From Brachybacterium sp. FME24 (lineage in GTDB: Bacteria; Actinomycetota; Actinomycetes; Actinomycetales; Dermabacteraceae): DNA of 64,000 bases. The stretch spans positions 124,001-188,000 of the forward strand of contig NZ_JABUXV010000009.1 in assembly GCF_014897705.1 (NCBI RefSeq), in the 5' to 3' direction. Below are positions 1-64,000 of the stretch, piece after piece (the stretch's first letter is position 1; every line of letters begins with the position of its first letter). The position numbers were made by a program, and so were the translations under genes. Under the pieces are notes generated by a model. The model did not search any database. It was not told where the DNA came from and saw nothing but the letters and a program-made list of their open reading frames with translations.

Positions 1-1467
1 GTGCTGCCGCTGCGCACCGCCGGCCCCGTCGAGTCGGGCCTCGCCGAGCGGCCGGAGATCGCAGCCTTCCTGGACTGGACCGCGGAGCTCGGCATGCAGC
101 GGCTCGACGCCCTGGTCCCGACCCGGCGCTCCCTGGGCTCCGGCCGCGCCGAGATCTTCGAGGTCACCGCTCGCAATCACGCGGAGCAGGAGCAGGACGC
201 CGAGGTGGTGCTGGAGCTGGCCGAGGGGATCACGGCCGATCCGCCGGAACTGCTGTTCGAGGCCGTGCCCGCCGGCGGCACCGCCTCCGCCGAGGTGAGG
301 ATCGAGAACACCGATCCCACCCTGCCCACCGCCAATCGCGCGCCGGACGGCGGGATCTACCCGCTCACGGCCACCACCACGGCCGACGGCACCGCCGCGA
401 CGATCACCCAGGGCCTGCACCTGGTGCCGCGACTGGTCGCCGCACGCACCGAGGGAGTCGAGGTCGACGCCGAGCGCGGGGCGGGCGAGTACCCCGGCGA
501 TGCTCTCGACATCGGCACCCTCTGGGAAGGTGACGACGTGAGCCCCGAGGATGCCTCCGGCTCCACCTGGGTCACCTACGACGACGACAACCTGTACGTG
601 TTCGTGCAGGTCATCGACGATGTGCTCGGCGCCCTGCTGCCTCCGGAGGACAACAAGCAGCGCTTCCGCACCGACTCGATCGAGATCATGATCGACCCCC
701 GCGGCACCTCGGACCACACCGCGAGCACCTTCATCCTCGGCGTCCTGCCCGGCACGGCGGTCGACGGCGGCATCGGCGGTCCGGTGGCCGGGCGCGACCA
801 CGACAACCGGCAGGGCCCGATCGCGCAGACGGCTCCCAGCGTGCAGATCGACGCGAGCATCTCCGACCCGTACGCGGGATACGTCGTGGAGGCGAAGATC
901 CCCTTCGCCGAACTGCCCGACGGCCTCGACCCGGCGAGCATCGGCTTCAACGTCGTCGTCTACGACTCGGACACCCAGGACCGCACCGGGCAGTCCCGTA
1001 TCGGCTGGTCCACGTTCCCCGGGGTCCAGGCGGACCCGTACCGGTGGGGAGTCCTCGAACTGCCCGACGTGCCCGGCGGCGACTCGGCCCCGGTCACGCC
1101 GCAGATCCCGGACTCTGCCGCCCGCTCCGTGGAATCGCCGGCCTCGATCCTCCAGGCGGCCGGCGACGACACCGGCCTCGGCGGCGCCCCGCTCCTCGGT
1201 GCGCGGGCGCTGAGACTGGACAGGGTCTCGCGCACCGACGCCGGAGTGTCAGCGCGAGTGCGCATCGCCGAAGCGGGCACCCTGCGCGTCTACCTGTGGG
1301 ACGGCAGCACCCTTCTCGGGTCGCTGGATGCCCGGGAGGTCGGCAGCGGGCACGAATCGCTGGAGGTGCCCGTGACCGGCGAGGTCGGGCCGGATGCCTC
1401 CGTGCACCTGGCCGTCTCCCTCGAGAACGACGAGGGCACCGCCGCCGCGGCCGCCGTCGTGGAGTGA
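1..1467 (+). CDS. Secreted sugar-binding protein with CBM9-like domain, C-terminal part
   Basis: The frame is open from the first base, so the true start probably lies upstream and 488 residues are seen. Residues about 35-150 look like an NEW3-type Ig-like domain of the kind attached to carbohydrate-active enzymes. Residues about 150-350 resemble a CBM9/DOMON-like sugar-binding fold (WVTYDDDNLYVFVQV, SIEIMIDP, VEAKIPFAEL). The last 130 residues are an Ala/Gly-rich beta module with no recognised family. This arrangement is common at the C terminus of actinobacterial PIG-L deacetylases and glycosidases, but no catalytic domain is in view, so the enzyme type is unknown. Extracellular location is inferred from the domain types. 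Confidence 0.6.
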   Translation: MLPLRTAGPVESGLAERPEIAAFLDWTAELGMQRLDALVPTRRSLGSGRAEIFEVTARNHAEQEQDAEVVLELAEGITADPPELLFEAVPAGGTASAEVRIENTDPTLPTANRAPDGGIYPLTATTTADGTAATITQGLHLVPRLVAARTEGVEVDAERGAGEYPGDALDIGTLWEGDDVSPEDASGSTWVTYDDDNLYVFVQVIDDVLGALLPPEDNKQRFRTDSIEIMIDPRGTSDHTASTFILGVLPGTAVDGGIGGPVAGRDHDNRQGPIAQTAPSVQIDASISDPYAGYVVEAKIPFAELPDGLDPASIGFNVVVYDSDTQDRTGQSRIGWSTFPGVQADPYRWGVLELPDVPGGDSAPVTPQIPDSAARSVESPASILQAAGDDTGLGGAPLLGARALRLDRVSRTDAGVSARVRIAEAGTLRVYLWDGSTLLGSLDAREVGSGHESLEVPVTGEVGPDASVHLAVSLENDEGTAAAAAVVE

Positions 1468-2028
1468 GTGGGGCCGTGGAGTGACGGCCGCCGACTCCGG
1501 GTAGAGGACGCCGACCGGCATGGGGACAACTCCCCGGGGACTTCTCCCCGGGGAGTCTGACCGGGGAGTTCACCCCATCGCGCTCCCGCCGGGATGCTCC
1601 TAGATTTCAGGTACTGGGTGCGGGCCTCACAAGGGGACGCGAGGACAGGGCACGGGATCGACCTGCTGCGTCGGTCGACCAGGGCGGTGGGGGCCGTCTG
1701 GTCGGCGCGGAACGTGGCATCACCGGTCCCGTGTCGGTCCTCCGGCATCGGGGGAGGGCAGGCGATCGTCCGTGAGGGGCGGGCAACGATCGTCGGGTCC
1801 GTGGCCAGTGGGAGCGGGATCCGGGCCGAGCGCCCGGACTCCCGTTCCCGAAGCCTGCTGCAGCCTGCGACGCGCGGGACGCCGGCACGGCTGCACGACG
1901 TGCGTCAGGTCCGGTCGGAGCGAGATGCCGTGCTCCCTGCGATGACGTCCGGTGCTCCGACTTTGGTCAGACGGCCCGGTCCATTCGATCGATGTGCGGC
2001 ATGGGGCGGCCTTCCTAGCGTCGACCCC
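1468..2028. other. Intergenic stretch with one strong palindrome
   Basis: There are 561 bases between the CBM9 gene and the DUF418 gene. A perfect hairpin lies at 1529-1556. The DUF418 frame stays open upstream to 1594, but its conceptual translation there is Arg/Ser-rich and unlike the family, so I treat it as non-coding. A TAGCGT at 2016-2021, seven bases before the ATG, could be a -10 box for a leaderless or near-leaderless transcript. Nothing else is recognised. Confidence 0.5.
1529..1571. terminator. Perfect 12-bp hairpin with an extra half copy
   Basis: ACTCCCCGGGGA (1529-1540), loop CTTC, TCCCCGGGGAGT (1545-1556). Each arm contains the self-complementary core TCCCCGGGGA, and a third half copy CCGGGGAGTT follows at 1561-1570. 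There is no T tract, as is usual in high-GC actinobacteria. It probably ends the upstream transcript. The extra half copy leaves open a protein-binding site. Confidence 0.55.
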
Positions 2029-3210
2029 ATGCCCGGAGATCCTCAGCTCGTCCGCAAGTCCGCCTCGCCGACGCCGGATGCGGAACGCCTGTTGGCTCCG
2101 GATCTGGCGCGAGGAGTGATGCTGCTGCTCATCGCGCTCGCCCACTCTCGGATGCTGCACGCGGGGGGCAGCGACCTCACCGCTCCCGCCGGTGGTGGAC
2201 CGATCGACGTCGCCATCCAGTGGGTGCTGACGTCGACGGTCGACGCTCGGTCGGCGCCGCTGTTCGGCCTTCTCTTCGGGTACGGCCTCGTGCAGTTGAC
2301 TCGGCGCCACTCGGGCCCCGACGGGGACTCGGCGCGGGCACGGCGGTTGATCCGCCGGCGCGGGGCCTGGTTGGTCGTGTTCGGTGCCGTGCACGTCGTC
2401 CTGCTCTACAGCGGCGACATCATCGGTTCCTACGGCCTGTTCGCCGTGGTTCTCGCCGGTGCCGTGTCCTGGTCCGGTCGTCGTCTCTGGGTAGTGGGCG
2501 TGGCTGCCCTGGCGATCAGCGCAGCCGCCTACAGCGTGCTCCAGATGATGGCAGGGGCCGGCGACGCATCGGCGGCGGTCGGATCGAACCTCCTCGAGAG
2601 CGCGCTGCTGCGGGCCACGGCGCTCCCGGTGCTGCCGATCGCCGCGCTGACCGTGGCGCCCGCGGCCCTGATCGGGATCTGGGCCGGCCGAATGCGACTG
2701 CTGGAACAGCCCGACCGCTACGGTCCGCTGCTGCGCCGTGCCGTGCTGATCGGGTTCCCGGTGTCGGTACTGGGGGCGCAGCCGGTTGCTCTGCAGGCCG
2801 CGGGAGTGTGGACGCCGGGAACGTCCGGTGTCGGGGTCATCGCCTTGGTGGTGTTCAGCGTGACCGGCATCGCGGGCGGGATCGCCTTCGCGGCGGCCAT
2901 CGCCCTCGTCGCAACCCGGATCGGCGACCGTCGTGGCCGGGTGACATCCGCGCTGGTGGCCTGCGGTCGACGGTCGATGACCTTCTACATCGCCCAATCG
3001 CCGGTGTGGCTGGTGGCCACCGAACCGTCGCTGCTCGATCTGGGCGGCCGCCTGAGCGTCCTCACGGCCGTCGGGGTCGCCATCGGCACATGGGTGGCCA
3101 CCGTCGTCATCGCCGACGCCCTGCAGCGCGCGGGGCGGCGTGGCCCGGCTGAAGCGCTCCTGCGACACCTGACCTATCGCAGCCGGTCGCGGCGTCCCGA
3201 ACCCGCGTAG
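2029..3210 (+). CDS. DUF418 family membrane protein
   Basis: 393 residues, the usual DUF418/YeiB length, with about eight to ten hydrophobic segments. The N terminus has the family pattern: a short polar leader, LLAPDLARGVMLLLIALAHS, then the conserved loop APLFGLLFGYGLVQLTRR. The C-terminal half carries CGRRSMTFYIAQSPVW, matching the DUF418 Pfam region. The ATG at 2029 was chosen because family similarity begins there and the upstream 145 codons do not resemble the family. The protein sits in the cytoplasmic membrane. DUF418 proteins have no firmly established function. It is transcribed alone and converges on the ABC-transporter operon. Confidence 0.8.
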   Translation: MPGDPQLVRKSASPTPDAERLLAPDLARGVMLLLIALAHSRMLHAGGSDLTAPAGGGPIDVAIQWVLTSTVDARSAPLFGLLFGYGLVQLTRRHSGPDGDSARARRLIRRRGAWLVVFGAVHVVLLYSGDIIGSYGLFAVVLAGAVSWSGRRLWVVGVAALAISAAAYSVLQMMAGAGDASAAVGSNLLESALLRATALPVLPIAALTVAPAALIGIWAGRMRLLEQPDRYGPLLRRAVLIGFPVSVLGAQPVALQAAGVWTPGTSGVGVIALVVFSVTGIAGGIAFAAAIALVATRIGDRRGRVTSALVACGRRSMTFYIAQSPVWLVATEPSLLDLGGRLSVLTAVGVAIGTWVATVVIADALQRAGRRGPAEALLRHLTYRSRSRRPEPA

Positions 3211-3293
3211 CCGGCGCAGGTGGACGTCGGGTCGATGGTCAGCCTCGCTGGGGCGTGCGCACGATGACGACGGGTCGAGCGGACCCGAGCATG

Positions 3294-4352
3294 TCACCGC
3301 ATCGGGCGTTCTGCACCTGCACGACCTCCTGGGGATGCGAGATTCAGCTCCTCGGCGAAGTGGCACGCCGCTTGGGTGCCGTCATCCAGCGTCCGAAGTT
3401 CGGGCTCTTCGCGACGACAGATCTCCTCGGCGAACGGGCAGCGCGGATTGAAGCTGCATCCCGCTGGTGGATCGGACGGGTCCGCCACTTCGCCCCGAAG
3501 CGGCTCCTGGGTCAGCAGATTGCGCCGCGTCGGATCCGGCTCGGGGACGGAGTCCAGCAGGGCTCGGGTATAGGGGTGGCGAGGGCGGGAATACACGGTG
3601 CCCGTCTGTCCGATCTCCACGATCTTTCCGACGTACATCACCGCGACGCGATCACACATGTACCTCACGACGGCCAGGTCGTGAGAGATGAACAGGTAGG
3701 TCAGTCCGTGGTCCGCCTGCAGGTCCACGAGCAGTTCCAGGATCTGCGCTCGCACCGAGACATCCAGTGCGGACACGGCTTCGTCCGCGATCACCAGCCG
3801 CGGGTCCAGGCTCAGGGCGCGGGCGATCACGATGCGCTGACGCTCGCCTCCGGAGAATGCGTGGGGGTAGCGGTCCAGATAGTCAGCTCGCAGGCCGACG
3901 ATCTGCAACAGGTCCACCACCTTCTCGTCGACCTTCCTGCGGTGCGCAGTGCGATTGTTGCGAAGCGGTTCAGCAATGATGTCCCGCACCGTCATCCGTG
4001 GATTCAGGGAGGAGAACGGGTCCTGGAAGATCATCCGAAGCTCGCGCCGGTAGGGACGAAGCGCCTTGCCCGGCAACGTCGCCAGGTCGACCTGGTCCCC
4101 GTCGGACCGGCGATAGTTCACCTGGCCGCCGGTCGGGGCGTAGGTGCGGATCAGGCTGCGTCCGACGGATGTCTTGCCGCAGCCGCTCTCGCCGACCAGG
4201 CCAAGGGTCTCGCCCTCGCTCATGTCGAAGCTGACGCCGTCGACGGCGCGGACCGTGGTGCTGTGGCGGCGGAACATGCCGGAGCGGCGCGTGAAATGCA
4301 TCCTCAGGTCGCGGACTTCCAGCAGATTCTTCTGGTCCTCGAGTTCACTCAT
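3294..4352 (-). CDS. Peptide/oligosaccharide-type ABC transporter ATPase (OppF/DppF-like)
   Basis: 352 residues. Walker [10 protein letters not shown], signature [15 protein letters not shown], Walker [13 protein letters not shown], and the Cys-rich C-terminal oligopeptide-type extension ([16 protein letters not shown], which in homologues binds a [4Fe-4S] cluster). It is the second of two ATPases energising the importer encoded upstream. The start overlaps the end of the preceding ATPase gene by 8 bases, so the two are translationally coupled. It is last in a six-gene minus-strand operon that includes a sialidase. The cargo is therefore inferred to be sialic acid or sialyl-oligosaccharide rather than peptide. 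Confidence 0.9.
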
Positions 4353-5370
4353 GTGACTCCTCCTGATCCTCCGCCAGCACGCAGCGAACGTCCCGGCGGG
4401 GAGCGATCGTCACCGTACGAGGCTCGCGCACGTCGCATTCGCCGGGGCGGACGTGGTCGCATCGTGGGTGGAACGGGCATCCGGGGGGGCGTGCTTGGGG
4501 GCCCGGCACCGTGCCTCGGATGGTCACCAGGCGATCGCTGCGGTCCTGCCCGATTCTGGGCACGGCAGCCAGCAGCGCCTGGGTGTACGGGTGCTGCGGG
4601 TCGTGAAAGATCTGCTCGACCGGTCCGCTCTCCACCACGGTTCCCAGATACATCACCACGACTTCGTCGGCGATCTGCGCGACCACACCCATGTCGTGGG
4701 TGACGAAGAGGACCGACATATCGAGCTCAGCCTGCAGGCTGGCGAGCAGTCGCAGGATCTGCGCCTGTGTCGTGACGTCCAGGGCGGTGGTGGGTTCGTC
4801 GGCGATGAGCAGTTTCGGCCGGCATACCAGAGCCATCGCGATCATTGCGCGTTGACGCATGCCGCCGGAGAGCTGGAAGGTGTAGGCATCGAACCTCTCC
4901 GCCGGCTTCGGCATGCCCACCTGGTCGAGAGCTTCGATGACGCGTTCCTTGGCCGCAGCCATATCCAGATCGGTATGGATGCGCACTGCCTCCATGATCT
5001 GGTTGCCGATCGTGTGCACGGGCGAGAGCGACGTCATCGGCTCCTGGAAGACCATGGAGATCTCGTTGCCGCGGATCCGGCGGATCTCTGATCCTTTCGG
5101 GTCCAGGGACGCGAGGTCCACGGGAGCGCTGCCGGTCTCCCCGTGCCAGAGCATCCGCCCGCCCGTGACCTTTCCAGGCTTGTCGACAACCTGGAGGATG
5201 GAACGACCTGTGACGCTCTTGCCGCATCCGCTCTCTCCAACAATGCATACAGTCTTGCGCCGCGGGAGCTCGAAGCTGACTCCATCGACCGCGCGGACCG
5301 TGCCATGGTCGGTCTCGAACTGAGTACGAAGGTCCTCTACCTTCAGCAGCGGGTCACTCGACTCTGGCAT
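4345..5370 (-). CDS. Peptide/oligosaccharide-type ABC transporter ATPase (OppD/DppD-like)
   Basis: 341 residues from the ATG at 5370 ([14 protein letters not shown]). The longer open frame upstream lies inside the sialidase gene. Walker [15 protein letters not shown]-loop [12 protein letters not shown], signature [15 protein letters not shown], Walker [16 protein letters not shown]-switch VTHDMG, and a C-terminal Cys motif [16 protein letters not shown]. It forms the ATPase heterodimer with the following gene product. Its start overlaps the sialidase stop by 17 bases. Confidence 0.9.
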
Positions 5371-6436
5371 TGCGCGCCTCTCCACGTGAGTGCTCTCCGA
5401 CCAGATCATCGAGGGAGAGTGCCGCCAGCCGAAGGGAGTCGTAGAGCTTCTCCGTGCCGGTCTCGTACAGGCAGAGCACAGTGCCCTCCTCGGTGATCGC
5501 GAGGTCGCTGTAGGCGGCAGGATCGGCGGTGAGGCGCACCCCCGAAGACCAGGACTCACCACCGTCCTGACTGCAACGGACCGTCAGGCTCTCGCGTCGG
5601 TCGCTGGCTGGATTGGAGAACAGCAGCACCCCCGAGGCAGTGGACAGCACGCTGCCCTGGCATGCCGGCTCCACCAGGGTCGGATGCCACCGGAGAGCGC
5701 CGAAGGATTCGCCCTCATCGTCCGAGTAGGCGTACCCGCGGCATCCTGTGTCGGCATGGTTCCGGACGTTGAAGTACACCTGCCCGTCCCGGAGCTGTGC
5801 GAGAGTTGATTCATTGGTTCCGTCCGGGAGCACACCTCCCAGCGCCCATGTCGCGCCGCCATCGTCGCTGTAGATCACGTGGGAGCGGAAGGGGTCGCGC
5901 CAGCGGTCCAAGTGCACCCCGACGGCATGGTCGCACGGGATGATCAGCCGTCCGGAATCCAGCTGCACACCGTGACCGGGTCCGGTGGCGTACCACGTCC
6001 AATCCCGGGCCTTGGTGGCGGCCGTGACGTCTTCGGGTTCGCTCCAGGTGAGCCCCTCATCGGTGCTCCGAGTGACCCAGACGGTGCGCTCTGCACGGCC
6101 CGCACAGATGTCGGTCTCGTTCCGGTCAGCAGGGTTCCGCGAGAACAGCAGCACGACGGCCCCTGTGCGACGGTCGACGACGGGTGCCGGATTGCCGTTG
6201 GTGAAACCGGGTTCGGCGTTCACGACCTGATCCGGCTCCCACGTGCGCCCACCATCGAGACTCCGACGGAGCAGCAGGTCGATCTGCCCGGCATCACCAC
6301 CGCCGTCACGCCGTCCTTCGCAGAAGGCGAGCACGACGCCGGAGGTGGTGACTGCCAGAGCGGGAATGCGATAGGTGTGGAACTCACCTGTCCCTCGTTC
6401 CCACAAGTCGGTGGTGGATCGGATCTGATGGCTCAT
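5354..6436 (-). CDS. Exo-alpha-sialidase (GH33 type), cytoplasmic
   Basis: 360 residues, compact single-domain size. The signature YRIPAL (Arg23) supplies the first arginine of the carboxylate-binding triad. FCEGRRDGG and GQIDLLLRRS follow, then five Asp-box-like repeats (SLDGGRTW, STDEGLTW, SDDGGATW, SDDEGESF, SQDGGESW). Candidate later arginines are in RNHADTGCRG and RRESLTVR, and AYSDLA fits the catalytic Tyr region. No signal peptide or membrane segment is present, so it should act inside the cell, which implies import of sialylated saccharides before cleavage. It sits between permease and ATPase genes in one operon. Confidence 0.88.
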   Translation of the reverse strand: MSHQIRSTTDLWERGTGEFHTYRIPALAVTTSGVVLAFCEGRRDGGGDAGQIDLLLRRSLDGGRTWEPDQVVNAEPGFTNGNPAPVVDRRTGAVVLLFSRNPADRNETDICAGRAERTVWVTRSTDEGLTWSEPEDVTAATKARDWTWYATGPGHGVQLDSGRLIIPCDHAVGVHLDRWRDPFRSHVIYSDDGGATWALGGVLPDGTNESTLAQLRDGQVYFNVRNHADTGCRGYAYSDDEGESFGALRWHPTLVEPACQGSVLSTASGVLLFSNPASDRRESLTVRCSQDGGESWSSGVRLTADPAAYSDLAITEEGTVLCLYETGTEKLYDSLRLAALSLDDLVGEHSRGEARNARVE

Positions 6437-6460
6437 GAGTAGGTCCTCGCCTGTTGACGG

Positions 6461-7615
6461 TCAGTTGTACGGGTCGGCGGCATCACGCATGCCATCTCCG
6501 ACGAAGTTGAGAGCGAGCACGGCCACGATGACGGCCACGCCGGGGAACATCAGCCAGGGCGTGGTGACCAGGCTGCGGACGCTCTGGGCCTCCTGGAGCA
6601 GTACGCCCCAGCTGACGACGGGAGCCTGCAGCCCGACGCCGAGGAAGCTCAACGAGGTCTCGGCCAGGATCATCCCGGGAACGGCGAGGGTGAGCGCCGC
6701 AATGATGTGGCTGCTGAACGACGGCAGCATGTGCCGCCGCATGATGCGCAGCGTCCTGGCGTTGTCCAGCCGTGCGGATTCGACGAAGTCCTCCTCGCGC
6801 AAGGCCAGGAATCTCCCACGGACTACGCGTGCGAGGTCCGTCCACCCGATGATCGAGAGGATGAGTGTGATCGCGAAGTAGCTGGTGATCGGTCCCCACG
6901 TCGTGGGAATCGAAGCTGCGAGCACCATCCACAGCGGGAGGCTGGGGATGCTCATGATGAACTCGATGAAGCGTTGGATGAGTGTGTCCGTCGCACCGCC
7001 GTAGTAGCCGGACAGGCCCCCGAAGAGAATGCCGAGGATCATCGACGCGGCCACGCCGACGAGTCCGATCGACATGGACACTCGTGTGCCGTGGACGATG
7101 CGACTGAACAAGTCCCGGCCGAGGGAATCGGTGCCCAGCAGGAACACCGGCTCCTCCGGATCGACGGGTCCGATGAGGTGCCGGTCCCACGGGATCAACC
7201 CCGCCAGCTTGTATTCCTCGCCCTTCACGAACAGGCCCAGTTCACGCACTGACGATTCGTCGACGGACATGGTGCGTCGACGGGACTCCTCGTCCTCCTC
7301 CACGGCGTAGCCGTTCGCGAATAATCCGACTCGAAAGCCGTCGCTCGTATCCACCAGGGAGATGACCTGCGGCGGAGCGTTCTGATACCCCTCGAACCTG
7401 CTTGCCGTTCCATGAGGTGCCACGAACTCGGCCAGGAGCGCGACAGCGTAGATGAGGATGAGGATGATCGCACTGATCGTCGCCACGCGGTGCCGACGGA
7501 ATCGGCGCCAGACCAGGTGCCAATACCCGCGTGTTGCCGAGACCGGCTCGTTCGATGCGTGCTCGAGAGCTTCGTCGGCCCCCTGCAGCACCTCACCGGA
7601 TTGCATGGACGTCAT
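6461..7615 (-). CDS. ABC transporter permease (OppC/DppC-like) with long periplasmic insert
   Basis: 384 residues from the ATG at 7615, four bases after the stop of the partner permease. TM1 is at about residues 40-62. A roughly 80-residue extracytoplasmic insert with many charged residues follows (FEGYQNAPPQ to IPWDRHLIGP). The permease core begins at FLLGTDSLGRDLFSRIVHGTRVS, the typical DppC entry motif. The EAA loop reads ESARLDNARTLRIMRRHMLP. The insert is longer than in classical dipeptide permeases and recalls family members that import oligosaccharides. Confidence 0.88.
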   Translation of the reverse strand: MTSMQSGEVLQGADEALEHASNEPVSATRGYWHLVWRRFRRHRVATISAIILILIYAVALLAEFVAPHGTASRFEGYQNAPPQVISLVDTSDGFRVGLFANGYAVEEDEESRRRTMSVDESSVRELGLFVKGEEYKLAGLIPWDRHLIGPVDPEEPVFLLGTDSLGRDLFSRIVHGTRVSMSIGLVGVAASMILGILFGGLSGYYGGATDTLIQRFIEFIMSIPSLPLWMVLAASIPTTWGPITSYFAITLILSIIGWTDLARVVRGRFLALREEDFVESARLDNARTLRIMRRHMLPSFSSHIIAALTLAVPGMILAETSLSFLGVGLQAPVVSWGVLLQEAQSVRSLVTTPWLMFPGVAVIVAVLALNFVGDGMRDAADPYN

Positions 7616-7619
7616 GCGA

Positions 7620-8612
7620 TCACCGCTTTCCGTAGCGAATTCGAGGATCGAGCCGGGCCAGGAGGACGTCGGAGATGAGCGTCCCGACGACGGTGAGGAC
7701 GCTGAGCAGGAGGAGGAAGCTCCCGGCGAGGTACATGTCCTGGCTCTCCAACGCACGGAGCATCACGGGGCCGGTGGTCGGAAGGTTCAGAACGACCGAC
7801 ACGATGATCTCGCCGGAGATCAGGGAGGGCAGCAACCAGCCGATCGTGGACACGATGGGACTGGCCGCGAGACGGGCCGGGTACTTCATCAGCAGTGATC
7901 CCTCGGTCAGACCTTTGGCTCGAGCGGTCGTGACGTAGGGGCGGTGGAGCTCGTCGAGGAGATTCGCTCGAACGATGCGCATCATTCCTGCTGTTCCTGC
8001 TGTCCCGATGATGACGATGGGTATCCACAGATTGCTGAGCAGGTCCAGGATTTTCCCCAGGTTCCAGCTGGACTCCGCGAATTCGGGGGAGAAGAGCGCC
8101 CCGACCGACTGGCCGAAGTAGCTGTAGGAGATATACATCAGCACGAGGGCGATGAGGAAGTTCGGAACCGCCAGCCCCAGGAATCCGATGAAGGTGAAGG
8201 TGTAGTCGGCCGGGGAATAGCGCTTGACGGCCGAGTACATGCCGACCGGGATCGCGACGGCCCACACGAAGGCCATCGAGGTCACGGACAGCAGCACGGT
8301 GAAACCGAAACGTTCCTTCAGGACGTCGGCGACGGGGGCGCTGTAGACGAAGGAGTGGCCGAAGTCCCCGTGGATGATGATTCCGGTGATCCAGCGCCAG
8401 TACTGCACCCAGATCGGCTCGTCCAAGCCGTACCGATTGCGGAGAGCTTCGAGCTGTGCGCGATCGACGTATTGACCTTCTGCTTCGAGCTTGGCAACGA
8501 CGGTGTTCAGGTAATCACCGGGAGGAGCCTGGATGACCAGGAAGGTCAGAATCGAGATCGCCAGCAGGGTGGGGACCATGTACAGGAGTCTTCGGGCGAT
8601 GTAGTGAACCAT
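7620..8612 (-). CDS. ABC transporter permease (OppB/DppB-like)
   Basis: 330 residues. The start MVHYIARRLLYMVPTLLAISILTFLVI is a typical DppB first transmembrane segment. DFGHSFVYSAPVADVLKERF and the EAA-type loop YVTTARAKGLTEGSLLMKYPARLA follow. About six transmembrane helices. The ATG at 8612 is inside the last codons of the binding-protein gene (stop at 8617), giving tight coupling. It pairs with the OppC-like permease just downstream. Confidence 0.9.
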   Translation of the reverse strand: MVHYIARRLLYMVPTLLAISILTFLVIQAPPGDYLNTVVAKLEAEGQYVDRAQLEALRNRYGLDEPIWVQYWRWITGIIIHGDFGHSFVYSAPVADVLKERFGFTVLLSVTSMAFVWAVAIPVGMYSAVKRYSPADYTFTFIGFLGLAVPNFLIALVLMYISYSYFGQSVGALFSPEFAESSWNLGKILDLLSNLWIPIVIIGTAGTAGMMRIVRANLLDELHRPYVTTARAKGLTEGSLLMKYPARLAASPIVSTIGWLLPSLISGEIIVSVVLNLPTTGPVMLRALESQDMYLAGSFLLLLSVLTVVGTLISDVLLARLDPRIRYGKR

Positions 8613-8616
8613 GATG

Positions 8617-10575
8617 TCATTCGGCCTGGAAGAACTGCTCCGGGTTGTAGGGCGCGGGATTGGGGTACGGGGTCCCTGACGGCATGCCATCCTCGGGCAG
8701 GTTGCGCATGCTGTTCTTGACCACGGCGAACTCACCGGCAGGCGTGGCGACTCCGAACTGGAGGAACTCTTCGGCCGCGATGTCGAGGATCTGTGTGAAG
8801 AGCTGTTCCTGCTCTTCGCCGTCGAAGGTGGTCTTCACCTGGTCCCACAGGTCGAACATCGGCCGGACGTTCTCCGGCGGAACCTCTCCGTCTGGGAGGC
8901 CCTGGTACCAGCGGGCCCATTGCACGCCGAACCCGGCCGTGGACTCGATGGGGACGTAGTTCCGGGGAACCAGGACAGCTGCGCGCCCTCCGAGACCGCT
9001 CTCCAGGATGGCATCGTGCTGGTTGCTCTCCCGGCGTTCGATGATGAGTTCGTGGGAAGCGGTGTTGACTTCCACGTCGATACCCACTGCAGCCCAGTAG
9101 TCCGTGAGGAGTTCGGCGAGATCGGTCCAGTTGAACACGTCGGAACGGGTGTCCAGCGTGATGACGATCGGGTTGCCGTCCGGGCCGAGGCGAATGTCGT
9201 TCGCGTCCCGTTCCGTGTATCCGGCATCGTCCAGGTGCTGGTTCGCGAGGTCGACGTCGTACTCGAGGAACTGCGTGGCGAGCTGTTCGTGATACAGCGC
9301 GGACTCCTCGAGTGGCCCGGCTTGCCACGGCTGCCCTTGCCCGTTGTAGACGAGGTCGATCACCTCTTGCCGGTTGATGGCGTGGGAGAGCCCGATCCGG
9401 AAGTCTTTGTTGTTGTAGATCTCCCGCTTGGTCTCGTCCGGATGCGTGAGGTTCAGCTGGATGAGGGCGATGTTCATGGAGTCGTAGGAGTAGTTCATCA
9501 ACCAGTAGTCGCCCTCCTCCGCGCCCTCCGCGAGCACGGGGTAGTTCTCGCCCGTGGCGATATGGCGATGCTCCAGGTCGACTTCACCGTTGAGGGCGCG
9601 CAGGAGTGCGACTTCCGGGTCCTCGACCAGGTTGTACTGCACGTCGTCCAGATACGGCAGCTGTCGGCCCTCGGGATCGACCTTCCAGTAGTAGGGATTG
9701 CGCGTGGCGACCGCTTTCGTCCCGGAGTTGCCGGGAGTGGATATCACCCACGGTGTGAGGCGAGGCAGGTCAGGGTTGTACCGCCACTGCGCACGGTCCT
9801 CGAACAGGGCCACCCAGTCGGCCTGCCCACTCTCGGCGACCAGCGAGTCCAGGTCCTCGTTGTGGTCGGGGTGGAACTGGGACATGTAGTGCGCGGGATA
9901 GTTCACGATCTCCACGCCTTGTCCGAGCTGGGCCATGGAATGCAGGAAGAACGCCGATGTGGTCGGGAACTCGAAGGTGACCGTGTGATCATCGACCTTC
10001 TCGACCACCGCTCGCTCGCCGCCGCTGCCGAGCCAGGTGGGCACTCCAGGGGTGAGCGTCTCGTGGGAGAACACTGATTCGTACCAGAACATGATGTCGT
10101 CGGCATCGAATGGCTCGCCGTCGGACCAGCGGATGCCGGGGCGAAGAGTGAATGTGTAGAGGGTGCCGTCCTCATTCGCCTCGTACTCGGCGAGGTTGGG
10201 CAGGATCTCATCGGTTCCGGTGGCGCCGGTGTACTCCGGGATCCAGCGCACCAGACCCTCGTAACCGATCGCGTTGTAGGCGTTGTTGTCGTCCGGCCCC
10301 ATGGCATATGTCCGCCAGGTTCCCCCGTAGGTACCCAGCTCATTGACCGGTTCGACGACCAGGGGATCCTTCGGAAGGCGTTCGGAGAGCTCAGGCAGCT
10401 CGCCGGCCTCGACCTGCTGCTGCAGCGACGGAGCTTCCAGTGCTCCGTCATCCGCGGCGGGTCCGGATCCGCCCGAGTCCGGATCAGTGCTGAAGAAGGT
10501 GCAACCGGACAGTGCTCCTCCGGTTGTTGCGGCCACGGTGCCGTACAGGAGTGACCGTCGCGTTACCTGAAACAT
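8617..10575 (-). CDS. Family 5 solute-binding lipoprotein (large, Tat-type signal)
   Basis: 652 residues. The signal is TRRSLLYGTVAATTGG with lipobox ALSGC, a twin-arginine plus lipobox arrangement, so it is probably exported folded and lipid-anchored. The mature part has the SBP_bac_5 features WSDGEPFDADDIMFWYES and KDFRIGLSHAINRQEVIDLV. At about 650 residues it is longer than the 500-540 usual for peptide binders, as seen in family members that bind oligosaccharides. The ATG at 10575 has GGAGG 8 bases upstream. It is the first gene of the sialidase operon. Confidence 0.88.
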   Translation of the reverse strand: MFQVTRRSLLYGTVAATTGGALSGCTFFSTDPDSGGSGPAADDGALEAPSLQQQVEAGELPELSERLPKDPLVVEPVNELGTYGGTWRTYAMGPDDNNAYNAIGYEGLVRWIPEYTGATGTDEILPNLAEYEANEDGTLYTFTLRPGIRWSDGEPFDADDIMFWYESVFSHETLTPGVPTWLGSGGERAVVEKVDDHTVTFEFPTTSAFFLHSMAQLGQGVEIVNYPAHYMSQFHPDHNEDLDSLVAESGQADWVALFEDRAQWRYNPDLPRLTPWVISTPGNSGTKAVATRNPYYWKVDPEGRQLPYLDDVQYNLVEDPEVALLRALNGEVDLEHRHIATGENYPVLAEGAEEGDYWLMNYSYDSMNIALIQLNLTHPDETKREIYNNKDFRIGLSHAINRQEVIDLVYNGQGQPWQAGPLEESALYHEQLATQFLEYDVDLANQHLDDAGYTERDANDIRLGPDGNPIVITLDTRSDVFNWTDLAELLTDYWAAVGIDVEVNTASHELIIERRESNQHDAILESGLGGRAAVLVPRNYVPIESTAGFGVQWARWYQGLPDGEVPPENVRPMFDLWDQVKTTFDGEEQEQLFTQILDIAAEEFLQFGVATPAGEFAVVKNSMRNLPEDGMPSGTPYPNPAPYNPEQFFQAE

Positions 10576-10648
10576 CTGGAGACCTCCGCGCTTGAGCCCC
10601 AACCCGAAGGGTGTGTGCCGGGGCGACGTCATCGTCGGCGCCTAGCAT

Positions 10649-10661
10649 GACATGGGATGTC
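10649..10661. promoter_or_regulatory. Candidate operator upstream of the ABC/sialidase operon
   Basis: GACAT-GGG-ATGTC is a perfect palindrome with a 3-base centre, about 74 bases upstream of the binding-protein ATG. The 15-base window CATGACATGGGATGT (10646-10660) matches CATGACTTGGGACGT (10760-10774) at 13 of 15 positions. Two related sites in one divergent region fit binding by the GntR/FadR regulator encoded at 11877. Confidence 0.5.
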
Positions 10662-10753
10662 CGGAGGTGCAAGAGTTCAGAACGCATAGCAAAAGCCCAG
10701 GTCGAGTCCCGCCCGGATGGACCCTTGTCGCGCGAATAGCAGTATGTCATAGT

Positions 10754-10774
10754 ACGTCCCATGACTTGGGACGT
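10754..10774. promoter_or_regulatory. Candidate operator upstream of the aldolase gene
   Basis: ACGTCCC-N7-GGGACGT is a perfect inverted repeat. It shares the GGGAYGT half-site with the palindrome at 10649-10661 and lies about 160 bases before the aldolase start. Its position in the divergent promoter region suggests joint control of import and cleavage genes. Confidence 0.5.
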
Positions 10775-10935
10775 GCCCATGGCGGAGAGAACCCGGACGG
10801 TCGCATGGTGCGAGAGCACCTGGGCCTGACTGGAGGTACCCGGCAGTGGCCGGAGCTGGTTGTGCCGAGCCGGAGCACTGGCGTCATGGGATCTCCGGCG
10901 AGGACGACGTGAAGCACGAAGAAGGAGGATTTTCG

Positions 10936-11880
10936 ATGAGTTCACCCCTGGCTGGTGTCGTGATTCCGGTGTGCACACCGCTGATCGATGATGGGCAATC
11001 CGTCGACGAGGAATCGCTCAGGCGGCACCTGACTCGTCTGGCCGATGCAGGCGTCAGCGGGGCTTTCGTGCTCGGCACCTCCGGTGAGTTCGGGTTCCTC
11101 ACCGATGGGCAGCGCAGGCAGGTGGTCGAGATTGCGGTCGACGAGGTCGGCGGCAGGCTGCCAGTGCTGATCGGCATTTCCGACACGGCGACGGCCCGTG
11201 CTGTAGCGCAAGCCGACATGTTGATTCCTCTGGGCGCGGATGCCGTGGTTGCGACGGCCCCCTTCTTCGCTGCCAGCGGGCCGATGGAGATCGCCGAACA
11301 CTTCCGCGGAATCAGGCGGGCTGTCGGTGAGGTGCCGTTGTTCGCCTACGAGAACCCCGGACGGGTCAATGGTCATTCGATCCCAGCAGATCTTGCCATC
11401 GAGCTGGCGGCCGAGGGTGCCGTTCAAGGGGTCAAGGATTCCTCGGGGGACCAGCAGTACCTTGAGGCTCTACTGCGCGGGCGGGAACGACATGGCCTCA
11501 GTGCATTGAGCATTCTCTCCGGGTCGGAAGTTGATGCGGACCGGGCGATGCAGGCAGGTGCCGATGGGCTGGTTCCCGGACTGGGCAATGTCGACCCACA
11601 CGGTTATGTTCGCCTGGTCGAGCTCGTGCAGGAGGGGGATGTGGAGAACGTGCGGCGTGAGCAGGAACGGCTCCGGCGCTTGTTCGGTATTGTCTCGATC
11701 GAGACCGGAGTGCCCATGGGGGACAGCTCTCGTGCCCTGGGGGCCTTCAAAGCCGCGATGAAAATGCTCGGAGCGATTGATCACGACCCCTGCGCTCCAC
11801 CCTCGGTGAGGCTCGATGATGGGGATCGTCAACGCATCAAGCAGATACTCGTCGAGTACGGACCCGAGGCAGGCGCGTGA
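10936..11880 (+). CDS. DapA/NanA-family aldolase, probable N-acetylneuraminate lyase-like
   Basis: 314 residues, normal for the family. The (beta/alpha)8 class I aldolase motifs are present: GTSGEFGFLT (47-56), catalytic Tyr138 in FAYENPGR and Schiff-base Lys167 in GVKDSSGD. The start at 10936 follows AAGGAGG at 8 bases. Family members include dihydrodipicolinate synthase, N-acetylneuraminate lyase and 2-keto-3-deoxy sugar acid aldolases. The sialidase and transporter next door favour cleavage of sialic acid to pyruvate and ManNAc, but specificity cannot be read from sequence alone. It is translationally coupled to the following regulator. Confidence 0.75.
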   Translation: MSSPLAGVVIPVCTPLIDDGQSVDEESLRRHLTRLADAGVSGAFVLGTSGEFGFLTDGQRRQVVEIAVDEVGGRLPVLIGISDTATARAVAQADMLIPLGADAVVATAPFFAASGPMEIAEHFRGIRRAVGEVPLFAYENPGRVNGHSIPADLAIELAAEGAVQGVKDSSGDQQYLEALLRGRERHGLSALSILSGSEVDADRAMQAGADGLVPGLGNVDPHGYVRLVELVQEGDVENVRREQERLRRLFGIVSIETGVPMGDSSRALGAFKAAMKMLGAIDHDPCAPPSVRLDDGDRQRIKQILVEYGPEAGA

Positions 11881-12623
11881 GAGACCACATGGCAGTACCA
11901 GGTGTTGCTCGGGACACGCTCCCGTCGAGGCAGCGCCAGGTGATGGATGCGATCAAGAGCTTCATCCTGGAGCGCGGGCTCGTCGCAGGTGATCCCATGC
12001 CGACCGAATCTGAGCTCATGGAACAGTTGGGCATCTCCCGCAATGCGCTGCGCGAGGCGATCAAGGCGCTGCAGGCTCTCGGATTCGTCGAGGTCCGCCA
12101 CGGCTCGGGAACTTACGTCGGTGCGGTGCCGACTCGAGTGATGCAGGACGGACTCGCCTTCCGTCTGCAGCAGTCGATGCGCGGCAGTATGCGCGAGGTG
12201 CGGGGGCTGCTGCAGGTTCGGGAAGCTCTCGAGGTCGGACTGGCTTCCGAGGTGGTCCGGCACTACATCTCGAACAGCACAGATCAGTTGAGGGTGATCG
12301 TCGACGCGATGCGGGCGAAGGCGGCCGCAGGAGAGTATTTCCCCGACGAGGACCTTGCATTCCATGAGGCTCTCTATCGCCCGTTGGACAACGAGCTGGT
12401 CATGGATCTGCTCTGGGTGTTCTGGACGACCTTTCACGAGATCGATCCGCGCTTGCCGGGTCCGCACTACACGCCGGCTGACGCGTGTGCGTGGCACGAG
12501 GGTCTGCTCGAAGCACTCGAGCATGCCGACGTCGATCTCTACCGGTCGCGCATGCGGGGCCATTTCGACGGGGTGAGGATTCGCCTCTTCCGGGCTGAGC
12601 CCGTCGATCACGGCGAGGCATGA
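11877..12623 (+). CDS. GntR/FadR-family transcriptional regulator
   Basis: 248 residues from the GTG at 11877, which overlaps the aldolase stop. An ATG at 11889 would shorten it by four residues. The N-terminal winged helix reads PTESELMEQLGISRNALREA with wing RHGSGTYV. The C-terminal all-helical FCD ligand domain includes REALEVGLASEVV, DLAFHEALY and WHEGLLEALEHADVD, with candidate metal-binding His/Asp. Position and coupling suggest it regulates the sialidase/transporter/aldolase locus, like NanR-type regulators. Ligand inferred: sialic acid or ManNAc-related. Confidence 0.85.
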   Translation: MRDHMAVPGVARDTLPSRQRQVMDAIKSFILERGLVAGDPMPTESELMEQLGISRNALREAIKALQALGFVEVRHGSGTYVGAVPTRVMQDGLAFRLQQSMRGSMREVRGLLQVREALEVGLASEVVRHYISNSTDQLRVIVDAMRAKAAAGEYFPDEDLAFHEALYRPLDNELVMDLLWVFWTTFHEIDPRLPGPHYTPADACAWHEGLLEALEHADVDLYRSRMRGHFDGVRIRLFRAEPVDHGEA

Positions 12624-12871
12624 CCCCTGGGGGGCCTCGGCGTCCAGCTCGATGCCGGCCGGCGGGTCTAGCCGTGTTTCCGCCCGGCGATGAGCTCACA
12701 GGACCGGGACGAGTCCGACGACGGGGTGCGCTGCGAGTAGTCCCCGGCCCGCCATTGCTGCTTCGGGGCTGATCACGGAGCTGGCGGCGCGGCGGCCGAT
12801 GGGGGAACATAGGTGACCCCTTCGGGGCAGCACGGCACACAGATCCGACAGAGTTGACGGAGAGCAGCACC

Positions 12872-13636
12872 ATGACCAGCAACGATCCTGCCAACAGCGA
12901 CGCGGGCTTCACGATCGTCGGCCATCGCGGCGCGATGGCGCAGGTTCTCGAGAACACGATCGCGTCCTTCCGTGCGGCCGAGAACGCCGGTTGCCGGGAG
13001 CTCGAACTGGACGTGCGCCCCAGTGCCGACGGGCGCATCGTGATCTCGCATGACCGCACCCTGGATCGGGTGGTGGCGGGCGACGAGGGTCGCGGAATGG
13101 GCCCGGTGGACGAGCTGGAGTGGAGGGTGATCTGCCGGGTGGAACTGCGCGATGGTCACCGCGTGCACACCTTCGAGGAGGTCTTCGAGGCCACCACGGT
13201 GTTCCTGCAGGTGGAGATCAAGGACCCGGCTGTGGTGCCGCTGCTGGTCGACGCCGCGCGGCGCTTGCCCACCTTCGCCGAGCGGGTGCGTCTGACCAGC
13301 TTCGATGCGGACGCTCTCGTGCAGGCCCGCGACCAGCTGCCGCAGATCCCCCGCGGGCTCATCCTCGGTCGCCTGCCGGCGGAAGAAGTGCATCCCGAGG
13401 GGCTCGAGTCCGCTCTCCAGCGGACCGGCGCCGGCGCGCTCTACTGCGGATGGGAGGGTCTGACCCCCGAGCTCGTCGAGGCCCAGCACGCGGCGGGGCG
13501 ACAGGTGCACGGCTGGCCGACCCGGAGCCCGGAGCACATGCAGCGCGCCCTCGCGCTCGGCCTCGACGGCACCACCGTCGATGATCCTGAGGCCGCGTTC
13601 GCGTGGTTCGAGCGCGCCCGCGCCGCGACGGCCTGA
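12872..13636 (+). CDS. Glycerophosphodiester phosphodiesterase family protein
   Basis: 254 residues, compact cytoplasmic GDPD size with no signal peptide. The TIM-barrel catalytic set is present: HRG (His18-Arg19), LENT (Glu27), ELELDVR (Glu45, Asp47) and ISHDRTLDR (His60). These bind the divalent metal and act as acid/base in hydrolysing glycerophosphodiesters to glycerol-3-phosphate and an alcohol. The C-terminal QVHGWPTRSPEHMQRALALGLDGTTVDDPE is also typical. The ATG at 12872 follows ACGGAGAG. It stands alone and converges, with no gap, on the TetR gene. Confidence 0.85.
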   Translation: MTSNDPANSDAGFTIVGHRGAMAQVLENTIASFRAAENAGCRELELDVRPSADGRIVISHDRTLDRVVAGDEGRGMGPVDELEWRVICRVELRDGHRVHTFEEVFEATTVFLQVEIKDPAVVPLLVDAARRLPTFAERVRLTSFDADALVQARDQLPQIPRGLILGRLPAEEVHPEGLESALQRTGAGALYCGWEGLTPELVEAQHAAGRQVHGWPTRSPEHMQRALALGLDGTTVDDPEAAFAWFERARAATA

Positions 13637-14242
13637 TCAGCCGTCGAGCGTCCGCGCCCCGCGGAGAACGGCGGCGAACGTGGCGCCGAGGGATGCGCCC
13701 ACCTTCGTCGGCTCCCCGAGGTACCCGTTGACCATTCCGCCATCGCGCAAAAGCATCAGCTGGCGGCCGACGGCGGGGGCGTCGGCCGCGCCTGCTTCCT
13801 GGGCGAGGCCGGTGAATTCCTCGAGCATCCAGGCGCGGTGGGTGGCGACCGTGACGCGCACAGGGTCCGCCGGGTCGGCGAACTCGGCGGCGGCGTTGAG
13901 GAAGGCGCAGCCGCGGAAGCCGGGGGAGCAGCTTGCTTCGCCGATCTGGGTGGCGAGGGTCTGCAGGGACCCTTCCGGATCGCCCTCTCGGCGCACGCTG
14001 CGCATCCACTCCTGCTCGTTCGCGGCCTGCTGCTCGAGATAGGCCACCACCAGATCGCTCTTGGAGCGGAAGTGGCGGTAGAACGTGACCTTGGTGATAC
14101 CGACCTGCTCGATGATCCGATCCGCGCTCGTCGCGCGGATCCCCTGCGCGTAGAACAGCTCGTTCGCCGCGGTCAGGATGCTGTGTCGGGTATCGGATCC
14201 GGTGCGCCTGCGCGGTGCGGATACGGCGGTCTCGGCGTCCAT
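13637..14242 (-). CDS. TetR-family regulator
   Basis: 201 residues. The N-terminal HTH reads ILTAANELFYAQGIRATSADRIIEQVGITKVTFYRHFRSKSDLV in the TetR pattern. The C-terminal ligand domain is Ala-rich with Cys residues (EASCSPGFRGCAFLNAA, as in AcnR/TetR_C groups). GGAGGAGCAG precedes the ATG. Divergent from the membrane protein/flavoprotein pair, which it probably represses through the shared 170-base gap. Confidence 0.85.
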   Translation of the reverse strand: MDAETAVSAPRRRTGSDTRHSILTAANELFYAQGIRATSADRIIEQVGITKVTFYRHFRSKSDLVVAYLEQQAANEQEWMRSVRREGDPEGSLQTLATQIGEASCSPGFRGCAFLNAAAEFADPADPVRVTVATHRAWMLEEFTGLAQEAGAADAPAVGRQLMLLRDGGMVNGYLGEPTKVGASLGATFAAVLRGARTLDG

Positions 14243-14287
14243 CTGCTCCTCCGGTTCGGTCAGGGCGCTTGCGCTGACGTCGTGTCG

Positions 14288-14311
14288 AGTCTACTGTCGC
14301 CTATGTAGACG
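14288..14311. promoter_or_regulatory. Candidate TetR operator
   Basis: GTCTAC-N10-GTAGAC inverted repeat between divergent start codons, followed by AT-rich TACTAGTTACTCTACTACTG, which could hold promoter elements. The location fits autoregulation and control of the plus-strand pair. Confidence 0.4.
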
Positions 14312-14413
14312 TACTAGTTACTCTACTACTGAACGGTTCAGCACGACGAGCACGCGGGGCATCGGCCTCGCCCCCGCCGCCCTGGGCACCCCTCATCCCG
14401 AAAGAAGATCGTC

Positions 14414-14995
14414 ATGACCACCACCGCTGCGCCATCCACCGAAGCCACCACCACCGCAGGGTTCGGCGGGCGCCTGCTCCGCCTGTACCTCGGACGATTC
14501 GTCTTCGCCGTCCTCTGGGCGGGCCTGCTGTTCCTGGCCGCCCCCTCGGGCGGCTTCCTGCTGACCGCCCTGCTGGTCATCTATCCCCTCGTCGACGCTG
14601 CGGCCGTCGGATGGCAGCTGCGGTCCCCGCGCCGCGAGCCCGGCTCCCGGACCGCGGAGCAGATCAATGTGGCGGTCAGCGTGATCGTCGCCATCGCGCT
14701 CGGCGTCGCCGTGACCTTCTCCGCCGCCGCGGCCCTCGCGGTCTGGGGACTCTGGGCAATCGGCTCCGGCCTGCCGCAGCTCATCGCCGCGATCCGGAAC
14801 CGACGCTCGGGCGGCCAAGTGCCGCAGATGCTCAGCGGCGGCATCTCCGTGCTCGCCGGCTCGGCCTTCTTCTCCCAGGGGCTCGCCGGCTCCGAGGCGA
14901 TCGGCGGTGTGGGCGGCTACGCCATCCTGGGCGGAGTCTTCTTCCTGCTCTCCGCCATCCGCCTCGCCCTGCTGGTGCGGAAGTCCGCAGCATGA
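14414..14995 (+). CDS. HdeD/DUF308-like membrane protein
   Basis: 193 residues with about six transmembrane segments in three hairpins. The repeated hydrophobic pattern ending in VLAGSAFFSQGLAG resembles DUF308/HdeD proteins, which are otherwise uncharacterised in Gram-positives. The last codons overlap the next gene start by ATGA (14992-14995), so membrane protein and flavoprotein are made together. The family assignment is by pattern only. Confidence 0.6.
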   Translation: MTTTAAPSTEATTTAGFGGRLLRLYLGRFVFAVLWAGLLFLAAPSGGFLLTALLVIYPLVDAAAVGWQLRSPRREPGSRTAEQINVAVSVIVAIALGVAVTFSAAAALAVWGLWAIGSGLPQLIAAIRNRRSGGQVPQMLSGGISVLAGSAFFSQGLAGSEAIGGVGGYAILGGVFFLLSAIRLALLVRKSAA

Positions 14996-16434
14996 GCGCC
15001 GCGACAGGCGCCGAGCGCAGCCACAGCGGAGCCCCTCGTGACTACGACCTGATCGTGCTCGGCGGCGGAGCCGTCGGCGAGAACGTGGCCGACTACGCCG
15101 GCCGGCAGGGCCTGCGCACGGCCGTCATCGAGGCCGAGCTGGTCGGCGGGGAATGCTCCTACTGGGCCTGCATGCCCTCGAAGGCGCTCCTGCGCAGCGG
15201 GCATGCCCTGCGCGCGGCGCGGCGGGTGCCCGGAGCGCGTGAAGCGATCCAGGGCGAGCTCGACGTCCACGCGGTCCTGGATCGGCGCTCCTCCTTCACC
15301 TCCCACGGCTCCGACGCCGGCCAGGCCGCCTGGCTCGAGGGCGCGGGCATCGACCTGATCCGCGGCCACGGCCGACTGGTCGGGCCGGGGCGGGTCCAGG
15401 TGGGCGAGCGTGTCTACACGGCAGGGGCGATCGCCCTGGCCACCGGCTCGCTGCCCGTGCTCCCCGACATCCCGGGGCTCGCAGAGACCGACCCCTGGGG
15501 CACCCGGGAGGCGACCACGGCAGAGCACATCCCCTCGCGCCTCGCGATCATCGGCGGCGGCGTGGCCGGCACCGAGCTCGCGGTCGCCTACTCCTCCCTC
15601 GGAGCTCACGTGACCCTGCTGTCCCGCTCGCAGCTGCTGGCGGGAGAGGAGCCCTTCGTGCGCGAAGGTCTCGAGACGGCTCTCGTGCAGGAAGGCATCG
15701 ATGTGCGCGTGGGCACTGTCCCGACACGCGTCGACCGCGACCACGACGGAGTCGTGCACCTCGACCTGGCGGACGGCACGACGATCGCGGCGGACGAGCT
15801 GCTGGTCGCCACCGGGCGCCGCCCCCGCACCGACGGGGTCGGGCTCGACGCCGTGGGCATCGATCCGGATGCCCGGCTGCGGGTGGACGAGTCGATGCTG
15901 GTCGACGGCACGGACTGGCTCTACGCCGTCGGTGACGTGAACGGCCGCGCGCTGCTCACCCACCAGGGCAAGTACCAGGCCCGCGTCGCCGGCGAGGCGA
16001 TCGCCGCCCGGCACCTCGGGCAGCAGCTCGACACAGGGGAGTGGGGGCGCCATGCCGCCACGGCCGACTCCCGGGCCGTCCCGCACGTGGTGTTCACCGA
16101 CCCCGAGGTTGCCCGCGTGGGCCTCACCGAGGCGGCGGCACGGGAGGCCGGACTGCCCGTCCGGACCGTCGAGCACGACCTGGGCGCGGTCGCCGGAGCG
16201 GCACTCCACGCCGAGGGATATACGGGCCGCGCCAAGCTCGTCGTCGACGAGACGAGGCAGGTGCTCCTCGGAGCGACCTTCCTCGGCCCGGACGTCGCCG
16301 AGCTGCTGCAGGCGGCGACGATCGCGGTCGTCGGCGAAGTGCCGATCAGCCGGCTCCGGCACGCCGTTCCCGCGTATCCCACGATCAGCGAGATCTGGCT
16401 GCGCCTGCTCGAGGCCTACGACCAGGCCGGCTGA
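14992..16434 (+). CDS. FAD/NAD(P)-dependent disulfide reductase-like oxidoreductase
   Basis: 480 residues. FAD-binding LGGGAVGENVADYAG (22-36), redox disulfide CSYWAC (Cys55, Cys60) followed by MPSKALL, NAD(P)-binding IIGGGVAGTELA, second FAD motif WLYAVGDVNG, and a C-terminal dimerisation domain. It belongs with dihydrolipoyl dehydrogenases and mercuric reductases. The active-site His-Pro of true lipoamide dehydrogenase is replaced: the motif reads HAVPAYPTISE, with Tyr where His normally precedes Pro-Thr. It may therefore reduce quinones or another acceptor rather than lipoamide. Coupled to the DUF308-like gene; a strong terminator follows. Confidence 0.85.
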   Translation: MSAATGAERSHSGAPRDYDLIVLGGGAVGENVADYAGRQGLRTAVIEAELVGGECSYWACMPSKALLRSGHALRAARRVPGAREAIQGELDVHAVLDRRSSFTSHGSDAGQAAWLEGAGIDLIRGHGRLVGPGRVQVGERVYTAGAIALATGSLPVLPDIPGLAETDPWGTREATTAEHIPSRLAIIGGGVAGTELAVAYSSLGAHVTLLSRSQLLAGEEPFVREGLETALVQEGIDVRVGTVPTRVDRDHDGVVHLDLADGTTIAADELLVATGRRPRTDGVGLDAVGIDPDARLRVDESMLVDGTDWLYAVGDVNGRALLTHQGKYQARVAGEAIAARHLGQQLDTGEWGRHAATADSRAVPHVVFTDPEVARVGLTEAAAREAGLPVRTVEHDLGAVAGAALHAEGYTGRAKLVVDETRQVLLGATFLGPDVAELLQAATIAVVGEVPISRLRHAVPAYPTISEIWLRLLEAYDQAG

Positions 16435-16475
16435 CAGTCAGGCAAGCGTGGCCACCCGAGAGTTGGCATCGCAGA

Positions 16476-16509
16476 TTCCGCCTGCCCGGCCGGATCCGGG
16501 CAGGCGGAA
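16476..16509 (+). terminator. Strong hairpin terminator after the flavoprotein gene
   Basis: TTCCGCCTGCCCGG (16476-16489), six-base loop CCGGAT, CCGGGCAGGCGGAA (16496-16509). A perfect 14-bp GC-rich stem 42 bases after the stop codon, with no U tract. Confidence 0.8.
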
Positions 16510-16536
16510 CCCTAGCCTTTGAAGGCCAGCAGCTAG

Positions 16537-16564
16537 GGCGTGTTGCTAAAGGCTGACAGGCGGC
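16537..16564 (+). repeat. Solo IS5-family terminal inverted repeat
   Basis: GGCGTGTTGCTAAAGGCTGA and the following eight bases match the left end of the complete IS at 18442 (GGCGTGTTGCAGAGGCTGA, then GGGCGGC). The first 14 bases match the right end of that IS (reverse complement GGCGTGCTGCTAAA) at 13 of 14. Beyond 16565 similarity stops. It is preceded by CTAG. This is either a remnant of a second IS copy or the outer end of a larger unit carrying the TetR-GAPDH operon. Confidence 0.6.
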
Positions 16565-16612
16565 GCGCCCCCCCCGGCTGCCACCCGACCGTGCACCGGT
16601 CCCAACCAAGCA

Positions 16613-16738
16613 GGTGAGGTCCTGCTCGGATATCGAGAGGGCCACGACTCACGAGTCGTCACTGTGGGTGAGCGTTCGGCGGTCGTCCCATTGCTTGAGG
16701 TGAGCAAGGGGCACGTCCGGACGATCGTTTCTCGGTAA
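16613..16738 (+). pseudogene. Truncated open frame, unrecognised
   Basis: A 41-codon frame with no start ends at TAA 16736. It reads GEVLLGYREGHDSRVVTVGE and continues to KGHVRTIVSR. The composition looks coding and it lies just inside the solo IS end, so it may be the 3' end of a gene truncated by insertion or deletion. I do not recognise the family. Confidence 0.25.
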
Positions 16739-16796
16739 CAGGATGGCGATGTTGCCACGCGAGGGCGCGTTCTCGATGTCACGTTCTCTGTACAGA

Positions 16797-16812
16797 CTAG
16801 TTGTTACACTAG
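16797..16812. promoter_or_regulatory. Candidate TetR operator and leaderless promoter
   Basis: CTAGT-TGTTAC-ACTAG is a perfect inverted repeat ending 4 bases before the TetR ATG at 16817. TACACT inside it could be a -10 box, which would start transcription at or near the ATG (leaderless mRNA), and no ribosome-binding site is visible. Repressor bound here would block its own promoter. Confidence 0.5.
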
Positions 16813-16816
16813 ATCT

Positions 16817-17422
16817 ATGGATTCACGTGATCAGTTGACGGAAGCGATGGCCGAGCTGCTGTGGGAGCGCGGCTACGCCGCGACGAGTCCCCGTGACGTG
16901 ATGGCGCGCGCTGGAGTCGGCCAAGGCAGCATGTACCACCACTTCAGCGGGAAGCGCGAACTGGCCGTCGAGGCACTGGCAACGGTGACCGGGGACCTGA
17001 CCAGTGCATCCTCGGTGCTGGACGGAGACGACTCGCCTCTGGAGTGCATGAAGCGTTACCTCTCGGTGCCGCGGCCGGGGACGCAGGGATGCAGGGTGGG
17101 CCGGATGACCCAGGACCCACAAGTCGTCAGGGACGCGGAACTGATGACGATCGTCGCGGATGCCTTCGACGTGATGCTGGACCGCTGGGAGCAGGCGATC
17201 GACGCTGCGATCGCCGCCGGAGAGCTACCAGAGAGCATCGTCCCGGCAGACCTCGCACGAACTCTCGCCGCGGTGATCCAAGGCGGCTACATACTCGCCC
17301 GTGCCAAGGGCGAGCAAGGTCCGATGGACGCTGCGATCCGAGGAGCCATCGGCCTACTCGACACCGCTCGCGCCACGGTAGGCACCACTATTGGCCATCC
17401 CGAGAAGGAGACACACTCATGA
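16817..17422 (+). CDS. TetR-family regulator of the GAPDH cassette
   Basis: 201 residues. HTH: LTEAMAELLWERGYAATSPRDVMARAGVGQGSMYHHFSGKRELAVEAL. The C-terminal region (VGRMTQDPQVVRDAELMTIVADAFDVML) has the TetR_C layout of YcdC/LmrA-like repressors. The stop overlaps the GAPDH ATG by four bases (17419-17422), so regulator and enzyme form a coupled two-gene operon. The inverted repeat just upstream is the likely operator. The inducer is unknown. Confidence 0.85.
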   Translation: MDSRDQLTEAMAELLWERGYAATSPRDVMARAGVGQGSMYHHFSGKRELAVEALATVTGDLTSASSVLDGDDSPLECMKRYLSVPRPGTQGCRVGRMTQDPQVVRDAELMTIVADAFDVMLDRWEQAIDAAIAAGELPESIVPADLARTLAAVIQGGYILARAKGEQGPMDAAIRGAIGLLDTARATVGTTIGHPEKETHS

Positions 17423-18414
17423 CCGTTCGCATCGGAATCAACGGCTTCGGCCGCATCGGCCGTAGTTATCTGCGTGCGGCGCTGCGCAGTGACGCGGATG
17501 TCGAGGTCGTCGCGATCAACGACATCGCCGACGTCACCACGCTCGCCACGCTCCTGGAATGGGACTCCATCGCCGGGCATCTGGACGGCGTGCGGGTCGA
17601 CGGTGACGCGATCGTCGTCGGCGATGCACGCATACGCGTCACCTCCGAGCGCGAGCCGGCGCGCATCCCCTGGGGTGAGGAGCACGTGGATGTCGTCATC
17701 GAGTCCACCGGCCGGTTCGCCGACGCAGCCAGCGCCCGACAGCACCTGGCCGCGGGAGCCCGCAAAGTCATCATCTCCGCACCCGCCGACGGCGACGTGC
17801 CCGCGCTGGTGCTCGGCGTCAACGACAAAGCCATTGACCTGACCGGAGACGTGTTCTCGAACGGATCGTGCACGACCAACTGCCTCGCCCCGATGGTCAA
17901 GGTGCTGCACGAGGCGTTCGGCATCGAGTCCGGGCTCATGACCACGATCCACGCCTACACGAGCGACCAGCGTCTCCATGACGCCCCCCACAGCGACCTC
18001 CGCCGCGCCCGCGCCGCGGCTCTGTCCACTATCCCGACCTCTTCCGGCGCCGGTCGCACAATCGGACGGATCGTCCCCGAACTCGACGGGAAGCTCACCG
18101 CCGTCTCGCTGCGCGTGCCCGTGCCGGTCGGGTCGATCACCGACCTCACCGCCAGGCTCACGCAGCCGGTGACCGTGGAGGAAGTCAATGCGGCCTTCCT
18201 CAGCGCAGCCGCTACGCCTGCGCTGTCGCCCTATCTTGCCTACTCGGAAGCGCCGCTCGTGTCTGCCGATATCGTCGGCAACCCCCGCTCGGCGATCTTC
18301 GACGCACCCCTCACCCAGGTCGTCGGCGATCAGGTCAAGGTCTTCGCCTGGTACGACAACGAATGGGGCTTCTCCAACCGCCTCGTGGAACTCTCCCAGC
18401 GGGTCATCGCGTAG
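17419..18414 (+). CDS. gap: Glyceraldehyde-3-phosphate dehydrogenase
   Basis: 331 residues, full length. Rossmann start VRIGINGFGRIGRSYLRAAL, NAD-selecting Asp35 in AINDIAD, catalytic Cys151 in SNGSCTTNCLAP, catalytic His178 in TIHAYTSDQRLHD, and C-terminal WYDNEWGFSNRLVEL. The active-site motif has Gly where most GAPDHs have Ala (SNASCTTN). It should convert glyceraldehyde-3-phosphate to 1,3-bisphosphoglycerate. The usual gap-pgk-tpi partners are absent and it is coupled to a TetR gene between IS ends, so it is probably an accessory copy, for example one replacing an inhibited housekeeping enzyme. Confidence 0.93.
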   Translation: MTVRIGINGFGRIGRSYLRAALRSDADVEVVAINDIADVTTLATLLEWDSIAGHLDGVRVDGDAIVVGDARIRVTSEREPARIPWGEEHVDVVIESTGRFADAASARQHLAAGARKVIISAPADGDVPALVLGVNDKAIDLTGDVFSNGSCTTNCLAPMVKVLHEAFGIESGLMTTIHAYTSDQRLHDAPHSDLRRARAAALSTIPTSSGAGRTIGRIVPELDGKLTAVSLRVPVPVGSITDLTARLTQPVTVEEVNAAFLSAAATPALSPYLAYSEAPLVSADIVGNPRSAIFDAPLTQVVGDQVKVFAWYDNEWGFSNRLVELSQRVIA

Positions 18415-18441
18415 AAGCGTGGATCGCCCCGAGTTTGTCAC

Positions 18442-19365
18442 GGCGTGTTGCAGAGGCTGACGGGCGGCACGCGGGCGACGCTTGAGTGGTGTCGCGTACT
18501 GAGATCTCTGATGAGGCCTGGGCTGTGATCGGCCCGCTGCTTCCGGTTGCGAAGGCGACGGGTCGTCCGCCGGTAGATCGTCGCGCGGTGGTCGAGGCGA
18601 CGGCGTGGTGTTACCGGACCGGCGCTCCGTGGCGGGATGTGCCGGAACGGTTCGGGAACTGGAACACGATCTACAAGAACTTCAACTGCTGGTCTGAGCA
18701 GGGCGTGTGGTCGCGAGTTCTGGAGAAGGTGCAGTCCCTCACGCATCAGCGTGGCGAACTGGACTGGGTGGCGTCGATCGACTCGACGATCGTGCGCGTG
18801 CATCAGCACGGCGCGACCCTTGCCCGGGACACAGGGGGCTCGGTCGAACTACAAGAAGTTCGGCACCGAGCCGCCTGACCACGCGATCGGCCGCTCCCGA
18901 GGCGGTCTGACGACCAAGAGCCACCTGGTGTGCGACGGCAGAGCCCGGGCATTGGCGTTCCTGCTGACGCCTGGGCAGGCGGCGGACACAAGCATGCTGA
19001 TCGACACGCTCTCCGAGATCCGCGTCCCCGGCCGAACCGGCAGGCCGAGGTCACGGCTGGACCGGCTGCTGGCGGACAAGGGATACCCGTCGAAGGCGAA
19101 CCGGGCCTGGCTACGCGAACGAGGGATCGCGACCACGATCCCTGAGCGCGACGACCAGATTGCCCACCGCCGCAAGCACCCGGGCCGGCCGATCGACTTC
19201 GGGTGGGAGCAGAAAGAACGCTACAAGGCCCGCAACGTCGTCGAACGCTGCTTCAACAAGCTCAAGAACTGGCGTGGCATCGCGATGCGCTCAGACAAGA
19301 CCGCCCGCAACTACCACGCCGCACTCTGCCTCGCCGCGACCCTCCAATGGGTTTAGCAGCACGCC
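18442..19365 (+). mobile_element. Complete IS5-family insertion sequence, 924 bp
   Basis: The left end GGCGTGTTGCAGAGG and the right end (reverse complement GGCGTGCTGCTAAAC) share the outer 10 bases with one mismatch. The right end contains the transposase stop (GTTTAG). No clear target duplication: the flanks are TCAC on the left and ATAG on the right. It carries one transposase in two frames. Confidence 0.8.
18486..19356 (+). CDS. IS5-family transposase, two overlapping frames
   Basis: The first frame (18486-18878, GTG start) encodes the DUF4096-type N-terminal domain: SDEAWAVIGPLLP, WCYRTGAPWRDVPERFGNW and SIDSTIVRVHQHG, with the first catalytic Asp. The second frame, shifted +1, continues at about 18835 with SNYKKFGTEPPDHAIGRSRG, the second Asp near LLADKGYPS, and KERYKARNVVERCFNKLKNW with the catalytic Glu, ending at 19356. 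The frames meet around the G run ACAGGGGGCTCGG. This is either programmed frameshifting, known in several IS5 subgroups, or an inactivating indel. Confidence 0.8.
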
Positions 19366-19503
19366 ATAGGCCGCCTTCTTGGCCTCGAGGAATAACTCGA
19401 CAGGCATGGGACCGGTGCGCGTTCAGGTGCCGGATTGACCTGACCTATGGCTCGGTTTCCAGTTGACGTCGCTAGTCGATGGTCTTCATGGAAGGCTCTT
19501 CGC

Positions 19504-19803
19504 ATGCCACGCCCGTACCCTCCCGAGTTCCGTGCCCGTGCCATCGCTCTGGTCCGCGAGGGCCGCCAGGTCAAGCAGACCGCACTGGACCTGGGCATCC
19601 ACGAGGTCACCCTCCACAACTGGCTGCGACAGGACGATATCGACCACGGCCGCCGGCCGGGACTAAGCAGTCAGGAATCTGCCGAGCTCCGCGCGGCGCG
19701 CGGCCGTGTCCGCCAGCTCGAGCAGGAGATCGCGATCCTCCGCCGGGCCGCGACGTGGCTCGACGAGGAGGGAGGAGTTGCCCCAAAAGGGCGCACCCGG
19801 TGA
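19504..19803 (+). CDS. IS3-family transposase OrfA
   Basis: 99 residues from the ATG at 19504 (MPRPYPPEFRARAIALVREG). An HTH region (QTALDLGIHEVTLHNWLRQD) is followed by a leucine-zipper-like helix (RQLEQEIAILRRAATWL). Near the end is the heptamer C CCA AAA (19782-19788), a classic -1 slippery site that joins OrfA to OrfB in IS3 elements. The stop overlaps the OrfB GTG by four bases. Confidence 0.88.
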   Translation: MPRPYPPEFRARAIALVREGRQVKQTALDLGIHEVTLHNWLRQDDIDHGRRPGLSSQESAELRAARGRVRQLEQEIAILRRAATWLDEEGGVAPKGRTR

Positions 19804-20669
19804 TCGACCGACTCGTCGACGCCGGGGCACCCACAAGCACCTGCTGCCGCCTACTGGGCGTCTCCCGTCAGGGCTACTACCGGTACCGAAAGCGCCCGAC
19901 CAGTGCCACTGAGCTGCGCCGCCGCTGGCTGACCGGCCTGATCCGGGAGATCCACGTCGCCTCCCGCGGCACCTACGGCTACCGCCGCATCCACGCCGAG
20001 CTCACCATCGGAATGAACATTCCGTGTTCCAGCCGGCTCATCTCCGTCCTCATGACTCGCGCCGGAATCGGTGGCCTTCCAGGCCCAGCCAGAATCAAGC
20101 GACTCAAGGGGGTCGCCACAGCGGACGACCTGGTCAACCGCAAGTTCCACCGTCTCGCGCTGAACGAGCTGTGGGTCACGGACATCACCGAGCATCCCAC
20201 CCGGGAGGGCAAGATCTACTGCGCCGCCGTGCTGGATGCTTGCAGCCGCAAGATCATCGGCTGGGCTATCGACTCCAAACAGGACTCCACCCTGGTCGTG
20301 AACGCTCTGGGCATGGCAATCCGTGCACGTCAGCCAGGGACCGGAGGGATCGTTCATGCGGATCACGGAGTCCAGTTCACCTCCTGGGTCTTCACTCAGA
20401 AGATCCGTTCAGCGGGACTGCTGCCGTCGTTCGGGACCGTCGGCGATGGCCTCGACAATGCGATGATGGAGTCGTTCTGGTCGACGATGCAGATCGAGCT
20501 GCTGAACCGGAAGAAGTGGAAGACGCGCATCGAGCTCGCGAACGCGATCTTCGAGTACATCGAGGTGTTCTACAACCGTCGTCGCCGGCACTCCTCCCTC
20601 GAGTACGCGACACCCCACGATTACGACCTCGCCCGCACCCCGCGGGCACTCACCACCATCGGAAGCTAG
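19800..20669 (+). CDS. IS3-family transposase OrfB (rve integrase core)
   Basis: 289 residues if begun at the GTG at 19800. The functional transposase is probably the OrfAB fusion made by -1 frameshifting at 19782-19788. HTH_21 region: YGYRRIHAEL. DDE catalytic core: WVTDITEHP (Asp), IVHADHGVQFTS (Asp), DNAMMESFWSTMQIELL (Glu). C-terminal: YNRRRRHSSLEYATPHDY. No in-frame stop or deletion is seen. Confidence 0.9.
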   Translation: MIDRLVDAGAPTSTCCRLLGVSRQGYYRYRKRPTSATELRRRWLTGLIREIHVASRGTYGYRRIHAELTIGMNIPCSSRLISVLMTRAGIGGLPGPARIKRLKGVATADDLVNRKFHRLALNELWVTDITEHPTREGKIYCAAVLDACSRKIIGWAIDSKQDSTLVVNALGMAIRARQPGTGGIVHADHGVQFTSWVFTQKIRSAGLLPSFGTVGDGLDNAMMESFWSTMQIELLNRKKWKTRIELANAIFEYIEVFYNRRRRHSSLEYATPHDYDLARTPRALTTIGS

Positions 20670-20868
20670 CGACCAAGAGTGGAAACCTAACCGTAGGGCA
20701 GGTCAGATGCATTGGCTGAGGCCGGCGCCTGAGTGCCCCATCATCACGAGGGCACCCTGATCGACGGCAGTCTGCGGTCCCCGTCGCGGACGTGGTTCTC
20801 GCCAGCGTCGCCAGCGCACTCTGGTCGGCGTTTCACCAGCGTTGAGACACTGGTGCGGCCCTGCCTGC

Positions 20869-21205
20869 TCAGAGGGTTCGGCTTCGGTCGTGTCCTGCAC
20901 GGCGGTTGAAGTCGCCAGTCAGCCGTGCGGTCTGGGAACGGGGGAGGAGCCGGGGGATAAGCGAGAGTATGCGGCCGGAGGTACCGCCGGGGAAGGATGC
21001 TGTTCGACCGCGGGAGTAGTCGTCGAGGATTCTGGTGGCGGCGTGGTGAGGCGAAACTGCCTTCGGGTCCATTGTGGCGGTTGTGTGGTCGAAGAATCCG
21101 GTGTCCGTCGCTCCTGGATAGGCTCCCATCACACGGATCTTGGTCCCGCGCAGCTCCTCGGCGTCGATCCTCTCGTCGAGGTCGAAGCTCCGCGAGTCAG
21201 TGGCC
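20869..21205 (-). pseudogene. Short-chain dehydrogenase, C-terminal remnant
   Basis: Only about 110 residues of SDR-like sequence remain: EELRGTKIRVMGAYPGATDTGFFD, then an SDR-type tail with AATRILDDYSRGR and ILSLIPRLLP. The Rossmann GxxxGxG motif and the YxxxK active site are missing, and the upstream frame is unrelated. It lies just beyond the IS3 element, so the 5' part was probably lost by rearrangement. Confidence 0.6.
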
Positions 21206-21302
21206 TGCCGTGCGCAGGGTGTAGATCCTGATCGGATACATGGTCGGCGATTCGCCAGGGAGCAGCGCCGTGCTCGCCCTGCTCGGGGCCGCGAGATGGT
21301 GG

Positions 21303-21773
21303 CTATGCCCCGGTGGCGGCGGTTTTGGCGGCCTCGATTGCCGACTCGAAGTCGGGGCTGGCGCCGAGCTGAGTGAGCCACACGTTCGCCGCGTTGTAGC
21401 AGGTGAAGGTTTCGATCCTTCCCTCACGCAGATACCAGAGGTCCGCCGCCGGAACGTCGATACGGTGACCGGTCGGGCCGATCTCGCCGAGAGGAGTCGG
21501 GAAGCCGCCGAGATGGGTTCCCTGAATCCGCAGCTCTACGGCGACGACATCGCCGATCGAGTGCACCGCAAGCAGCTCACGGTGGATGTCGGGAAAGGCG
21601 CTGGCGAGGCCGGCCAACGCCTGAGGAATTTGGTCCCCGCGGACGGTGAGCCCGTTCGGTATGTCGTTGAACGTCCCGTCCTCGGTGAACAGGGCGCGGA
21701 ACCCTTCGCCGTCCAAGGCGTTTCCTTCCGCCAGCCGGTAGGCATTGCGGACGACCTCTTCGTTGCTCGTCAT
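21303..21773 (-). CDS. SnoaL/NTF2-like protein
   Basis: 156 residues. NTF2-like cone fold pattern: MTSNEEVVRNAYRLAEGN helix, FRALFTEDGTFNDIPNG, and strands VVAVELRIQGTHLG and IDVPAADLWYLREGRIETFTCYNA. Members act as ester cyclases, polyketide-modifying isomerases or ligand-binding proteins; no specific reaction can be assigned. The ATG at 21773 follows GGAGAGCAG. Divergent from a TetR gene across a gap with a perfect palindrome, so the pair looks like a regulator/target module. Confidence 0.75.
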   Translation of the reverse strand: MTSNEEVVRNAYRLAEGNALDGEGFRALFTEDGTFNDIPNGLTVRGDQIPQALAGLASAFPDIHRELLAVHSIGDVVAVELRIQGTHLGGFPTPLGEIGPTGHRIDVPAADLWYLREGRIETFTCYNAANVWLTQLGASPDFESAIEAAKTAATGA

Positions 21774-21821
21774 TCTGCTCTCCTCATGTCGTCGTCGACC
21801 CAGCGTCTGACGGAACAGCCA

Positions 21822-21843
21822 TTGTGGACCGCGTCGTCCACAA
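21822..21843. promoter_or_regulatory. Candidate TetR operator
   Basis: TTGTGGAC-CGCGTC-GTCCACAA: perfect 8-bp arms with a 6-base spacer, between the divergent SnoaL-like and TetR genes, 48 bases before the TetR ATG. Arm length and spacing are typical of TetR operators. Confidence 0.6.
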
Positions 21844-21890
21844 CGGTAGGAGTTATGGAACGGATCGTCAAGTACTGGTACCCTCGAGGA

Positions 21891-22547
21891 ATGGCAAGAC
21901 CGAGGGAGTTCGATGAGGCGGCGGTCCTGGACGCCGCCCGTGAGCAGTTCTGGCTCAAGGGCTACGCCGCAACGAGCATGGACGCGATCGCCGCCGCGAC
22001 CGGCCTGGGCAAAGGCAGCCTGTACGGCGCATTCGGCGGCAAGCAGCAACTGTTCCTGAGGATCTTCGACGGTTACTGTGCGCGCCTCACGGATGCCGTG
22101 ACGAGCGGGCTGACCGGACCGGACGAGCAGGCCTACGTTCGGCTGTGTGCCCACATCCGCGCCACAGCAGCCGCGGTCGCCGCCGATAGCAGGCATCGCG
22201 GATGCCTCCTTGCGAAGAGCGTGGCCGAGCTCTCCGAGCACGACCCCGAGATCACTGTCCGGTCCCGCCGCACCTTGGACGGCATAGCAGTGACCCTGGC
22301 CGACGACATTCGCGCAGCACAGCGTCATCGCGACCTTGACCCGGCGGCCGACGCAGACCGACTCGCCCTTCTCGTCGTAGCGGTCCTCCGGGGTATCGAG
22401 GCTCTCGGAAAAGCCGGGATCGGCGCCGACCTGGTGGAGGGCGTCGCCGAGACCGCCATCGCCCTCCTTCCCCGGGTGGACACGACGCGCGAGGCGGACG
22501 AAGCCCCCTGCCCCGATGCCATGGCCAGGAACGCCACGCACCCTTGA
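21891..22547 (+). CDS. TetR-family regulator
   Basis: 218 residues. HTH: FDEAAVLDAAREQFWLKGYAATSMDAIAAATGLGKGSLYGAFGGKQQLFLRIF, close to the AcrR/YxaF group. The C-terminal part, with RGCLLAKSVAELSEHDPEI, matches the TetR_C layout that senses small hydrophobic compounds. ATG at 21891. It probably represses itself and the divergent SnoaL-like gene at the palindrome in between. Confidence 0.85.
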   Translation: MARPREFDEAAVLDAAREQFWLKGYAATSMDAIAAATGLGKGSLYGAFGGKQQLFLRIFDGYCARLTDAVTSGLTGPDEQAYVRLCAHIRATAAAVAADSRHRGCLLAKSVAELSEHDPEITVRSRRTLDGIAVTLADDIRAAQRHRDLDPAADADRLALLVVAVLRGIEALGKAGIGADLVEGVAETAIALLPRVDTTREADEAPCPDAMARNATHP

Positions 22548-22576
22548 CGGAATGCCAGCTCTAGCGGAGGTTCGTG

Positions 22577-22747
22577 CTCCAGCAAGAACTCCGGCTCCAG
22601 CTCGGGCGGCGGGTCCACCTGCGACAATTGATGCGATGCGATGCGATGCGATCCGGGCCGTCGGCATCGCCCCGATCGATTCACGCCGGTGGCCCCGGCT
22701 GCGGCACGAAGCTGGACCGCGACGGCGACGGCGTGGGCTGCGAGTAG
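22577..22747 (+). pseudogene. Excalibur calcium-binding domain remnant, copy 1
   Basis: The last codons read GCGTKLDRDGDGVGCE then stop at 22747, the excalibur motif DxDxDGxxCE. Upstream, a Ser/Gly-rich linker and an APID segment lie in other frames, and four tandem GATGC units (22630-22649) sit where the YYENC motif should be. No start codon or signal peptide remains. It aligns with the remnant at 26167-26319. Excalibur domains normally end secreted nucleases or surface proteins. Confidence 0.6.
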
Positions 22748-22781
22748 AGCACTGTCCTGACCGGCGCTGTGCGGGCCTCCG

Positions 22782-23678
22782 TCATGGCTGCAGGCCGACC
22801 ATCGCCGCGCTGTCCCTCCAGAGGGCATCTCGTGCCTCGTCGCTGCGGGCACGTTCGGAGGGGTCGCGCCAGGTGAGCTCATCGCGTCGGAGTGCCGCGT
22901 AGTACCGCCCGGTGGGTGGCTGCGCTGTGCGCAGCGCGATCGCGCTGAGAGCGCCACCGGCCGCCTCCTTGCTGTTGAAGCGCGGCACGAGACGATGCAG
23001 GAGGGCGCCGAATGTTCGCCATGCGATGCGACCGATCGCCGGCGCGTTGCGCAGCAGACCCGTTCCGGGTGTGGGGCCCGGATCGTAGGCCAGGACGTCG
23101 AGGTTCTTCGCGTCCGCTTCCGGGAGGCTCCTGAGCGCACGGACCGTGAGGATGTTGCACAGCTTCGAGGACGAATAGGCGCGCCCGGCCGCCTCGCGCG
23201 TTCCGGCATCTGCCTCGGGGTCGCGATCAGGATGAGCGAGCAGCTCGGCGTCGGCGTGACGCGGTGGCGCGACCATTGCTCCCTCCGCTGGGTCGTGAGT
23301 GCCACTGGTGGTCAGCACGACCACGGCATCACGGGCGAGCCGGGGCAGCAGCAGCCTGACGAGGAGGTAGTGGGCGAGGTGGTTGACGGCGAAGGCCGTC
23401 TCGAACCCGTCGTGCGTGCGCCCGTCGGCATTGGCCGGATTGACGCCCGCATTGAGCACCAGGGCATCGATCTCGCTGGCGCCGAGTCTCTCGATCACGG
23501 CGTCGGCGAAGGCTCGCACACTCGCCAGGCTGGCGAGATCCAGCCCGAGTGCTTCTGCTCCGGTCGGGGCAGAGCCGCGTGCGCCGAGCAGCAGTCGCGT
23601 GCCCTCAGCGGCAAGGAGCCGGCGCGCGGCCAGCTCTCCGAAACCGGAGGTCCCGCCGGTCATCACGATCGTTCTCAT
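22782..23678 (-). CDS. Short-chain dehydrogenase/reductase
   Basis: 298 residues from the ATG at 23678 (MRTIVMTGGTSGFGELAARRLL), preceded by GGAGATGCC; the longer open frame upstream runs through the divergent TetR gene. Cofactor motif TGGTSGFG, NAGV (LVLNAGVNPA), catalytic Ser in VVLTTSGTHDP and YSSSK (Tyr/Lys). The pattern resembles protochlorophyllide-reductase-like/retinol-dehydrogenase-like SDRs. Substrate unknown. The divergent TetR and twin repeats in the gap suggest inducible expression. Confidence 0.85.
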   Translation of the reverse strand: MRTIVMTGGTSGFGELAARRLLAAEGTRLLLGARGSAPTGAEALGLDLASLASVRAFADAVIERLGASEIDALVLNAGVNPANADGRTHDGFETAFAVNHLAHYLLVRLLLPRLARDAVVVLTTSGTHDPAEGAMVAPPRHADAELLAHPDRDPEADAGTREAAGRAYSSSKLCNILTVRALRSLPEADAKNLDVLAYDPGPTPGTGLLRNAPAIGRIAWRTFGALLHRLVPRFNSKEAAGGALSAIALRTAQPPTGRYYAALRRDELTWRDPSERARSDEARDALWRDSAAMVGLQP

Positions 23679-23705
23679 CAGAAGGCATCTCCCTGGCGAA
23701 TAACA

Positions 23706-23742
23706 TGAGTGCTGACTCCGGTAATATAGTGAGTGTCGACTC
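23706..23742. promoter_or_regulatory. Twin candidate TetR operators
   Basis: Two direct copies of TGAGTG-YY-GACTC (23706-23718 and 23730-23742), each an imperfect palindrome GAGT-N4-ACTC, 24 bases apart centre to centre, with AT-rich GGTAATATAGT between them. They lie between the SDR ATG and the TetR ATG, a layout suiting joint repression. Confidence 0.55.
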
Positions 23743-23806
23743 GACTTAGCAAGTGGTCGGGCCCGCCGCGCGGTAGCCTGAGCGACCGGGACAGGAGGTG
23801 CGAGCG

Positions 23807-24427
23807 ATGAGGGATGGCGCTCAGAAGTCGGTGGCGGGGCCTGCGGGCAGCGCTGCCCCTCCGCGCTCGCTGCGAGCCGATGCGCGTCGCAACCGAGAAC
23901 GTGTGCTCGCCGCTGCCGACGCTGTCTTCGCCGAACTCGGTCCGGCCGCCTCGACCGAGGAGGTGGCCAGGAGATCCGGAGTCTCGATCGGCACGGTGTT
24001 TCGACACTTCCCCACCAAGGACGCGCTGATCGAGGCGGTCGTGGTGGGTCGCCTGACGACGTTGGCGCTCGAGGCCGAGCAGCTGCGCGATGCGACGGAC
24101 GCTGAATCTGCATTTGTGGCCTTCGCTCGCCGCTGGATCGACCTTTCTGCGTCCAAACATCGGTTCGCTGTCGCGCTGGCTCACTCGGGGGCCGACGTCG
24201 CCACGATTCGCAGCGCGAACCCGGAGGTCGGCCGGAGAGTGCACGACGCCGTGGCGGCACTGCTCACTCATGCCCAGCGTGCCGGCAGCATCCGTCAGGA
24301 CCTGACGGCGGCGGATGTCATCGCGATCCTGGCCGGCGCATCGCACGCACAGGAGCACATCGGGCCGGACCCACGGCAACGAGCGCACCTGCTTTCGGTG
24401 ACGATCGACGGCCTGCGCCCACGCTGA
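23807..24427 (+). CDS. TetR-family regulator
   Basis: 206 residues. HTH: NRERVLAAADAVFAELGPAASTEEVARRSGVSIGTVFRHFPTKDALIEAVV, then a SBD-like C-terminal domain with FARRWIDLSASKHRFAVAL. ATG at 23807 with AGGAGG 8 bases upstream; a GTG at 23798 is less likely because it overlaps that site. Divergent from the SDR gene. Confidence 0.85.
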   Translation: MRDGAQKSVAGPAGSAAPPRSLRADARRNRERVLAAADAVFAELGPAASTEEVARRSGVSIGTVFRHFPTKDALIEAVVVGRLTTLALEAEQLRDATDAESAFVAFARRWIDLSASKHRFAVALAHSGADVATIRSANPEVGRRVHDAVAALLTHAQRAGSIRQDLTAADVIAILAGASHAQEHIGPDPRQRAHLLSVTIDGLRPR

Positions 24428-24437
24428 CGGGCCCCGG

Positions 24438-24625
24438 GATCCACCCTGAGCTGCGCGGAGGCCGAGCTCATGCGGCCGCACCGCTCGCAACTCCTGGTGC
24501 AGCGTCTGATCCGCCCCGAGGAGATCGCGAACATGGTTGTCTACCTCGGCCCGCCGCTGGACTCGGCCGCCACCGGCGGCGCGCTGCGCGTGGACGGCGG
24601 GTACACGGACGCGATCCTGCCCTGA
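24438..24625 (+). pseudogene. SDR 3' remnant, duplicate of the gene at 35750
   Basis: The translated tail LVQRLIRPEEIANMVVYL, through GGALRVDGGYTDAILP and stop, is nearly identical to the end of the intact SDR at 35750-36550. Only about 60 codons remain, without cofactor or catalytic motifs. It sits upstream of a methyltransferase paralogue in the same relative order as the intact pair, so it is a relic of a duplicated SDR-methyltransferase segment. Confidence 0.85.
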
Positions 24626-24679
24626 GCACCCGGCACGGCGCGGCCGACGGGACCCCACGGGCCCCCTCGGCCGGTTCAG

Positions 24680-25651
24680 TCAGGCCCGTAAACCGGTCTG
24701 CTCGTGCGGTGCGTGCGACCCCGCGTGCACCGCGCGCGGGATCCCCAGTGCGGAGGTGACGGCCGCCGCGACGGTGAAGGGGATCATGCCCAGCGCGAGC
24801 ATGGCCGTGCCGGTCCCGCCGCCGAAAGTGAGCACCTCGTGGGTGAGGACCAGCTGGGCTCCGGTCTGGAACGCGGTGTGGAAGCCGACGGACATCCAGA
24901 TCGAGCCGGTGAGCAGGCGGAGCCAGCCGAACCCGATTCCCATCACGAGGAACAAGGAGAGGTCGACCGGGTTCCAGCTCTGCCGCAGGATCGCCCCGAA
25001 CAGCATGAACAGCAGCGCCTGGGCGATGATGACCCACCATTCTCGGGCGACCGTTCCGAGGGCGTGCGTGACGTAGCCGCGGAACACCGCTTCCTCGGGG
25101 ACAGCCTCGGCGACCAGCACCGCGAGGAGGAGCAGGAGCACGGTCCGAGCCAGATCGGGCCCCGGCACGGTGACGCTCAGCGGGGCACCGAGCAGCCCGA
25201 GCACGCCGAACGTCGCCGCAGCCGGGATGGCCCACAGCAGCGCACCCCACACGGCGAGCCGCCATCCGGTGCGCGGACTCGTCAGGCCGGCGTCACGCAT
25301 CCGCCGACCATCCGCGCCGCGGACCAGGCACAGGATCACAGCGACCGTCAGGGCGCTCAGCGCGAATCCGGCGGCGATCCGGAGCGTGAGCGTCGTCGGG
25401 TCCGAAAGGTCGCGAGTGTCAGGCAGCAGTGCTGGCAGGGCGGCCAGTCCTGCGCCGAGCGGGAGCATCACGAGCGAGATCCGCCACGCGGCCGAGACCA
25501 GCACCCGAGGCCGCGGGGCGCTGGACTCGTCGATCTGTTGCACGGGAGCGGCCACCTTCCGGTCGTGCCGAGCTCGAGTGGGGCGGCTCGCTGCGGTGCG
25601 ACCGATCAGCACCGCAGCGACGCTGAAGAGCCTACCGATCGCCCAGCCCAC
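24680..25651 (-). CDS. CPBP-family intramembrane metalloprotease
   Basis: 323 residues from the GTG at 25651, which follows GGAGGAGG. About eight hydrophobic helices. CPBP (Abi) motifs: EEAVFRGYV (Glu-Glu-x3-Arg), the phenylalanine-histidine region LLFMLFGAILR and FHTAFQTGAQ. Related proteins are CAAX prenyl proteases or act in bacteriocin immunity; the target here is unknown. It is inserted between the two halves of a duplicated SDR-methyltransferase segment. Confidence 0.75.
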   Translation of the reverse strand: MGWAIGRLFSVAAVLIGRTAASRPTRARHDRKVAAPVQQIDESSAPRPRVLVSAAWRISLVMLPLGAGLAALPALLPDTRDLSDPTTLTLRIAAGFALSALTVAVILCLVRGADGRRMRDAGLTSPRTGWRLAVWGALLWAIPAAATFGVLGLLGAPLSVTVPGPDLARTVLLLLLAVLVAEAVPEEAVFRGYVTHALGTVAREWWVIIAQALLFMLFGAILRQSWNPVDLSLFLVMGIGFGWLRLLTGSIWMSVGFHTAFQTGAQLVLTHEVLTFGGGTGTAMLALGMIPFTVAAAVTSALGIPRAVHAGSHAPHEQTGLRA

Positions 25652-25723
25652 CGCGCCTCCTCCGGAGGGAGGCGAGAGGGCACCATGTATGGACTGCCAC
25701 GACACGACGAGCGAGGAGACACC

Positions 25724-26104
25724 ATGACGGACCACCTCTTGACGATCGATGCCCTGCTCGCGCTGGAGCACCGCGGGTGGGAGGCCCTCACCCGGCATGC
25801 GGGCGGCAGCTTCTACGGCGAGTTGATGACCGCCGATGCGCTGATGATCCTCGTCAACGGCATGGTGCTGGACCGGGAGACGATCGCGGCGACCCTGAAC
25901 CAGTCTCCGGCCTGGAGCAGCTTCTCCCTGGAGGATGCGCGCCTGGTCCCGACGGGGGAGGCGAGCGCCGCGCTGGTCTACCGGGCCACCGCCTCCCGGG
26001 ACGGACAGGACGAGCCCTTCGTCGCCCTGATGTCGAGCCACTACACGCTGGCGGGCGGCAGGCCCGCGCTCACTCTCTACCAGCAGACCACCGTGACCCA
26101 CTGA
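25724..26104 (+). CDS. DUF4440/NTF2-like small protein
   Basis: 126 residues. LLTIDALLALEHRGWEALTRHAGGSFYGELMTADALMILVNG is the opening of the DUF4440/SnoaL-like fold, and VALMSSHYTLAGGRPALTLYQQT a typical closing strand pair. ATG at 25724 after GCGAGGAGAC. Divergent from the CPBP gene by 72 bases. Function unknown. Confidence 0.7.
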   Translation: MTDHLLTIDALLALEHRGWEALTRHAGGSFYGELMTADALMILVNGMVLDRETIAATLNQSPAWSSFSLEDARLVPTGEASAALVYRATASRDGQDEPFVALMSSHYTLAGGRPALTLYQQTTVTH

Positions 26105-26166
26105 GGGACGCGTCTGCACCGCGCGGGTGTGCAAGGGGCGAGGAAGCGTTGCGCCGTTGAGTTAGT

Positions 26167-26319
26167 CCTCCAGCAAGGACTCGGGGTCGAGCTCCGGGCG
26201 AGGTTCCACCTACTACGAGAACTGCGGTCCGGGCCGCCGACGCCGCCCCGATCCACGCCGGGAACCCCGGGTACGGCAAGAAGCTGGACCGCGACGGCGA
26301 CGGCGTGGGCTGCGAGTAG
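26167..26319 (+). pseudogene. Excalibur calcium-binding domain remnant, copy 2
   Basis: Pieces of a secreted-protein tail in two frames: STYYENC in one, then VRAADAAPIHAGNPGYGKKL and DRDGDGVGCE in another, ending with the stop at 26319. One indel separates them. Same linker and domain as copy 1 at 22577. No N-terminal part is present. Confidence 0.65.
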
Positions 26320-26334
26320 CCCGGCCCTGCGGCG

Positions 26335-27006
26335 TCAACGCCTGAGCATCACCAGCACCGCGTCGACCAGCTCGGTGGACTGTCCGTCGTGGCCGGTGGT
26401 GGGGCGGGGGCGCTCCTCCGCCGTCTCGACCGTCCACCGGTCCGAGGGCAGGGCGAGCTCGGCGGCATTCTCGCGTGCGGTGAGCATGTTCGGCCCCCGG
26501 TGCGATGACTCGGCAGGGCCCTGAGCGTGGGCGATGACGACCAGGCGCCCTCCGGGGCGCACGGCCGACGCCGCCGCGCGGAGGATCCCCGCGCGGTCGA
26601 GCGCGACGTTCGACTGGAAGAACGACGCCGTCACCAGGTCCACCGACTCCGGCTCGGGCTGCCAAGCGGTGAGGTCCGTCGCCGTGAAGGTGGCGCCTTC
26701 GAGTCCACGTGCCGCGGCTTCCTCGCGGGCGCGGCCCACCGCGGTGGAGGAGATGTCCAGGCCATGCGCCTGCCAGCCCTGCTCGGCCAGCCACAGCACG
26801 TCCCCGCCCTCCCCGCAGCCCAGATCGATCACGGCGCCGGGCGTGAGCTCACCGACCACCGCGGCCATGGTGGCGTTGACCCGGCCGGACCACACGCGCT
26901 CGGTGTCGCCGTAGCGCTTCTCCCAGTACTCGGTGGGGGAGAGGTGGGCGTTGGGGTCCACGGGTGCGTGGTCGTGGGCAGTGCCGTGCTGGTGGGGTGC
27001 TGTCAT
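26335..27006 (-). CDS. Class I SAM-dependent methyltransferase (paralogue A)
   Basis: 223 residues from the ATG at 27006. Motif I is VIDLGCGEGGDVLWLA, followed by acidic LDISSTAVGRAREE and motif IV DLVTASFFQSNV. The His-rich N terminus HQHGTAHDH could bind metal. It belongs to the TehB/thiopurine-like small-molecule methyltransferases by pattern. A paralogue at 36567-37262 shares most of its length. The open frame continues 36 codons upstream to a GTG, and that extension is also conserved in the paralogue. Confidence 0.85.
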   Translation of the reverse strand: MTAPHQHGTAHDHAPVDPNAHLSPTEYWEKRYGDTERVWSGRVNATMAAVVGELTPGAVIDLGCGEGGDVLWLAEQGWQAHGLDISSTAVGRAREEAAARGLEGATFTATDLTAWQPEPESVDLVTASFFQSNVALDRAGILRAAASAVRPGGRLVVIAHAQGPAESSHRGPNMLTARENAAELALPSDRWTVETAEERPRPTTGHDGQSTELVDAVLVMLRR

Positions 27007-27531
27007 GCGGCGAGCCTGGCAGATGCCACGGTGCAGTGACGACGCTCTTGCAGACCGCGCATGCGTGAGCCGGCCAATCTTGCCGGGGACGCCGCGTCGG
27101 TAGATCGCTGTCACAGCCTGCGGGTTCAGCCGGGTCTGCGCTGCTCCGGGAGCCGATCAAGGGTCACCCTCAAGGATACGAACGCCTCTGACCAGCGCTG
27201 AGGAGGTGGACGCCGCCAGTCCGGAGACTGAAAAAGGCGTGCTCGGGTTCCTGCGCGCTGCCGCGATTGCCGGGGTGCTCCTCGGGTACTTGACGTTTGT
27301 CGTCATGGACCCCCGAAGGCGGCGATGTGCTCCACGGCGTGCTCGAGGGCGCCCCTCGGGGTCATCCCTGACCGGCTGCCTTGGCTTGTTCCCGCACCGC
27401 ACTGTCGAGAGTGGAAGCTGAAGAGAGAGCGCGGTTTGGGATAAGTAGTGGGACCTTCTGTCAAGGGGAGGGTGCGGCGCGAGCCGCTCGGTGATCGGGC
27501 CGCTGTTCGCCCCGGTTGACGTTCTCTGAGC
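27007..27531. other. Intergenic stretch upstream of methyltransferase A
   Basis: 525 bases. The first 110 correspond to the 36-codon extension shared with the paralogue. The 15-mer AGGTGGACGCCGCCA (27204-27218) recurs at 37478-37492, at nearly the same distance from the other methyltransferase. A 71-codon GTG frame (27206-27421) with one hydrophobic stretch is possible but unsupported. Nothing else is recognised. Confidence 0.4.
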
Positions 27532-30500
27532 TTAGGCAGCTGCGCGTGCGTCGAGATACAGCTCTACCGGCGCCTGACGGTCCAACTTCCACAGGATCTG
27601 GATCGGTTTCGAGCCCTCGCAGCTCTGGAACTGTGCGGTGCCCAAGCACGTGTACGGCTCGGAGCCGATATCACCGGTCTTTGCACGCCGTACGAACAGC
27701 ACCACATGAGACCCTTGCTTGCCGTGGCGCTGATACCGCAGCCCCGTGGGACTCGAGGCGCTGGTGGTGCTCTGCGACTCCCAGTGGAAGAGCTCTTGGT
27801 TGATCGCGTAGTCGTGGTAAAGCGTCGTCGGCGAGTAATCAGCCTCAGACTTCTTGAGCGTCACGAGAAGCGCGTCCGTCTTCAACGAAGGCATCCACTT
27901 GACGCCCTCACGAATCGCTCCGGGAGCACCAGCATCGAGAGTGCCTAGGCCCAGCCCAGCGAGTAGCTCCTCTCGGGAGTACTGCGCATGGGATCTCAGC
28001 GGGGAGACTCCCAGAGCGCCGGGGAGAGGCTGGGGGAGCGTGCGGACGGTGGCCTCGCGGTAGTCGAGGATCTGGGTCACCTCCTTCACGAGTTCTGGCA
28101 GGCTCCGAAGCCGCTCGAGGCCGGCTCGGATTCCGCCGCCATGTCCGGACGGCCAGAACGTGAAGTAGAGCATCGCAGCGGTGAGATCCGAGTCGAGGTT
28201 CGCCGGAAGTTCGGGGGCTGTGAGGAGCTCCCTGTACCGGTCGACGCGGTCCTGGTCATCGACATGCGCCAAGTTGCTAACCCTCTTGAACAGAGCGGTG
28301 GCCTCAGGGTCCGCGAGACGTGCGGCGTCCGCGGGGAAGGCCCAATCCACCAGTGCTTTCCATGACGCCGGCCGCTTCTCACCGCGGTAGGTGCGATCGC
28401 TGGCGCCGTATACGTCTGCCATGCCTCGCTCCGCATCGGTGAGGTAAGAACCCAGCGCGTAGCGACTTGGATCCGTCCCTGTGGGCAGGTGCTGCCGGAC
28501 GTCGGCAATCAGGTCCTTTGTGGCCAGGCGCAGCTGCTGCTTCACGTTGTGCAGAACGATGTCTCCGGAGACCTCGTCGAAGACGATCTGCGACCCGGGC
28601 GGAAGGAACGGGAACTTGTCCCGGATGCTCTTCTCTAGCCGATTGCGGGAGAGGCCAGTGAGTGCTCGATACTTGAGGTCGAAGCGGAAGTTCTCATTCT
28701 GGAGGCCGACGAAGTCGAGCACCGTGAGGACTGCTTTGCCTTCGGTACGGCGTAGGCCGCGCCCGAGTTGCTGCAGGAAAATCGTTGCTGACTGAGTCGG
28801 ACGCAGCATGAGGACCGTATCGATCATGGGGATGTCGAGGCCCTCGTTGAATATGTCTACCGCAAAGATGCACGCGAGTTTGCCGTCGCGAAGCCGCTGT
28901 AACCCTTCGCGCCTTTCCCCACTTCGCGACTCACCAGAGAGGGCGAGTGAGGGGATCCCGGCGGCGTTGAAGACCTCTGCCATGTAGTGCGCATGGTCCA
29001 CGCTTACGCAGAATCCGAGGGCCTTCATTCGGGAGGGATCGGTGACCTTGTCGGCGACGGTCTTCAGTACGATGCGAGCACGCGCGTCATTGCCCGTGTA
29101 GAGGGCAGAGAGCTGGCTGAGGTCGTAGCGCCCTCGTGTGAAGCGGATGCCCTGCAGGTCACTGCCATCGGCGACCCCGAAGTAGTGGAAGGGCACGAGC
29201 AGATCGGCCTTCAGCGCGTCCCACAGTCGAAGCTCGCTGGCTATGCGTCCGTCGAAGTAGAAGTCGGCGACGTTCACTCCGTCCGATCGCTCGGGTGTTG
29301 CAGTCAGGCCAAGGAGTTCACGCGGTGTGAAGTGGTCGAGTAACCGTCGGTATGTCGTGGCTTCGGCATGGTGGAACTCGTCGACAACGACTACGTCGAA
29401 GTGCGACGGATCCCAGCGCTCCATCTCGGCCTCCCGCGAGATCGACTGGACGGAGGCGAATACGTGGCGCCCCCGAGACGGGCGTGCTCCGCCAACGAGT
29501 AACTCACCGAACGCTCCGTCCTTGAGGACCTCGCGATAGGTGCGTAGGGCTTGCTCCAGAATCTCTTGGCGGTGGGCGATGAACAGCAGGCTCGGTCGCG
29601 GTCCATCCTGGGCGAGCCGCTTGTAGTCCAACGCCGCGATGACCGTTTTACCTGTGCCCGTGGCGGCGACGAGCAGGTTCCGATGCTGGTCGTGGGTTTC
29701 CCGCTCGGACTGCAGATCATCAAGCATGATCTGCTGATGCGGGTACGGGCGGACATCGAGGAGGCTGACGTTGACTTCTCCGTCGCCGCGCCGTGCCCCA
29801 TTCTTCGCAAGCATCTGGTCGAGGTACTCGGCATCAGTGTCCGGGTCATACGGTGCAAACGCCGAGTCGTCCCAATAGGTCGCGAAGGTTGTGGAAAACT
29901 TGTCGAGCAACGTTGGGGTCGCATGCTTGGACAGTCGAACGTTCCACTCCAGGCCATCGACCAGCGCTGCGCGGCTCATGTTCGAGCTGCCGACGTAGGC
30001 GGTGGGGAAACCGCTCTTGCGGTGGAACATCCACGCCTTCGCATGGAGGTGTGTGGACTGCGAGTCATAGTTGACCCGAACTTCAGCGCCAAGTTCCCGA
30101 ACGAAGTAGTCGAGTGCGCGGCGGTCAGTGGCACCGATGTACGTCGTGGTCAGCACTCGTATGGAGACGCCACGCTCAGCGGCAACGCGCAATGCATCCT
30201 CGAGAACCCGGATGCCGCTCCATTGCACGAAGGCACACAGCAGATCGATGTGGTCGGCACTCGCCATCTCGAGGCGAAGCTCGGAGCCGAGCTGCGGATC
30301 ACTGCGAGAGTTCGTGAACAGTGCGACATCAGTCAGAGGTGTCGAAGGCCGACGTGGAGGCGGCGACATAGGTGCTGTGACGGAGGTGAGGAGCTGCGGA
30401 CCAGACGCCACCGTTTCGGAGTGCACTGCGTCAGGGATCGCATGTAGTAGACGGTTCGCAGTCTCGATCTGCTCCTCCACCGGTAGCGAGGAGAGCGTTC

Positions 30501-30672
30501 TGGAAATGACCGCGCTCAAGTGTTGCGTGAGGACGTGTGGAGCATCCGCGGCATCGACGTCAGCGAAGGTCCGATCATGCGACTCTTGGGTCTGACCACC
30601 GAGGGCCGCGGAGAGCCCTGTCGTCACCAGAAGCTCATAGAGTCCGGGATCCAGAGCGTGAGTTCCACTCAT
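27532..30672 (-). CDS. PLD nuclease-SF2 helicase-DUF3427 fusion protein
   Basis: 1046 residues. Residues 115-270 are a phospholipase-D-type nuclease domain with HLHAK (208-212) and GSSN (228-231). Residues 305-640 are a superfamily 2 helicase: Walker A AATGTGKT (336-343), DEFH box (431-434), GLTATP (455-460), motif VI QLGRGLRR. The remaining 350 or so residues match the DUF3427 pattern (SYLTDAERGMADVYG, REGVKWMPSLKTDALLVTLKK, LFHWESQSTTS, GSHVVLFVRRAKT). Such proteins are widespread and suspected in DNA repair or phage defence. Its start overlaps the stop of the NUDIX gene (ATGA), so both are one operon. Confidence 0.9.
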   Translation of the reverse strand: MSGTHALDPGLYELLVTTGLSAALGGQTQESHDRTFADVDAADAPHVLTQHLSAVISRTLSSLPVEEQIETANRLLHAIPDAVHSETVASGPQLLTSVTAPMSPPPRRPSTPLTDVALFTNSRSDPQLGSELRLEMASADHIDLLCAFVQWSGIRVLEDALRVAAERGVSIRVLTTTYIGATDRRALDYFVRELGAEVRVNYDSQSTHLHAKAWMFHRKSGFPTAYVGSSNMSRAALVDGLEWNVRLSKHATPTLLDKFSTTFATYWDDSAFAPYDPDTDAEYLDQMLAKNGARRGDGEVNVSLLDVRPYPHQQIMLDDLQSERETHDQHRNLLVAATGTGKTVIAALDYKRLAQDGPRPSLLFIAHRQEILEQALRTYREVLKDGAFGELLVGGARPSRGRHVFASVQSISREAEMERWDPSHFDVVVVDEFHHAEATTYRRLLDHFTPRELLGLTATPERSDGVNVADFYFDGRIASELRLWDALKADLLVPFHYFGVADGSDLQGIRFTRGRYDLSQLSALYTGNDARARIVLKTVADKVTDPSRMKALGFCVSVDHAHYMAEVFNAAGIPSLALSGESRSGERREGLQRLRDGKLACIFAVDIFNEGLDIPMIDTVLMLRPTQSATIFLQQLGRGLRRTEGKAVLTVLDFVGLQNENFRFDLKYRALTGLSRNRLEKSIRDKFPFLPPGSQIVFDEVSGDIVLHNVKQQLRLATKDLIADVRQHLPTGTDPSRYALGSYLTDAERGMADVYGASDRTYRGEKRPASWKALVDWAFPADAARLADPEATALFKRVSNLAHVDDQDRVDRYRELLTAPELPANLDSDLTAAMLYFTFWPSGHGGGIRAGLERLRSLPELVKEVTQILDYREATVRTLPQPLPGALGVSPLRSHAQYSREELLAGLGLGTLDAGAPGAIREGVKWMPSLKTDALLVTLKKSEADYSPTTLYHDYAINQELFHWESQSTTSASSPTGLRYQRHGKQGSHVVLFVRRAKTGDIGSEPYTCLGTAQFQSCEGSKPIQILWKLDRQAPVELYLDARAAA

Positions 30673-31094
30673 CGATTCCCCAATTGCTGCGGCGCGCCGA
30701 GGACGAAGGCATCCTGGATGATTGGCACATCTGCTGGCGACCAGTCCAGCGTGGCCAACTCTTCAGGCGCGAACCACCCCATCTGGTCGTGATCCGTGCT
30801 GGCCGTCGGCGCATCGAATAGCAGCTCTGCCCAGTAGCACGCTAGATCGATGAGTGCTGAGCCCACCGGGGTCGTATGTCGCCCGGCCAGATCACCGACG
30901 TGCACCTCGATGCCCAACTCTTCGGCGAGCTCACGGTGCAGCGCCCCCGTCGGCTGCTCACCGGGCTCGACCTTGCCCCCGGGGAACTCCCACAGGCCGC
31001 CGGCGCTGCGCTCAGGGCTGCGGCGTGCAGCGAAGACGAGACCATCACGGACGATGACCGCTCCCACGACGTGGATTGGTGGTTGCGATGACAT
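30669..31094 (-). CDS. NUDIX hydrolase (MutT/8-oxo-dGTPase-like)
   Basis: 141 residues from the ATG at 31094, preceded by GAGGGAG. The Nudix box is complete: Gly40-x5-Glu46-x7-Arg54-Glu55-x2-Glu58-Glu59-x-Gly61 (GKVEPGEQPTGALHRELAEE, then LGI). FPGGK and VGAVIVRDGLVFAARR are MutT-like, so it may hydrolyse oxidised or modified (d)NTPs. It is the first gene of the operon with the PLD-helicase, coupled by ATGA. Confidence 0.9.
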   Translation of the reverse strand: MSSQPPIHVVGAVIVRDGLVFAARRSPERSAGGLWEFPGGKVEPGEQPTGALHRELAEELGIEVHVGDLAGRHTTPVGSALIDLACYWAELLFDAPTASTDHDQMGWFAPEELATLDWSPADVPIIQDAFVLGAPQQLGNR

Positions 31095-31307
31095 GCGGCT
31101 CCCTCTTACTGGTCCCGGCTGGTCAGCCCATCGTAAGAGCGACAGGAGACACGTGGCGCTGAAATCCGTACAACGTGCCTGGCTGGGGAAACTCGTCGCC
31201 GTCCCAATGTCGCAATTACCGTTCATCCTGCGCGAGGTTCTGAATATGGCCGCTGCGTTCTCCCCGCAGCTATTCCGTCTGTCGGCCCACCGTGCCACCA
31301 TCTGTTC

Positions 31308-31802
31308 ATGAAGCCGCCGAAGCTCGTCGCCATGTCCAACTATGAGACCGAGAACCGCGCGATCGCCTACGTCATCGCCTACGAACGCGCGGCTGGCCGC
31401 GCCGCAGTCGACACCCACCACATCCCAGGCAGTCTCGTCGATGTCGAGAGCGTCGACGACGTTACGGGCGAGAAGCGGTTGATCGAGATCAAGGCCTTCG
31501 GCGGCACCGGCTGCGTTGACTTCCTCTGGCTCGAGCCGAACCAGGTCGAGGCGCTCGAGCAGGTCCAAGGCTTCCACCACTACTTCGTCACCAACGTCCG
31601 CTCCGCCGATCCGGCGGAGATGCTGGTCCTCGGCCTCGCTGAACGATGCCGACGAGCCCTCCCGCGAGTTCGCCGGGACGTCGACCCCCGCCTGGTGGAG
31701 CGCGAGATGATCGCCGACCAGCTCCTCGCCGCGCTCCCGCCGACCGAGCCCAGTGCGGACGACGACGCCTACGCCGCCGGGCTCCGCGACCTGCTCGCGT
31801 AG
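31308..31802 (+). CDS. DUF3883 domain protein (nuclease-like fold)
   Basis: 164 residues from the ATG at 31308. A second ATG at 31332 (MSNYETENRAIAYVIAYERA) fits family starts equally well. The core VDVESVDDVTGEKRLIEIKAFGG has the D-x(n)-E-x-K pattern typical of DUF3883, a PD-(D/E)XK-related domain found in restriction and defence proteins. FHHYFVTNVRSAD follows. It is divergent from the helicase-NUDIX operon, with 213 bases between starts. No ribosome-binding site is obvious at 31308. Confidence 0.75.
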   Translation: MKPPKLVAMSNYETENRAIAYVIAYERAAGRAAVDTHHIPGSLVDVESVDDVTGEKRLIEIKAFGGTGCVDFLWLEPNQVEALEQVQGFHHYFVTNVRSADPAEMLVLGLAERCRRALPRVRRDVDPRLVEREMIADQLLAALPPTEPSADDDAYAAGLRDLLA

Positions 31803-31878
31803 CACCGCGCGACCCGCACGGTGCCGTTGACGGAAGAGTGACCGTCGCGGGCAGCGGCGCCCCGGCAGGCAGCGACTC

Positions 31879-32859
31879 TCAGCCCAGATACGCCTCGGCG
31901 AGCAGCTCGGTGGACCGCAGCCGCTGCTCCACCTGCGGGCCCTGGTGGGCGATGATGAGTTCGTCGGCGCCGGTCTGCTCGGCGAACTCGGTGACCTTGT
32001 CCCGGACCACGTCGGGGGTGCCGACGGCGCTGTAGGTCGCCATCTGGTGCAGGTGCCGAGCCTGGGGTGCGGCGAGCAGCTCATCGGCCTGCTCGTCGGT
32101 GTACTCGGTGCCCGGCTGGAGCAGCAGCGCCACCCGGCTGCGCATCATCTCGTGCTGCTGGCGCTCGGCGTCGGCCTGGTCGTCGGCGGCGATGACGTTG
32201 TAGCCGGCGATGACGTGGGGCTTCTCGAGCTGCTCGGACGGCTGGAAGTCGCGGCGGTACAGCGCGATGGCCTCGTGCAGGGCGCCGGGGGAGAAGTGCG
32301 AGGCGAAGGCGTACGGGAGGCCGAGGTTGGCGGCTAGGCCGGCGCCGAACAGCGAGGAGCCGAGGATGTACAGCGGGACGTCGGTGCCCTTTCCCGGATA
32401 GGCGTTCACGCCCGGGATCCGGGACTGGCCGCGCAGGTAGGCCTGCAGCTCCATGACGTCCTCGGGGAAGGTGTCGGCCTTGGCGCCGCTGCGGCGCAGT
32501 GCCCGCATCGTGTTCTGGTCGGTGCCCGGCGCCCGGCCCAGTCCCAGGTCGATCCGCCCGGGGTGGAGCGTCTCGAGGGTGCCGAACTGCTCGGCGATCA
32601 CCAGCGGGGCGTGGTTGGGCAGCATGATGCCGCCCGCTCCGAGTCGAATGGTCTTGGTGTGGTTAGCGACGTGGGCGATCAGCACCGAGGTGGCTGAGGA
32701 CGCGATCGACCGCATGTTGTGGTGCTCGGCGTACCAGACCCGCTCGTACCCGGTCTCCTCCGCTTTCTGGGCCAGAGCGACCGTGCCCTCCAGTGCCTGC
32801 GCCACGGTCTGGTCGCGGGCGGCGGTGGCGAGGTCGAGGATCGAGAGCGGGACAGGCAT
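31879..32859 (-). CDS. LLM-class flavin-dependent oxidoreductase
   Basis: 326 residues from the ATG at 32859 ([23 protein letters not shown]); the extra 18 codons upstream lack family similarity. Luciferase-like TIM-barrel motifs: [56 protein letters not shown]. It matches the MsnO8-type subgroup. Probably uses FMNH2 with molecular oxygen; substrate unknown. Single-gene unit converging on the DUF3883 gene. Confidence 0.88.
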
Positions 32860-33367
32860 GAAGCACCTTTCAACGGGAGGCGGCGCCGGACGGCGCCGCA
32901 CCTTCGGTGGCAACGCCCACGGCGTCGTTTCTCTTCCCGGTTTCGTGGCGGGTCAGCAGAACCCTGCACCGCCCCTGAGACGCCACGTCGCGAGACGGCG
33001 CCCTCTCGCCCTTCGGCTCAGCGTCACGGACCCGCATGATGGCCGAGAGTGCCGGGAGAAGTTCACTCAGAGGTTCACTCGAAGGAGCACACGGTGACTG
33101 CTTCCTCGTGAGAGACGCCCCCAGGGCCACCGCGCCACACCACTATGCGGGACTCAACTCAGTTGTGGGCTACGCGTAGCGTGGCTCTGCCGAGTGAGCC
33201 CTGAGCAGCAGCAGATCGAGATGGGCGCGGGCTCCGAGGTGTCGATCCTGTTGCAACTGGCATCACTCCTGCATCGAGCCAACAAGTTGATGGTTCAATT
33301 CCAGTGACAGTCGGCGCGAGGTCGGCATAGCTCGCCCGCGTTCGGGGCCTGACTCTTGGAGAATTGA
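32860..33367. other. Intergenic stretch, no gene seen
   Basis: 508 bases between divergent genes. It holds a perfect 12-base palindrome GCTACGCGTAGC at 33169-33180 and a T-arm-like GGTTCAATTCC at 33292-33302 that does not fold into a tRNA. The rest shows no convincing coding or repeat structure. Confidence 0.4.
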
Positions 33368-34474
33368 ATGACTCTGACTGCTTTGGTTGGTCGGGCCCCG
33401 TCAGCGCGACGCCACCTTCGCAGCCGTGCCGGTGGCCTCGCCTTGGCCGCTGTGGTGATGGGCGCCTTGGCTGCATGCGGATCTACGGATGCTAAGGACA
33501 CGGCGGGCGCTACGGGCGCTGCAGATGCCGCCGATGAAACGGTGGCAGAGGTCGATGTGCCCGACCTCACCGGCGTGTGGGAATCGACCGAGGACAGTGC
33601 CTTTGCGCAGCAGGCGGTCATTGCTGGGTCGGCGTTCACCGTCAACTGGGTGCCGCAGGACGGGAGCGAGGACTCGCGGCTCTATTGGGCTGGGTCGTTC
33701 GATGCGCCGACCGCGGAGGGGGCGTACACGTGGACGTCCACGAACGATCATGGCCAGACGGACCTCGAGCTCCTGGCATCCGGCGACGACACCAAGGACT
33801 TCCTCTACGAGGACGGGGAGATCAGTTACGAGGCGTCGGCGCTCGGTGAGAGCGGTACGGTGACGCTCGAACAGACGTCGGAGACGGTTCCTGCTGGCGC
33901 CGAGACCTCCGCGGCCCCGGCCGAAGTCGCTGGCCACGTAGAGGTGACCGAATCCGGGATGGCTGCGAGTGATGGCTACGCCTGGGTGACCGCGATGGTC
34001 GAGTACGAAAGTTTGACTGGCGAGTTCGCGACCGTCCTCTTCAACGTCTACGACGAGGGGGACAATCTCATCGCCTCTGCCGAGCATGTCGAGGAACTCA
34101 GCACGGAAGGCACAACCTTCCCGATGGGCACGCAGGTCGAGGTCCCGTCCGGCGAAACCGCGTCACGCGTTGAAGCCACCGTGAGCGTGAGTGACCACGG
34201 AAGCCGCATCGAGGCCATGCCGGTGGTCGACCCGATCGAAGCTCCTGCGAGCAGCCCGGAGTTCAAGATCGAGAACGCGACCGGAGATGATTGGTCGGAT
34301 CCTCGCATCCAGATCGTCTGTCTCAATGACGCGGGAGAGATCGTTGGCGGGGGATCGGAGTTCCCGAACACGGTTCCGGCCGGGGGCGAGCTCCTGCTGT
34401 CGGACCTGGGCTTGATCATCAGCGAGGACGCAACTACCTGTGAGGCGTACGTGCAGCTGTCGTCGTCGATGTAA
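33368..34474 (+). CDS. Putative secreted lipoprotein
   Basis: 368 residues. The signal peptide has an Arg-rich n-region (RAPSARRHLRSR), hydrophobic LALAAVVMGAL and lipobox LAAC. An Asp/Glu- and Ala-rich linker follows. The region DLTGVWESTEDSAFAQQAVI and VNWVPQDGSEDSRLYWAGSF looks like a beta-barrel or lipocalin-like repeat. A second module from about residue 190 (AWVTAMVEYES, FNVYDEGDN) resembles FxLYD-type domains. No enzyme motif. Function unknown. Confidence 0.75.
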   Translation: MTLTALVGRAPSARRHLRSRAGGLALAAVVMGALAACGSTDAKDTAGATGAADAADETVAEVDVPDLTGVWESTEDSAFAQQAVIAGSAFTVNWVPQDGSEDSRLYWAGSFDAPTAEGAYTWTSTNDHGQTDLELLASGDDTKDFLYEDGEISYEASALGESGTVTLEQTSETVPAGAETSAAPAEVAGHVEVTESGMAASDGYAWVTAMVEYESLTGEFATVLFNVYDEGDNLIASAEHVEELSTEGTTFPMGTQVEVPSGETASRVEATVSVSDHGSRIEAMPVVDPIEAPASSPEFKIENATGDDWSDPRIQIVCLNDAGEIVGGGSEFPNTVPAGGELLLSDLGLIISEDATTCEAYVQLSSSM

Positions 34475-34643
34475 CGGGCCTGGAGGGCCGAGGAGAGATG
34501 CCTCGGAACATGCGAGCAGTCGGCGTAGTGCGATGCGCTCCCGGTGGACCGGCTTCCTCGTCTGAAGCAGTCGGGTGATGTCTGGAAGACTGGGACGCGC
34601 ACCTGGCGTCGCTGCTCAGCGACACCCTGACGAACTGAGGTCG

Positions 34644-35669
34644 ATGATGTCCATGCAGTACCGCACCCCCTCCCGCCTGGGTCGCCCGCTGTCCGCGATC
34701 GGCCAGGGCTGCTGGCAGATCGGCGCCGATTGGGGCGATGTCTCCGACGAGTCCGCGAACGCCGTGCTGGATGCCGCGCTCGAGGCGGGCGTGACCTTCT
34801 TCGACACCGCGGACGTGTACGGCGATGGTCGCAGCGAGCGCCTGGTCGGGGTGATGAGCGAGCGCGCCGCTGCCGTGACGGGGGCGGCCGCGCCGCTGTT
34901 CGTCGCCACCAAGGCGTCCCGTCGGGCGGATCCCTTCGCCCCGGAGTCCTTCACCGAGGAGAATCTGCGGTCCTGGGTGGAGCGCTCGCGGCAGAACCTC
35001 GCCACCGACACCCTGGACCTCGTGCAGCTGCACTGCCCGCCGCCCGCGATCTATCGCGAGAACCGGGTGTTCGACGTGCTCGACGCGCTGGCCGACGAGA
35101 AGAAGATCGCCGCCTGGGGCGTCAGCGTCGAGACCTGCGAGGAGGCACTGATCAGCCTCGAGCGCGAGCACCTCGCCTCGATCCAGATCGTGCTGAACCC
35201 GTTCCGTCTCAAGCCCTTCGACAAGGTCGTGCCCCTGGCCCGCGAGAAGGGCGTCGCGATCATCGCGCGCGTCCCCCTGGCCTCCGGCCTGCTCACCGGA
35301 AAGTTCTCGGCGTCGACCACGTTCGCGGCCAACGACCACCGCAGCTTCAACCGTCACGGCGAGGCGTTCGACCAGGGTGAGACCTTCGCAGGCGTCGACT
35401 ACGAGACCGGCCTGCAGGCCGTCGCCCGTCTCGAACAGGCACTGGACGGCGCGATGGCGCTGCCCGAGGCGACGCTGCGCTGGATCCTCGACCAGGACGG
35501 CGTGACCAGCGCGATCCCCGGCGCGAGCAGCGCTACGCAGGCGCAGCGCAATGCCGCCGCCGGCAGCGAGCCGACTGCGGAGCAGCGTCAGGTGCTGGAC
35601 CGCTTCGACACGGCGATCCGCGAGACGTACGACGCGCTGCTGCGGGAGTCCATCCACCCGCGCTGGTGA
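34644..35669 (+). CDS. Aldo/keto reductase
   Basis: 341 residues from the first of three clustered in-frame ATGs (34644, 34647, 34653), after ACTGAGG. TIM-barrel AKR features: catalytic Asp and Tyr in FFDTADVYGDGRSE, Lys in VATKASRRADP, His in LVQLHCPPP. C-terminal EATLRWILDQDGVTSAIPGASS binds NADP in relatives. Substrate unknown. The gene precedes the intact SDR by 80 bases on the same strand and may be cotranscribed. Confidence 0.87.
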   Translation: MMSMQYRTPSRLGRPLSAIGQGCWQIGADWGDVSDESANAVLDAALEAGVTFFDTADVYGDGRSERLVGVMSERAAAVTGAAAPLFVATKASRRADPFAPESFTEENLRSWVERSRQNLATDTLDLVQLHCPPPAIYRENRVFDVLDALADEKKIAAWGVSVETCEEALISLEREHLASIQIVLNPFRLKPFDKVVPLAREKGVAIIARVPLASGLLTGKFSASTTFAANDHRSFNRHGEAFDQGETFAGVDYETGLQAVARLEQALDGAMALPEATLRWILDQDGVTSAIPGASSATQAQRNAAAGSEPTAEQRQVLDRFDTAIRETYDALLRESIHPRW

Positions 35670-35749
35670 GCCGTGGGACGCGGGGAAGCATCCGGTCCTC
35701 TCCCGCGTTCCTGCCTGGACGTAGCAATCCACCCAGGAGGGGACTTCCC

Positions 35750-36550
35750 ATGATCGATCTGGATCTGGCCGGCAGGACAGTATTCGTCAGAGGCTCCACG
35801 CAGGGCATCGGCCTCGCCATCGCCCGGCGGCTCGCGGAGGCGGGTGCCCGCGTCGCCGTGAACGGCCGCACCGCCGAGCGGGTCCAGGAGGCGGTCGCCG
35901 CGCTGACAGGGGCAGGGGTCGCGGCGGAGCAGCTCATCGCCGCTCCCGGGGACGTCACCACGGATGAGGGCCTGGAGGCCGCTCTCGGCGCGACCGGGGA
36001 CGTGGACGTGCTGGTCAACAACCTCGGCGTCTTCGGTGCCGCGCCGGCACTGGAGATCAGCGAGGCGGAATGGCAGCGCTACTGGGAGGTCAACGTGCTC
36101 TCCGCGGTGCGGCTGATCCGCGCGGTGCTGCCGCGCATGAAGGAGGCCGGCTGGGGCCGGATCCTGAACATCGCCAGCGACTCCGCGATCGTCACCCCGG
36201 CGGAGATGATCCATTACGGGGTCTCCAAGACGGCGCTGCTGGCCGTCTCCCGCGGCTTCGCCAAGGACGCCGCCGGTACCGGGGTGACGGTGAACTCCGT
36301 GATCGCGGGCCCCACCTACACCGAGGGCGTGCAGGACTTCGTCTACCAGCTGGTGGATCCGAAGCTGACCTGGGAGCAGGCGGAGGCCGAGTTCATGCGG
36401 CTGCACCGCCCGCAGTCCCTGGTGCAGCGCCTGATCCGCCCCGAGGAGATCGCGAACATGGTCGTCTACCTGTCCTCGCCGCTGGCCTCGGCCACCACGG
36501 GCGGGGCGCTGCGCGTGGACGGCGGGTACACGGACGCGATCCTGCCCTGA
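35750..36550 (+). CDS. SDR family oxidoreductase (intact copy)
   Basis: 266 residues. Cofactor motif GSTQGIGLAIARRL, NNLG (LVNNLGVFG), catalytic Ser in ILNIASDSAIV, YGVSK (Tyr/Lys), C-terminal DGGYTDAILP. Classical SDR, probably NAD(P)-dependent; substrate unknown. AGGAGGGG precedes the ATG. The last 60 or so codons are duplicated as a remnant at 24438-24625. Only 16 bases separate its stop from the stop of methyltransferase B. Confidence 0.9.
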   Translation: MIDLDLAGRTVFVRGSTQGIGLAIARRLAEAGARVAVNGRTAERVQEAVAALTGAGVAAEQLIAAPGDVTTDEGLEAALGATGDVDVLVNNLGVFGAAPALEISEAEWQRYWEVNVLSAVRLIRAVLPRMKEAGWGRILNIASDSAIVTPAEMIHYGVSKTALLAVSRGFAKDAAGTGVTVNSVIAGPTYTEGVQDFVYQLVDPKLTWEQAEAEFMRLHRPQSLVQRLIRPEEIANMVVYLSSPLASATTGGALRVDGGYTDAILP

Positions 36551-36566
36551 GGAGTGAGGGGGCCGC

Positions 36567-37262
36567 TCAGCGCCGCCTCAGCACGAGCACCGCGTCGACG
36601 TGCTCCCCGGGTGCGCCGTCGGGGCTGACGGCGGGGCGCCGACGCTCCTCGGCGACCTCCACCGCCCAGTCCTCGACGGGCCGGGCGAGCTGCTCCGCCT
36701 CCGTGCGCACGTCGATCATGCGCTCGATCAGGTGCGCGGGGGGATGGTCGGCCCACGACGGTGGCGCCGCATGGGAGATGGTCACCAGGTGCCCGCCGGG
36801 GCGGATCGCGGAGGCGGCACGGCGCAGGATCTCCCTCCGCTCCAGTGCCACCTCGGACTGGAAGAACGACGCGGTCACGAGGTCGACGCTGTCCGGCTCC
36901 GGCTGCCAGGCATCGAGATCGGTCGCGGCGAAGGTCGCTTGCTCGAGGCCGCGCTCGGCGGCTTCGGCTCGGCCACGGCCGACGGCTGTCTCGGAGATGT
37001 CCAGTCCGCGGGCCTGCCAGCCGTGCTCGGCGAGCCACAGCACGTCCCCGCCCTCCCCGCAGCCCAGGTCGATCGAGGTGCCGGGCTCGAACTCGCCGAC
37101 CACGTCGGCGAGCGTGGCGTTGACTTTCCCGGACCAGATGCGCTCCAGGCCCGAGTAGCGCTGCTCCCAGTGCTCGACGGGGGAGAGGGAAGGTTCCGCG
37201 GCGCGATACTCGGCGGTGTCACCGTGCTGGTGCTCGACGGCGTGCTGGGGGTGTCCGGTCAT
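36567..37262 (-). CDS. Class I SAM-dependent methyltransferase (paralogue B)
   Basis: 231 residues from the ATG at 37262. SAM motif I SIDLGCGEGGDVLWLA, acidic LDISETAVGRGRAE, motif IV DLVTASFFQSEVAL. The N terminus is His-rich (HPQHAVEHQHGD). Closely similar to paralogue A, with differences in the C-terminal third (HLIERMIDVRTEAEQLARPV), suggesting older divergence. An in-frame 36-codon 5' extension to a GTG at 37370 is shared with A. Confidence 0.85.
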   Translation of the reverse strand: MTGHPQHAVEHQHGDTAEYRAAEPSLSPVEHWEQRYSGLERIWSGKVNATLADVVGEFEPGTSIDLGCGEGGDVLWLAEHGWQARGLDISETAVGRGRAEAAERGLEQATFAATDLDAWQPEPDSVDLVTASFFQSEVALERREILRRAASAIRPGGHLVTISHAAPPSWADHPPAHLIERMIDVRTEAEQLARPVEDWAVEVAEERRRPAVSPDGAPGEHVDAVLVLRRR

Positions 37263-37541
37263 GGGGAGAGACTGGCAGATCGGCCGCCGCCGCGACAGGA
37301 ATCTTGCGCACGGAGCCGCCCCGACGGGCCCCGCCTTGCGTTTCGCGCCGCTCCGGTAGATCGGCGTCACGTCCAGCGGTTCTGCCCGGTCACGGCCGAC
37401 CGGGTGTCACCGCGGGTGGGGGATCGAGACGAGGGCGGGCTCCGCGAAGACGACCACACGCAGGAGCCGCGCCGGGTAGGTGGACGCCGCCACCCCGACC
37501 TTGCGCAAGCGGGTGACGGACTTCCTCCTGACCCGACAGCC

Positions 37542-38825
37542 TCAGCTCTTCGTGCTTCGCCTCCCGAACGCCCACGCCAGCACCAGCGCCACCATGATCC
37601 CGTTCAGCGGGGCGATGCCCACGCCCAGCTCGTTCGAGCCCCAGGCGACCAGGCACCCCAGCGCATATGGCACGAGCGCCTGCCACCGCACCTTCTCCGT
37701 GAGCGTGGACAGCGCCGGCTGCCCACTGCGCCAGCGGGCGATCCAGTCGCCGATCAGCACTCCGCCCAGCGGCGGGATGAGGACGCCCAGCAGGCTCAGA
37801 TAACCGATGATGTGGCTCTCGACGCCGGTCAGGGCGAGCAGGGTGCCGATCGCGACGCCGCCGATGATGAAGGGGCCCTTGCGGGTCGAGCTCGCCATCT
37901 CCGCGCCGGCCACCCCGAAGGCGTAGGCGGCGTCGGCATTGGACTTCCACAGATTCCCGAACAGGAAGAACAAGCCCCAGCCGATCATCCCCATGCCCAG
38001 CAGCAACGTCGTGAAGTCCCCTTCGCCGAAGGCGAGGGCGGCGACCGCGCCGAAGAACACCATGAGCCCGTTGCCGATCGCGAACCCGACCGCGCAGGCG
38101 ATCACGGCGTCGCGGCCGCGCCTGGCGAAGCGGGTCCAGTTCGCGGCCTGGGTGCCGGCGGAGGCGAAGGTCCCCACGACGGTGGTCACCGCCGCGGCCC
38201 AGGTCATGGTGGTGGCCGGGGCGATGTCGAACAGACCGCCGATCCCGCCGACCTCCGTGAGGGCCATCCCGGTGATCCAGAACGCGAGGACCAGGATCAG
38301 AGGCGTCGAGATGAGGGAGACCCAGTACATGCCCTCGTAGCCGTACAGGGCGGTGAGCATCATCAGCACCGAGACGGCGATCATCACGAGCGCGGGCGCC
38401 CAGGCGCTCTCCCAGCCGAAGGCCAGCGCCGTCATCTGGCCGATCGTGCCGACGGCCACGCCGTACCAGCCCACCTGCGTCCCGCCCAGCAGGAGGGAGA
38501 CGACCTTGGAGCCGGCGGTGCCGAAGGTGTATCGGGACATGACCACGGTGGTCAGGCCCGTCCGTGCACCCAGGAAGCCGATCGCAGCGACGTAAGCGCC
38601 CAGCACGACGGAGCCCACCAGGAGCACGGCGAGGAACTCGGCGAAGGGGAATGCCGCGCCGATGCTCGCGCCCGCCATGAGGGTGGGGGCGAAGATGGTG
38701 AAGCCGATCAGGACGACGCTGATGGAGAGCACGCCGCGCCGCGCGGAGCGGGGGACCGGCGTGAGCGGGTAGTCGGGGTCGACGGGTGGGTCGGCCTCGT
38801 CGACGTCGGAGACGGGCGTGGTCAT
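37542..38825 (-). CDS. codB: Cytosine permease-like NCS1 transporter
   Basis: 427 residues, about 12 transmembrane helices. NCS1 signatures: PVPRSARRGVLSISVVLIGFTIFAPTLMAG at TM1, TFGTAGSKVVSLLLGGTQVGWYGV, and GTQAANWTRFARRGRDA. The ATG at 38825 overlaps the deaminase stop (ATGA). Coupling to a cytosine deaminase supports cytosine as cargo. It should work by cation symport in the cytoplasmic membrane. Confidence 0.87.
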   Translation of the reverse strand: MTTPVSDVDEADPPVDPDYPLTPVPRSARRGVLSISVVLIGFTIFAPTLMAGASIGAAFPFAEFLAVLLVGSVVLGAYVAAIGFLGARTGLTTVVMSRYTFGTAGSKVVSLLLGGTQVGWYGVAVGTIGQMTALAFGWESAWAPALVMIAVSVLMMLTALYGYEGMYWVSLISTPLILVLAFWITGMALTEVGGIGGLFDIAPATTMTWAAAVTTVVGTFASAGTQAANWTRFARRGRDAVIACAVGFAIGNGLMVFFGAVAALAFGEGDFTTLLLGMGMIGWGLFFLFGNLWKSNADAAYAFGVAGAEMASSTRKGPFIIGGVAIGTLLALTGVESHIIGYLSLLGVLIPPLGGVLIGDWIARWRSGQPALSTLTEKVRWQALVPYALGCLVAWGSNELGVGIAPLNGIMVALVLAWAFGRRSTKS

Positions 38826-39307
38826 CGAGTCAGCTCCTCGGTCTCGACGCCGATGTCCTCGCTCCAGATCTCGGGGCGCTCGGCGATCATCCGCTCCATC
38901 AGGGCGATGCACTCGGGATCGTCGAGGACGTCGAGCTTGACGCCGCGGTCCAGAAGCAGCGACTCGGCCATCTCGAAGGTGCGGTTCTCGCCGATCACGA
39001 TTCTGGGGATCTCGTACAGCAGGGCAGTCCCGGAGCACATGATGCACGGGGAGAGAGTCGTGTAGAGCACGCACTCGCGGTAGACGCTCGCGGGCTGCCG
39101 GCCCGCCTTCTCGATCGCGTCGGTCTCGCCATGGAGGATCGCGGAGCCCTTCTGCACGCGCTGGTTGTGCCCGGCGGCGAGCACCTCGCCGTCATGGACG
39201 AGCACCGCACCGATCGGCACCCCGCCCTCGTCCCAGCTGAGGCGGGCCTGCTCGATGGCGAGGTCGAGGAACCGGCGGTCGTCCTCGGGGGTGGGGGTCC
39301 AGGTCAT
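38822..39307 (-). CDS. Cytosine deaminase, yeast FCY1-like nucleoside-deaminase fold
   Basis: 161 residues. Zinc site: His59 and catalytic Glu61 in HGETD, Cys88 and Cys91 in SPCIMC. The C-terminal half, IPRIVIGENRTFEMAE and ERPEIWSEDIG, closely follows the yeast-type cytosine deaminase pattern rather than tRNA or guanine deaminases. It converts cytosine to uracil. ATG at 39307 chosen (MTWTPTPEDD); a start 14 codons upstream is less likely. First gene of a two-gene salvage operon. Confidence 0.85.
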   Translation of the reverse strand: MTWTPTPEDDRRFLDLAIEQARLSWDEGGVPIGAVLVHDGEVLAAGHNQRVQKGSAILHGETDAIEKAGRQPASVYRECVLYTTLSPCIMCSGTALLYEIPRIVIGENRTFEMAESLLLDRGVKLDVLDDPECIALMERMIAERPEIWSEDIGVETEELTR

Positions 39308-39459
39308 GGGATGCGCGCTCCTGCATTCGACGGGATGGTCGCCCGGCATCGTAGAACCGATGGAGGCCTGCCGCGCTCTCGGGCCCGGCGGCGAGATCGC
39401 ACCGAGACCTGTCCGGATCCTTCCGTGAGTCGCGGAACGGATGATGATTGAGTCGTCCC

Positions 39460-40500
39460 ATGACCCACATCACACGACGACGTGTCCTCGGTGCCATGAC
39501 CGCCCTTCCGATCGTGCTCGCTCCCGCCGCAGCTGGCGCAGTGGGCAACGGACCGGAGTGGGGCGGCAACGGCAACATCACCACCGCCCATCTGTCCACC
39601 TACGACGATGTCGCCTCGTTCCTGCAGGACCAGGCCGCGAAGCACACGGCGATGGAGCTGACGGTCATCGGTCAGTCCCTCAAGGGGCGGGACCTCTACC
39701 TCGCGTCATGGATCAGCGATCCCAACAACCCGACGGTCCTCTACCTCACGCAGCAGCACGGCAACGAGCAGCTCACCACCGAGGGAGCGCTCGAGTTCAT
39801 CAGGCACCTCGGCACGGGGCGCACCCGCGACGTGCTCGACGGCGTCAACATCCTCGTGGTCCCGATGCTCAATCCGGACGGCGCGATGGGGGACGTCGAC
39901 TTCTCGCTCGAGGACTACATCGCCCACGGCGACCGTCACCTGACCCGCTACAACGCGGCCGAGGTCGACCTCAACCGCGACCACATCGACCGGCTCCAGC
40001 CCGAGACGCAGGCCCTGCACGACAACGTGCTGGGCGCCTTCGACATCGACTACATGATCGACCTGCACCACCAGGGCGCCTACAGCGCGATCGGGGAGGA
40101 CTGGGTCTCCGGCTCGATCCTCTACCCGACCACCCCCAGCGCCGCGCCCGATCTCGTCGACCGCTCCAAGCAGCTCGGCGCCGTCGTCTATCACTCCGTC
40201 GAGGCCAAGGGCTGGGGCCTGCTCGGCAAGTACGACGGTGGATCGGCCGAGACCATCAGCCGCAACGGGCTGGCGGTGGAGTACGACATCGCGACGCTGC
40301 TGTTCGAGATGCGCGGCATGTCCGACCACTCCCGGGAGTCCGCCGTGCTGGGAGCCCGCAGCAGCGGCTACCTGATCCGGCAGACCGTGGTCACGCTCGA
40401 AGCGACCGCGCGGGCCATCGCCGACGGGTCCATCGAGACGGCCGACGCCTCGTTCTGGGACACGCTTCCCACACAGACCACCTACAACCCCGACGAGTGA
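39460..40500 (+). CDS. Tat-exported M14-family zinc carboxypeptidase
   Basis: 346 residues from the ATG at 39460; a TTG at 39448 would add four. Twin-arginine signal TRRRVLGAMTALPIVLAPAAAGA with predicted cleavage near residue 27. M14 zinc site His100-x2-Glu103 (QQHGNE) and His203/204 (DLHHQG); substrate-carboxylate binding Asn-Arg in VDLNRDH; catalytic Glu likely in LLFEMRG. Predicted to trim peptides outside the cell, possibly murein peptides. Monocistronic. Confidence 0.85.
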   Translation: MTHITRRRVLGAMTALPIVLAPAAAGAVGNGPEWGGNGNITTAHLSTYDDVASFLQDQAAKHTAMELTVIGQSLKGRDLYLASWISDPNNPTVLYLTQQHGNEQLTTEGALEFIRHLGTGRTRDVLDGVNILVVPMLNPDGAMGDVDFSLEDYIAHGDRHLTRYNAAEVDLNRDHIDRLQPETQALHDNVLGAFDIDYMIDLHHQGAYSAIGEDWVSGSILYPTTPSAAPDLVDRSKQLGAVVYHSVEAKGWGLLGKYDGGSAETISRNGLAVEYDIATLLFEMRGMSDHSRESAVLGARSSGYLIRQTVVTLEATARAIADGSIETADASFWDTLPTQTTYNPDE

Positions 40501-40613
40501 TCGACCGGCAGAGCTGAGGCGGAGCCGGAACGTCACAGGTCGCCCAGAGGGGGCACTCTTCGGCGCCGCAGAACCTGCCGCCCGCTGACTGCGGCACCTG
40601 GCGGGTGCGGGTC

Positions 40614-41288
40614 TCAGACCGCGGCGTCGGCCGTGTCGTCGGAGGTGACGTCGTGCGCGGTCGCGCCCAGCAGGTGCTCGCCGCCGATCGGTGTGCTCAC
40701 CCAGTCCTCGATCGTCCAGCCCTGGTCGGGATGGCCGGTGAGGGTGACCATGCCTGTGTTGTACAGCGGCCGCTCCTCGAGGGAGGCGGCGCCGAGCCCG
40801 CCGACCACGGCGGCGAACACGCGGATCGCCGCGCCGTGGCTGACCACCGCGACGGTCGCTTCCTCGGGGTAGAGCCCGGCGATGTGCTTCAGCGCGCCGG
40901 TCCACCGCTGCCAGAACTGCGTCCCGTTCTCCCCGCCCGGCAGCCCCTCGGCGAACTCGCCGGCGCTCCAGCGGGCGTGGTTCTCCTGGTACGCCTCGAC
41001 GGCCGCCTGGTCACGGCGCATCTGGTAATCACCGGCGCGGATCTCCTCGAGCCCCTCCGTGAGCCGCGGGCTGATGTCCAGGGCGGCGGCCAGCGGTGCC
41101 GCGGTCTCGTGGGTGCGCAGCAGACGGGAGACGTGCAGCCCGGAGAGGGTCTCGTGCTGCAGCGCCTCGGGGATCGCCTGGGCCTGGGTGTGGCCGAGCG
41201 GAGTCAGCCCGGGCCCGGGGTAGGCGGCGTCGAGGATGCCCTCGACGTTGCTGGGAGTCTGGCCGTGACGGATGAGGAGAAGACGCAT
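40614..41288 (-). CDS. Histidine phosphatase family protein
   Basis: 224 residues. Phosphoglycerate-mutase-like start MRLLLIRHGQTPSN with catalytic His in RHG, second His in VAVVSHGAAIRVF, and acid Glu near LEEIRAGDYQM. Cytoplasmic. Substrate not predictable; relatives dephosphorylate sugar phosphates, cobalamin precursors and others. ATG at 41288; the long upstream frame is not similar to the family. Confidence 0.87.
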   Translation of the reverse strand: MRLLLIRHGQTPSNVEGILDAAYPGPGLTPLGHTQAQAIPEALQHETLSGLHVSRLLRTHETAAPLAAALDISPRLTEGLEEIRAGDYQMRRDQAAVEAYQENHARWSAGEFAEGLPGGENGTQFWQRWTGALKHIAGLYPEEATVAVVSHGAAIRVFAAVVGGLGAASLEERPLYNTGMVTLTGHPDQGWTIEDWVSTPIGGEHLLGATAHDVTSDDTADAAV

Positions 41289-41368
41289 GCCAGCACTGTA
41301 CGGTCCGCTCCTGCACCCCGGGTGAGCACCGCGGGACCTCCCGGTGCAGGTCAGGGTCGATCCAAGGG

Positions 41369-41632
41369 TCAGGGGCGGCGGCGGAGAACGAGCATTGCGA
41401 CCACGGCGACCACTCCCGCGCCCACCGCCAGGGCGCCGGCGCCCGCCAGGATCGCGAGGCCCACGGTGACGGGCCGGCTCGAGAAGGGCGCCGACGGGTC
41501 CAGCCGGGGCACGGACTGATCGGTGAGGTCCGCGGGCTCGCCCAGTTCCTGCGTGAGTCGCACCCGATCGCCCAGGCCGCCGTCGATGAGCAGCGCGCAC
41601 CTGGTGGACGAGTACTCCCCGTCCGCCCGCAC
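41369..41632 (-). CDS. Small single-pass membrane protein, possibly 5'-truncated
   Basis: 87 residues from the GTG at 41632. One C-terminal transmembrane helix (VTVGLAILAGAGALAVGAGVVAVVAMLVL) ends in RRRP, after an extracytoplasmic Ser/Thr-containing region with one Cys. The frame stays open only about 13 more codons upstream to a TGA, without ATG, although PLENGESLLV there reads like coding sequence. It may be the end of a longer anchored protein cut at its 5' end. Function unknown. Confidence 0.4.
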   Translation of the reverse strand: MRADGEYSSTRCALLIDGGLGDRVRLTQELGEPADLTDQSVPRLDPSAPFSSRPVTVGLAILAGAGALAVGAGVVAVVAMLVLRRRP

Positions 41633-41722
41633 CAGCAGGCTTTCGCCGTTCTCGAGCGGCGGAGGTGTGCATCACCGCAGGATAGTGTCGGGCCCACCTG
41701 CACTGCTCGGAAGGAGCGCGTC

Positions 41723-42718
41723 ATGCGTCGCAGCATCGTCAACGACCCGGAGGACCTGGTCCCTGAAGCCCTCGAGGGCCTCGTGCTCAGCCACCCGCGG
41801 CTGCTCGAGCTGGAGGCGGAGCACCGCTTCATCACCCGCAAGGAGCCGGCCCGCGACAAGGTCGGCCTGGTCTCCGGCGGCGGTTCGGGCCACGAGCCGC
41901 TGCACGCCGGCTTCGTGGGCACCGGGATGCTCGACGTCGCAGTCGCCGGCGCCGTGTTCGCCAGCCCCACCGCCCTGCAGGTCCTGGCGGCCACCAAGGC
42001 GGCCGACGCAGGCCGCGGCGTGGTCCAGATCGTCAAGAACTACACCGGCGACGTGCTGAACTTCCGCATCGCCGGCGAGATCAGCGGCGACGACGCCATC
42101 GACACCGAGATCGTGCTGGTCGACGACGACATCGCCACCGACAGCGGGGAGGACGGCCCCGGCCGCCGCGGCACCGCCGCCACCGTGATCGTGGAGAAGG
42201 TGTGCGGCGCGGCCGCCGAGGAGGGCGCCGGCCTCGCCGACGTCGCCGCGATCGGACGCCGGGTCGCGACGTCGGCCCGCACCATGTCCCTGGCCCTCGC
42301 CGCCGGCACCCACCCGGGCGACGACCGCCCCCAGTTCGACCTCGGCGACGACGAGATCGAGCTCGGCGTGGGCATCCATGGGGAACGAGCCGCGAAGCGC
42401 GCATCCTTCACCGACGCGAACGGACTCACCGACCTGCTGCTCGAGCCGCTGCTGTCCGAGCTCGACCTGAGCCGCGGCGACGAGGTGCTCGCGATCGTCA
42501 ACGGCCTGGGCTCCACGTACCCGCTCGAGCTGCAGCTCGTCGCCCGCGCCCTGCATCACCGCCTCGGCGACGCGGGCATCGAGATCGGCCGGTCCCTCGT
42601 CGGCCCCTACGTGACCAGCCTGGACATGCACGGCGTCTCGATCACCCTGATGCCGTTGGACGACGAGCTGCGCCGACTCTGGGACGCCCCCGTCCGCACC
42701 CCGGCCCTGACCTGGTAA
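41723..42718 (+). CDS. dhaK: Dihydroxyacetone kinase subunit DhaK
   Basis: 331 residues. GGGSGHEPLHAGFVG (52-66) and GIHGE with His219, which covalently binds dihydroxyacetone as a hemiaminal. VKNYTGDVLNF and NGLGSTYPLEL are typical DhaK. It phosphorylates dihydroxyacetone together with DhaL. Ten bases separate it from dhaL, whose start has AAGGAG upstream. Confidence 0.95.
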   Translation: MRRSIVNDPEDLVPEALEGLVLSHPRLLELEAEHRFITRKEPARDKVGLVSGGGSGHEPLHAGFVGTGMLDVAVAGAVFASPTALQVLAATKAADAGRGVVQIVKNYTGDVLNFRIAGEISGDDAIDTEIVLVDDDIATDSGEDGPGRRGTAATVIVEKVCGAAAEEGAGLADVAAIGRRVATSARTMSLALAAGTHPGDDRPQFDLGDDEIELGVGIHGERAAKRASFTDANGLTDLLLEPLLSELDLSRGDEVLAIVNGLGSTYPLELQLVARALHHRLGDAGIEIGRSLVGPYVTSLDMHGVSITLMPLDDELRRLWDAPVRTPALTW

Positions 42719-42728
42719 GGAGCACGCC

Positions 42729-43421
42729 ATGACCGAACAGACCTCCAGCCCCGCCCTCCCCGCCGGCTTCGGCCGCGCCTTCGTCCTCACCCTGCGCGAG
42801 GCCTTCGTCGGCGCCGCGGACGATCTCGGCGACCTCGACCGCCGCGCCGGTGACGGCGACTTCGGCACCAACGTGCGCACCGCGATGAAGCACCTCGATG
42901 CGAACCTCGAGGCCGATCCGCCCACCAGCTATCGCGAATGGCTGACCGCGCTGTACATGGCATGGCTCGGCGTGGGCGGCACCAGCGGCCCCCTCTTCGG
43001 CATGTTCTTCCGCGACCTCGCGAAGGCCGGGGACGAGGCAGGTCGCAGTGTGCCCACCGCGGCGCAGTTCGGCGATGCGCTCGCCGCCGGCCAGGCCACC
43101 GTGCAGCGCTACGGCGAGGCGAAGATCGGCGACAAGACGATGATCGACTCCCTCGACCCAGCCATCGCCGCCCTGCGTGCGGCCCTCGAGGCGGATGCGG
43201 AGACCAGCGCCGTCGAGGCACTCTTCGAGGCGGAGGACGCCGCAGTCGCCGCGGCCACCGCCACGGCGCAGACCACTGCGCGCCGTGGCCGCGCGAGCTA
43301 CGTCGGCGACGCCTCCCGGGGCGTCATCGACCCCGGCGCCGCCGCCATGGCCCTCGTGATCGGCTCGGCCCGCGCCGGCGCCGACGGCTCGGGCGCCGTC
43401 GACCTCTCCTGGGTCGCCTGA
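42729..43421 (+). CDS. dhaL: Dihydroxyacetone kinase subunit DhaL
   Basis: 230 residues. Nucleotide-binding Asp cluster Asp37, Asp42 and Asp44 in LDRRAGDGDFGTN. GGTSGPLFGMFF and GRASYVGDASRGVIDPGA are typical DhaL. In the PTS-linked system, ADP bound here is rephosphorylated by DhaM. No DhaM gene follows; the next gene is a TauE permease. Confidence 0.93.
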   Translation: MTEQTSSPALPAGFGRAFVLTLREAFVGAADDLGDLDRRAGDGDFGTNVRTAMKHLDANLEADPPTSYREWLTALYMAWLGVGGTSGPLFGMFFRDLAKAGDEAGRSVPTAAQFGDALAAGQATVQRYGEAKIGDKTMIDSLDPAIAALRAALEADAETSAVEALFEAEDAAVAAATATAQTTARRGRASYVGDASRGVIDPGAAAMALVIGSARAGADGSGAVDLSWVA

Positions 43422-43569
43422 CAGGGCCCCGCCCGGCCCCGAGGTGCCCGAAGAACAGGGCGCCCCGGGGGCGGAGCGTGCGAGGGCAGGGCGCGCGGCG
43501 AGCCGTCGGCCGGAGTGCGCGGTGGACCGTCGCGACCTGAGCTGAACGACGCTGGTAGTTTCGCTGTTC

Positions 43570-44373
43570 ATGGCTGATCTCGCCGCTCTGTTCCCCTCCC
43601 TCGGCACCGCCACCTGGCTGCTCGTGGTGGTGGGTGCTTTCGTCGTCGGCCTGTCCAAGACCGCGATGCCCGGTGGGGGCACCATCGCCGTGGGCCTGTT
43701 CGCCCTGGCGCTGCCCGCCAAGGAGTCCACGGCCGCCCTGCTGCTCCTGCTCATGGTGGGCGATGCGACTGCGCTGTGGGTATACCGGCGCGAGCCCGAC
43801 GTGCGCACGCTGGTGCGCCTCATCCCCAGCGTGCTGATCGGCGTCGTGCTCGGCACGATCTTCTTCGCGACCGTCGGCGGCGACACCGTGCGCACCACCA
43901 TCGGCGTGATCCTGCTGATCCTCATCGCGGTGACCGTCTGGCGCCGGCGCACGGCCCGGGTCGCGACGGCCGCGCGGGCCGGCGAGCCGGAGCCGGAGGA
44001 GACTCCGTCGGGACCGGGCGTCGCCGTGGGCCGCGCCGGGTACGGGGTGCTGGGCGGGTTCACGACCATGGTCGCCAATGCCGGCGGGCCCGTGATGTCG
44101 ATGTACTTCTACGCGATGCGCATGCCGGTGCTGACCTTCCTGGGCACCTCCGCCTGGTTCTTCGCCATCGTCAACGTGATCAAGCTGCCGTTCTCCGCGG
44201 GCCTCGGCCTGATCACCCGCGACACCCTGGTCATGGACGCGATGCTGGTGCCCCTCGTGCTGATCGGTGCGTACTGCGGGGCGAAGATCGCACGGCGGAT
44301 CCCGCAGGGCGTCTTCGAGCGCGTCGTGCTCGTGCTCACCGTCGCCTCGGCGATCGGGCTGCTGGTGATCTGA
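43570..44373 (+). CDS. TauE/SafE family permease
   Basis: 267 residues with about eight transmembrane segments. TauE/SafE features: two related halves, GAFVVGLSKTAMPGGGTIAVGLFALALPAKESTA in the first and GGFTTMVANAGGPVMSMYFYAMRMP in the second. The family exports sulfite, sulfonates or other small anions; substrate here unknown. Separate from dhaL by about 150 bases. Converges on the WYL regulator. Confidence 0.88.
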   Translation: MADLAALFPSLGTATWLLVVVGAFVVGLSKTAMPGGGTIAVGLFALALPAKESTAALLLLLMVGDATALWVYRREPDVRTLVRLIPSVLIGVVLGTIFFATVGGDTVRTTIGVILLILIAVTVWRRRTARVATAARAGEPEPEETPSGPGVAVGRAGYGVLGGFTTMVANAGGPVMSMYFYAMRMPVLTFLGTSAWFFAIVNVIKLPFSAGLGLITRDTLVMDAMLVPLVLIGAYCGAKIARRIPQGVFERVVLVLTVASAIGLLVI

Positions 44374-44411
44374 CCCGGGGGCCTCCGGACGGCCCGGTCA
44401 GCAGAGGCCCG

Positions 44412-45407
44412 TCAGGACGGGTCGAACCCGCGATCGGGAGGGGTGCTCGTGCCATCGGGCGCCGGCTCCATCATCGCCGCCCGGGTCGCGATGTCCTCGA
44501 AGATCTCCAGCAGTTCCGGGGGGTCGATCACCTCGAGCGGCACCCGCAGCCAGATCAGATGCATCGCGAGCCACTGCAGATCATCGACGCCCGCCCGCAG
44601 GATGCAGGCATCCTCCCCGTCGGGCGTGAGCGATGCGGCGCGGGCGGAGACCTTGGCGGCGATCGCGTCGTACGGCGCCAGCAGGCGCACGGTCACCTCC
44701 CGGGGGTAGGCCCCGTGGGTGATCGAATCGCGCACCGTGCGTTCGATGTCCGGAGTGGGTCGCGGCGTGATCGCGAAGGTGCTCGGGCTGACCGCGTGCA
44801 TGCGGTCCAGACGGAACGTGCGCCAGTCCTCCCGGTCCAGATCCCAGGCGAACAGATACCAGTGCCCCTCGATGGACAGCACCCGGTACGGCTCGAGGCG
44901 TCGCTCGAAGCGTTCGCCATCGCCCCGCTGGTAGTCGACGCGCACCCGCATGCCGTCCCGCACGGCCGTGGCCAGAGCCAGCAGCACCTCGGAGCGGGCG
45001 GCCGGGACGGGCCGGGCCACCACGCCCATCGCGCCGGTGACGGCGGAGACCTCCGAGCGCACGTCCGGAGGCAGGATCCGGTCCAGTGCCGCGAGCGCGC
45101 GCAGGGCCTCGACGTCCAGACCCTCGATGCCCGAGGTCGCCGTCAGGCGCAGACCCACGGCGACCGCGACCGCCTCGTGCGGGCCGAGCAGCAGCGGGGG
45201 CAGCTCCCGGCCCGCACCCAGCTGATAGCCCCCGCCGTGGCCGGCCGAGGTCAGGACCGGGTAGCCCATCTCGCGCAGACGGTCCACGTCGCGTCGCACC
45301 GTCCGCACCGTCACCGTGAGCTCATCGGCCAGCTCTGGCCCGGTCCACACCGTGCGCGACTGCAGCAGGGCGAGCAGCCGCAGGGCTCTCCTCGTCACGT
45401 CGCTCAT
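44412..45407 (-). CDS. WYL-domain (YafY-like) transcriptional regulator
   Basis: 331 residues. N-terminal HTH_11 (ALRLLALLQSRTVWTGPELADELTVTVRTVRRDVDRLREMGYPV). The central WYL domain (RVDYQRGDGERFERRLEPYRVLSIEGHWYLFAWDLDREDWRTFRLDRM) binds nucleic acid or ligand in relatives. A C-terminal WCX region follows. Divergent from three DinB genes, which it probably controls. Confidence 0.9.
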   Translation of the reverse strand: MSDVTRRALRLLALLQSRTVWTGPELADELTVTVRTVRRDVDRLREMGYPVLTSAGHGGGYQLGAGRELPPLLLGPHEAVAVAVGLRLTATSGIEGLDVEALRALAALDRILPPDVRSEVSAVTGAMGVVARPVPAARSEVLLALATAVRDGMRVRVDYQRGDGERFERRLEPYRVLSIEGHWYLFAWDLDREDWRTFRLDRMHAVSPSTFAITPRPTPDIERTVRDSITHGAYPREVTVRLLAPYDAIAAKVSARAASLTPDGEDACILRAGVDDLQWLAMHLIWLRVPLEVIDPPELLEIFEDIATRAAMMEPAPDGTSTPPDRGFDPS

Positions 45408-45514
45408 GGGGACAGTCTGACCGACTTCGCGGACAGGAGCTGTCCGCTTCAGGATCGAACATGGAACCTGTCCAGCCAGGCGGGGTTCCCCGCATCGAGA
45501 GAATCGAGAGCACG

Positions 45515-46090
45515 ATGCCGTTCCTGACCGCAGACGTCACCGGCGAGCGCGACAGCCTCGCCACCTTCGCCGCACAGCAGATCGACCAGGTCGCGACCAC
45601 CCTTCACGGGCTCACCCGCGAACAGATCATCCAGACTCCCAGCGCGTCGGGCATGAGCCTCGGCGCCCTCGCCCGGCACGTGATCCTCATTTCCGAAGGC
45701 TCGGCGATGCGTATCGCCGCCGCCCCGGAGATGGGACCCGAACCCGAACGCACCCCGGCCCAGTTCCAGGCGGAGGGCACCATCGCCGCGGGCGCGGTGC
45801 GGGAGGAGGACACCCCCGAGTCCCTCATCGCCGAGCTCCACCGAACAGGTGAGCAGCTGGCCGCGGCGATCCGAGCCGCGGATCCGGAGACCGAGGGCCC
45901 CTACCCGGACCAGCCCTGGTTCGAGGGCCGCAAGATCTGGACCGTGCGCTGGTACGCCCTGCACCAGATCGAGGAGAACGCCCGCCACGCCGGACACGCC
46001 GACATCCTCCGCGAGAGCATCGACGCCAAGGGCGCCTATGAGGTCAATGCCCTCGCCGCCGGGGAGCAGTGGCCGCCCGCGGGCTGGTGA
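45515..46090 (+). CDS. DinB-family protein 1
   Basis: 191 residues from the ATG at 45515 (MPFLTADVTGERDSL); an in-frame start at 45461 is possible but the paralogue next door starts at the same point. DinB four-helix bundle: LATFAAQQIDQVATTLHGLTREQ, SLGALARHVI with metal-ligand His, and ALHQIEENARHAGHADILRESIDA (His residues). The family includes bacillithiol/mycothiol-dependent transferases and many uncharacterised detoxification enzymes. Confidence 0.87.
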   Translation: MPFLTADVTGERDSLATFAAQQIDQVATTLHGLTREQIIQTPSASGMSLGALARHVILISEGSAMRIAAAPEMGPEPERTPAQFQAEGTIAAGAVREEDTPESLIAELHRTGEQLAAAIRAADPETEGPYPDQPWFEGRKIWTVRWYALHQIEENARHAGHADILRESIDAKGAYEVNALAAGEQWPPAGW

Positions 46091-46175
46091 GAAGGTTCCG
46101 GTCCCGAGCACGAACCCGACGATCCACCGCCGCGCGATCACCAACAGGCGCGATCACCAACGCAGGGAGAGCACG

Positions 46176-46772
46176 ATGCCGTTCTTGACCGCCGACGTCA
46201 CCACCGAGCGCGAGGGCCTCGCCGTCTTCGCGCAGCAGCAGATCCGCCAGGTCGCCACCACCTTGCAGGGGTTGGACCGTGAACGGCTCACCGCGACCCC
46301 GAGCGCCTCGAGCTTCAGCCTGGGTGCCCTCGCCCGCCATGTGCTCGACGTCGTCGACGGGATCGCCCAGCAGATCGAGGCCGTGATGGCGGCCGCTGCC
46401 ACCTCTGGCGCGGCGGGCTCGGCGTCGAACGCCGCCGAAGACAATGCCGCAGCCCTCCGGGGCGACGACGAGGCCGGCATGCGGGCCTCGGATACCGCCC
46501 AGACACTGATCGACGACCTCGAAGCCGCTGGTGCGCGGCTCGCGACCGCCCTCGAGAACGCGGACCTCGACACTCCGGTCCCGACCCCGGCGGCACCGTG
46601 GTTCAGCGGCGAGGAACGATGGACCGTGCGCTGGATCGCACTGCACAGCATCGAGGAGGTCGCCCGCCACGCCGGACACGCGGACATCATCCGGGAGAGC
46701 GTCGACGCCAAGATCGCGTACGAGCTCAACGCGCTCGCCGACGGGGAGCCGTGGCCGCCGCCCGGCTGGTGA
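46176..46772 (+). CDS. DinB-family protein 2 (tandem paralogue)
   Basis: 198 residues. Start MPFLTADVTTEREGLAVFAQQQI and end ALHSIEEVARHAGHADIIRESVDA repeat those of protein 1, indicating a tandem duplication. The middle has diverged and gained an Ala-rich stretch. Same putative His ligands. AGGGAGAG before the ATG. Confidence 0.87.
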   Translation: MPFLTADVTTEREGLAVFAQQQIRQVATTLQGLDRERLTATPSASSFSLGALARHVLDVVDGIAQQIEAVMAAAATSGAAGSASNAAEDNAAALRGDDEAGMRASDTAQTLIDDLEAAGARLATALENADLDTPVPTPAAPWFSGEERWTVRWIALHSIEEVARHAGHADIIRESVDAKIAYELNALADGEPWPPPGW

Positions 46773-46824
46773 GCACGCTCCGACACTGACCGCAGATCTT
46801 TCGACCGCACGACAGGAGAACCCC

Positions 46825-47448
46825 ATGACCAGCGACGATCTCACCCCCGGCGCCGCCGACGCGCCGCAGGGCAAGGACGGCGACCTGAGCACGGTCCTCA
46901 TCGACCAGATCGAACTCCACGTGCGCGAGTTCCTGCGCCCGCGCCTCGAAGGGCTCACCGACGAGGAGTACTTCTTCGACCCCACGACGGAGGGCGCCAG
47001 CTGGACCGTTCACCCTCGCGTGCACGAGGGACAGACCCCGCCCACCTCGATCCAGGGAGGCGCCGGGGACATGGTCATCGACTTCGAGTTCCCCGAACCC
47101 GATCCGACCCCGCTGACCACCATCGCCTGGCGACTCGGACACCTCATCGTCGGAGTGCTCGCAGTACGCAGCCACTCCCACCTCGGCGGCCCGCCTGCGG
47201 ACTACATGTCCTGGTCCTACGCGGCCACGGCGCAGGAGGCGCTGGCCCAGTTCGACGAAGAGTTCGAGCGATGGATCTCCGGTGTCCGCTCCTGGGATGA
47301 AGACGATCTGCAGGTAGCAGTGGGCGAGGCGGAGGGGCCCTGGGCCGAGAACTCGCGCGCCACGCTCGTCGCCCATATCAACCGCGAACTGATCCACCAT
47401 CTCGCCGAGATCGCCCTGCTGCGCGACCTCTGGGCACACCGAGGCTGA
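46825..47448 (+). CDS. DinB-family protein 3 (distant)
   Basis: 207 residues. DinB-like bundle with LIDQIELHVREFLRPRLEGLTDEEYFFDP, AWRLGHLIVGVLAVRSHSHLGG and the C-terminal NRELIHHLAEIALLRDLW. The last motif, with paired His, is characteristic of a different DinB subgroup than proteins 1 and 2. ACAGGAGAA precedes the ATG. Last gene of the DinB operon. Confidence 0.83.
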   Translation: MTSDDLTPGAADAPQGKDGDLSTVLIDQIELHVREFLRPRLEGLTDEEYFFDPTTEGASWTVHPRVHEGQTPPTSIQGGAGDMVIDFEFPEPDPTPLTTIAWRLGHLIVGVLAVRSHSHLGGPPADYMSWSYAATAQEALAQFDEEFERWISGVRSWDEDDLQVAVGEAEGPWAENSRATLVAHINRELIHHLAEIALLRDLWAHRG

Positions 47449-47460
47449 GGGCCGAAGGAG

Positions 47461-48762
47461 TCAGGTCGGCAGTGACGTCGCCGCCGGGGCAGTCCGCTTC
47501 CTGTCGGGCCACCGGGCCACGAGCAGATGCAACGGGATGGTGAGGGCCAGGACAGCAGCGGCGATGAACGGGAGATGCCCCGGGGCCAGTCCGGTGGTCA
47601 GAGCGAGACCGCCCACACCACCGCCGAGCGCCCCGCCGAGGGAGATGGCGCTCGCGTTCAGCGCCATCAGGACGGCGACGGAGGCCGGCGCCATGGTGGC
47701 CAATCGAGCCTGCTGCGGGACAGCATGACCACCGTTGCCGATGCCGGCGAGCACGAACCACACCAGGCTGAGCACCGCGAACGCCGCCGGCGCCGCGAAC
47801 GAGAAGGCCAACGCCCCGAACAGAGCATCCACCAGCAGGCCGCACAGGATGACGGTGAGGACCCGGACGGGCGAGAAACGGTCCACGAGGCGACCGGTGA
47901 TGGCGTTGCCGACCATGCTGGCCACGCCGTAGGCGCACATGATCACGATCATCATCCAGCTGGCCGGATGCGTCGGCTCCAGGATCAGCACTGCATAGGT
48001 GAAGCAGGTGTAGCTCGCGCACAGCACCCCGGTGGACACCAGCAGCCCGGCCACCAGTCGAGGCTGGGCCAGAGGCCGCAGGCGAGCGGCCAGGGTCGAG
48101 GAGGGGTAGCGCAGCGGCGGCAGGCGCAGCCCGATGCCCACCAGCGCGATGAACCCGACCAGGGAGACCAGGACCAGCGGGAGCCGCCAACTGGTCTGTC
48201 CCAGGATCAGGCCCACGGGCACGCCGAGCGCGGTGGCGGTCATCCAGCCGCCGAGCACGAACGACAGGGCCCGTCCCCGGTGCCGTTCCGACACCAGGTG
48301 GACGACGTACCCGGTCACGGCCGCCCCCAGCAGGCAGGCGCCGAGCGCCGCGAGGACGCGGCCACCGAGAGCGATCGAATAGGTGGGGGCGACGGCGTTG
48401 ACCAGGTTCCCGGCGATGAAGGTCGTCAGTGCGCCCATGATCACGCGGCGCTGCTCCCAGCCGCTGGTGGTGGCCCCGAGGATGGGGCCGGCCACCGCCG
48501 AGGTGAGCGCGAAGACGGAGACCAGCTGACCGGCGAGCGCGGCGGTGACGTCGAGGTCCTCGGCGATGTCCGGCAGCAGCCCGGCCAGCACGTACCCGTC
48601 GATGCCGGTGGTGAAGGTGGCGACGGCGAGCCAGATCAACGTGCGATACGGGACCCCGGACGGCGGGTTCGAGGACGACGACGAGGCCGCGCTCGGTCCG
48701 TCCCGCGGTCCATCCATCAGTCGGTCCGGGGATGTGTCGCCGGGGCCATCGGCAGTAGTCAC
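47461..48762 (-). CDS. MFS transporter (DHA1-type efflux pattern)
   Basis: 433 residues from the GTG at 48762. A 40-residue Ser/Asp-rich N terminus precedes 12 transmembrane helices. Motif A-like GATTSGWEQRRVIMGA and SFVLGGWMTATALGVPVGLILGQTSWRLP (motif C region) match drug/sugar efflux MFS proteins such as AraJ/YdhP types. Substrate unknown. The upstream leader carries unusual tandem repeats and a long hairpin. Confidence 0.87.
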   Translation of the reverse strand: MTTADGPGDTSPDRLMDGPRDGPSAASSSSSNPPSGVPYRTLIWLAVATFTTGIDGYVLAGLLPDIAEDLDVTAALAGQLVSVFALTSAVAGPILGATTSGWEQRRVIMGALTTFIAGNLVNAVAPTYSIALGGRVLAALGACLLGAAVTGYVVHLVSERHRGRALSFVLGGWMTATALGVPVGLILGQTSWRLPLVLVSLVGFIALVGIGLRLPPLRYPSSTLAARLRPLAQPRLVAGLLVSTGVLCASYTCFTYAVLILEPTHPASWMMIVIMCAYGVASMVGNAITGRLVDRFSPVRVLTVILCGLLVDALFGALAFSFAAPAAFAVLSLVWFVLAGIGNGGHAVPQQARLATMAPASVAVLMALNASAISLGGALGGGVGGLALTTGLAPGHLPFIAAAVLALTIPLHLLVARWPDRKRTAPAATSLPT

Positions 48763-48853
48763 GAGGCGAGCGCCTCTCTCTCAGCGAGCTCTGTTCTCTC
48801 AGCAGACTCTATGGGGTCGGTGAGCCGACCCCCGGCCGACGCCCGCAACAGGA

Positions 48854-48900
48854 CCCTCAGCCGGGCCCTCAGCCGGGCCCTCAGCCGGGCCCTCAGCCGG
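48854..48900. repeat. Four tandem 12-bp repeats
   Basis: Unit CCCTCAGCCGGG, three full copies plus an 11-base fourth, directly upstream of the MFS gene on its 5' side. No phase with any supported coding frame. Confidence 0.85.
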
Positions 48901-48903
48901 AAT

Positions 48904-48951
48904 TGTCCCCGCAGGACCGATGTCTACTTCACCATCGGTCCTGAGGGGACA
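48904..48951. repeat. Long imperfect hairpin
   Basis: TGTCCCC-G-CAGGACCGATG (48904-48922), loop TCTACTTCAC, CATCGGTCCTG-A-GGGGACA (48933-48951). An 18-bp stem with a single mismatch. The length, defined ends and position next to tandem repeats suggest a dispersed palindromic element or IS relic, though a bidirectional terminator is possible. Confidence 0.7.
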
Positions 48952-48960
48952 TTACTGGGG

Positions 48961-49101
48961 TCCGGTCCGGTCCGGTCCGGGCATGCCCGGGACAGGCGGG
49001 GCCAGCCCTACCCGAGCCGGGGCCAGCCAGGCCGGTCCGGGCCAGCCAGGCCGGTGACGGCCCGGCCCGGCCCGCCCGGCCCGGCCCGCCCGGCCCGGGT
49101 G
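48961..49101. repeat. Low-complexity GC repeats
   Basis: TCCGG pentamers repeated four times from 48961, the palindrome CCGGGCATGCCCGG, then GGCCAGCCAGGCCGGTCCGG-like repeats, and CCCGGCCCGG/CCCGCC runs up to the stop codon of the Gfo/Idh gene at 49102. No coding potential. Confidence 0.7.
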
Positions 49102-50118
49102 TCAGAGGCTGATGACGTCGGCGACCTGGCCGGTCTTCGAGGACTCGTAGGCGGCGAGGATGACGCCGAGCACGCTGACGCCCTCGACCTGGTTGTTGAT
49201 CGGCCGCTCGCCGGTGGTGAGCACGTCCACGAAGTGCGCGATCTCGGCGGCGAAGGTGTCGACCTCCTCGTGCTCGAAGACCTGCTCCTCGTCCTCGCCG
49301 CGCAGCTTCACGCGCAGGGTGGAGCCGTCGGAGCTCAGCGAGCCCTTCTCGCCCACGGCGGAGAAGCGGTCGGTGCCGGGTGCGGCCGAGTAGGCCCACG
49401 AGGTGACCATCTGACCCACGGCACCATTATCGAAACGCACCAGGACCTGCGCGGAGTCCTCACCCTCCATGAACTTCAGGCGGTGGGTGGAGAGCATCGC
49501 GAAGGCGCTGACGGGGGTGGCACCGGCCAGGTGCAGCATCAGGTAGGTGGGGTGGTAGCCGGTATCGATGAGTTCGCCGCCGCCCGAGGTGGCCGCGTTC
49601 CCGCGCCAGCCCATCGACTCCGGGTTGAAGTCGTTGAAGAAGGAGTCGGTGGTGCGCACCTCGTAGACCTGGCCGAGGGCACCGGAGTCGATGACCTCCT
49701 TGGCCTTGGCCACGGCCGGCATGAACAGCTGGTTGTGAGCGCACATCAGGGTCACGCCGGTCTTCTCGATGACCTGGCTGACGGTCGTGGCCTCTTCGGG
49801 GGTCAGGCACAGCGGCTTCTCGCACAGGATGTGCTTGCCGGCCTCGGCGGCCGCGATGATCGCGGGGGTGTGGAGGTGGTGCGGGAGGCAGATGTCGACG
49901 GCGTCGATGTTGGGGTCCTTCACCATCTCGGTGAAGTCGCTGTAGCCGGTCGCCCCGGTCTCCTCGACCCGCTTGGCGAGAGTCTCCTCGCTGGCATCGG
50001 CGATGGCGGTGATGGTGACGCGGTCGGGGATCTGGGCGTAGCCCTTCAGGTGGGCGTTGGCGATGCCGCCGCCGCCGATCAGGCCGATGCGGACGGGGGA
50101 CTGGACGGTCTGGGTCAT
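49102..50118 (-). CDS. Gfo/Idh/MocA-family oxidoreductase 1
   Basis: 338 residues. Rossmann motif IGLIGGGGIANAHLKGYAQ, EKP motif ILCEKPLCLTPEEA, and the C-terminal domain His/Asp in GGELIDTGYHPTYLMLHLAG. NAD(P)-dependent sugar or inositol dehydrogenase type; substrate unknown. AGGAGAAACCC precedes the ATG. It is downstream of a second Gfo/Idh gene on the same strand. Confidence 0.9.
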   Translation of the reverse strand: MTQTVQSPVRIGLIGGGGIANAHLKGYAQIPDRVTITAIADASEETLAKRVEETGATGYSDFTEMVKDPNIDAVDICLPHHLHTPAIIAAAEAGKHILCEKPLCLTPEEATTVSQVIEKTGVTLMCAHNQLFMPAVAKAKEVIDSGALGQVYEVRTTDSFFNDFNPESMGWRGNAATSGGGELIDTGYHPTYLMLHLAGATPVSAFAMLSTHRLKFMEGEDSAQVLVRFDNGAVGQMVTSWAYSAAPGTDRFSAVGEKGSLSSDGSTLRVKLRGEDEEQVFEHEEVDTFAAEIAHFVDVLTTGERPINNQVEGVSVLGVILAAYESSKTGQVADVISL

Positions 50119-50169
50119 GGGTTTCTCCTCAGGAGGATTGCTGGGGTGCAGGTGGTGCGGATTGTGCAG

Positions 50170-50196
50170 GTGCTGCAGGTGCTGCAGGTGCTGCGG
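50170..50196. repeat. Three tandem 9-bp repeats
   Basis: GTGCTGCAG twice, then GTGCTGCGG, in the gap between the two Gfo/Idh genes and within the leader of the downstream one. Confidence 0.7.
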
Positions 50197-50342
50197 TGCA
50201 GCGGGGTGGTGCGGTGAGGGCGGACGCCGTGCCTGGCACGTGGGAAGTGCCGGGCGGTGCGCCCGGCCGTCATTCCGGGCCGCGCGAGGGAGCCGACGGG
50301 TGCGCGATGGCTCGAAGCTCCGCCGAGCGCCGGGGCGGAGGC

Positions 50343-51305
50343 TCAGGCCGACGCGGCGGCGTTGGCTGCGACGACCAGCTCGGTCAGGGCCCGGGCGCGC
50401 TCGAGGTTCTCCGTCGTCTCCTCGCCGCTGCGGATCGCCTGGACCCACTGTGCGAAGGGATTCGGGACATCCTCGGGGACCTCGACGGCGGTGGGCCCGT
50501 CGCCGGTGTCCAGGACCATGCCGCCGTCGGCCCCCAGCCCGTAGGTGAGGGTGCCGGTGGTGCCCTGCACCTCGATCGAGAAGGGGCTGAACGGCGTCAC
50601 GAAGCCGGTCTCGACCACGCCGATGGCGCCATCAGGACTGGTCACGGTGACCACCGCGTTGTCCTCGACGCCACGGCCGGTCATATCGGTGTAGGTGGCC
50701 GAGGCGACGGTGACGTCGGTGCCCAGGATCAGCTGGGTCAGGTACGACGGGTGAGCCGCGAGGTCGCTGAACGCCCCGCCGATGGCCTCGGCAGGATCGT
50801 AGAAGCGCGGTGGCAGCCAGTCGGCGGTCGAGCCGTTGTGGGCCAGGCGCACGCGGGAGTAGCTGAGGCGACCCAGCGAGCCGCTGTCGAGAACCTCGCG
50901 CAGGGCCACGGTGTAGCCGTGGGCGAGGCGCGGCAGGGACACGGTGACCTGCACGCCGGCGGCGCGGGCCGCCTCGAGCAGCTCGTCGCACTCCGCGAGG
51001 GTGGGGGCCAGCAGCTTCTCGGTGAAGATGTGCTTGCCGGCGGCGATGACCTTGCCGATCACCTCGCGGTGCACGGTGGTGGCAGTGGTGATGGTGACGC
51101 CGTCGAGATCCACGCGGGCGAGGAGGGCGTCGAGATCGGCGACGAACTCGACGCCGACGGTCGTGGCAAGGGCCGTGCCACGTTCGACGTCGTCGTCCCA
51201 GACGGCGACCAGTTCGGTCTCAGGATGGTTCTGGGCTTCCCGGGCGTATTCCTCGGCATGGACATGCCAGGCGGACAGGGCAGCGATGCGCAACGGTGCG
51301 GACAC
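50343..51305 (-). CDS. Gfo/Idh/MocA-family oxidoreductase 2
   Basis: 320 residues from the GTG at 51305. N terminus LRIAALSAWHVHAEEYAREAQNHPETELVAVWDDD has an atypical cofactor loop (ALSAWHVHA in place of GxGxxA). EKL (IFTEKLLAPTLAEC) replaces the usual EKP. The C-terminal domain has GGAFSDLAAHPSYLTQLILG with the family Asp/His. Probably an NAD(P)-linked sugar dehydrogenase acting in the same pathway as oxidoreductase 1. No clear ribosome-binding site. Confidence 0.87.
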   Translation of the reverse strand: MSAPLRIAALSAWHVHAEEYAREAQNHPETELVAVWDDDVERGTALATTVGVEFVADLDALLARVDLDGVTITTATTVHREVIGKVIAAGKHIFTEKLLAPTLAECDELLEAARAAGVQVTVSLPRLAHGYTVALREVLDSGSLGRLSYSRVRLAHNGSTADWLPPRFYDPAEAIGGAFSDLAAHPSYLTQLILGTDVTVASATYTDMTGRGVEDNAVVTVTSPDGAIGVVETGFVTPFSPFSIEVQGTTGTLTYGLGADGGMVLDTGDGPTAVEVPEDVPNPFAQWVQAIRSGEETTENLERARALTELVVAANAAASA

Positions 51306-51600
51306 GAATTCTCACGATCAGAGTCGAAGGAGCGGCGTGCCCGCAGGACTTACAGCCGCGAACGGTGTGAACCAGCCTACAGAGATTCACGGGAAGCGCA
51401 TCCCCCTGGGCGAGCGATTTTGCCAAGACTTAACCGCTTCGGACTGGAGCGGCAGGGGGCCGCGCCAGGAGTGCGGGGGAGGTGGGGACGTACGTCGGCG
51501 GGCGTAGCGGGAGTGTCGTCCCCGGGCCGATGGCAGGCGCACCGAATCCGGGCAGTCTCGGAACGGACGCATCACCCGAGCATCAACCGAGGAGGACACC

Positions 51601-51882
51601 ATGAACACACTGACCACAGGGCTGACCGGACTCATCGTCGCCGGCGGCGGCAACGGACCGTGGATGGACGGCGGGGGACCCTCGTTCCCGTTCTTCCTCT
51701 TCCCGCTGTTCTGGCTGCTGGTCGCGATCGGCCTCGTGACCCTCGCGATCCTGGGCCGCCGCCGACGGGAGGCGGCTGCCGGGCGTCGGGCCGGAGAACG
51801 GCGACTTGCCGAGCGCTACGCCGAGGGATCGATCGAGGAGGACGAGTTCCGCGCCCGCCGGGCCGTGCTGCGCGAGAAGTGA
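51601..51882 (+). CDS. SHOCT-domain single-pass membrane protein
   Basis: 93 residues. Gly-rich leader, one transmembrane helix (FPFFLFPLFWLLVAIGLVTLAIL), then a cytoplasmic SHOCT motif RRLAERYAEGSIEEDEFRARRAVL. GAGGAGGACACC precedes the ATG. SHOCT proteins often sit in membrane-stress or two-component neighbourhoods, and a two-component system lies next door on the other strand. Confidence 0.8.
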   Translation: MNTLTTGLTGLIVAGGGNGPWMDGGGPSFPFFLFPLFWLLVAIGLVTLAILGRRRREAAAGRRAGERRLAERYAEGSIEEDEFRARRAVLREK

Positions 51883-51970
51883 CCCTCGCATCGAGGGGGA
51901 GGGCCGGCTGGTCCTCCTCCTCGGTCTCCTCGGCGCCGAGCACTGTGCAGCGGACTCCGGGCACCGAGGC

Positions 51971-52621
51971 TCAGGCCAACCCGGACTGGTAGGCGAACAC
52001 GACCAGCTGAGCTCGGTCGCGGGCCCCGAGCTTGATCATCGCGCGGCTGACGTGGGTGCGGGCCGTGGCCGGGCTGACCACGAGCCGCTCGGCGATCTCC
52101 TGATTGTTCAATCCTTCAGCGGCCAGGGCCACCACCTCGCGCTCACGCTCGGTGAGCAGCTCGAGGCGGGGGTGCGGGGCCGCTCGACGCGGTGCCTGCC
52201 GGGCGAATTCGCGGATCAGGGTCCGGGTGACCGTCGGCGCGAGCAGAGCCCCGCCGTCGGCCACCGTCCTGATCGCTTCGACGAGGTCGGCCGGGGGAGT
52301 GTTCTTCAGCAGGAAGCCGCTCGCCCCGTGACGCAGCGCCTCGAACACGTACTCGTCGAGCTCGAACGTCGTCAGCACGATCACCCGGGTGTGCGCCAGA
52401 TCAGGGTGCGCGACGATCCGGCGGGTCGCTTCGAGCCCGTCGATCCCGGGCATCCGGATGTCCATGAGGACGACGTCCGGACGGGCCCTGATCGCCTCCT
52501 GCACCGCAGCGAGCCCGTCCGCGGCCTCCCCGGCGCGGGTGAGGCCGACGGTCTCCTCGAGCAGGACCCGCAGGCCGAGGCGGACGAGCTCCTGGTCATC
52601 GACGATCAGGACGGAGGTCAT
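51971..52621 (-). CDS. NarL/FixJ-type response regulator
   Basis: 216 residues. Receiver domain: acidic pair DD near VLIVDDQELVRLG, phosphoacceptor Asp in DVVLMDIRMPGIDG, Thr in VIVLTTFELDEYV and Lys in GFLLKNTPP. LuxR-type HTH: LTEREREVVALAAEGLNNQEIAERL. The ATG at 52621 overlaps the kinase stop by four bases. Confidence 0.92.
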   Translation of the reverse strand: MTSVLIVDDQELVRLGLRVLLEETVGLTRAGEAADGLAAVQEAIRARPDVVLMDIRMPGIDGLEATRRIVAHPDLAHTRVIVLTTFELDEYVFEALRHGASGFLLKNTPPADLVEAIRTVADGGALLAPTVTRTLIREFARQAPRRAAPHPRLELLTEREREVVALAAEGLNNQEIAERLVVSPATARTHVSRAMIKLGARDRAQLVVFAYQSGLA

Positions 52622-53841
52622 GGCATCTCCTGACGTGGCGGGGCGACGCTGGGAAGGACGGCGTGGAGGCGGAAGGTGTGGGGCTGGGGCCCGGCTCCGA
52701 AGGTCACGGTGCCTCCGAGCTGGGCGGCGCGGCGCTGCATCCCGGAGATGCCGAACCCGGCCGTGTGCTCGTCGGGGTGCAGATCCTGATTCGTCACGGT
52801 GACCTCGACCTCCTCGGCGCCCCGATGCACCTGCACCTCGGCCCGCGGATGCGCGGAGTGCTTGACGACATTGGTCAGGGATTCCTGCACGATGCGGTAC
52901 ACGGCGAGGTCGAGTGCGGTCGGCAAGGGGTCGCGCGCCCCGGTGACCTCGAGCTCGACGGCGAACCCGGCCGCCCGCACCCGCTCGCACAACGGCCCGA
53001 GCCGAGCGAGGCCGGGGGTCGGGGCCACGGTGTCGCCGGGGGCGACGGCCCCCTCGGGGCGGATCGACGACAGGGTCGAGCGCAGTTCCTCCAGCGCCTC
53101 GGCGCTCGCCGCGCTGATCGCCCGCAGGGCGTCCTCGGACTGACCGGGGCGGGTCTCGTGCACGTGCAGGGCGATATCCGCCTGCATCTGGATCGCGGCC
53201 AGGCCGTGGCCGACGACGTCGTGCACCTCCTGCGCGAGCCGGAGGCGCTCGGCCTGGACCAGGGACTCGTCGGCGTCGGCCCGGGCGCGGGACCGGGCGT
53301 CGGCCACGAGGTGGCGTGCCAGGCCGAGGGAGAAGGGCAGCGCCACCCAGGCGGCCGCCGGGACGAACCCCGTGAACCCGGGCGTGCCGTCACCTGGGAC
53401 GAGGAGATGGATCAGCAGTGCGACGAAGGCGCCGGCAGCCCAGCCGGCGGCCACTCGCGGTGGCCGGTGGCGGGCGACGCAGAACACCGCGACCGCCACC
53501 CCGAGGAGCACCGGGCCGTACGGATAGCCGATCACCAGGTAGAGCGTGGTGGCGACGGTGACCGCGATCAGGGTCGTCACCGGCCGACGACGGCGCAGCA
53601 CGAGCGCCGCGGCCGTGAGGAGGACGAGCGCAGCTGCGACGGCGTCCGGGGTGGCCGTCCCGTCCGGGAGGGGCTGCGTCGGGGAGGGCCCACCTGACCT
53701 CGGTCCCCAGTTCCCGGACGCCCGACCGATGACCGGCAGCGTCGCCAGTGCGAACGCCGCGAACAGGAGTGCGGGCGCCACGTCGCGCCACCATCCGCCT
53801 CGGAGGCGGAGCGGGCGTGGCGGCAGATCGGGTCGCGGCAC
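52618..53841 (-). CDS. NarL-cognate sensor histidine kinase (HisKA_3)
   Basis: 407 residues from the GTG at 53841. Four to six transmembrane helices in the first 170 residues with only short loops. HisKA_3 dimerisation/phosphorylation region LAQEVHDVVGHGLAAIQMQAD with the phosphorylated His. HATPase: YRIVQESLTNVVKHS (N box) and GFGISGMQRRAAQLGG (G box). Pairs with the overlapping response-regulator gene. Signal unknown. Confidence 0.92.
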   Translation of the reverse strand: MPRPDLPPRPLRLRGGWWRDVAPALLFAAFALATLPVIGRASGNWGPRSGGPSPTQPLPDGTATPDAVAAALVLLTAAALVLRRRRPVTTLIAVTVATTLYLVIGYPYGPVLLGVAVAVFCVARHRPPRVAAGWAAGAFVALLIHLLVPGDGTPGFTGFVPAAAWVALPFSLGLARHLVADARSRARADADESLVQAERLRLAQEVHDVVGHGLAAIQMQADIALHVHETRPGQSEDALRAISAASAEALEELRSTLSSIRPEGAVAPGDTVAPTPGLARLGPLCERVRAAGFAVELEVTGARDPLPTALDLAVYRIVQESLTNVVKHSAHPRAEVQVHRGAEEVEVTVTNQDLHPDEHTAGFGISGMQRRAAQLGGTVTFGAGPQPHTFRLHAVLPSVAPPRQEMP

Positions 53842-53922
53842 AGCAGCTCCCCTCGTCCGTGGTGGACCCTCAGTCTGGCGCGGTCGGGCGGCGGCGTCAC
53901 CCCGTCGGCGTCGTAGAGGCGA

Positions 53923-53940
53923 CTACGCCCGACGGCGTAG
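53923..53940. promoter_or_regulatory. Candidate response-regulator binding site
   Basis: CTACGCC-CGAC-GGCGTAG perfect inverted repeat in the divergent gap between the kinase and membrane-protein genes. An additional GGCGTCGTAG half copy lies just before it. It suits a LuxR-type regulator controlling its own operon and the divergent gene. Confidence 0.45.
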
Positions 53941-54027
53941 CCCGACCATCCCCGAGTGCGGAGAACACCTGGTCCCGATTCGGTGAACCTGCTGTCGCGG
54001 CCACCCCGCCCAGGAGACCATGGAGGC

Positions 54028-54744
54028 ATGTCCTTCGATCTGGATCCGCTCGAGCTGCTGGCCGCTGCGCTGACGGCCGTGATGCTGGCTCTGCCGATCG
54101 CCTTCCCGCTGACCGCCGGGGTGCTCGCCGCGCCGCGCCGGGTGTGGAACAGCGCTGGCCTCGGCCTCGGTCTCGGCCTGCTCCTCGGGGTCATGATCAC
54201 CGTGGCCGCGAGCTTCGTCGGGCTGGACCGGAGCGTCCTGCTCGTCTCCTCGATCGGGCTCCTGCTGGGCCTGCTGGGGGCGATCGTCGCCGCGGTGTTC
54301 GTCGTCGTGCGCCCCGAGGGTTCGGCGCTCACGGCTGCGGTCGGCATCGTCGTCTGCGGGCTGATCGGCCTCGGCGAACCCAGTCAGACGCTCCCGGCCA
54401 TGCTGGGGATCTCGCAGGCGGTCCTGGTGGTGCTGGCCGGGGTGGTGATCCAGGCCGTGGTGGTGGTCGTGGTCGTCGGGGCCCTGGTCGCGGCGTGCGG
54501 CCGGGTGCGCGCCCTGCAGATCGGCGTCGCGGCAGCCGGCGCCGTCGCCGCCGTGATGCTGGCCGGTGGCGTGCTCGCGCACCTGATGCACGAGTTCGCC
54601 CACATCCGCCTTCCGAGCGTCCCGCTGGGCACTCAGCTGATCGTCGTCGTGGTGTCCCTGGTGATCGGCACCGTGCTCGGAGGAGCCCTGGGGCACATTT
54701 CAGCGCAGCGGCGCGACCGCGAATCCCGACGGAGCGAGGCGTGA
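54028..54744 (+). CDS. Polytopic membrane protein, unknown function
   Basis: 238 residues, about seven or eight hydrophobic segments, Val/Leu/Gly-rich. A motif LAHLMHEFAHIRLPSV near residue 185 contains His residues between helices 6 and 7. I do not recognise a family. Divergent from the sensor kinase and a likely target of it. Its last 45 bases overlap the convergent IclR gene. Confidence 0.6.
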   Translation: MSFDLDPLELLAAALTAVMLALPIAFPLTAGVLAAPRRVWNSAGLGLGLGLLLGVMITVAASFVGLDRSVLLVSSIGLLLGLLGAIVAAVFVVVRPEGSALTAAVGIVVCGLIGLGEPSQTLPAMLGISQAVLVVLAGVVIQAVVVVVVVGALVAACGRVRALQIGVAAAGAVAAVMLAGGVLAHLMHEFAHIRLPSVPLGTQLIVVVVSLVIGTVLGGALGHISAQRRDRESRRSEA

Positions 54745-55497
54745 GAGCTGCTCGCGCAGCAGGGCGCCGATCTCGGCGCGGCGCTGCTGGTCCATCCGCT
54801 CGATCGGACCGGTGACGCTGACCGATACGGAGCGGCCGCCGGGCCGGACCAGGGCCACGCCGACGCAGGCGATGCCCGCCTCGTTCTCCTCGATCTCCGT
54901 GGACCAGCCGCGCTCGCCGGTCCGATCGACGACGTCTGCGAGGTGCTCGATGGAGATCACCTGACCGGTCTCCGCCGTGTCGGCACCGGTGGCGTGGGCA
55001 TATGCCTCCAGCGCCGGACCACGGACCCCGTCGGCTGCGAGCAGAGCGCGCCCCATGGCGGTGCGCGCGGCGGGGGCGCGCTTGCCGATGCTGGACCACA
55101 CCCGCAGCGTGCGCTCGGGCTCGACCTTGTCCAGGTAGAGGACGTGGATGCCGTCCATCTGCCCCAGGTGCACCAGCTCCTGGGTGTGCTGGGAGACGCT
55201 CGCCAGGGCCGGGGCGAACAGCGCCGGCAGGTTCTCGCTGTCCCCGAAGGAGTGCCCCAGCTCGAGCGCAGCGGCGCCGAGCCGATACTGCTGATCGGTC
55301 GGGGACTGGTCCGCGAAGCCGCGGTGCATGAGCGCCCGCAGCAGGCGATGCACCGAGGCCTTGTTGAAGTCGCCCGCCGCGGCGAGGTCCCGCAGGGTCA
55401 TCCCCTCGGGTCCGGCCGACGCGAGAATCTCGAGGAGAACCAGGGCTTTGTCGACGCTGCCGACGGGGGAGACGTCGGAGGGTGGCGTGATGGTCAT
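54700..55497 (-). CDS. IclR-family transcriptional regulator
   Basis: 265 residues. N-terminal winged HTH: VDKALVLLEILASAGPEGMTLRDLAAAGDFNKASVHRLLRALMHRGFA. C-terminal effector domain with TLRVWSSIGKRAPAARTAMGRALLAA and EIEENEAGIACVGVALV. Divergent from the TRAP/KduI operon, which it is expected to control. Effector probably a uronate-derived metabolite. Confidence 0.9.
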   Translation of the reverse strand: MTITPPSDVSPVGSVDKALVLLEILASAGPEGMTLRDLAAAGDFNKASVHRLLRALMHRGFADQSPTDQQYRLGAAALELGHSFGDSENLPALFAPALASVSQHTQELVHLGQMDGIHVLYLDKVEPERTLRVWSSIGKRAPAARTAMGRALLAADGVRGPALEAYAHATGADTAETGQVISIEHLADVVDRTGERGWSTEIEENEAGIACVGVALVRPGGRSVSVSVTGPIERMDQQRRAEIGALLREQLSRLAPSGFAVAPLR

Positions 55498-55613
55498 GGA
55501 TCCATTCTCTCCGGGGTGGGTGGGGTGCGAGGCGGGTGGAGGGCCCCGAGCAGCCGAGGACGTTGCAGGGCACTTCCGAACCGCCTATGCTTGTCCCGCA
55601 TCACGAAACTACT

Positions 55614-55630
55614 ATTTTGCCATACGGAAC
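55614..55630. promoter_or_regulatory. Candidate IclR operator before the TRAP operon
   Basis: ATTTTGCCATACGGAAC. The TACGGAAC half matches the half-site of the palindrome GTTCC-N7-GGAAC at 60808-60824 when that is read in reverse complement. The 17-base windows agree at 11 positions. Located about 120 bases before the dctP ATG, in the gap shared with the IclR gene. Confidence 0.4.
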
Positions 55631-55747
55631 ACAAGGGGATCGGTTCGACGGAGATCCGTCGAGGATGTGTCACCCCGGGCCGGCCCCCTCCGCGGGGAAG
55701 AGCATCACTACGGACCGACGCAGTGGACGGTCCGACGAGGAGACACG

Positions 55748-56782
55748 ATGAAGTGGAAGCCCGTGCTGAGCGGCGTCCTGGCTGTGGCGATGACATCGCT
55801 CACCGCCTGCGCCCAGTTCACCCCCATCGATGAGAGCGCGCTCAGAGGCGGAGGCTCCGGCGTCGAAGCCGAGACGGTCTACCGCGTGGCGTTCAATCAG
55901 CCCGAGACCCACCCGCAGTACGTGGCTCTCACCAACCTGGGCGAGCGGATGCGCGACGAGACCGACGGCGCGTGCGCTCTCGAGGTGTTCCCGAACGAGT
56001 CGCTCGGCCCCCAGGCCGACACGATCGAGCTCGTCCAGGCCGGGAGCGTCGACTTCTCCATGGTCGCGGGCTCGCTGATGGAGAACTTCAACCCGGACTT
56101 CGTCGTCTTCAACCTGCCCTATGTGTTCGATTCCAAGGAGCACCAGCGCGAAGTCCTCGACGACCCGGAGTTCACGGGCGAGCTCTTCAGCTCGCTGGAG
56201 GACAAGAACATCTCGGTGGTCACCGGCTTCCACGGCGGTATCCGCAACGTCTACAACTCCGTGAAGCCCGTCGAGACCCCCGAGGATCTCGCCGGCATGA
56301 AGGTCCGCGTGATCGAGTCCGACACGAACATCGCCATGTTGGGGCAGATGGGCGGATCAGGCGCCCCGATGGGGCAGGGCGAGGTGTACACCGCGATCCA
56401 GTCGGGGGTCCTGGAGGGCGGCGAGAACAACGAATCGATCTACGCGAACCTCTCGCACGACGAGGTCGCCCCCTACTACTCCTACACACAGCACCTGATG
56501 TTCCCGGATTACCTCATCTCGAACCCCACCACGCTCGATCGGATGGCTCCGGAGTGCCGTGACTTCCTCGAGACGGACATGGCCACCACCACCGCCGAGG
56601 AGGGCGAGCTCTGGACCGAGGAGGTCGAGCGCTCCCACGAGATGGCCGAGGAGGCCGGTGCCCAGTTCAACGAGGTCGACATCGACGCCTTCCGCACGGC
56701 GGTCCAGCCGCTCATCGAAGACAGCCTCGGCAACGACTTCACCCGGAAGCTGTACGACGACGTGCGCGCAGCCGCCGAGTGA
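55748..56782 (+). CDS. dctP: TRAP transporter solute-binding lipoprotein
   Basis: 344 residues. Signal peptide MKWKPVLSGVLAVAMTSLTAC with a lipobox Cys, so membrane-anchored. DctP pattern: YRVAFNQPETHPQYVALTNLGERM, LGPQADTIELVQAGSVDFSMV, GMKVRVIESDTNIAMLGQMG (containing the conserved Arg that binds the carboxylate of organic-acid substrates), and GVLEGGENNESIY. ATG at 55748 chosen by signal peptide. Substrate inferred from neighbours: hexuronate or a related sugar acid. Confidence 0.9.
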   Translation: MKWKPVLSGVLAVAMTSLTACAQFTPIDESALRGGGSGVEAETVYRVAFNQPETHPQYVALTNLGERMRDETDGACALEVFPNESLGPQADTIELVQAGSVDFSMVAGSLMENFNPDFVVFNLPYVFDSKEHQREVLDDPEFTGELFSSLEDKNISVVTGFHGGIRNVYNSVKPVETPEDLAGMKVRVIESDTNIAMLGQMGGSGAPMGQGEVYTAIQSGVLEGGENNESIYANLSHDEVAPYYSYTQHLMFPDYLISNPTTLDRMAPECRDFLETDMATTTAEEGELWTEEVERSHEMAEEAGAQFNEVDIDAFRTAVQPLIEDSLGNDFTRKLYDDVRAAAE

Positions 56783-56801
56783 GCCGGAAGGGACTCCACG
56801 A

Positions 56802-57305
56802 ATGATCACACTCAAAGCAGGACTGGACAGAGCTCTCGAATGGGTCTGTGTCGGCCTCTTCGTCGCTCTCGTGGCCACCGTCGCCTGGCAGGTCTTCGCG
56901 CGCCAGGTCCTCAACAGCCCCAGCGGATGGTCGGAAGAGCTCGCCAAGTACATCTTCGTCTGGCTCGGTCTGTTCGGAGCCGCGCTGGTGTTCGGCGAAC
57001 GCGGGCACATCGCCGTCGACTTCCTCGTGAGGAAACTGCCGCGGGCGCCCCAGAAGGCCTTCGGCATGCTCACGCATGCCCTTGTCCTCGCCTTCACCGC
57101 CCTGGTGCTCGTGTACGGAGGCATCTCCATCTCCCAGCTCGCCTGGGAGCAGACGATCCCCGCCCTGCCGGTCACCGCCGGGCACATGTACCTGGCCATC
57201 CCCGTGTCCGGGATCCTGACGCTCTTCTACTGCGTCCACCATCTCATCGCCATCGGCGCCGACCGCATGGCACCCGTCGAGGCCGCCCAGGCAGAAGTTC
57301 TCTAG
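56802..57305 (+). CDS. dctQ: TRAP transporter small permease
   Basis: 167 residues with four transmembrane helices. The DctQ hallmark WQVFARQVLNSPSGWSEELAKYIFVWLGLFGAAL is clear. ATG at 56802 after GGAAGGGAC. It lies between dctP and dctM. Confidence 0.92.
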   Translation: MITLKAGLDRALEWVCVGLFVALVATVAWQVFARQVLNSPSGWSEELAKYIFVWLGLFGAALVFGERGHIAVDFLVRKLPRAPQKAFGMLTHALVLAFTALVLVYGGISISQLAWEQTIPALPVTAGHMYLAIPVSGILTLFYCVHHLIAIGADRMAPVEAAQAEVL

Positions 57306-57313
57306 GAGTCACC

Positions 57314-58615
57314 GTGGACATCACCAGCCTCATCGGGCTCATCCTCCTCGTCGGGATCTTCCTCCTGCTCGCGATCGGTGTGCCGATCGCGGTCGCCGTC
57401 GGCATCGCCTCGGGTACCGCCGCGGTCGTCGCCATCGGGTTCGACAATGCGATGCTCACCTCCTCCCAGCAGATGTTCCGGGGGATCGACTCGTTCGCGC
57501 TCCTCGCGATCCCATTCTTCGTGCTGGCCGGAGTGATCATGAACAACGGAGGCATCGCGCTGCGCCTCATCAACGCGGCCAAGGTGCTCGTCGGCTGGGC
57601 ACCCGGCTCGCTGCTGCAGACCAATGTGGCGGCCAACGCGCTGTTCGGCTCCGTCTCCGGATCTGCCGTCGCATCCGTCGCGGCCGTCGGGTCGACGATG
57701 GCGCCCCTGCAGGCCAAGGAGGGCTACGACCGGAACTTCTCCGCCGCCACGAGCATCGCCTCGGCGCCCTCGGGCATGATCATCCCACCGAGCAATCTGA
57801 TGATCGTGTACTCGCTCGTCTCGGCGACATCGATCGCCGGGCTCTTCGTCGGCGGGTACATCCCCGGCATCCTCTGGGCGCTGACGTGCATGCTCATCGT
57901 GTACCTGTACGCGCGCAAGCGCCCTGGACTGACCGTGAGCGAGAAGCTGACCTGGTCTCAGCGTGGAAAGATCATCCTCGATGCGGTGCCCTCACTGCTG
58001 CTGATCGTCATCGTCGTCGGCGGGATCCTCGTAGGGGTCTTCACCCCGACGGAGGCGTCGTGCATCGCTGTGCTGTACGCCTTGGTCCTCTCGTTCATCT
58101 ATCGCTCGGTCACGGTCTCGGACCTCAAGCCGATCTTCCTCGACGCCGCGCGCACCACGTCCATCGTGCTCTACCTCATCGCCGTCTCCAGCGTCATGAG
58201 CTGGGTCATGTCGTATGCCCGACTCCCGGCACTCGTGGCCGATGGGCTCTTCGCGATCAGCGAGAACCCGTACGTGATCCTCGCGCTCATCATCGCCGGC
58301 CTGCTGGTGGTGGGGGCATTCATGGACGCGACTCCGGCCGTGCTGATCATTGCGCCGATCCTCCTGCCGATCGTGACGTCGTTCGGCATGGATCCTCTGC
58401 ACTTCGGGGTCTTCATGGTCATGGCGCTGTCGATCGGAACGATCACGCCACCCGTGGGACCGGTCCTGTTCGTGGGGGTCCGTGTCGCGAACCGTCGGAT
58501 CGAAGACGTGATCCGCCACCTGATCCCCTTCTTCATCGCGCTCGTGGTCCTGCTCGCGATCGTGGCCTACACCCCCTCACTCACCACCTGGCTGCCCGGC
58601 CTTCTCGGACTCTGA
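57314..58615 (+). CDS. dctM: TRAP transporter large permease
   Basis: 433 residues from the GTG at 57314, with about 11-12 transmembrane helices. DctM motifs: IPFFVLAGVIMNNGGIALRLINAAKVLVG, SGSAVASVAAVGSTMAP, PSGMIIPPSNLMIVYS and TPPVGPVLFVG. It forms the membrane translocator with DctQ, driven by a cation gradient. Eight bases after dctQ, with TAGGAG before the start. Confidence 0.93.
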   Translation: MDITSLIGLILLVGIFLLLAIGVPIAVAVGIASGTAAVVAIGFDNAMLTSSQQMFRGIDSFALLAIPFFVLAGVIMNNGGIALRLINAAKVLVGWAPGSLLQTNVAANALFGSVSGSAVASVAAVGSTMAPLQAKEGYDRNFSAATSIASAPSGMIIPPSNLMIVYSLVSATSIAGLFVGGYIPGILWALTCMLIVYLYARKRPGLTVSEKLTWSQRGKIILDAVPSLLLIVIVVGGILVGVFTPTEASCIAVLYALVLSFIYRSVTVSDLKPIFLDAARTTSIVLYLIAVSSVMSWVMSYARLPALVADGLFAISENPYVILALIIAGLLVVGAFMDATPAVLIIAPILLPIVTSFGMDPLHFGVFMVMALSIGTITPPVGPVLFVGVRVANRRIEDVIRHLIPFFIALVVLLAIVAYTPSLTTWLPGLLGL

Positions 58616-58628
58616 TAGGAGCACCACC

Positions 58629-59465
58629 ATGGACAATGTCGAACAGCGCTATGCCACCCACCCCGGTGACATCCCGCGCATGGGAACGACGGAGATGCGC
58701 GACCGCTACCTGGTCGACGACCTCTTCGTCCCCGGCCAGGCGCGGGCCGTGTACACCCACCACGACCGCGTGGTGCTGGTCGGGGTCGCCCCTGTCGACC
58801 GACCGCTGCCGCTCGAGGGCTTCCCCGAGATCCGATCCGAGGAGTTCTTCGAGCATCGTGAAGCAGGGGTCGTCAACGTCGGCGGCGACGGGAGCGTCGA
58901 GGTCGACGGCGAGACCCACACCCTTGCTCATGGCGCATGCCTGTACATCGGCAGGGGAGCGAGGTCCGTGACCTTCTCCTCGCAGGAGGGGGCGGAGGCA
59001 CGCTTCTATGTCTTCTCGGCGCCGGCGCACACCTCGTACCCGACGACCTCCGTCGCACCGGGCGAAGGCACGGTGCGGGAGCTCGGCGACCCGCTCACCT
59101 CGAACCGCCGCACGCTCAACCAGTACATCCATGAGAACGGGATCCAGTCGTGCCAGGTGGTCATGGGCGTCACGACGCTCCACCCCGGATCCATGTGGAA
59201 CACGATGCCCGCACACACCCACGACCGCCGCACGGAGTGCTACCTGTACTTCGACCTGCCGGCGGACGCACGGGTCATCCATCTCCTCGGGCGCCCGGAC
59301 GAGACGCGCCACATGACCGTCGCCGATCAGGAGGCCGTCATCTCGCCCAGCTGGTCGGTGCACTCGGGAGTGGGCACGTCCTCCTACTCCTTCGTGTGGG
59401 CCATGGCCGGTGAGAACCAGGCGTTCGATGACATGGACACGTTCCCCGTCGCCGACATGCGGTGA
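58629..59465 (+). CDS. kduI: 5-dehydro-4-deoxy-D-glucuronate isomerase KduI
   Basis: 278 residues. Cupin-type isomerase with the metal site His196, His198 and Glu203 in HTHDRRTECYLYFDL, and a fourth ligand in the VHSGVGTSSYSFVWAMAGEN region. RYLVDDLFVPGQARAVYTHHDRVVLVGVAP is the typical N terminus. It converts 5-dehydro-4-deoxy-glucuronate, from pectin or glycosaminoglycan unsaturated uronates, to 3-deoxy-D-glycero-2,5-hexodiulosonate. TAGGAG precedes the ATG; likely cotranscribed with the TRAP genes. Confidence 0.92.
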   Translation: MDNVEQRYATHPGDIPRMGTTEMRDRYLVDDLFVPGQARAVYTHHDRVVLVGVAPVDRPLPLEGFPEIRSEEFFEHREAGVVNVGGDGSVEVDGETHTLAHGACLYIGRGARSVTFSSQEGAEARFYVFSAPAHTSYPTTSVAPGEGTVRELGDPLTSNRRTLNQYIHENGIQSCQVVMGVTTLHPGSMWNTMPAHTHDRRTECYLYFDLPADARVIHLLGRPDETRHMTVADQEAVISPSWSVHSGVGTSSYSFVWAMAGENQAFDDMDTFPVADMR

Positions 59466-59585
59466 ATCCTCGTCAGCTCCGTCGTGCAGCCGGCCCCGTG
59501 CCGGCAGCACGACCCGCTCGGCCGTGCGGGACCGCCCGGACGGCCACCAGAACCCCCCTGACAGCTCTACGAAAGGCTTCTGACC

Positions 59586-60569
59586 ATGACCGATCACACG
59601 GTGGTCATCACTGAGTGCGACCATGACGGCTTCGATCCCGAGACGGCCGAGGCGGCCAAGAACGATCTGACGCTGCGCATCGAGCAGTCGACGCCGAAGG
59701 ACCTCGTCGCCAACATCCAGGATGCCGACGGCATCCTGGTGCAGTACGCGCAGATCACGGCCGAGGTCATGGACCAGGCGCCACGGCTGCGGGCCATCGG
59801 CCGGTACGGTGTGGGGGTCGACACCGTCGACATCGACGCGGCGACGGCCCGGGGCATCGCGGTCACCAACGTCCCCGACTACGGCACGGAGGCGGTCTCC
59901 GATCATGCGATCGGCCTCGCGGTGTCCCTCGCTCGGGGGATCCCCCTGCTGGACCGCAGCATCCGCGCCGGTCAGTACGATGTCTCGCTCGCCAAGCCCC
60001 TGTTCCAGATGTCCGGTCGTGTCTTCGGCGTCCTCGGCCTCGGGCGGATCGGCGCCGCCACCGCGCGGAAGGCCGCCGGGCTGGGCTACCGCGTGATCGG
60101 CCACGACTTCGGCGTCGAGCCCGGCACTCGGCACCACGGGGTCGAGGTGGTCAGCTTCGAGGAGCTGATCGAGCAGTCCCAGGTCCTCTCGGTCCACGTC
60201 CCGCTGACCGACCGGACCCGCGGCATGATCGGCACGGACCAGCTCGCCGCCATGCGATCCGACGCCGTGCTCATCAATACCGCGCGGGGCGGGATCATCG
60301 ACACCGACGCACTCGTCGAGGCCCTGCGCGCGGGCAGCATCGGCGGCGCGGGCATCGACTGCCATGAACAGGAACCCCTGCCGGCGACGCACCCCATCGT
60401 CGCACTCGACAACGTGGTGCTGACGCCGCATGCAGCCTGGTACACCGAGCAGTCCTACGTCGAGCTGAAGCGACGCACTCTGGAAGGCGTCGCGGACGTC
60501 CTCGCCGGGCGGACTCCGCAGAATCTTCTGAATCCCGAAGCGCTCGACCACCCCCGCGTCGTCGAGTGA
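59586..60569 (+). CDS. D-2-hydroxyacid dehydrogenase (NAD-binding)
   Basis: 327 residues. Rossmann VFGVLGLGRIGAATARKA, catalytic Arg in INTARGGIIDTDAL, Glu in the EQEPLPATHP region, His in LTPHAAWYTEQS. Same family as phosphoglycerate and hydroxypyruvate reductases. Its place after kduI, where kduD often sits, suggests it may reduce the 2,5-diketo product or another sugar-acid intermediate; this is inference. It lies 120 bases after kduI and is followed by a strong terminator. Confidence 0.88.
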   Translation: MTDHTVVITECDHDGFDPETAEAAKNDLTLRIEQSTPKDLVANIQDADGILVQYAQITAEVMDQAPRLRAIGRYGVGVDTVDIDAATARGIAVTNVPDYGTEAVSDHAIGLAVSLARGIPLLDRSIRAGQYDVSLAKPLFQMSGRVFGVLGLGRIGAATARKAAGLGYRVIGHDFGVEPGTRHHGVEVVSFEELIEQSQVLSVHVPLTDRTRGMIGTDQLAAMRSDAVLINTARGGIIDTDALVEALRAGSIGGAGIDCHEQEPLPATHPIVALDNVVLTPHAAWYTEQSYVELKRRTLEGVADVLAGRTPQNLLNPEALDHPRVVE

Positions 60570-60590
60570 GGTCGAGTGAGGTCGAGTGAG
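60561..60590 (+). repeat. Three tandem 10-bp repeats over the stop codon
   Basis: GTCGAGTGAG three times. The first unit contains the dehydrogenase stop TGA, and each further unit offers TGA again. Confidence 0.8.
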
Positions 60591-60594
60591 ACAG

Positions 60595-60632
60595 GAGGGA
60601 GCGATCCACGCGTCGCCGTGGATCGCTCCCTC
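60595..60632 (+). terminator. Perfect 16-bp hairpin terminator
   Basis: GAGGGAGCGATCCACG (60595-60610), loop CGTCGC, CGTGGATCGCTCCCTC (60617-60632). It ends the TRAP-kduI-dehydrogenase transcript 26 bases after the stop. Confidence 0.88.
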
Positions 60633-60798
60633 ACCGTCGCCGGCGCTCCTCGCGGTGGCCAGTCGGGGACCGGGGTCGGGCGCGAGCGGTGAGCCCGGCC
60701 GGTCGCTGCCCGGCCTGGCTCATCGCCGCGTGCGCAGCGGCCAGGGGCCGAAGTGTTGCCGGAGCTCGAGGCGGCACCCTAAACTGCCTGCACAATGC

Positions 60799-60824
60799 GG
60801 AACTGCGGTTCCGTACTGTGGAAC
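60799..60824. promoter_or_regulatory. Candidate IclR operator before the mannonate dehydratase gene
   Basis: Two overlapping palindromes: GGAAC-TGCG-GTTCC (60799-60812) and GTTCC-GTACTGT-GGAAC (60808-60824), giving three alternating half-sites. About 80 bases before the gene. Half-site GTTCCGTA is shared with the site at 55614-55630. Confidence 0.5.
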
Positions 60825-60902
60825 GACACGGGGTGGTGGCGCTGCTAGCACCACTGGAGATCCCGGCGATCCGCACCATCCACCACGCCGGAGGCCCCCG
60901 TC

Positions 60903-62141
60903 ATGAGCATCGAACGCATCGACGTCAACGTCACCAGCCCCGGCCGCAACTTCGTGACCGTCAAGGTCACCACCAGCGATGGAGTCGTGGGCCTCGGCGA
61001 CGGCACGCTGAACGGCCGCGAGCTGGCGGTCGTCTCCTACCTGCGTGACCACGTCGCCCCCACCCTCATCGGCCGCGACGAATCCGCGATCGAACAGACC
61101 TGGCAGTACCTCTACCGCAGCCCGTACTGGCGCCGCGGGCCGGTCACCATGGCGGCCGTCTCCGCGATCGACATGGCCCTGTGGGACATCGCCGCGAAGA
61201 AGGCGGGGGAGCCGCTGTACAAGCTGCTCGGCGGTGCCTCCCGCACGGGCCTGCTCACCTACGCCCACGCCTCCGGCACCACGATCGAGAAGCTCAACGA
61301 GGCCATCCACGGGTACGTCGAGCAAGGGTTCCAGGCGGTACGGATCCAGGCAGGGGTTCCGGGGCTGGACCAGATCTACGGCGTGCACGACTCCGAGCCG
61401 GGCGGGAAGTACGAGTACGAGCCCGCGGGGCGCGCGAAGGCCGGCGCCCCGCTGCGGCCGACGGAGGAGACCTGGGATACCCGTGCCTACCTGCGCCACC
61501 TGCCCACCGTGTTCGCGGGCGTGCGCGAGGAGTTCGGCCCCGAGCTGCGACTCCTGCACGACGGTCACCACCGCATGAGCCCGATCGAGGCCGCGAGGCT
61601 CGCGAAGTCCCTCGAGCCCTACGACCCGTTCTGGCTCGAGGACTGCACGCCCGGCGAGGACCAGGCTGTGCTGCGCCTGGTGCGCCAGCACTCGGTGACA
61701 CCCCTGGCCATCGGTGAGGTCTTCAACTCGGTGCACGACTACCAGACGCTGATCACCGAGCGCCTGATCGACTACGTGCGCTCCTCGGCCACCCACGCGG
61801 GAGGCATCACCGGGCTCCGGCAGATCATGAGCTTCGCGGCGGTCTACGGCATCCGCTCCGGGTTCCACGGACCCACGGACGTCTCCCCGGTGGGCATGGC
61901 CGCGAACCTCCACCTGGGCCTGGCGATCCACAACTTCGGGATCCAGGAGTACATGCCGCACTCCGAGACCACCCTGGAGGTGTTCCGCACCAGCTACCGC
62001 TTCGCCGACGGGATGCTGCACCCGGGCGAGACCCCGGGCCTGGGCGTCGAGCTCGACGAGGACGCCGCGGCATCACACGAATACGTGCCCGCGTACCTGC
62101 CGGTGAACCGCCTGCGGGACGGCTCCGTGCACGACTGGTGA
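60903..62141 (+). CDS. Mannonate dehydratase-type enolase-superfamily protein
   Basis: 412 residues. Enolase fold with the ManD/RspA layout: [36 protein letters not shown], metal ligands Asp in LLHDGHHR, Glu in [11 protein letters not shown] and Glu in [13 protein letters not shown], and [14 protein letters not shown]. Dehydrates D-mannonate (or D-gluconate-type acids) to 2-keto-3-deoxygluconate in characterised members; some family members have very low activity, so substrate is uncertain. Own promoter with a candidate IclR site. Confidence 0.87.
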
Positions 62142-62189
62142 ACCCCGCAGATCCCCGCCCCGGTGACGGCGTCGACCTAGACTCGAACG

Positions 62190-63983
62190 ATGCCTCCGGA
62201 TCACCCAGCCCCCCGCGACCCCGAGTCGGCCACAGGTCCCGCCACGGACCCGGCCGCCGGGCCGGCCACGCTCCCGTCATCCCTGCGCCGTCGGACCCTC
62301 ATGGCGGGCACCGCCGGCGCGGGACTGGCCCTGCTGGCCCTGGCCGCCTGCACCGACGACGGCGGCCCCGAGGAGCCTGATCCCGACGCCGCGGCCGCGC
62401 TGACGGTCACCTACACCGAGAACCCCGCCGCTCGCGGCGACTGGACGGTGTGGACGGTGGCCTACGACCTCGCCGAGGGCCAGGAGGCACCCGCGCTGTT
62501 CGACGCGACCACCCAGGCGGCGCGTCACGAGGCACTGCAGGCCAAGAAGGACGAGAAGGCGTGGACCGCAACGGACCCGCTGCTGGTGCTGGACCCGTAC
62601 GGGACCACCGGAAGCGGGCTGTACGTGCACTTCGAGGACCCCGAGGCGGGACAGCTGGACGTCGTCGCCACGGCGTCCGCGACCGAGGACTTCGCCCGCA
62701 CCGCCGCGAACCACGCCGAGGGCGCCGGGTTCGAGGGCCTCGTGATCGGCCTCATCCCGGGGGCGCACACCACCCTCGACCTCACCTGGCGGGCCGACGG
62801 CGGCGGTGAGAGCGCCGGCACGCTGCGCATCAAGGCGCCGACCACCCAATCCGGCTACGGCACCACCCTGGCCGCCGATATCGCCGACGCCGACGCCCTC
62901 ACGCCCGGCCTGTTCGCCCTCAACGGGGTGACGGGCCTCGGCAACAACACCTACCTGTTCGACAACTCCGGCGTGATGCGCGCCGAGATGCGCGGTGGCG
63001 ACACGGCAGCCCACCACTTCGTGGTCGAGGACGGCAGGCTCGTGACCACCACCGGGTCCCGCCAGCTCGGCGTCCTCGACCCGCTCGGCCACGCCGCCAC
63101 GCTCATCGGCCTGGGAGGCCACAGCGTCCACCATGATCTCGCGGTGGTCGACGACGTCGCCTACGTCCTCACCTCCGACTCGAGCTCCGAACGCGTCGAG
63201 GACCGCGTCATCCGGGTGGACCTGGCCTCCGGTGACGTCGAGCAGGTCGTGGACCTGCAGAAGATCTTCCCCGAGTACGAGAAGCTCGCCCACGCCCAGG
63301 AGGGCGAGGCCGGCGGCTCCGTCGTCCAGGGCAAGGACTGGATCCACGTCAACTCGATCGACATCACCGACGGCGTCATGATCCTCTCCGCCCGCGAGAC
63401 CTCCACGGTCATCGCCCTGGACGACGCGCTCGAGGCGGGATCCACGCCGAGCGTGCGGTGGATGATCGGCGTCGAGGCGCTGTGGGAGGGGACCGGGCAC
63501 GAGGAGCTCTTCCTCGCCGCGGAGGGCGAGGTGATCGGCAACGCCGGTCAGCACACCGTGCACCGGATCGACGACGACGAGCTTCCCGAGGGCCAGTTCT
63601 ATCTCGAGATGTTCAACAACAACTACTGGTCACTGGACACCCGCGACGAGGCGGACTGGCAGGACCACGCACCTCGCGACGCCGCCACCGACGAGCAGGA
63701 CGGGATCTCCCACGTGCTGCGCTACCTGGTCGACGAGAACGCCGGCAGCTACCGGCAGGACGAGGCGATCGAGGTGCCCTACTCCTCGGTGGTCTCCAAC
63801 GTGTACCGGCTGGGCAGCGGCAGGGTCGATCAGCCCATGGTGGTGAACTCCGGGCGCTCCAACGAGTTCTCCGAGCGCACGGCCGACGGGGACCTCATCG
63901 CCACCTACCGGTACGACTCCGCGAGCCACGGCTACCGGGTCTACAAGGACACCTTCGACGGGTTCTGGTTCCGCGAGCCCTGA
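62190..63983 (+). CDS. Arylsulfotransferase (ASST)-like Tat lipoprotein
   Basis: 597 residues. After a 31-residue Pro/Ala-rich leader comes twin-arginine RRRTLMAGTAGAGLALLALAAC with lipobox Cys, so folded export and lipid anchoring are likely. The propeller region has ASST-type motifs: HSVHHDLAVVDDVAYVLT, DWIHVNSIDITDGVMILSARETSTV and GNAGQHTVHRI, giving candidate active-site His/Arg as in bacterial arylsulfate sulfotransferases. MFNNNYW follows. It may move sulfuryl groups between phenols or act on another surface substrate. Downstream of the dehydratase gene by 48 bases. Confidence 0.8.
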   Translation: MPPDHPAPRDPESATGPATDPAAGPATLPSSLRRRTLMAGTAGAGLALLALAACTDDGGPEEPDPDAAAALTVTYTENPAARGDWTVWTVAYDLAEGQEAPALFDATTQAARHEALQAKKDEKAWTATDPLLVLDPYGTTGSGLYVHFEDPEAGQLDVVATASATEDFARTAANHAEGAGFEGLVIGLIPGAHTTLDLTWRADGGGESAGTLRIKAPTTQSGYGTTLAADIADADALTPGLFALNGVTGLGNNTYLFDNSGVMRAEMRGGDTAAHHFVVEDGRLVTTTGSRQLGVLDPLGHAATLIGLGGHSVHHDLAVVDDVAYVLTSDSSSERVEDRVIRVDLASGDVEQVVDLQKIFPEYEKLAHAQEGEAGGSVVQGKDWIHVNSIDITDGVMILSARETSTVIALDDALEAGSTPSVRWMIGVEALWEGTGHEELFLAAEGEVIGNAGQHTVHRIDDDELPEGQFYLEMFNNNYWSLDTRDEADWQDHAPRDAATDEQDGISHVLRYLVDENAGSYRQDEAIEVPYSSVVSNVYRLGSGRVDQPMVVNSGRSNEFSERTADGDLIATYRYDSASHGYRVYKDTFDGFWFREP

Positions 63984-64000
63984 TCGGCGTGCCCTCCGGT

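Follow-up and report, generated by a model that had tools for sequence, protein, structure and literature searches.

Type IV restriction enzymes are generally assumed to work without a partner, since the host genome lacks the mark that they attack. Why, then, would a gene for such an enzyme be coupled to a gene for an intact NUDIX hydrolase? The question is raised by a locus of Brachybacterium sp. FME24 (assembly GCF_014897705.1, contig NZ_JABUXV010000009.1). The window is the whole stretch of DNA that was analysed, 64,000 nucleotides long, at positions 124,001–188,000 of the forward strand. The coordinates below count from its first letter.

Layout of the Locus

27532–30672, minus strand: SauUSI-type modification-dependent restriction enzyme, 1046 amino acids, specificity by analogy
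30669–30672, minus strand: ATGA overlap of 4 nt, stop of the NUDIX gene and start of the helicase gene
30669–31094, minus strand: NudG/MutT2-like NUDIX hydrolase, 141 amino acids, substrate by analogy
31095–31307, no strand: intergenic stretch of 213 bp, 5' of the NUDIX gene, presumed to hold the operon promoter
31308–31802, plus strand: divergent DUF3883/NOV_C reading frame, with an internal deletion and a partial frameshift compared with relatives

Within the large protein, three functional units can be placed.

Residues 157–267: PLD nuclease (H210-x-K212; GSSN at 228–231)
Residues 308–641: SF2 ATPase (ATGTGKT, DEFHH, QLGRGLRR)
Residues 890–1039: DUF3427/SRA-like reader (D954 and W964, aligned with D858 and W868 of SauUSI)

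The reading frames, domains, ATGA coupling, intact NUDIX gene and 213-bp gap described in the initial annotation were all confirmed. The NUDIX stop codon overlaps the helicase ATG, and all 11 Brachybacterium copies that were compared offer a predicted start, ATG or GTG, that gives the same 4-nt overlap.

A SauUSI-Like Restriction Enzyme

The large protein belongs to the SauUSI-like class of type IV restriction enzymes, with the PLD nuclease, SF2 ATPase and SRA-fold reader of that class all present. All four Pfam matches lie above their cut-offs: PLDc_2 (157–267, 43.9 bits against a cut-off of 27), ResIII (308–462, 124.9 bits), Helicase_C (547–641, 49.8 bits) and DUF3427 (890–1039, 57.4 bits). 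The PADLOC model mREase_IV matches residues 108–1040 at 1071 bits, and the SauUSI structure (PDB 7clg) is matched with an E-value of 1.2e-83. Both H210 and K212 of the nuclease are invariant in 24 of 24 sequences, as are the SF2 helicase motifs; the Glu that follows the two nuclease residues is not kept.

The reader domain was modelled with a pLDDT of 87.7. A structure search with this model finds SauUSI first (E 2e-5, TM-score 0.55), followed by weaker matches to SUVH6, LpnPI, AbaSI, UHRF1 and PvuRts1I. An SRA-fold reader at the C-terminus is supported by hhalign at 95%, and its pocket Asp and Trp are invariant (32/32).

SauUSI likewise carries a PLD nuclease, an SF2 ATPase and a DUF3427/SRA reader in one chain, with the same pocket Asp and Trp. 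In the S. aureus record, a NUDIX gene of the same kind precedes the SauUSI gene, with 1 nt between stop and start. The two enzymes also differ. The Brachybacterium protein is about 90 residues longer at its N-terminus and falls into PADLOC subfamily PDLC03659, whereas SauUSI falls into PDLC03658. The Glu of the published SauUSI motif H-x-K-x4-E is replaced by His (H217), and the SauUSI pocket residues Tyr831 and Phe841 align with Trp and Leu. According to PMC3874153, SauUSI is functional by itself both in vitro and inside E. coli.

Because the large protein is of the SauUSI-like class, its target is probably modified DNA and not merely foreign DNA. The initial annotation, which had a nuclease-helicase acting on foreign DNA, is supported as to the action and corrected as to the target by the mREase_IV and 7clg matches. 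It had also given no named system for this exact trio of genes, but the large protein does belong to a named class. Matches to SauUSI-like proteins also occur in eight phage records, none of them annotated; six of the eight are fecal contigs of 6–17 kb.

A NudG-Like NUDIX Hydrolase

The smaller protein matches the Pfam NUDIX family (E 6.4e-20, 72 bits) and has a full Nudix box. Among PDB entries it matches E. coli NudG (2rrk), 5x1x and MutT2 (5zrc) best, all of them ahead of MutT (1mut, 34 bits compared with 90 for NudG). Over the stretch compared, the letters of 5x1x are identical to those of the NUDIX protein beside SauUSI. The base-pocket column, the cytosine-reading position of NudG (D118), holds Asp in all 43 rows, those of housekeeping copies among them; MutT carries Asn there.

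The Nudix box, pocket Asp and structural matches liken the protein to E. coli NudG (Orf135) and M. smegmatis MutT2. These two are housekeeping genes, whereas the Brachybacterium gene is an additional copy of patchy occurrence, and it is coupled to a gene for restriction. The protein also stays below the cut-off of the NudG equivalog model (PRK10546, NCBIfam; 102.8 against 156 bits), and for this reason it is called NudG-like and not NudG, and its substrate is assigned by analogy. A housekeeping paralogue is encoded elsewhere in the same genome (C39:97593), and such a paralogue may be enough when there is no coupled partner.

NudG, MutT2 and an enzyme from B. fragilis are described in published work as preferring 5-methyl- or 5-hydroxymethyl-dCTP. 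By analogy, the NUDIX protein probably destroys building blocks of the 5-methyl-dCTP type. No relevant literature was found on 5x1x, nor on MutT2 with 5-methyl-CTP.

Pairing within Brachybacterium

The pair is not a core feature of the genus: 13 of 38 Brachybacterium genomes carry it, and the site is patchily occupied, in keeping with the mosaic location first ascribed to it. The NUDIX gene lies directly upstream of the helicase gene in all 12 evaluable copies, so the pairing is more than chance. Across 11 pairs, distances among the helicases correlate with those among the NUDIX proteins (Mantel r 0.88; 0 of 5000 permutations), as shared descent alone would also give.

The NUDIX gene can persist without the helicase, as in genomes G008, G017 and G037. 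Where no whole helicase accompanies the NUDIX gene (four genes), end branches are longer than in eight paired genes (p 0.016), a comparison of 12 rows that depends on sampling. At two loci, L172 and L176, no restriction gene was recognised beside the NUDIX gene.

C5-methyltransferases are rarer in genomes with the helicase (3/13 versus 14/25, two-sided p 0.086), which is only suggestive; strict incompatibility was rejected, and three carriers hold both. An SRA-HNH identity was also rejected for the convergent HNH_2 neighbours in genomes G011 and G012, as no PDB match supports it. They are kept as HNH_2 and left out of the plasmid-collection count given below.

Partner Exchange beyond the Genus

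NUDIX genes paired with SauUSI-type genes are also found in S. aureus, three lactobacilli and Hymenobacter. When low-identity loci from the phylum were opened, the pairing was found in 8 of 11; the NUDIX gene is convergent, and not co-operonic, in six of these eight. Among the 25 phylum genomes with both genes, the two are adjacent in seven (six without the window's genome), compared with 0.044 expected. As a control, type I restriction genes were adjacent to the NUDIX gene in 0 of 26 cases.

The same NUDIX gene also occurs with unrelated partners. A gene for a modification-dependent enzyme adjoins it in 15 of the 17 plasmid-collection loci opened. The partners include SauUSI, McrA-like HNH, EVE-HNH, MrcB_N-HNH and GmrSD/AspBHI-like enzymes, and a second, MazG-like pyrophosphohydrolase is present in 3 of the 17. 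In Sphingomonas and Priestia, relatives of the EVE-HNH enzyme VcaM4I (PDB 6yex) and of EcoKMcrA (6ghc) replace SauUSI beside the NUDIX gene. These differ from SauUSI in having unrelated HNH nucleases and readers.

The adjacency of NUDIX and SauUSI genes has been noted once before. A figure legend from 2020 (PMC7641849, Fig. 9) places homologues of MutT next to those of SauUSI in Streptococcus, the same adjacency as in Brachybacterium. Section 11 of that article proposes no function and does not extend the observation to other modification-dependent enzymes, and no stated function for the adjacency was found in the literature.

The pairing is far from universal. Among 80 genome loci with a helicase of the window's subfamily, a Nudix box lies within 500 bp in only four (one from Brachybacterium, one weak), and none of 29 loci of the phylum that were examined has a NUDIX gene of the same kind beside such a helicase. 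The idea that all SauUSI-like enzymes have a NUDIX partner was rejected: in the window's subfamily, most members from actinobacteria lack one. No other neighbour conserved across genera was recognised in the helicase-neighbour clusters examined. When 29 chromosomal NUDIX loci of the phylum were searched with 14 query proteins, a partner lay within 1.5 kb in only two; the idea that every NUDIX gene of this kind has a restriction partner fails on the other 27. Most chromosomal copies stand alone, and the NUDIX gene is not obligatory for SauUSI-like enzymes.

Two further arrangements stand outside these counts. MazG-like genes lie about 2 kb from the helicase at loci L062, L197 and L051, and NUDIX genes of other types lie just 3' of the helicase at two Streptomyces loci (L023, L066).

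A Proposed Self-Protected Type IV Unit

The model that we favour, and consider rather better than even, is a self-protected type IV defence unit of two genes with coupled translation, in which the NUDIX enzyme keeps 5-methyl- and 5-hydroxymethyl-dCTP out of host DNA. Both specificities are predicted from relatives. The SRA-like DUF3427 domain would read 5-methyl- or 5-hydroxymethylcytosine in incoming DNA. The SF2 ATPase would then translocate, and the PLD nuclease would shred the DNA. Modified cytosine could reach the nucleotide pool by chance or by salvage from the shredded invader, through putative rephosphorylation of 5-methyl-dCMP. The NUDIX enzyme would hydrolyse 5-methyl-dCTP and 5-hydroxymethyl-dCTP to the monophosphate. 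Its main task would be to bar modified cytosine from new host DNA and so spare that DNA from attack by the cell's own nuclease. Sanitation of the pool would thus form the self-protection half of modification-dependent restriction, a role suggested by genomic context.

A different model places the NUDIX enzyme on the attacking side. It would destroy the 5-hydroxymethyl-dCTP, or a similar nucleotide, of cytosine-replacing phages, starving their replication or forcing them to make unmodified DNA that is open to other restriction systems. The B. fragilis enzyme Q5LBB1 is reported to hydrolyse 5-hydroxymethyl-dCTP about as fast as 5-methyl-dCTP (PMC5158307). PADLOC also flags the family as a phage-defence candidate, PDC-S07, which matches the NUDIX protein at E 1e-40 and the one beside SauUSI at 2.8e-55; its library line gives neither partner nor mechanism. 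However, such an activity would undercut the operon partner, whose cutting needs the modification, and a housekeeping paralogue of the same kind exists. This model is unlikely.

It is less likely still that the protein merely clears oxidised nucleotides in the manner of MutT, serving general mutation avoidance on a mobile island. Several relatives are annotated as MutT, a restriction partner is missing from most chromosomal copies, and a table in PMC5158307 lists NudG as also active on 2-hydroxy-dATP. Against this stand the weak match to MutT, the constant pocket Asp and the repeated coupling to modification-dependent enzymes, with none to type I restriction.

The initial annotation had the NUDIX enzyme removing either a modified or a signalling nucleotide. 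The first option is supported. The second, removal of a defence signal of the ADP-ribose or cyclic type, is highly improbable: NUDIX domains do occur in NAD-linked conflict systems (PMC7159879), but the subfamily is of the dNTP type, its closest characterised relatives act on 5-substituted dCTP, and no synthase/effector, cyclase or TIR gene is found among the neighbours scanned.

The Divergent DUF3883 Reading Frame

The initial annotation also counted the divergent gene as a third component, and in a three-gene system it would supply a second nuclease or a DNA-binding part. Its reading frame, 213 bp from the NUDIX start, matches NOV_C (PF13020, presumably the former DUF3883) at 30.4 bits. It lacks about 110 residues of a 277-residue relative, and the conserved stretch LNDADEP...PAWWS next to it is present only in another frame. 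The copy in the window is decayed and is not a sound gene.

DUF3883 is divergent beside the pair in genomes G000, G002 and G014, with remnants in G003 and G006. However, its presence in 4 of 13 pair-bearing genomes (one a fragment) versus 3 of 25 pair-free ones is not significant (p 0.20), and G026, G004 and G037 carry it in the same hotspot but have no helicase there. A third partner was rejected on these grounds together with the decay; the three-gene reading is largely refuted, with hardly any probability left to it, and the frame is judged to be a passenger of the hotspot.

Implications

If shredding of methylated DNA returns 5-methyl-dCMP to the pool, a type IV enzyme creates its own hazard, which a dedicated hydrolase such as that of the proposed self-protected unit would solve. 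Similar couplings, with several unrelated enzymes of this sort, recur in distant bacteria and hint at a general strategy against self-cutting. There is perhaps an even chance that a modified-dCTP pyrophosphohydrolase of housekeeping origin (NUDIX, sometimes also MazG-like) is an "antidote" encoded with the nuclease, one that has been combined time and again with readers and nucleases of unrelated kinds as the counterpart of the methyltransferase in restriction-modification systems. If true, this would give the accessory NUDIX family a function and bacteria a reason to keep active 5-methyl-dCTP hydrolases. It would also allow a neighbouring NUDIX gene to serve as a marker in genome searches for new modification-dependent nucleases.

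The locus and its large protein

The window is part of contig 67 in a genome of 4.8 Mb. Three features make up the locus:

27532-30672, minus strand: predicted SauUSI-type helicase ORF of 1046 aa, with PLDc_2, ResIII, Helicase_C and DUF3427 each above the Pfam cut-off
30669-31094, minus strand: NUDIX gene, upstream of the helicase gene and sharing an ATGA overlap with it
31308-31802, plus strand: divergent NOV_C/DUF3883 ORF, with a weak Pfam match that is yet above cut-off

With all domains above cut-off and the overlap present, the 1046-residue nuclease-helicase-DUF3427 fusion coupled by ATGA to a NUDIX gene, as described in the initial annotation, is borne out. The helicase gene has a G+C content of 62.3%, against 68.5% for the window.

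Two similar SAM methyltransferases (26335-27114 and 36567-37370) stand on either side of a 9-kb stretch containing the pair. Their relatives are found in several genomes near the pair or its hotspot, a patchily occupied region of Brachybacterium genomes. Near the hotspot there is also a cytosine/purine permease (PF02133; 37542-39074), whose close relatives adjoin the DUF3883-NUDIX-helicase cluster in two genomes (G002, G014) and a lone NUDIX gene in a third (G008).

The large protein is predicted to be a SauUSI-type enzyme. The PADLOC mREase_IV model matches it with 1071 bits over residues 108-1040, and the closest solved structure is SauUSI (PDB 7clg; E 1.2e-83, residues 120-701). SauUSI is described as a dimer with a PLD nuclease, an SF2 ATPase, a coupler and an SRA-fold reader, the last of which is thought to flip 5-methylcytosine out (PMC7913695).

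The structure of the C-terminal 187 residues was predicted from an alignment of 32 relatives (pLDDT 87.7). In Foldseek its top match was SauUSI (E 2e-5, TM-score 0.55), followed by SUVH6 with methylated DNA (2.7e-4); LpnPI, AbaSI, KRYPTONITE, UHRF1 and PvuRts1I matched more weakly (E >0.001). When aligned by hhalign to an S. aureus fragment (95%), D954 and W964 of the window protein correspond to SauUSI Asp858 and Trp868, and both are invariant in 32 of 32 alignment rows. In the hhalign comparison, Tyr831, Phe841 and Ile842 of SauUSI are replaced by Trp, Leu and Val. The published SauUSI nuclease motif, H-x-K-x4-E, retains its His and Lys, whereas the Glu position is His217. Because these residues and the nuclease-motif Glu are changed, the specificity of the window enzyme may be other than that of SauUSI.

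The NUDIX protein

The NUDIX protein is NudG/MutT2-like in sequence. Its top PDB match is the E. coli CTP pyrophosphohydrolase 2rrk (90 bits), compared with 77 bits for 5x1x, 71 for MutT2 (5zrc) and 34 for MutT. Over the aligned stretch compared, 5x1x is identical in sequence to the NUDIX beside SauUSI. The NudG equivalog model gives 102.8 of 156 bits, which is under the cut-off, and the protein is therefore not called NudG. PADLOC classes it as candidate PDC-S07. An Asp occupies the NudG Asp118 column in all rows of a 43-row NUDIX tree, housekeeping copies included. We take Asp118 to be the cytosine-reading residue of NudG; MutT presumably has Asn at this column. The NUDIX protein also matches PDB 3gwy, which we take to be B. 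fragilis Q5LBB1.

The published substrates of this subfamily are dCTPs changed at C5. The entry 2rrk is catalogued as a 5-methyl-dCTP pyrophosphatase (PMC5389931). Values reported for NudG are 1.3e6 per M per s with 5-methyl-dCTP versus 4.7e4 with CTP, and for Q5LBB1 4.8e6 with 5-methyl-dCTP and 4.4e6 with 5-hydroxymethyl-dCTP (PMC5158307).

Distribution in Brachybacterium

Of the 47 family genomes, 14 have the helicase; 13 of these belong to Brachybacterium, which is represented by 38 genomes. It is therefore not core, and the initial annotation's proposal of a defence module, to which a pair fixed in core genomes would be contrary, stands on this point. The NUDIX gene lies upstream in all 12 Brachybacterium copies whose upstream side is present (in G034 it is cut by a contig end); the 13th copy, in G031, was left out of this count because its contig begins within the gene. 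In the sole copy from another genus of the family (G043), the NUDIX gene is not adjacent. An ATG or GTG start giving a 4-nt overlap is available in 11/11 copies tested, with starts inferred. The helicase gene is interrupted in G006 and G034. Helicase and NUDIX protein distances are correlated (r 0.88), as shared descent alone would likewise give.

A distinct NUDIX clade, whose members adjoin either ABC transporter genes or a gene recognised by eye as RecQ-like, is taken as a housekeeping paralogue; the window's genome has one copy (C39:97593).

G008 and G037 have a NUDIX gene but no helicase at the hotspot, and G017 has such a lone copy at another site. In G023, the NUDIX gene is separated from an 83-residue helicase remnant by a C5-cytosine methyltransferase gene. 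End branches are longer in these four copies than in eight paired copies of the same clade (p 0.016); G000 and G001, of another clade, and G002, absent from the tree, were excluded. This fits a NUDIX that matters only alongside the nuclease, with sampling as an alternative cause.

The G023 locus (L180:5998-8946; methyltransferase at 7609-8511, minus strand) is a natural swap of a modification-dependent enzyme for a modifier. Near two lone NUDIX genes there are IS30-like (L178:8937-9971, in G037) and IS21-like (L173:6566-8128, in G017) transposases, named by eye, a possible route of helicase loss. In two other Brachybacterium genomes, HNH_2 genes are convergent with NUDIX copies (L170:5403-6362, G011; L171:5419-6219, G012).

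DUF3883

The divergent DUF3883 gene is judged to be a passenger. Seven of the 47 family genomes carry it, and within Brachybacterium it is present in 4/13 helicase carriers versus 3/25 non-carriers (p 0.20, counting a C-terminal fragment in G003). Relatives of the hotspot genes also surround it in G026 and G004, where the pair is missing. The window ORF lacks about 110 residues, and one conserved stretch remains out of frame only. On these three grounds it was rejected as a member of the system, and the conserved third gene of the initial annotation falls away. In the G026 hotspot (L188:5362-6735), a C5-cytosine methyltransferase and a Vsr-like gene (by eye) take the pair's place.

Pairing beyond the genus

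In S. aureus (NZ_CP077890), a NUDIX gene lies directly upstream of SauUSI with a stop-to-start gap of 1 nt. The corresponding spacing is 9 nt in L. curvatus, -14 in L. plantarum and 9 in Hymenobacter canadensis. L. fermentum has the same order, but its SauUSI gene is fragmented. Among plasmid-collection records with a SauUSI-like gene, the NUDIX gene is present in 5 of the 17 examined, and in 5 of the 6 with at least 44% identity to SauUSI, Fusobacterium being the exception.

Searches of 396 Actinomycetota genomes found a SauUSI-like match in 49 and this NUDIX in 86. Both occur in 25, and are adjacent in 7 (6 without the window's own) versus 0.044 expected. Eleven of 14 low-identity SauUSI-like places were examined: the NUDIX gene is adjacent in 8 and not present in the other 3. 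All 8 score higher against SauUSI than against the window protein; the NUDIX gene is upstream and co-oriented in 2 and convergent in 6. As a type I control, HSDR_N and this NUDIX fell within 10 kb in 0/26 genomes with both, among the HSDR_N matches listed. By eye, and among the matches listed, an HNH_2 gene is adjacent and divergent to the NUDIX gene in at least two phylum cases (G418, G386). In genome G362, two NUDIX genes (L269:4912-5274 and 11498-11866) lie on either side of a single SauUSI-type gene; one of them adjoins it in convergent orientation, and the other is located about 3.3 kb upstream.

The window's own subfamily is mostly without this NUDIX. Of 80 genome loci, 4 have a Nudix box no more than 500 bp from the helicase (L049, Brachybacterium; L083, Janibacter; L099, convergent; L118, weak), and one further box was seen among the 80. 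A Streptomyces locus (L066) has a distant NUDIX type downstream. This NUDIX was found in 0/29 phylum loci of the subfamily (flanks up to 1.5 kb, some shortened by contig ends; 7 further full-length members left out), one of which (L023) has a different NUDIX type downstream. Around the NUDIX gene itself, 2/29 phylum loci had a partner, both SauUSI-like (1.5-kb flanks, 14 query proteins). It is therefore mainly a housekeeping gene, with repeated recruitment.

Exchange of partners

Seventeen NUDIX loci of the plasmid collection were examined, drawn from 20 and 11 partly overlapping records; the records left out are four from E. coli, three from Klebsiella and one from L. amylolyticus. A modification-dependent restriction gene adjoins the NUDIX gene in 15; the other two are Klebsiella nudG and an Arthrobacter copy.

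Restriction partners of the NUDIX gene in the plasmid collection
SauUSI-like: 5 loci
McrA-like HNH, 4-nt overlap: 3 loci; one tested (PADLOC mREase_IV 1.6e-23; EcoKMcrA 6ghc 1.7e-22), the other two assigned by their similarity to this one
EVE-HNH, VcaM4I-like: 4 loci; two tested (6yex 4.9e-85, 1.4e-64), two by similarity
MrcB_N-HNH with MazG-like: 1 locus, Priestia
GmrSD_N with AspBHI_N-Mrr: 1 locus, L226:4941-9039, Lactobacillus amylolyticus plasmid, grouped with the same NUDIX
EVE-like with GmrSD-like: 1 locus, weak

The characterised partners have one property in common, the reading of cytosine altered at C5. SauUSI is active on both 5mC and 5hmC, the two marks for which EcoKMcrA is also listed (PMC3874153); 6YEX is the EVE-HNH enzyme VcaM4I (PMC7897488). 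The MrcB_N-HNH and GmrSD-like genes would share this reading by family assignment.

A MazG-like pyrophosphohydrolase gene lies downstream of SauUSI in L. plantarum and L. fermentum, and MazG-like genes form a second family of nucleotide cleaners accompanying modification-dependent enzymes:

L214:6898-7218 and L215:6951-7256: lactobacilli, after SauUSI
L261:4656-4985: Priestia, after MrcB_N-HNH

Proposed role

The simplest link between the two specificities is that the NUDIX enzyme would keep C5-changed dCTP out of host DNA. We infer this step of self-protection. SauUSI is reported to be active by itself (PMC3874153), which is consistent with a protective rather than a catalytic role for the NUDIX protein. 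A Pfam search of the window's own genome found no PF00145 methyltransferase match, and these methyltransferases are rarer in helicase carriers (3/13 versus 14/25 Brachybacterium genomes, p 0.086). An offensive role is unlikely, since such an enzyme would strip the mark that its restriction partner requires.

In the literature searched on SauUSI, DUF3427 or type IV restriction with NUDIX or MutT, the adjacency was noticed once, in a Fig. 9 legend where small "DNA repair" proteins beside Streptococcus SauUSI homologues are MutT homologues (PMC7641849); earlier mention is possible, and the text around that legend gives no function for it. A review from 2025 raises the possibility that 5hmdCTP made by phages is sensed (PMC12707154); its main text has no match to nudix or MutT.

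A SauUSI-type restriction enzyme by itself is ordinary. The finding is that it is coupled to a probable hydrolase of modified dCTP, and that this coupling recurs with unrelated modification-dependent enzymes.
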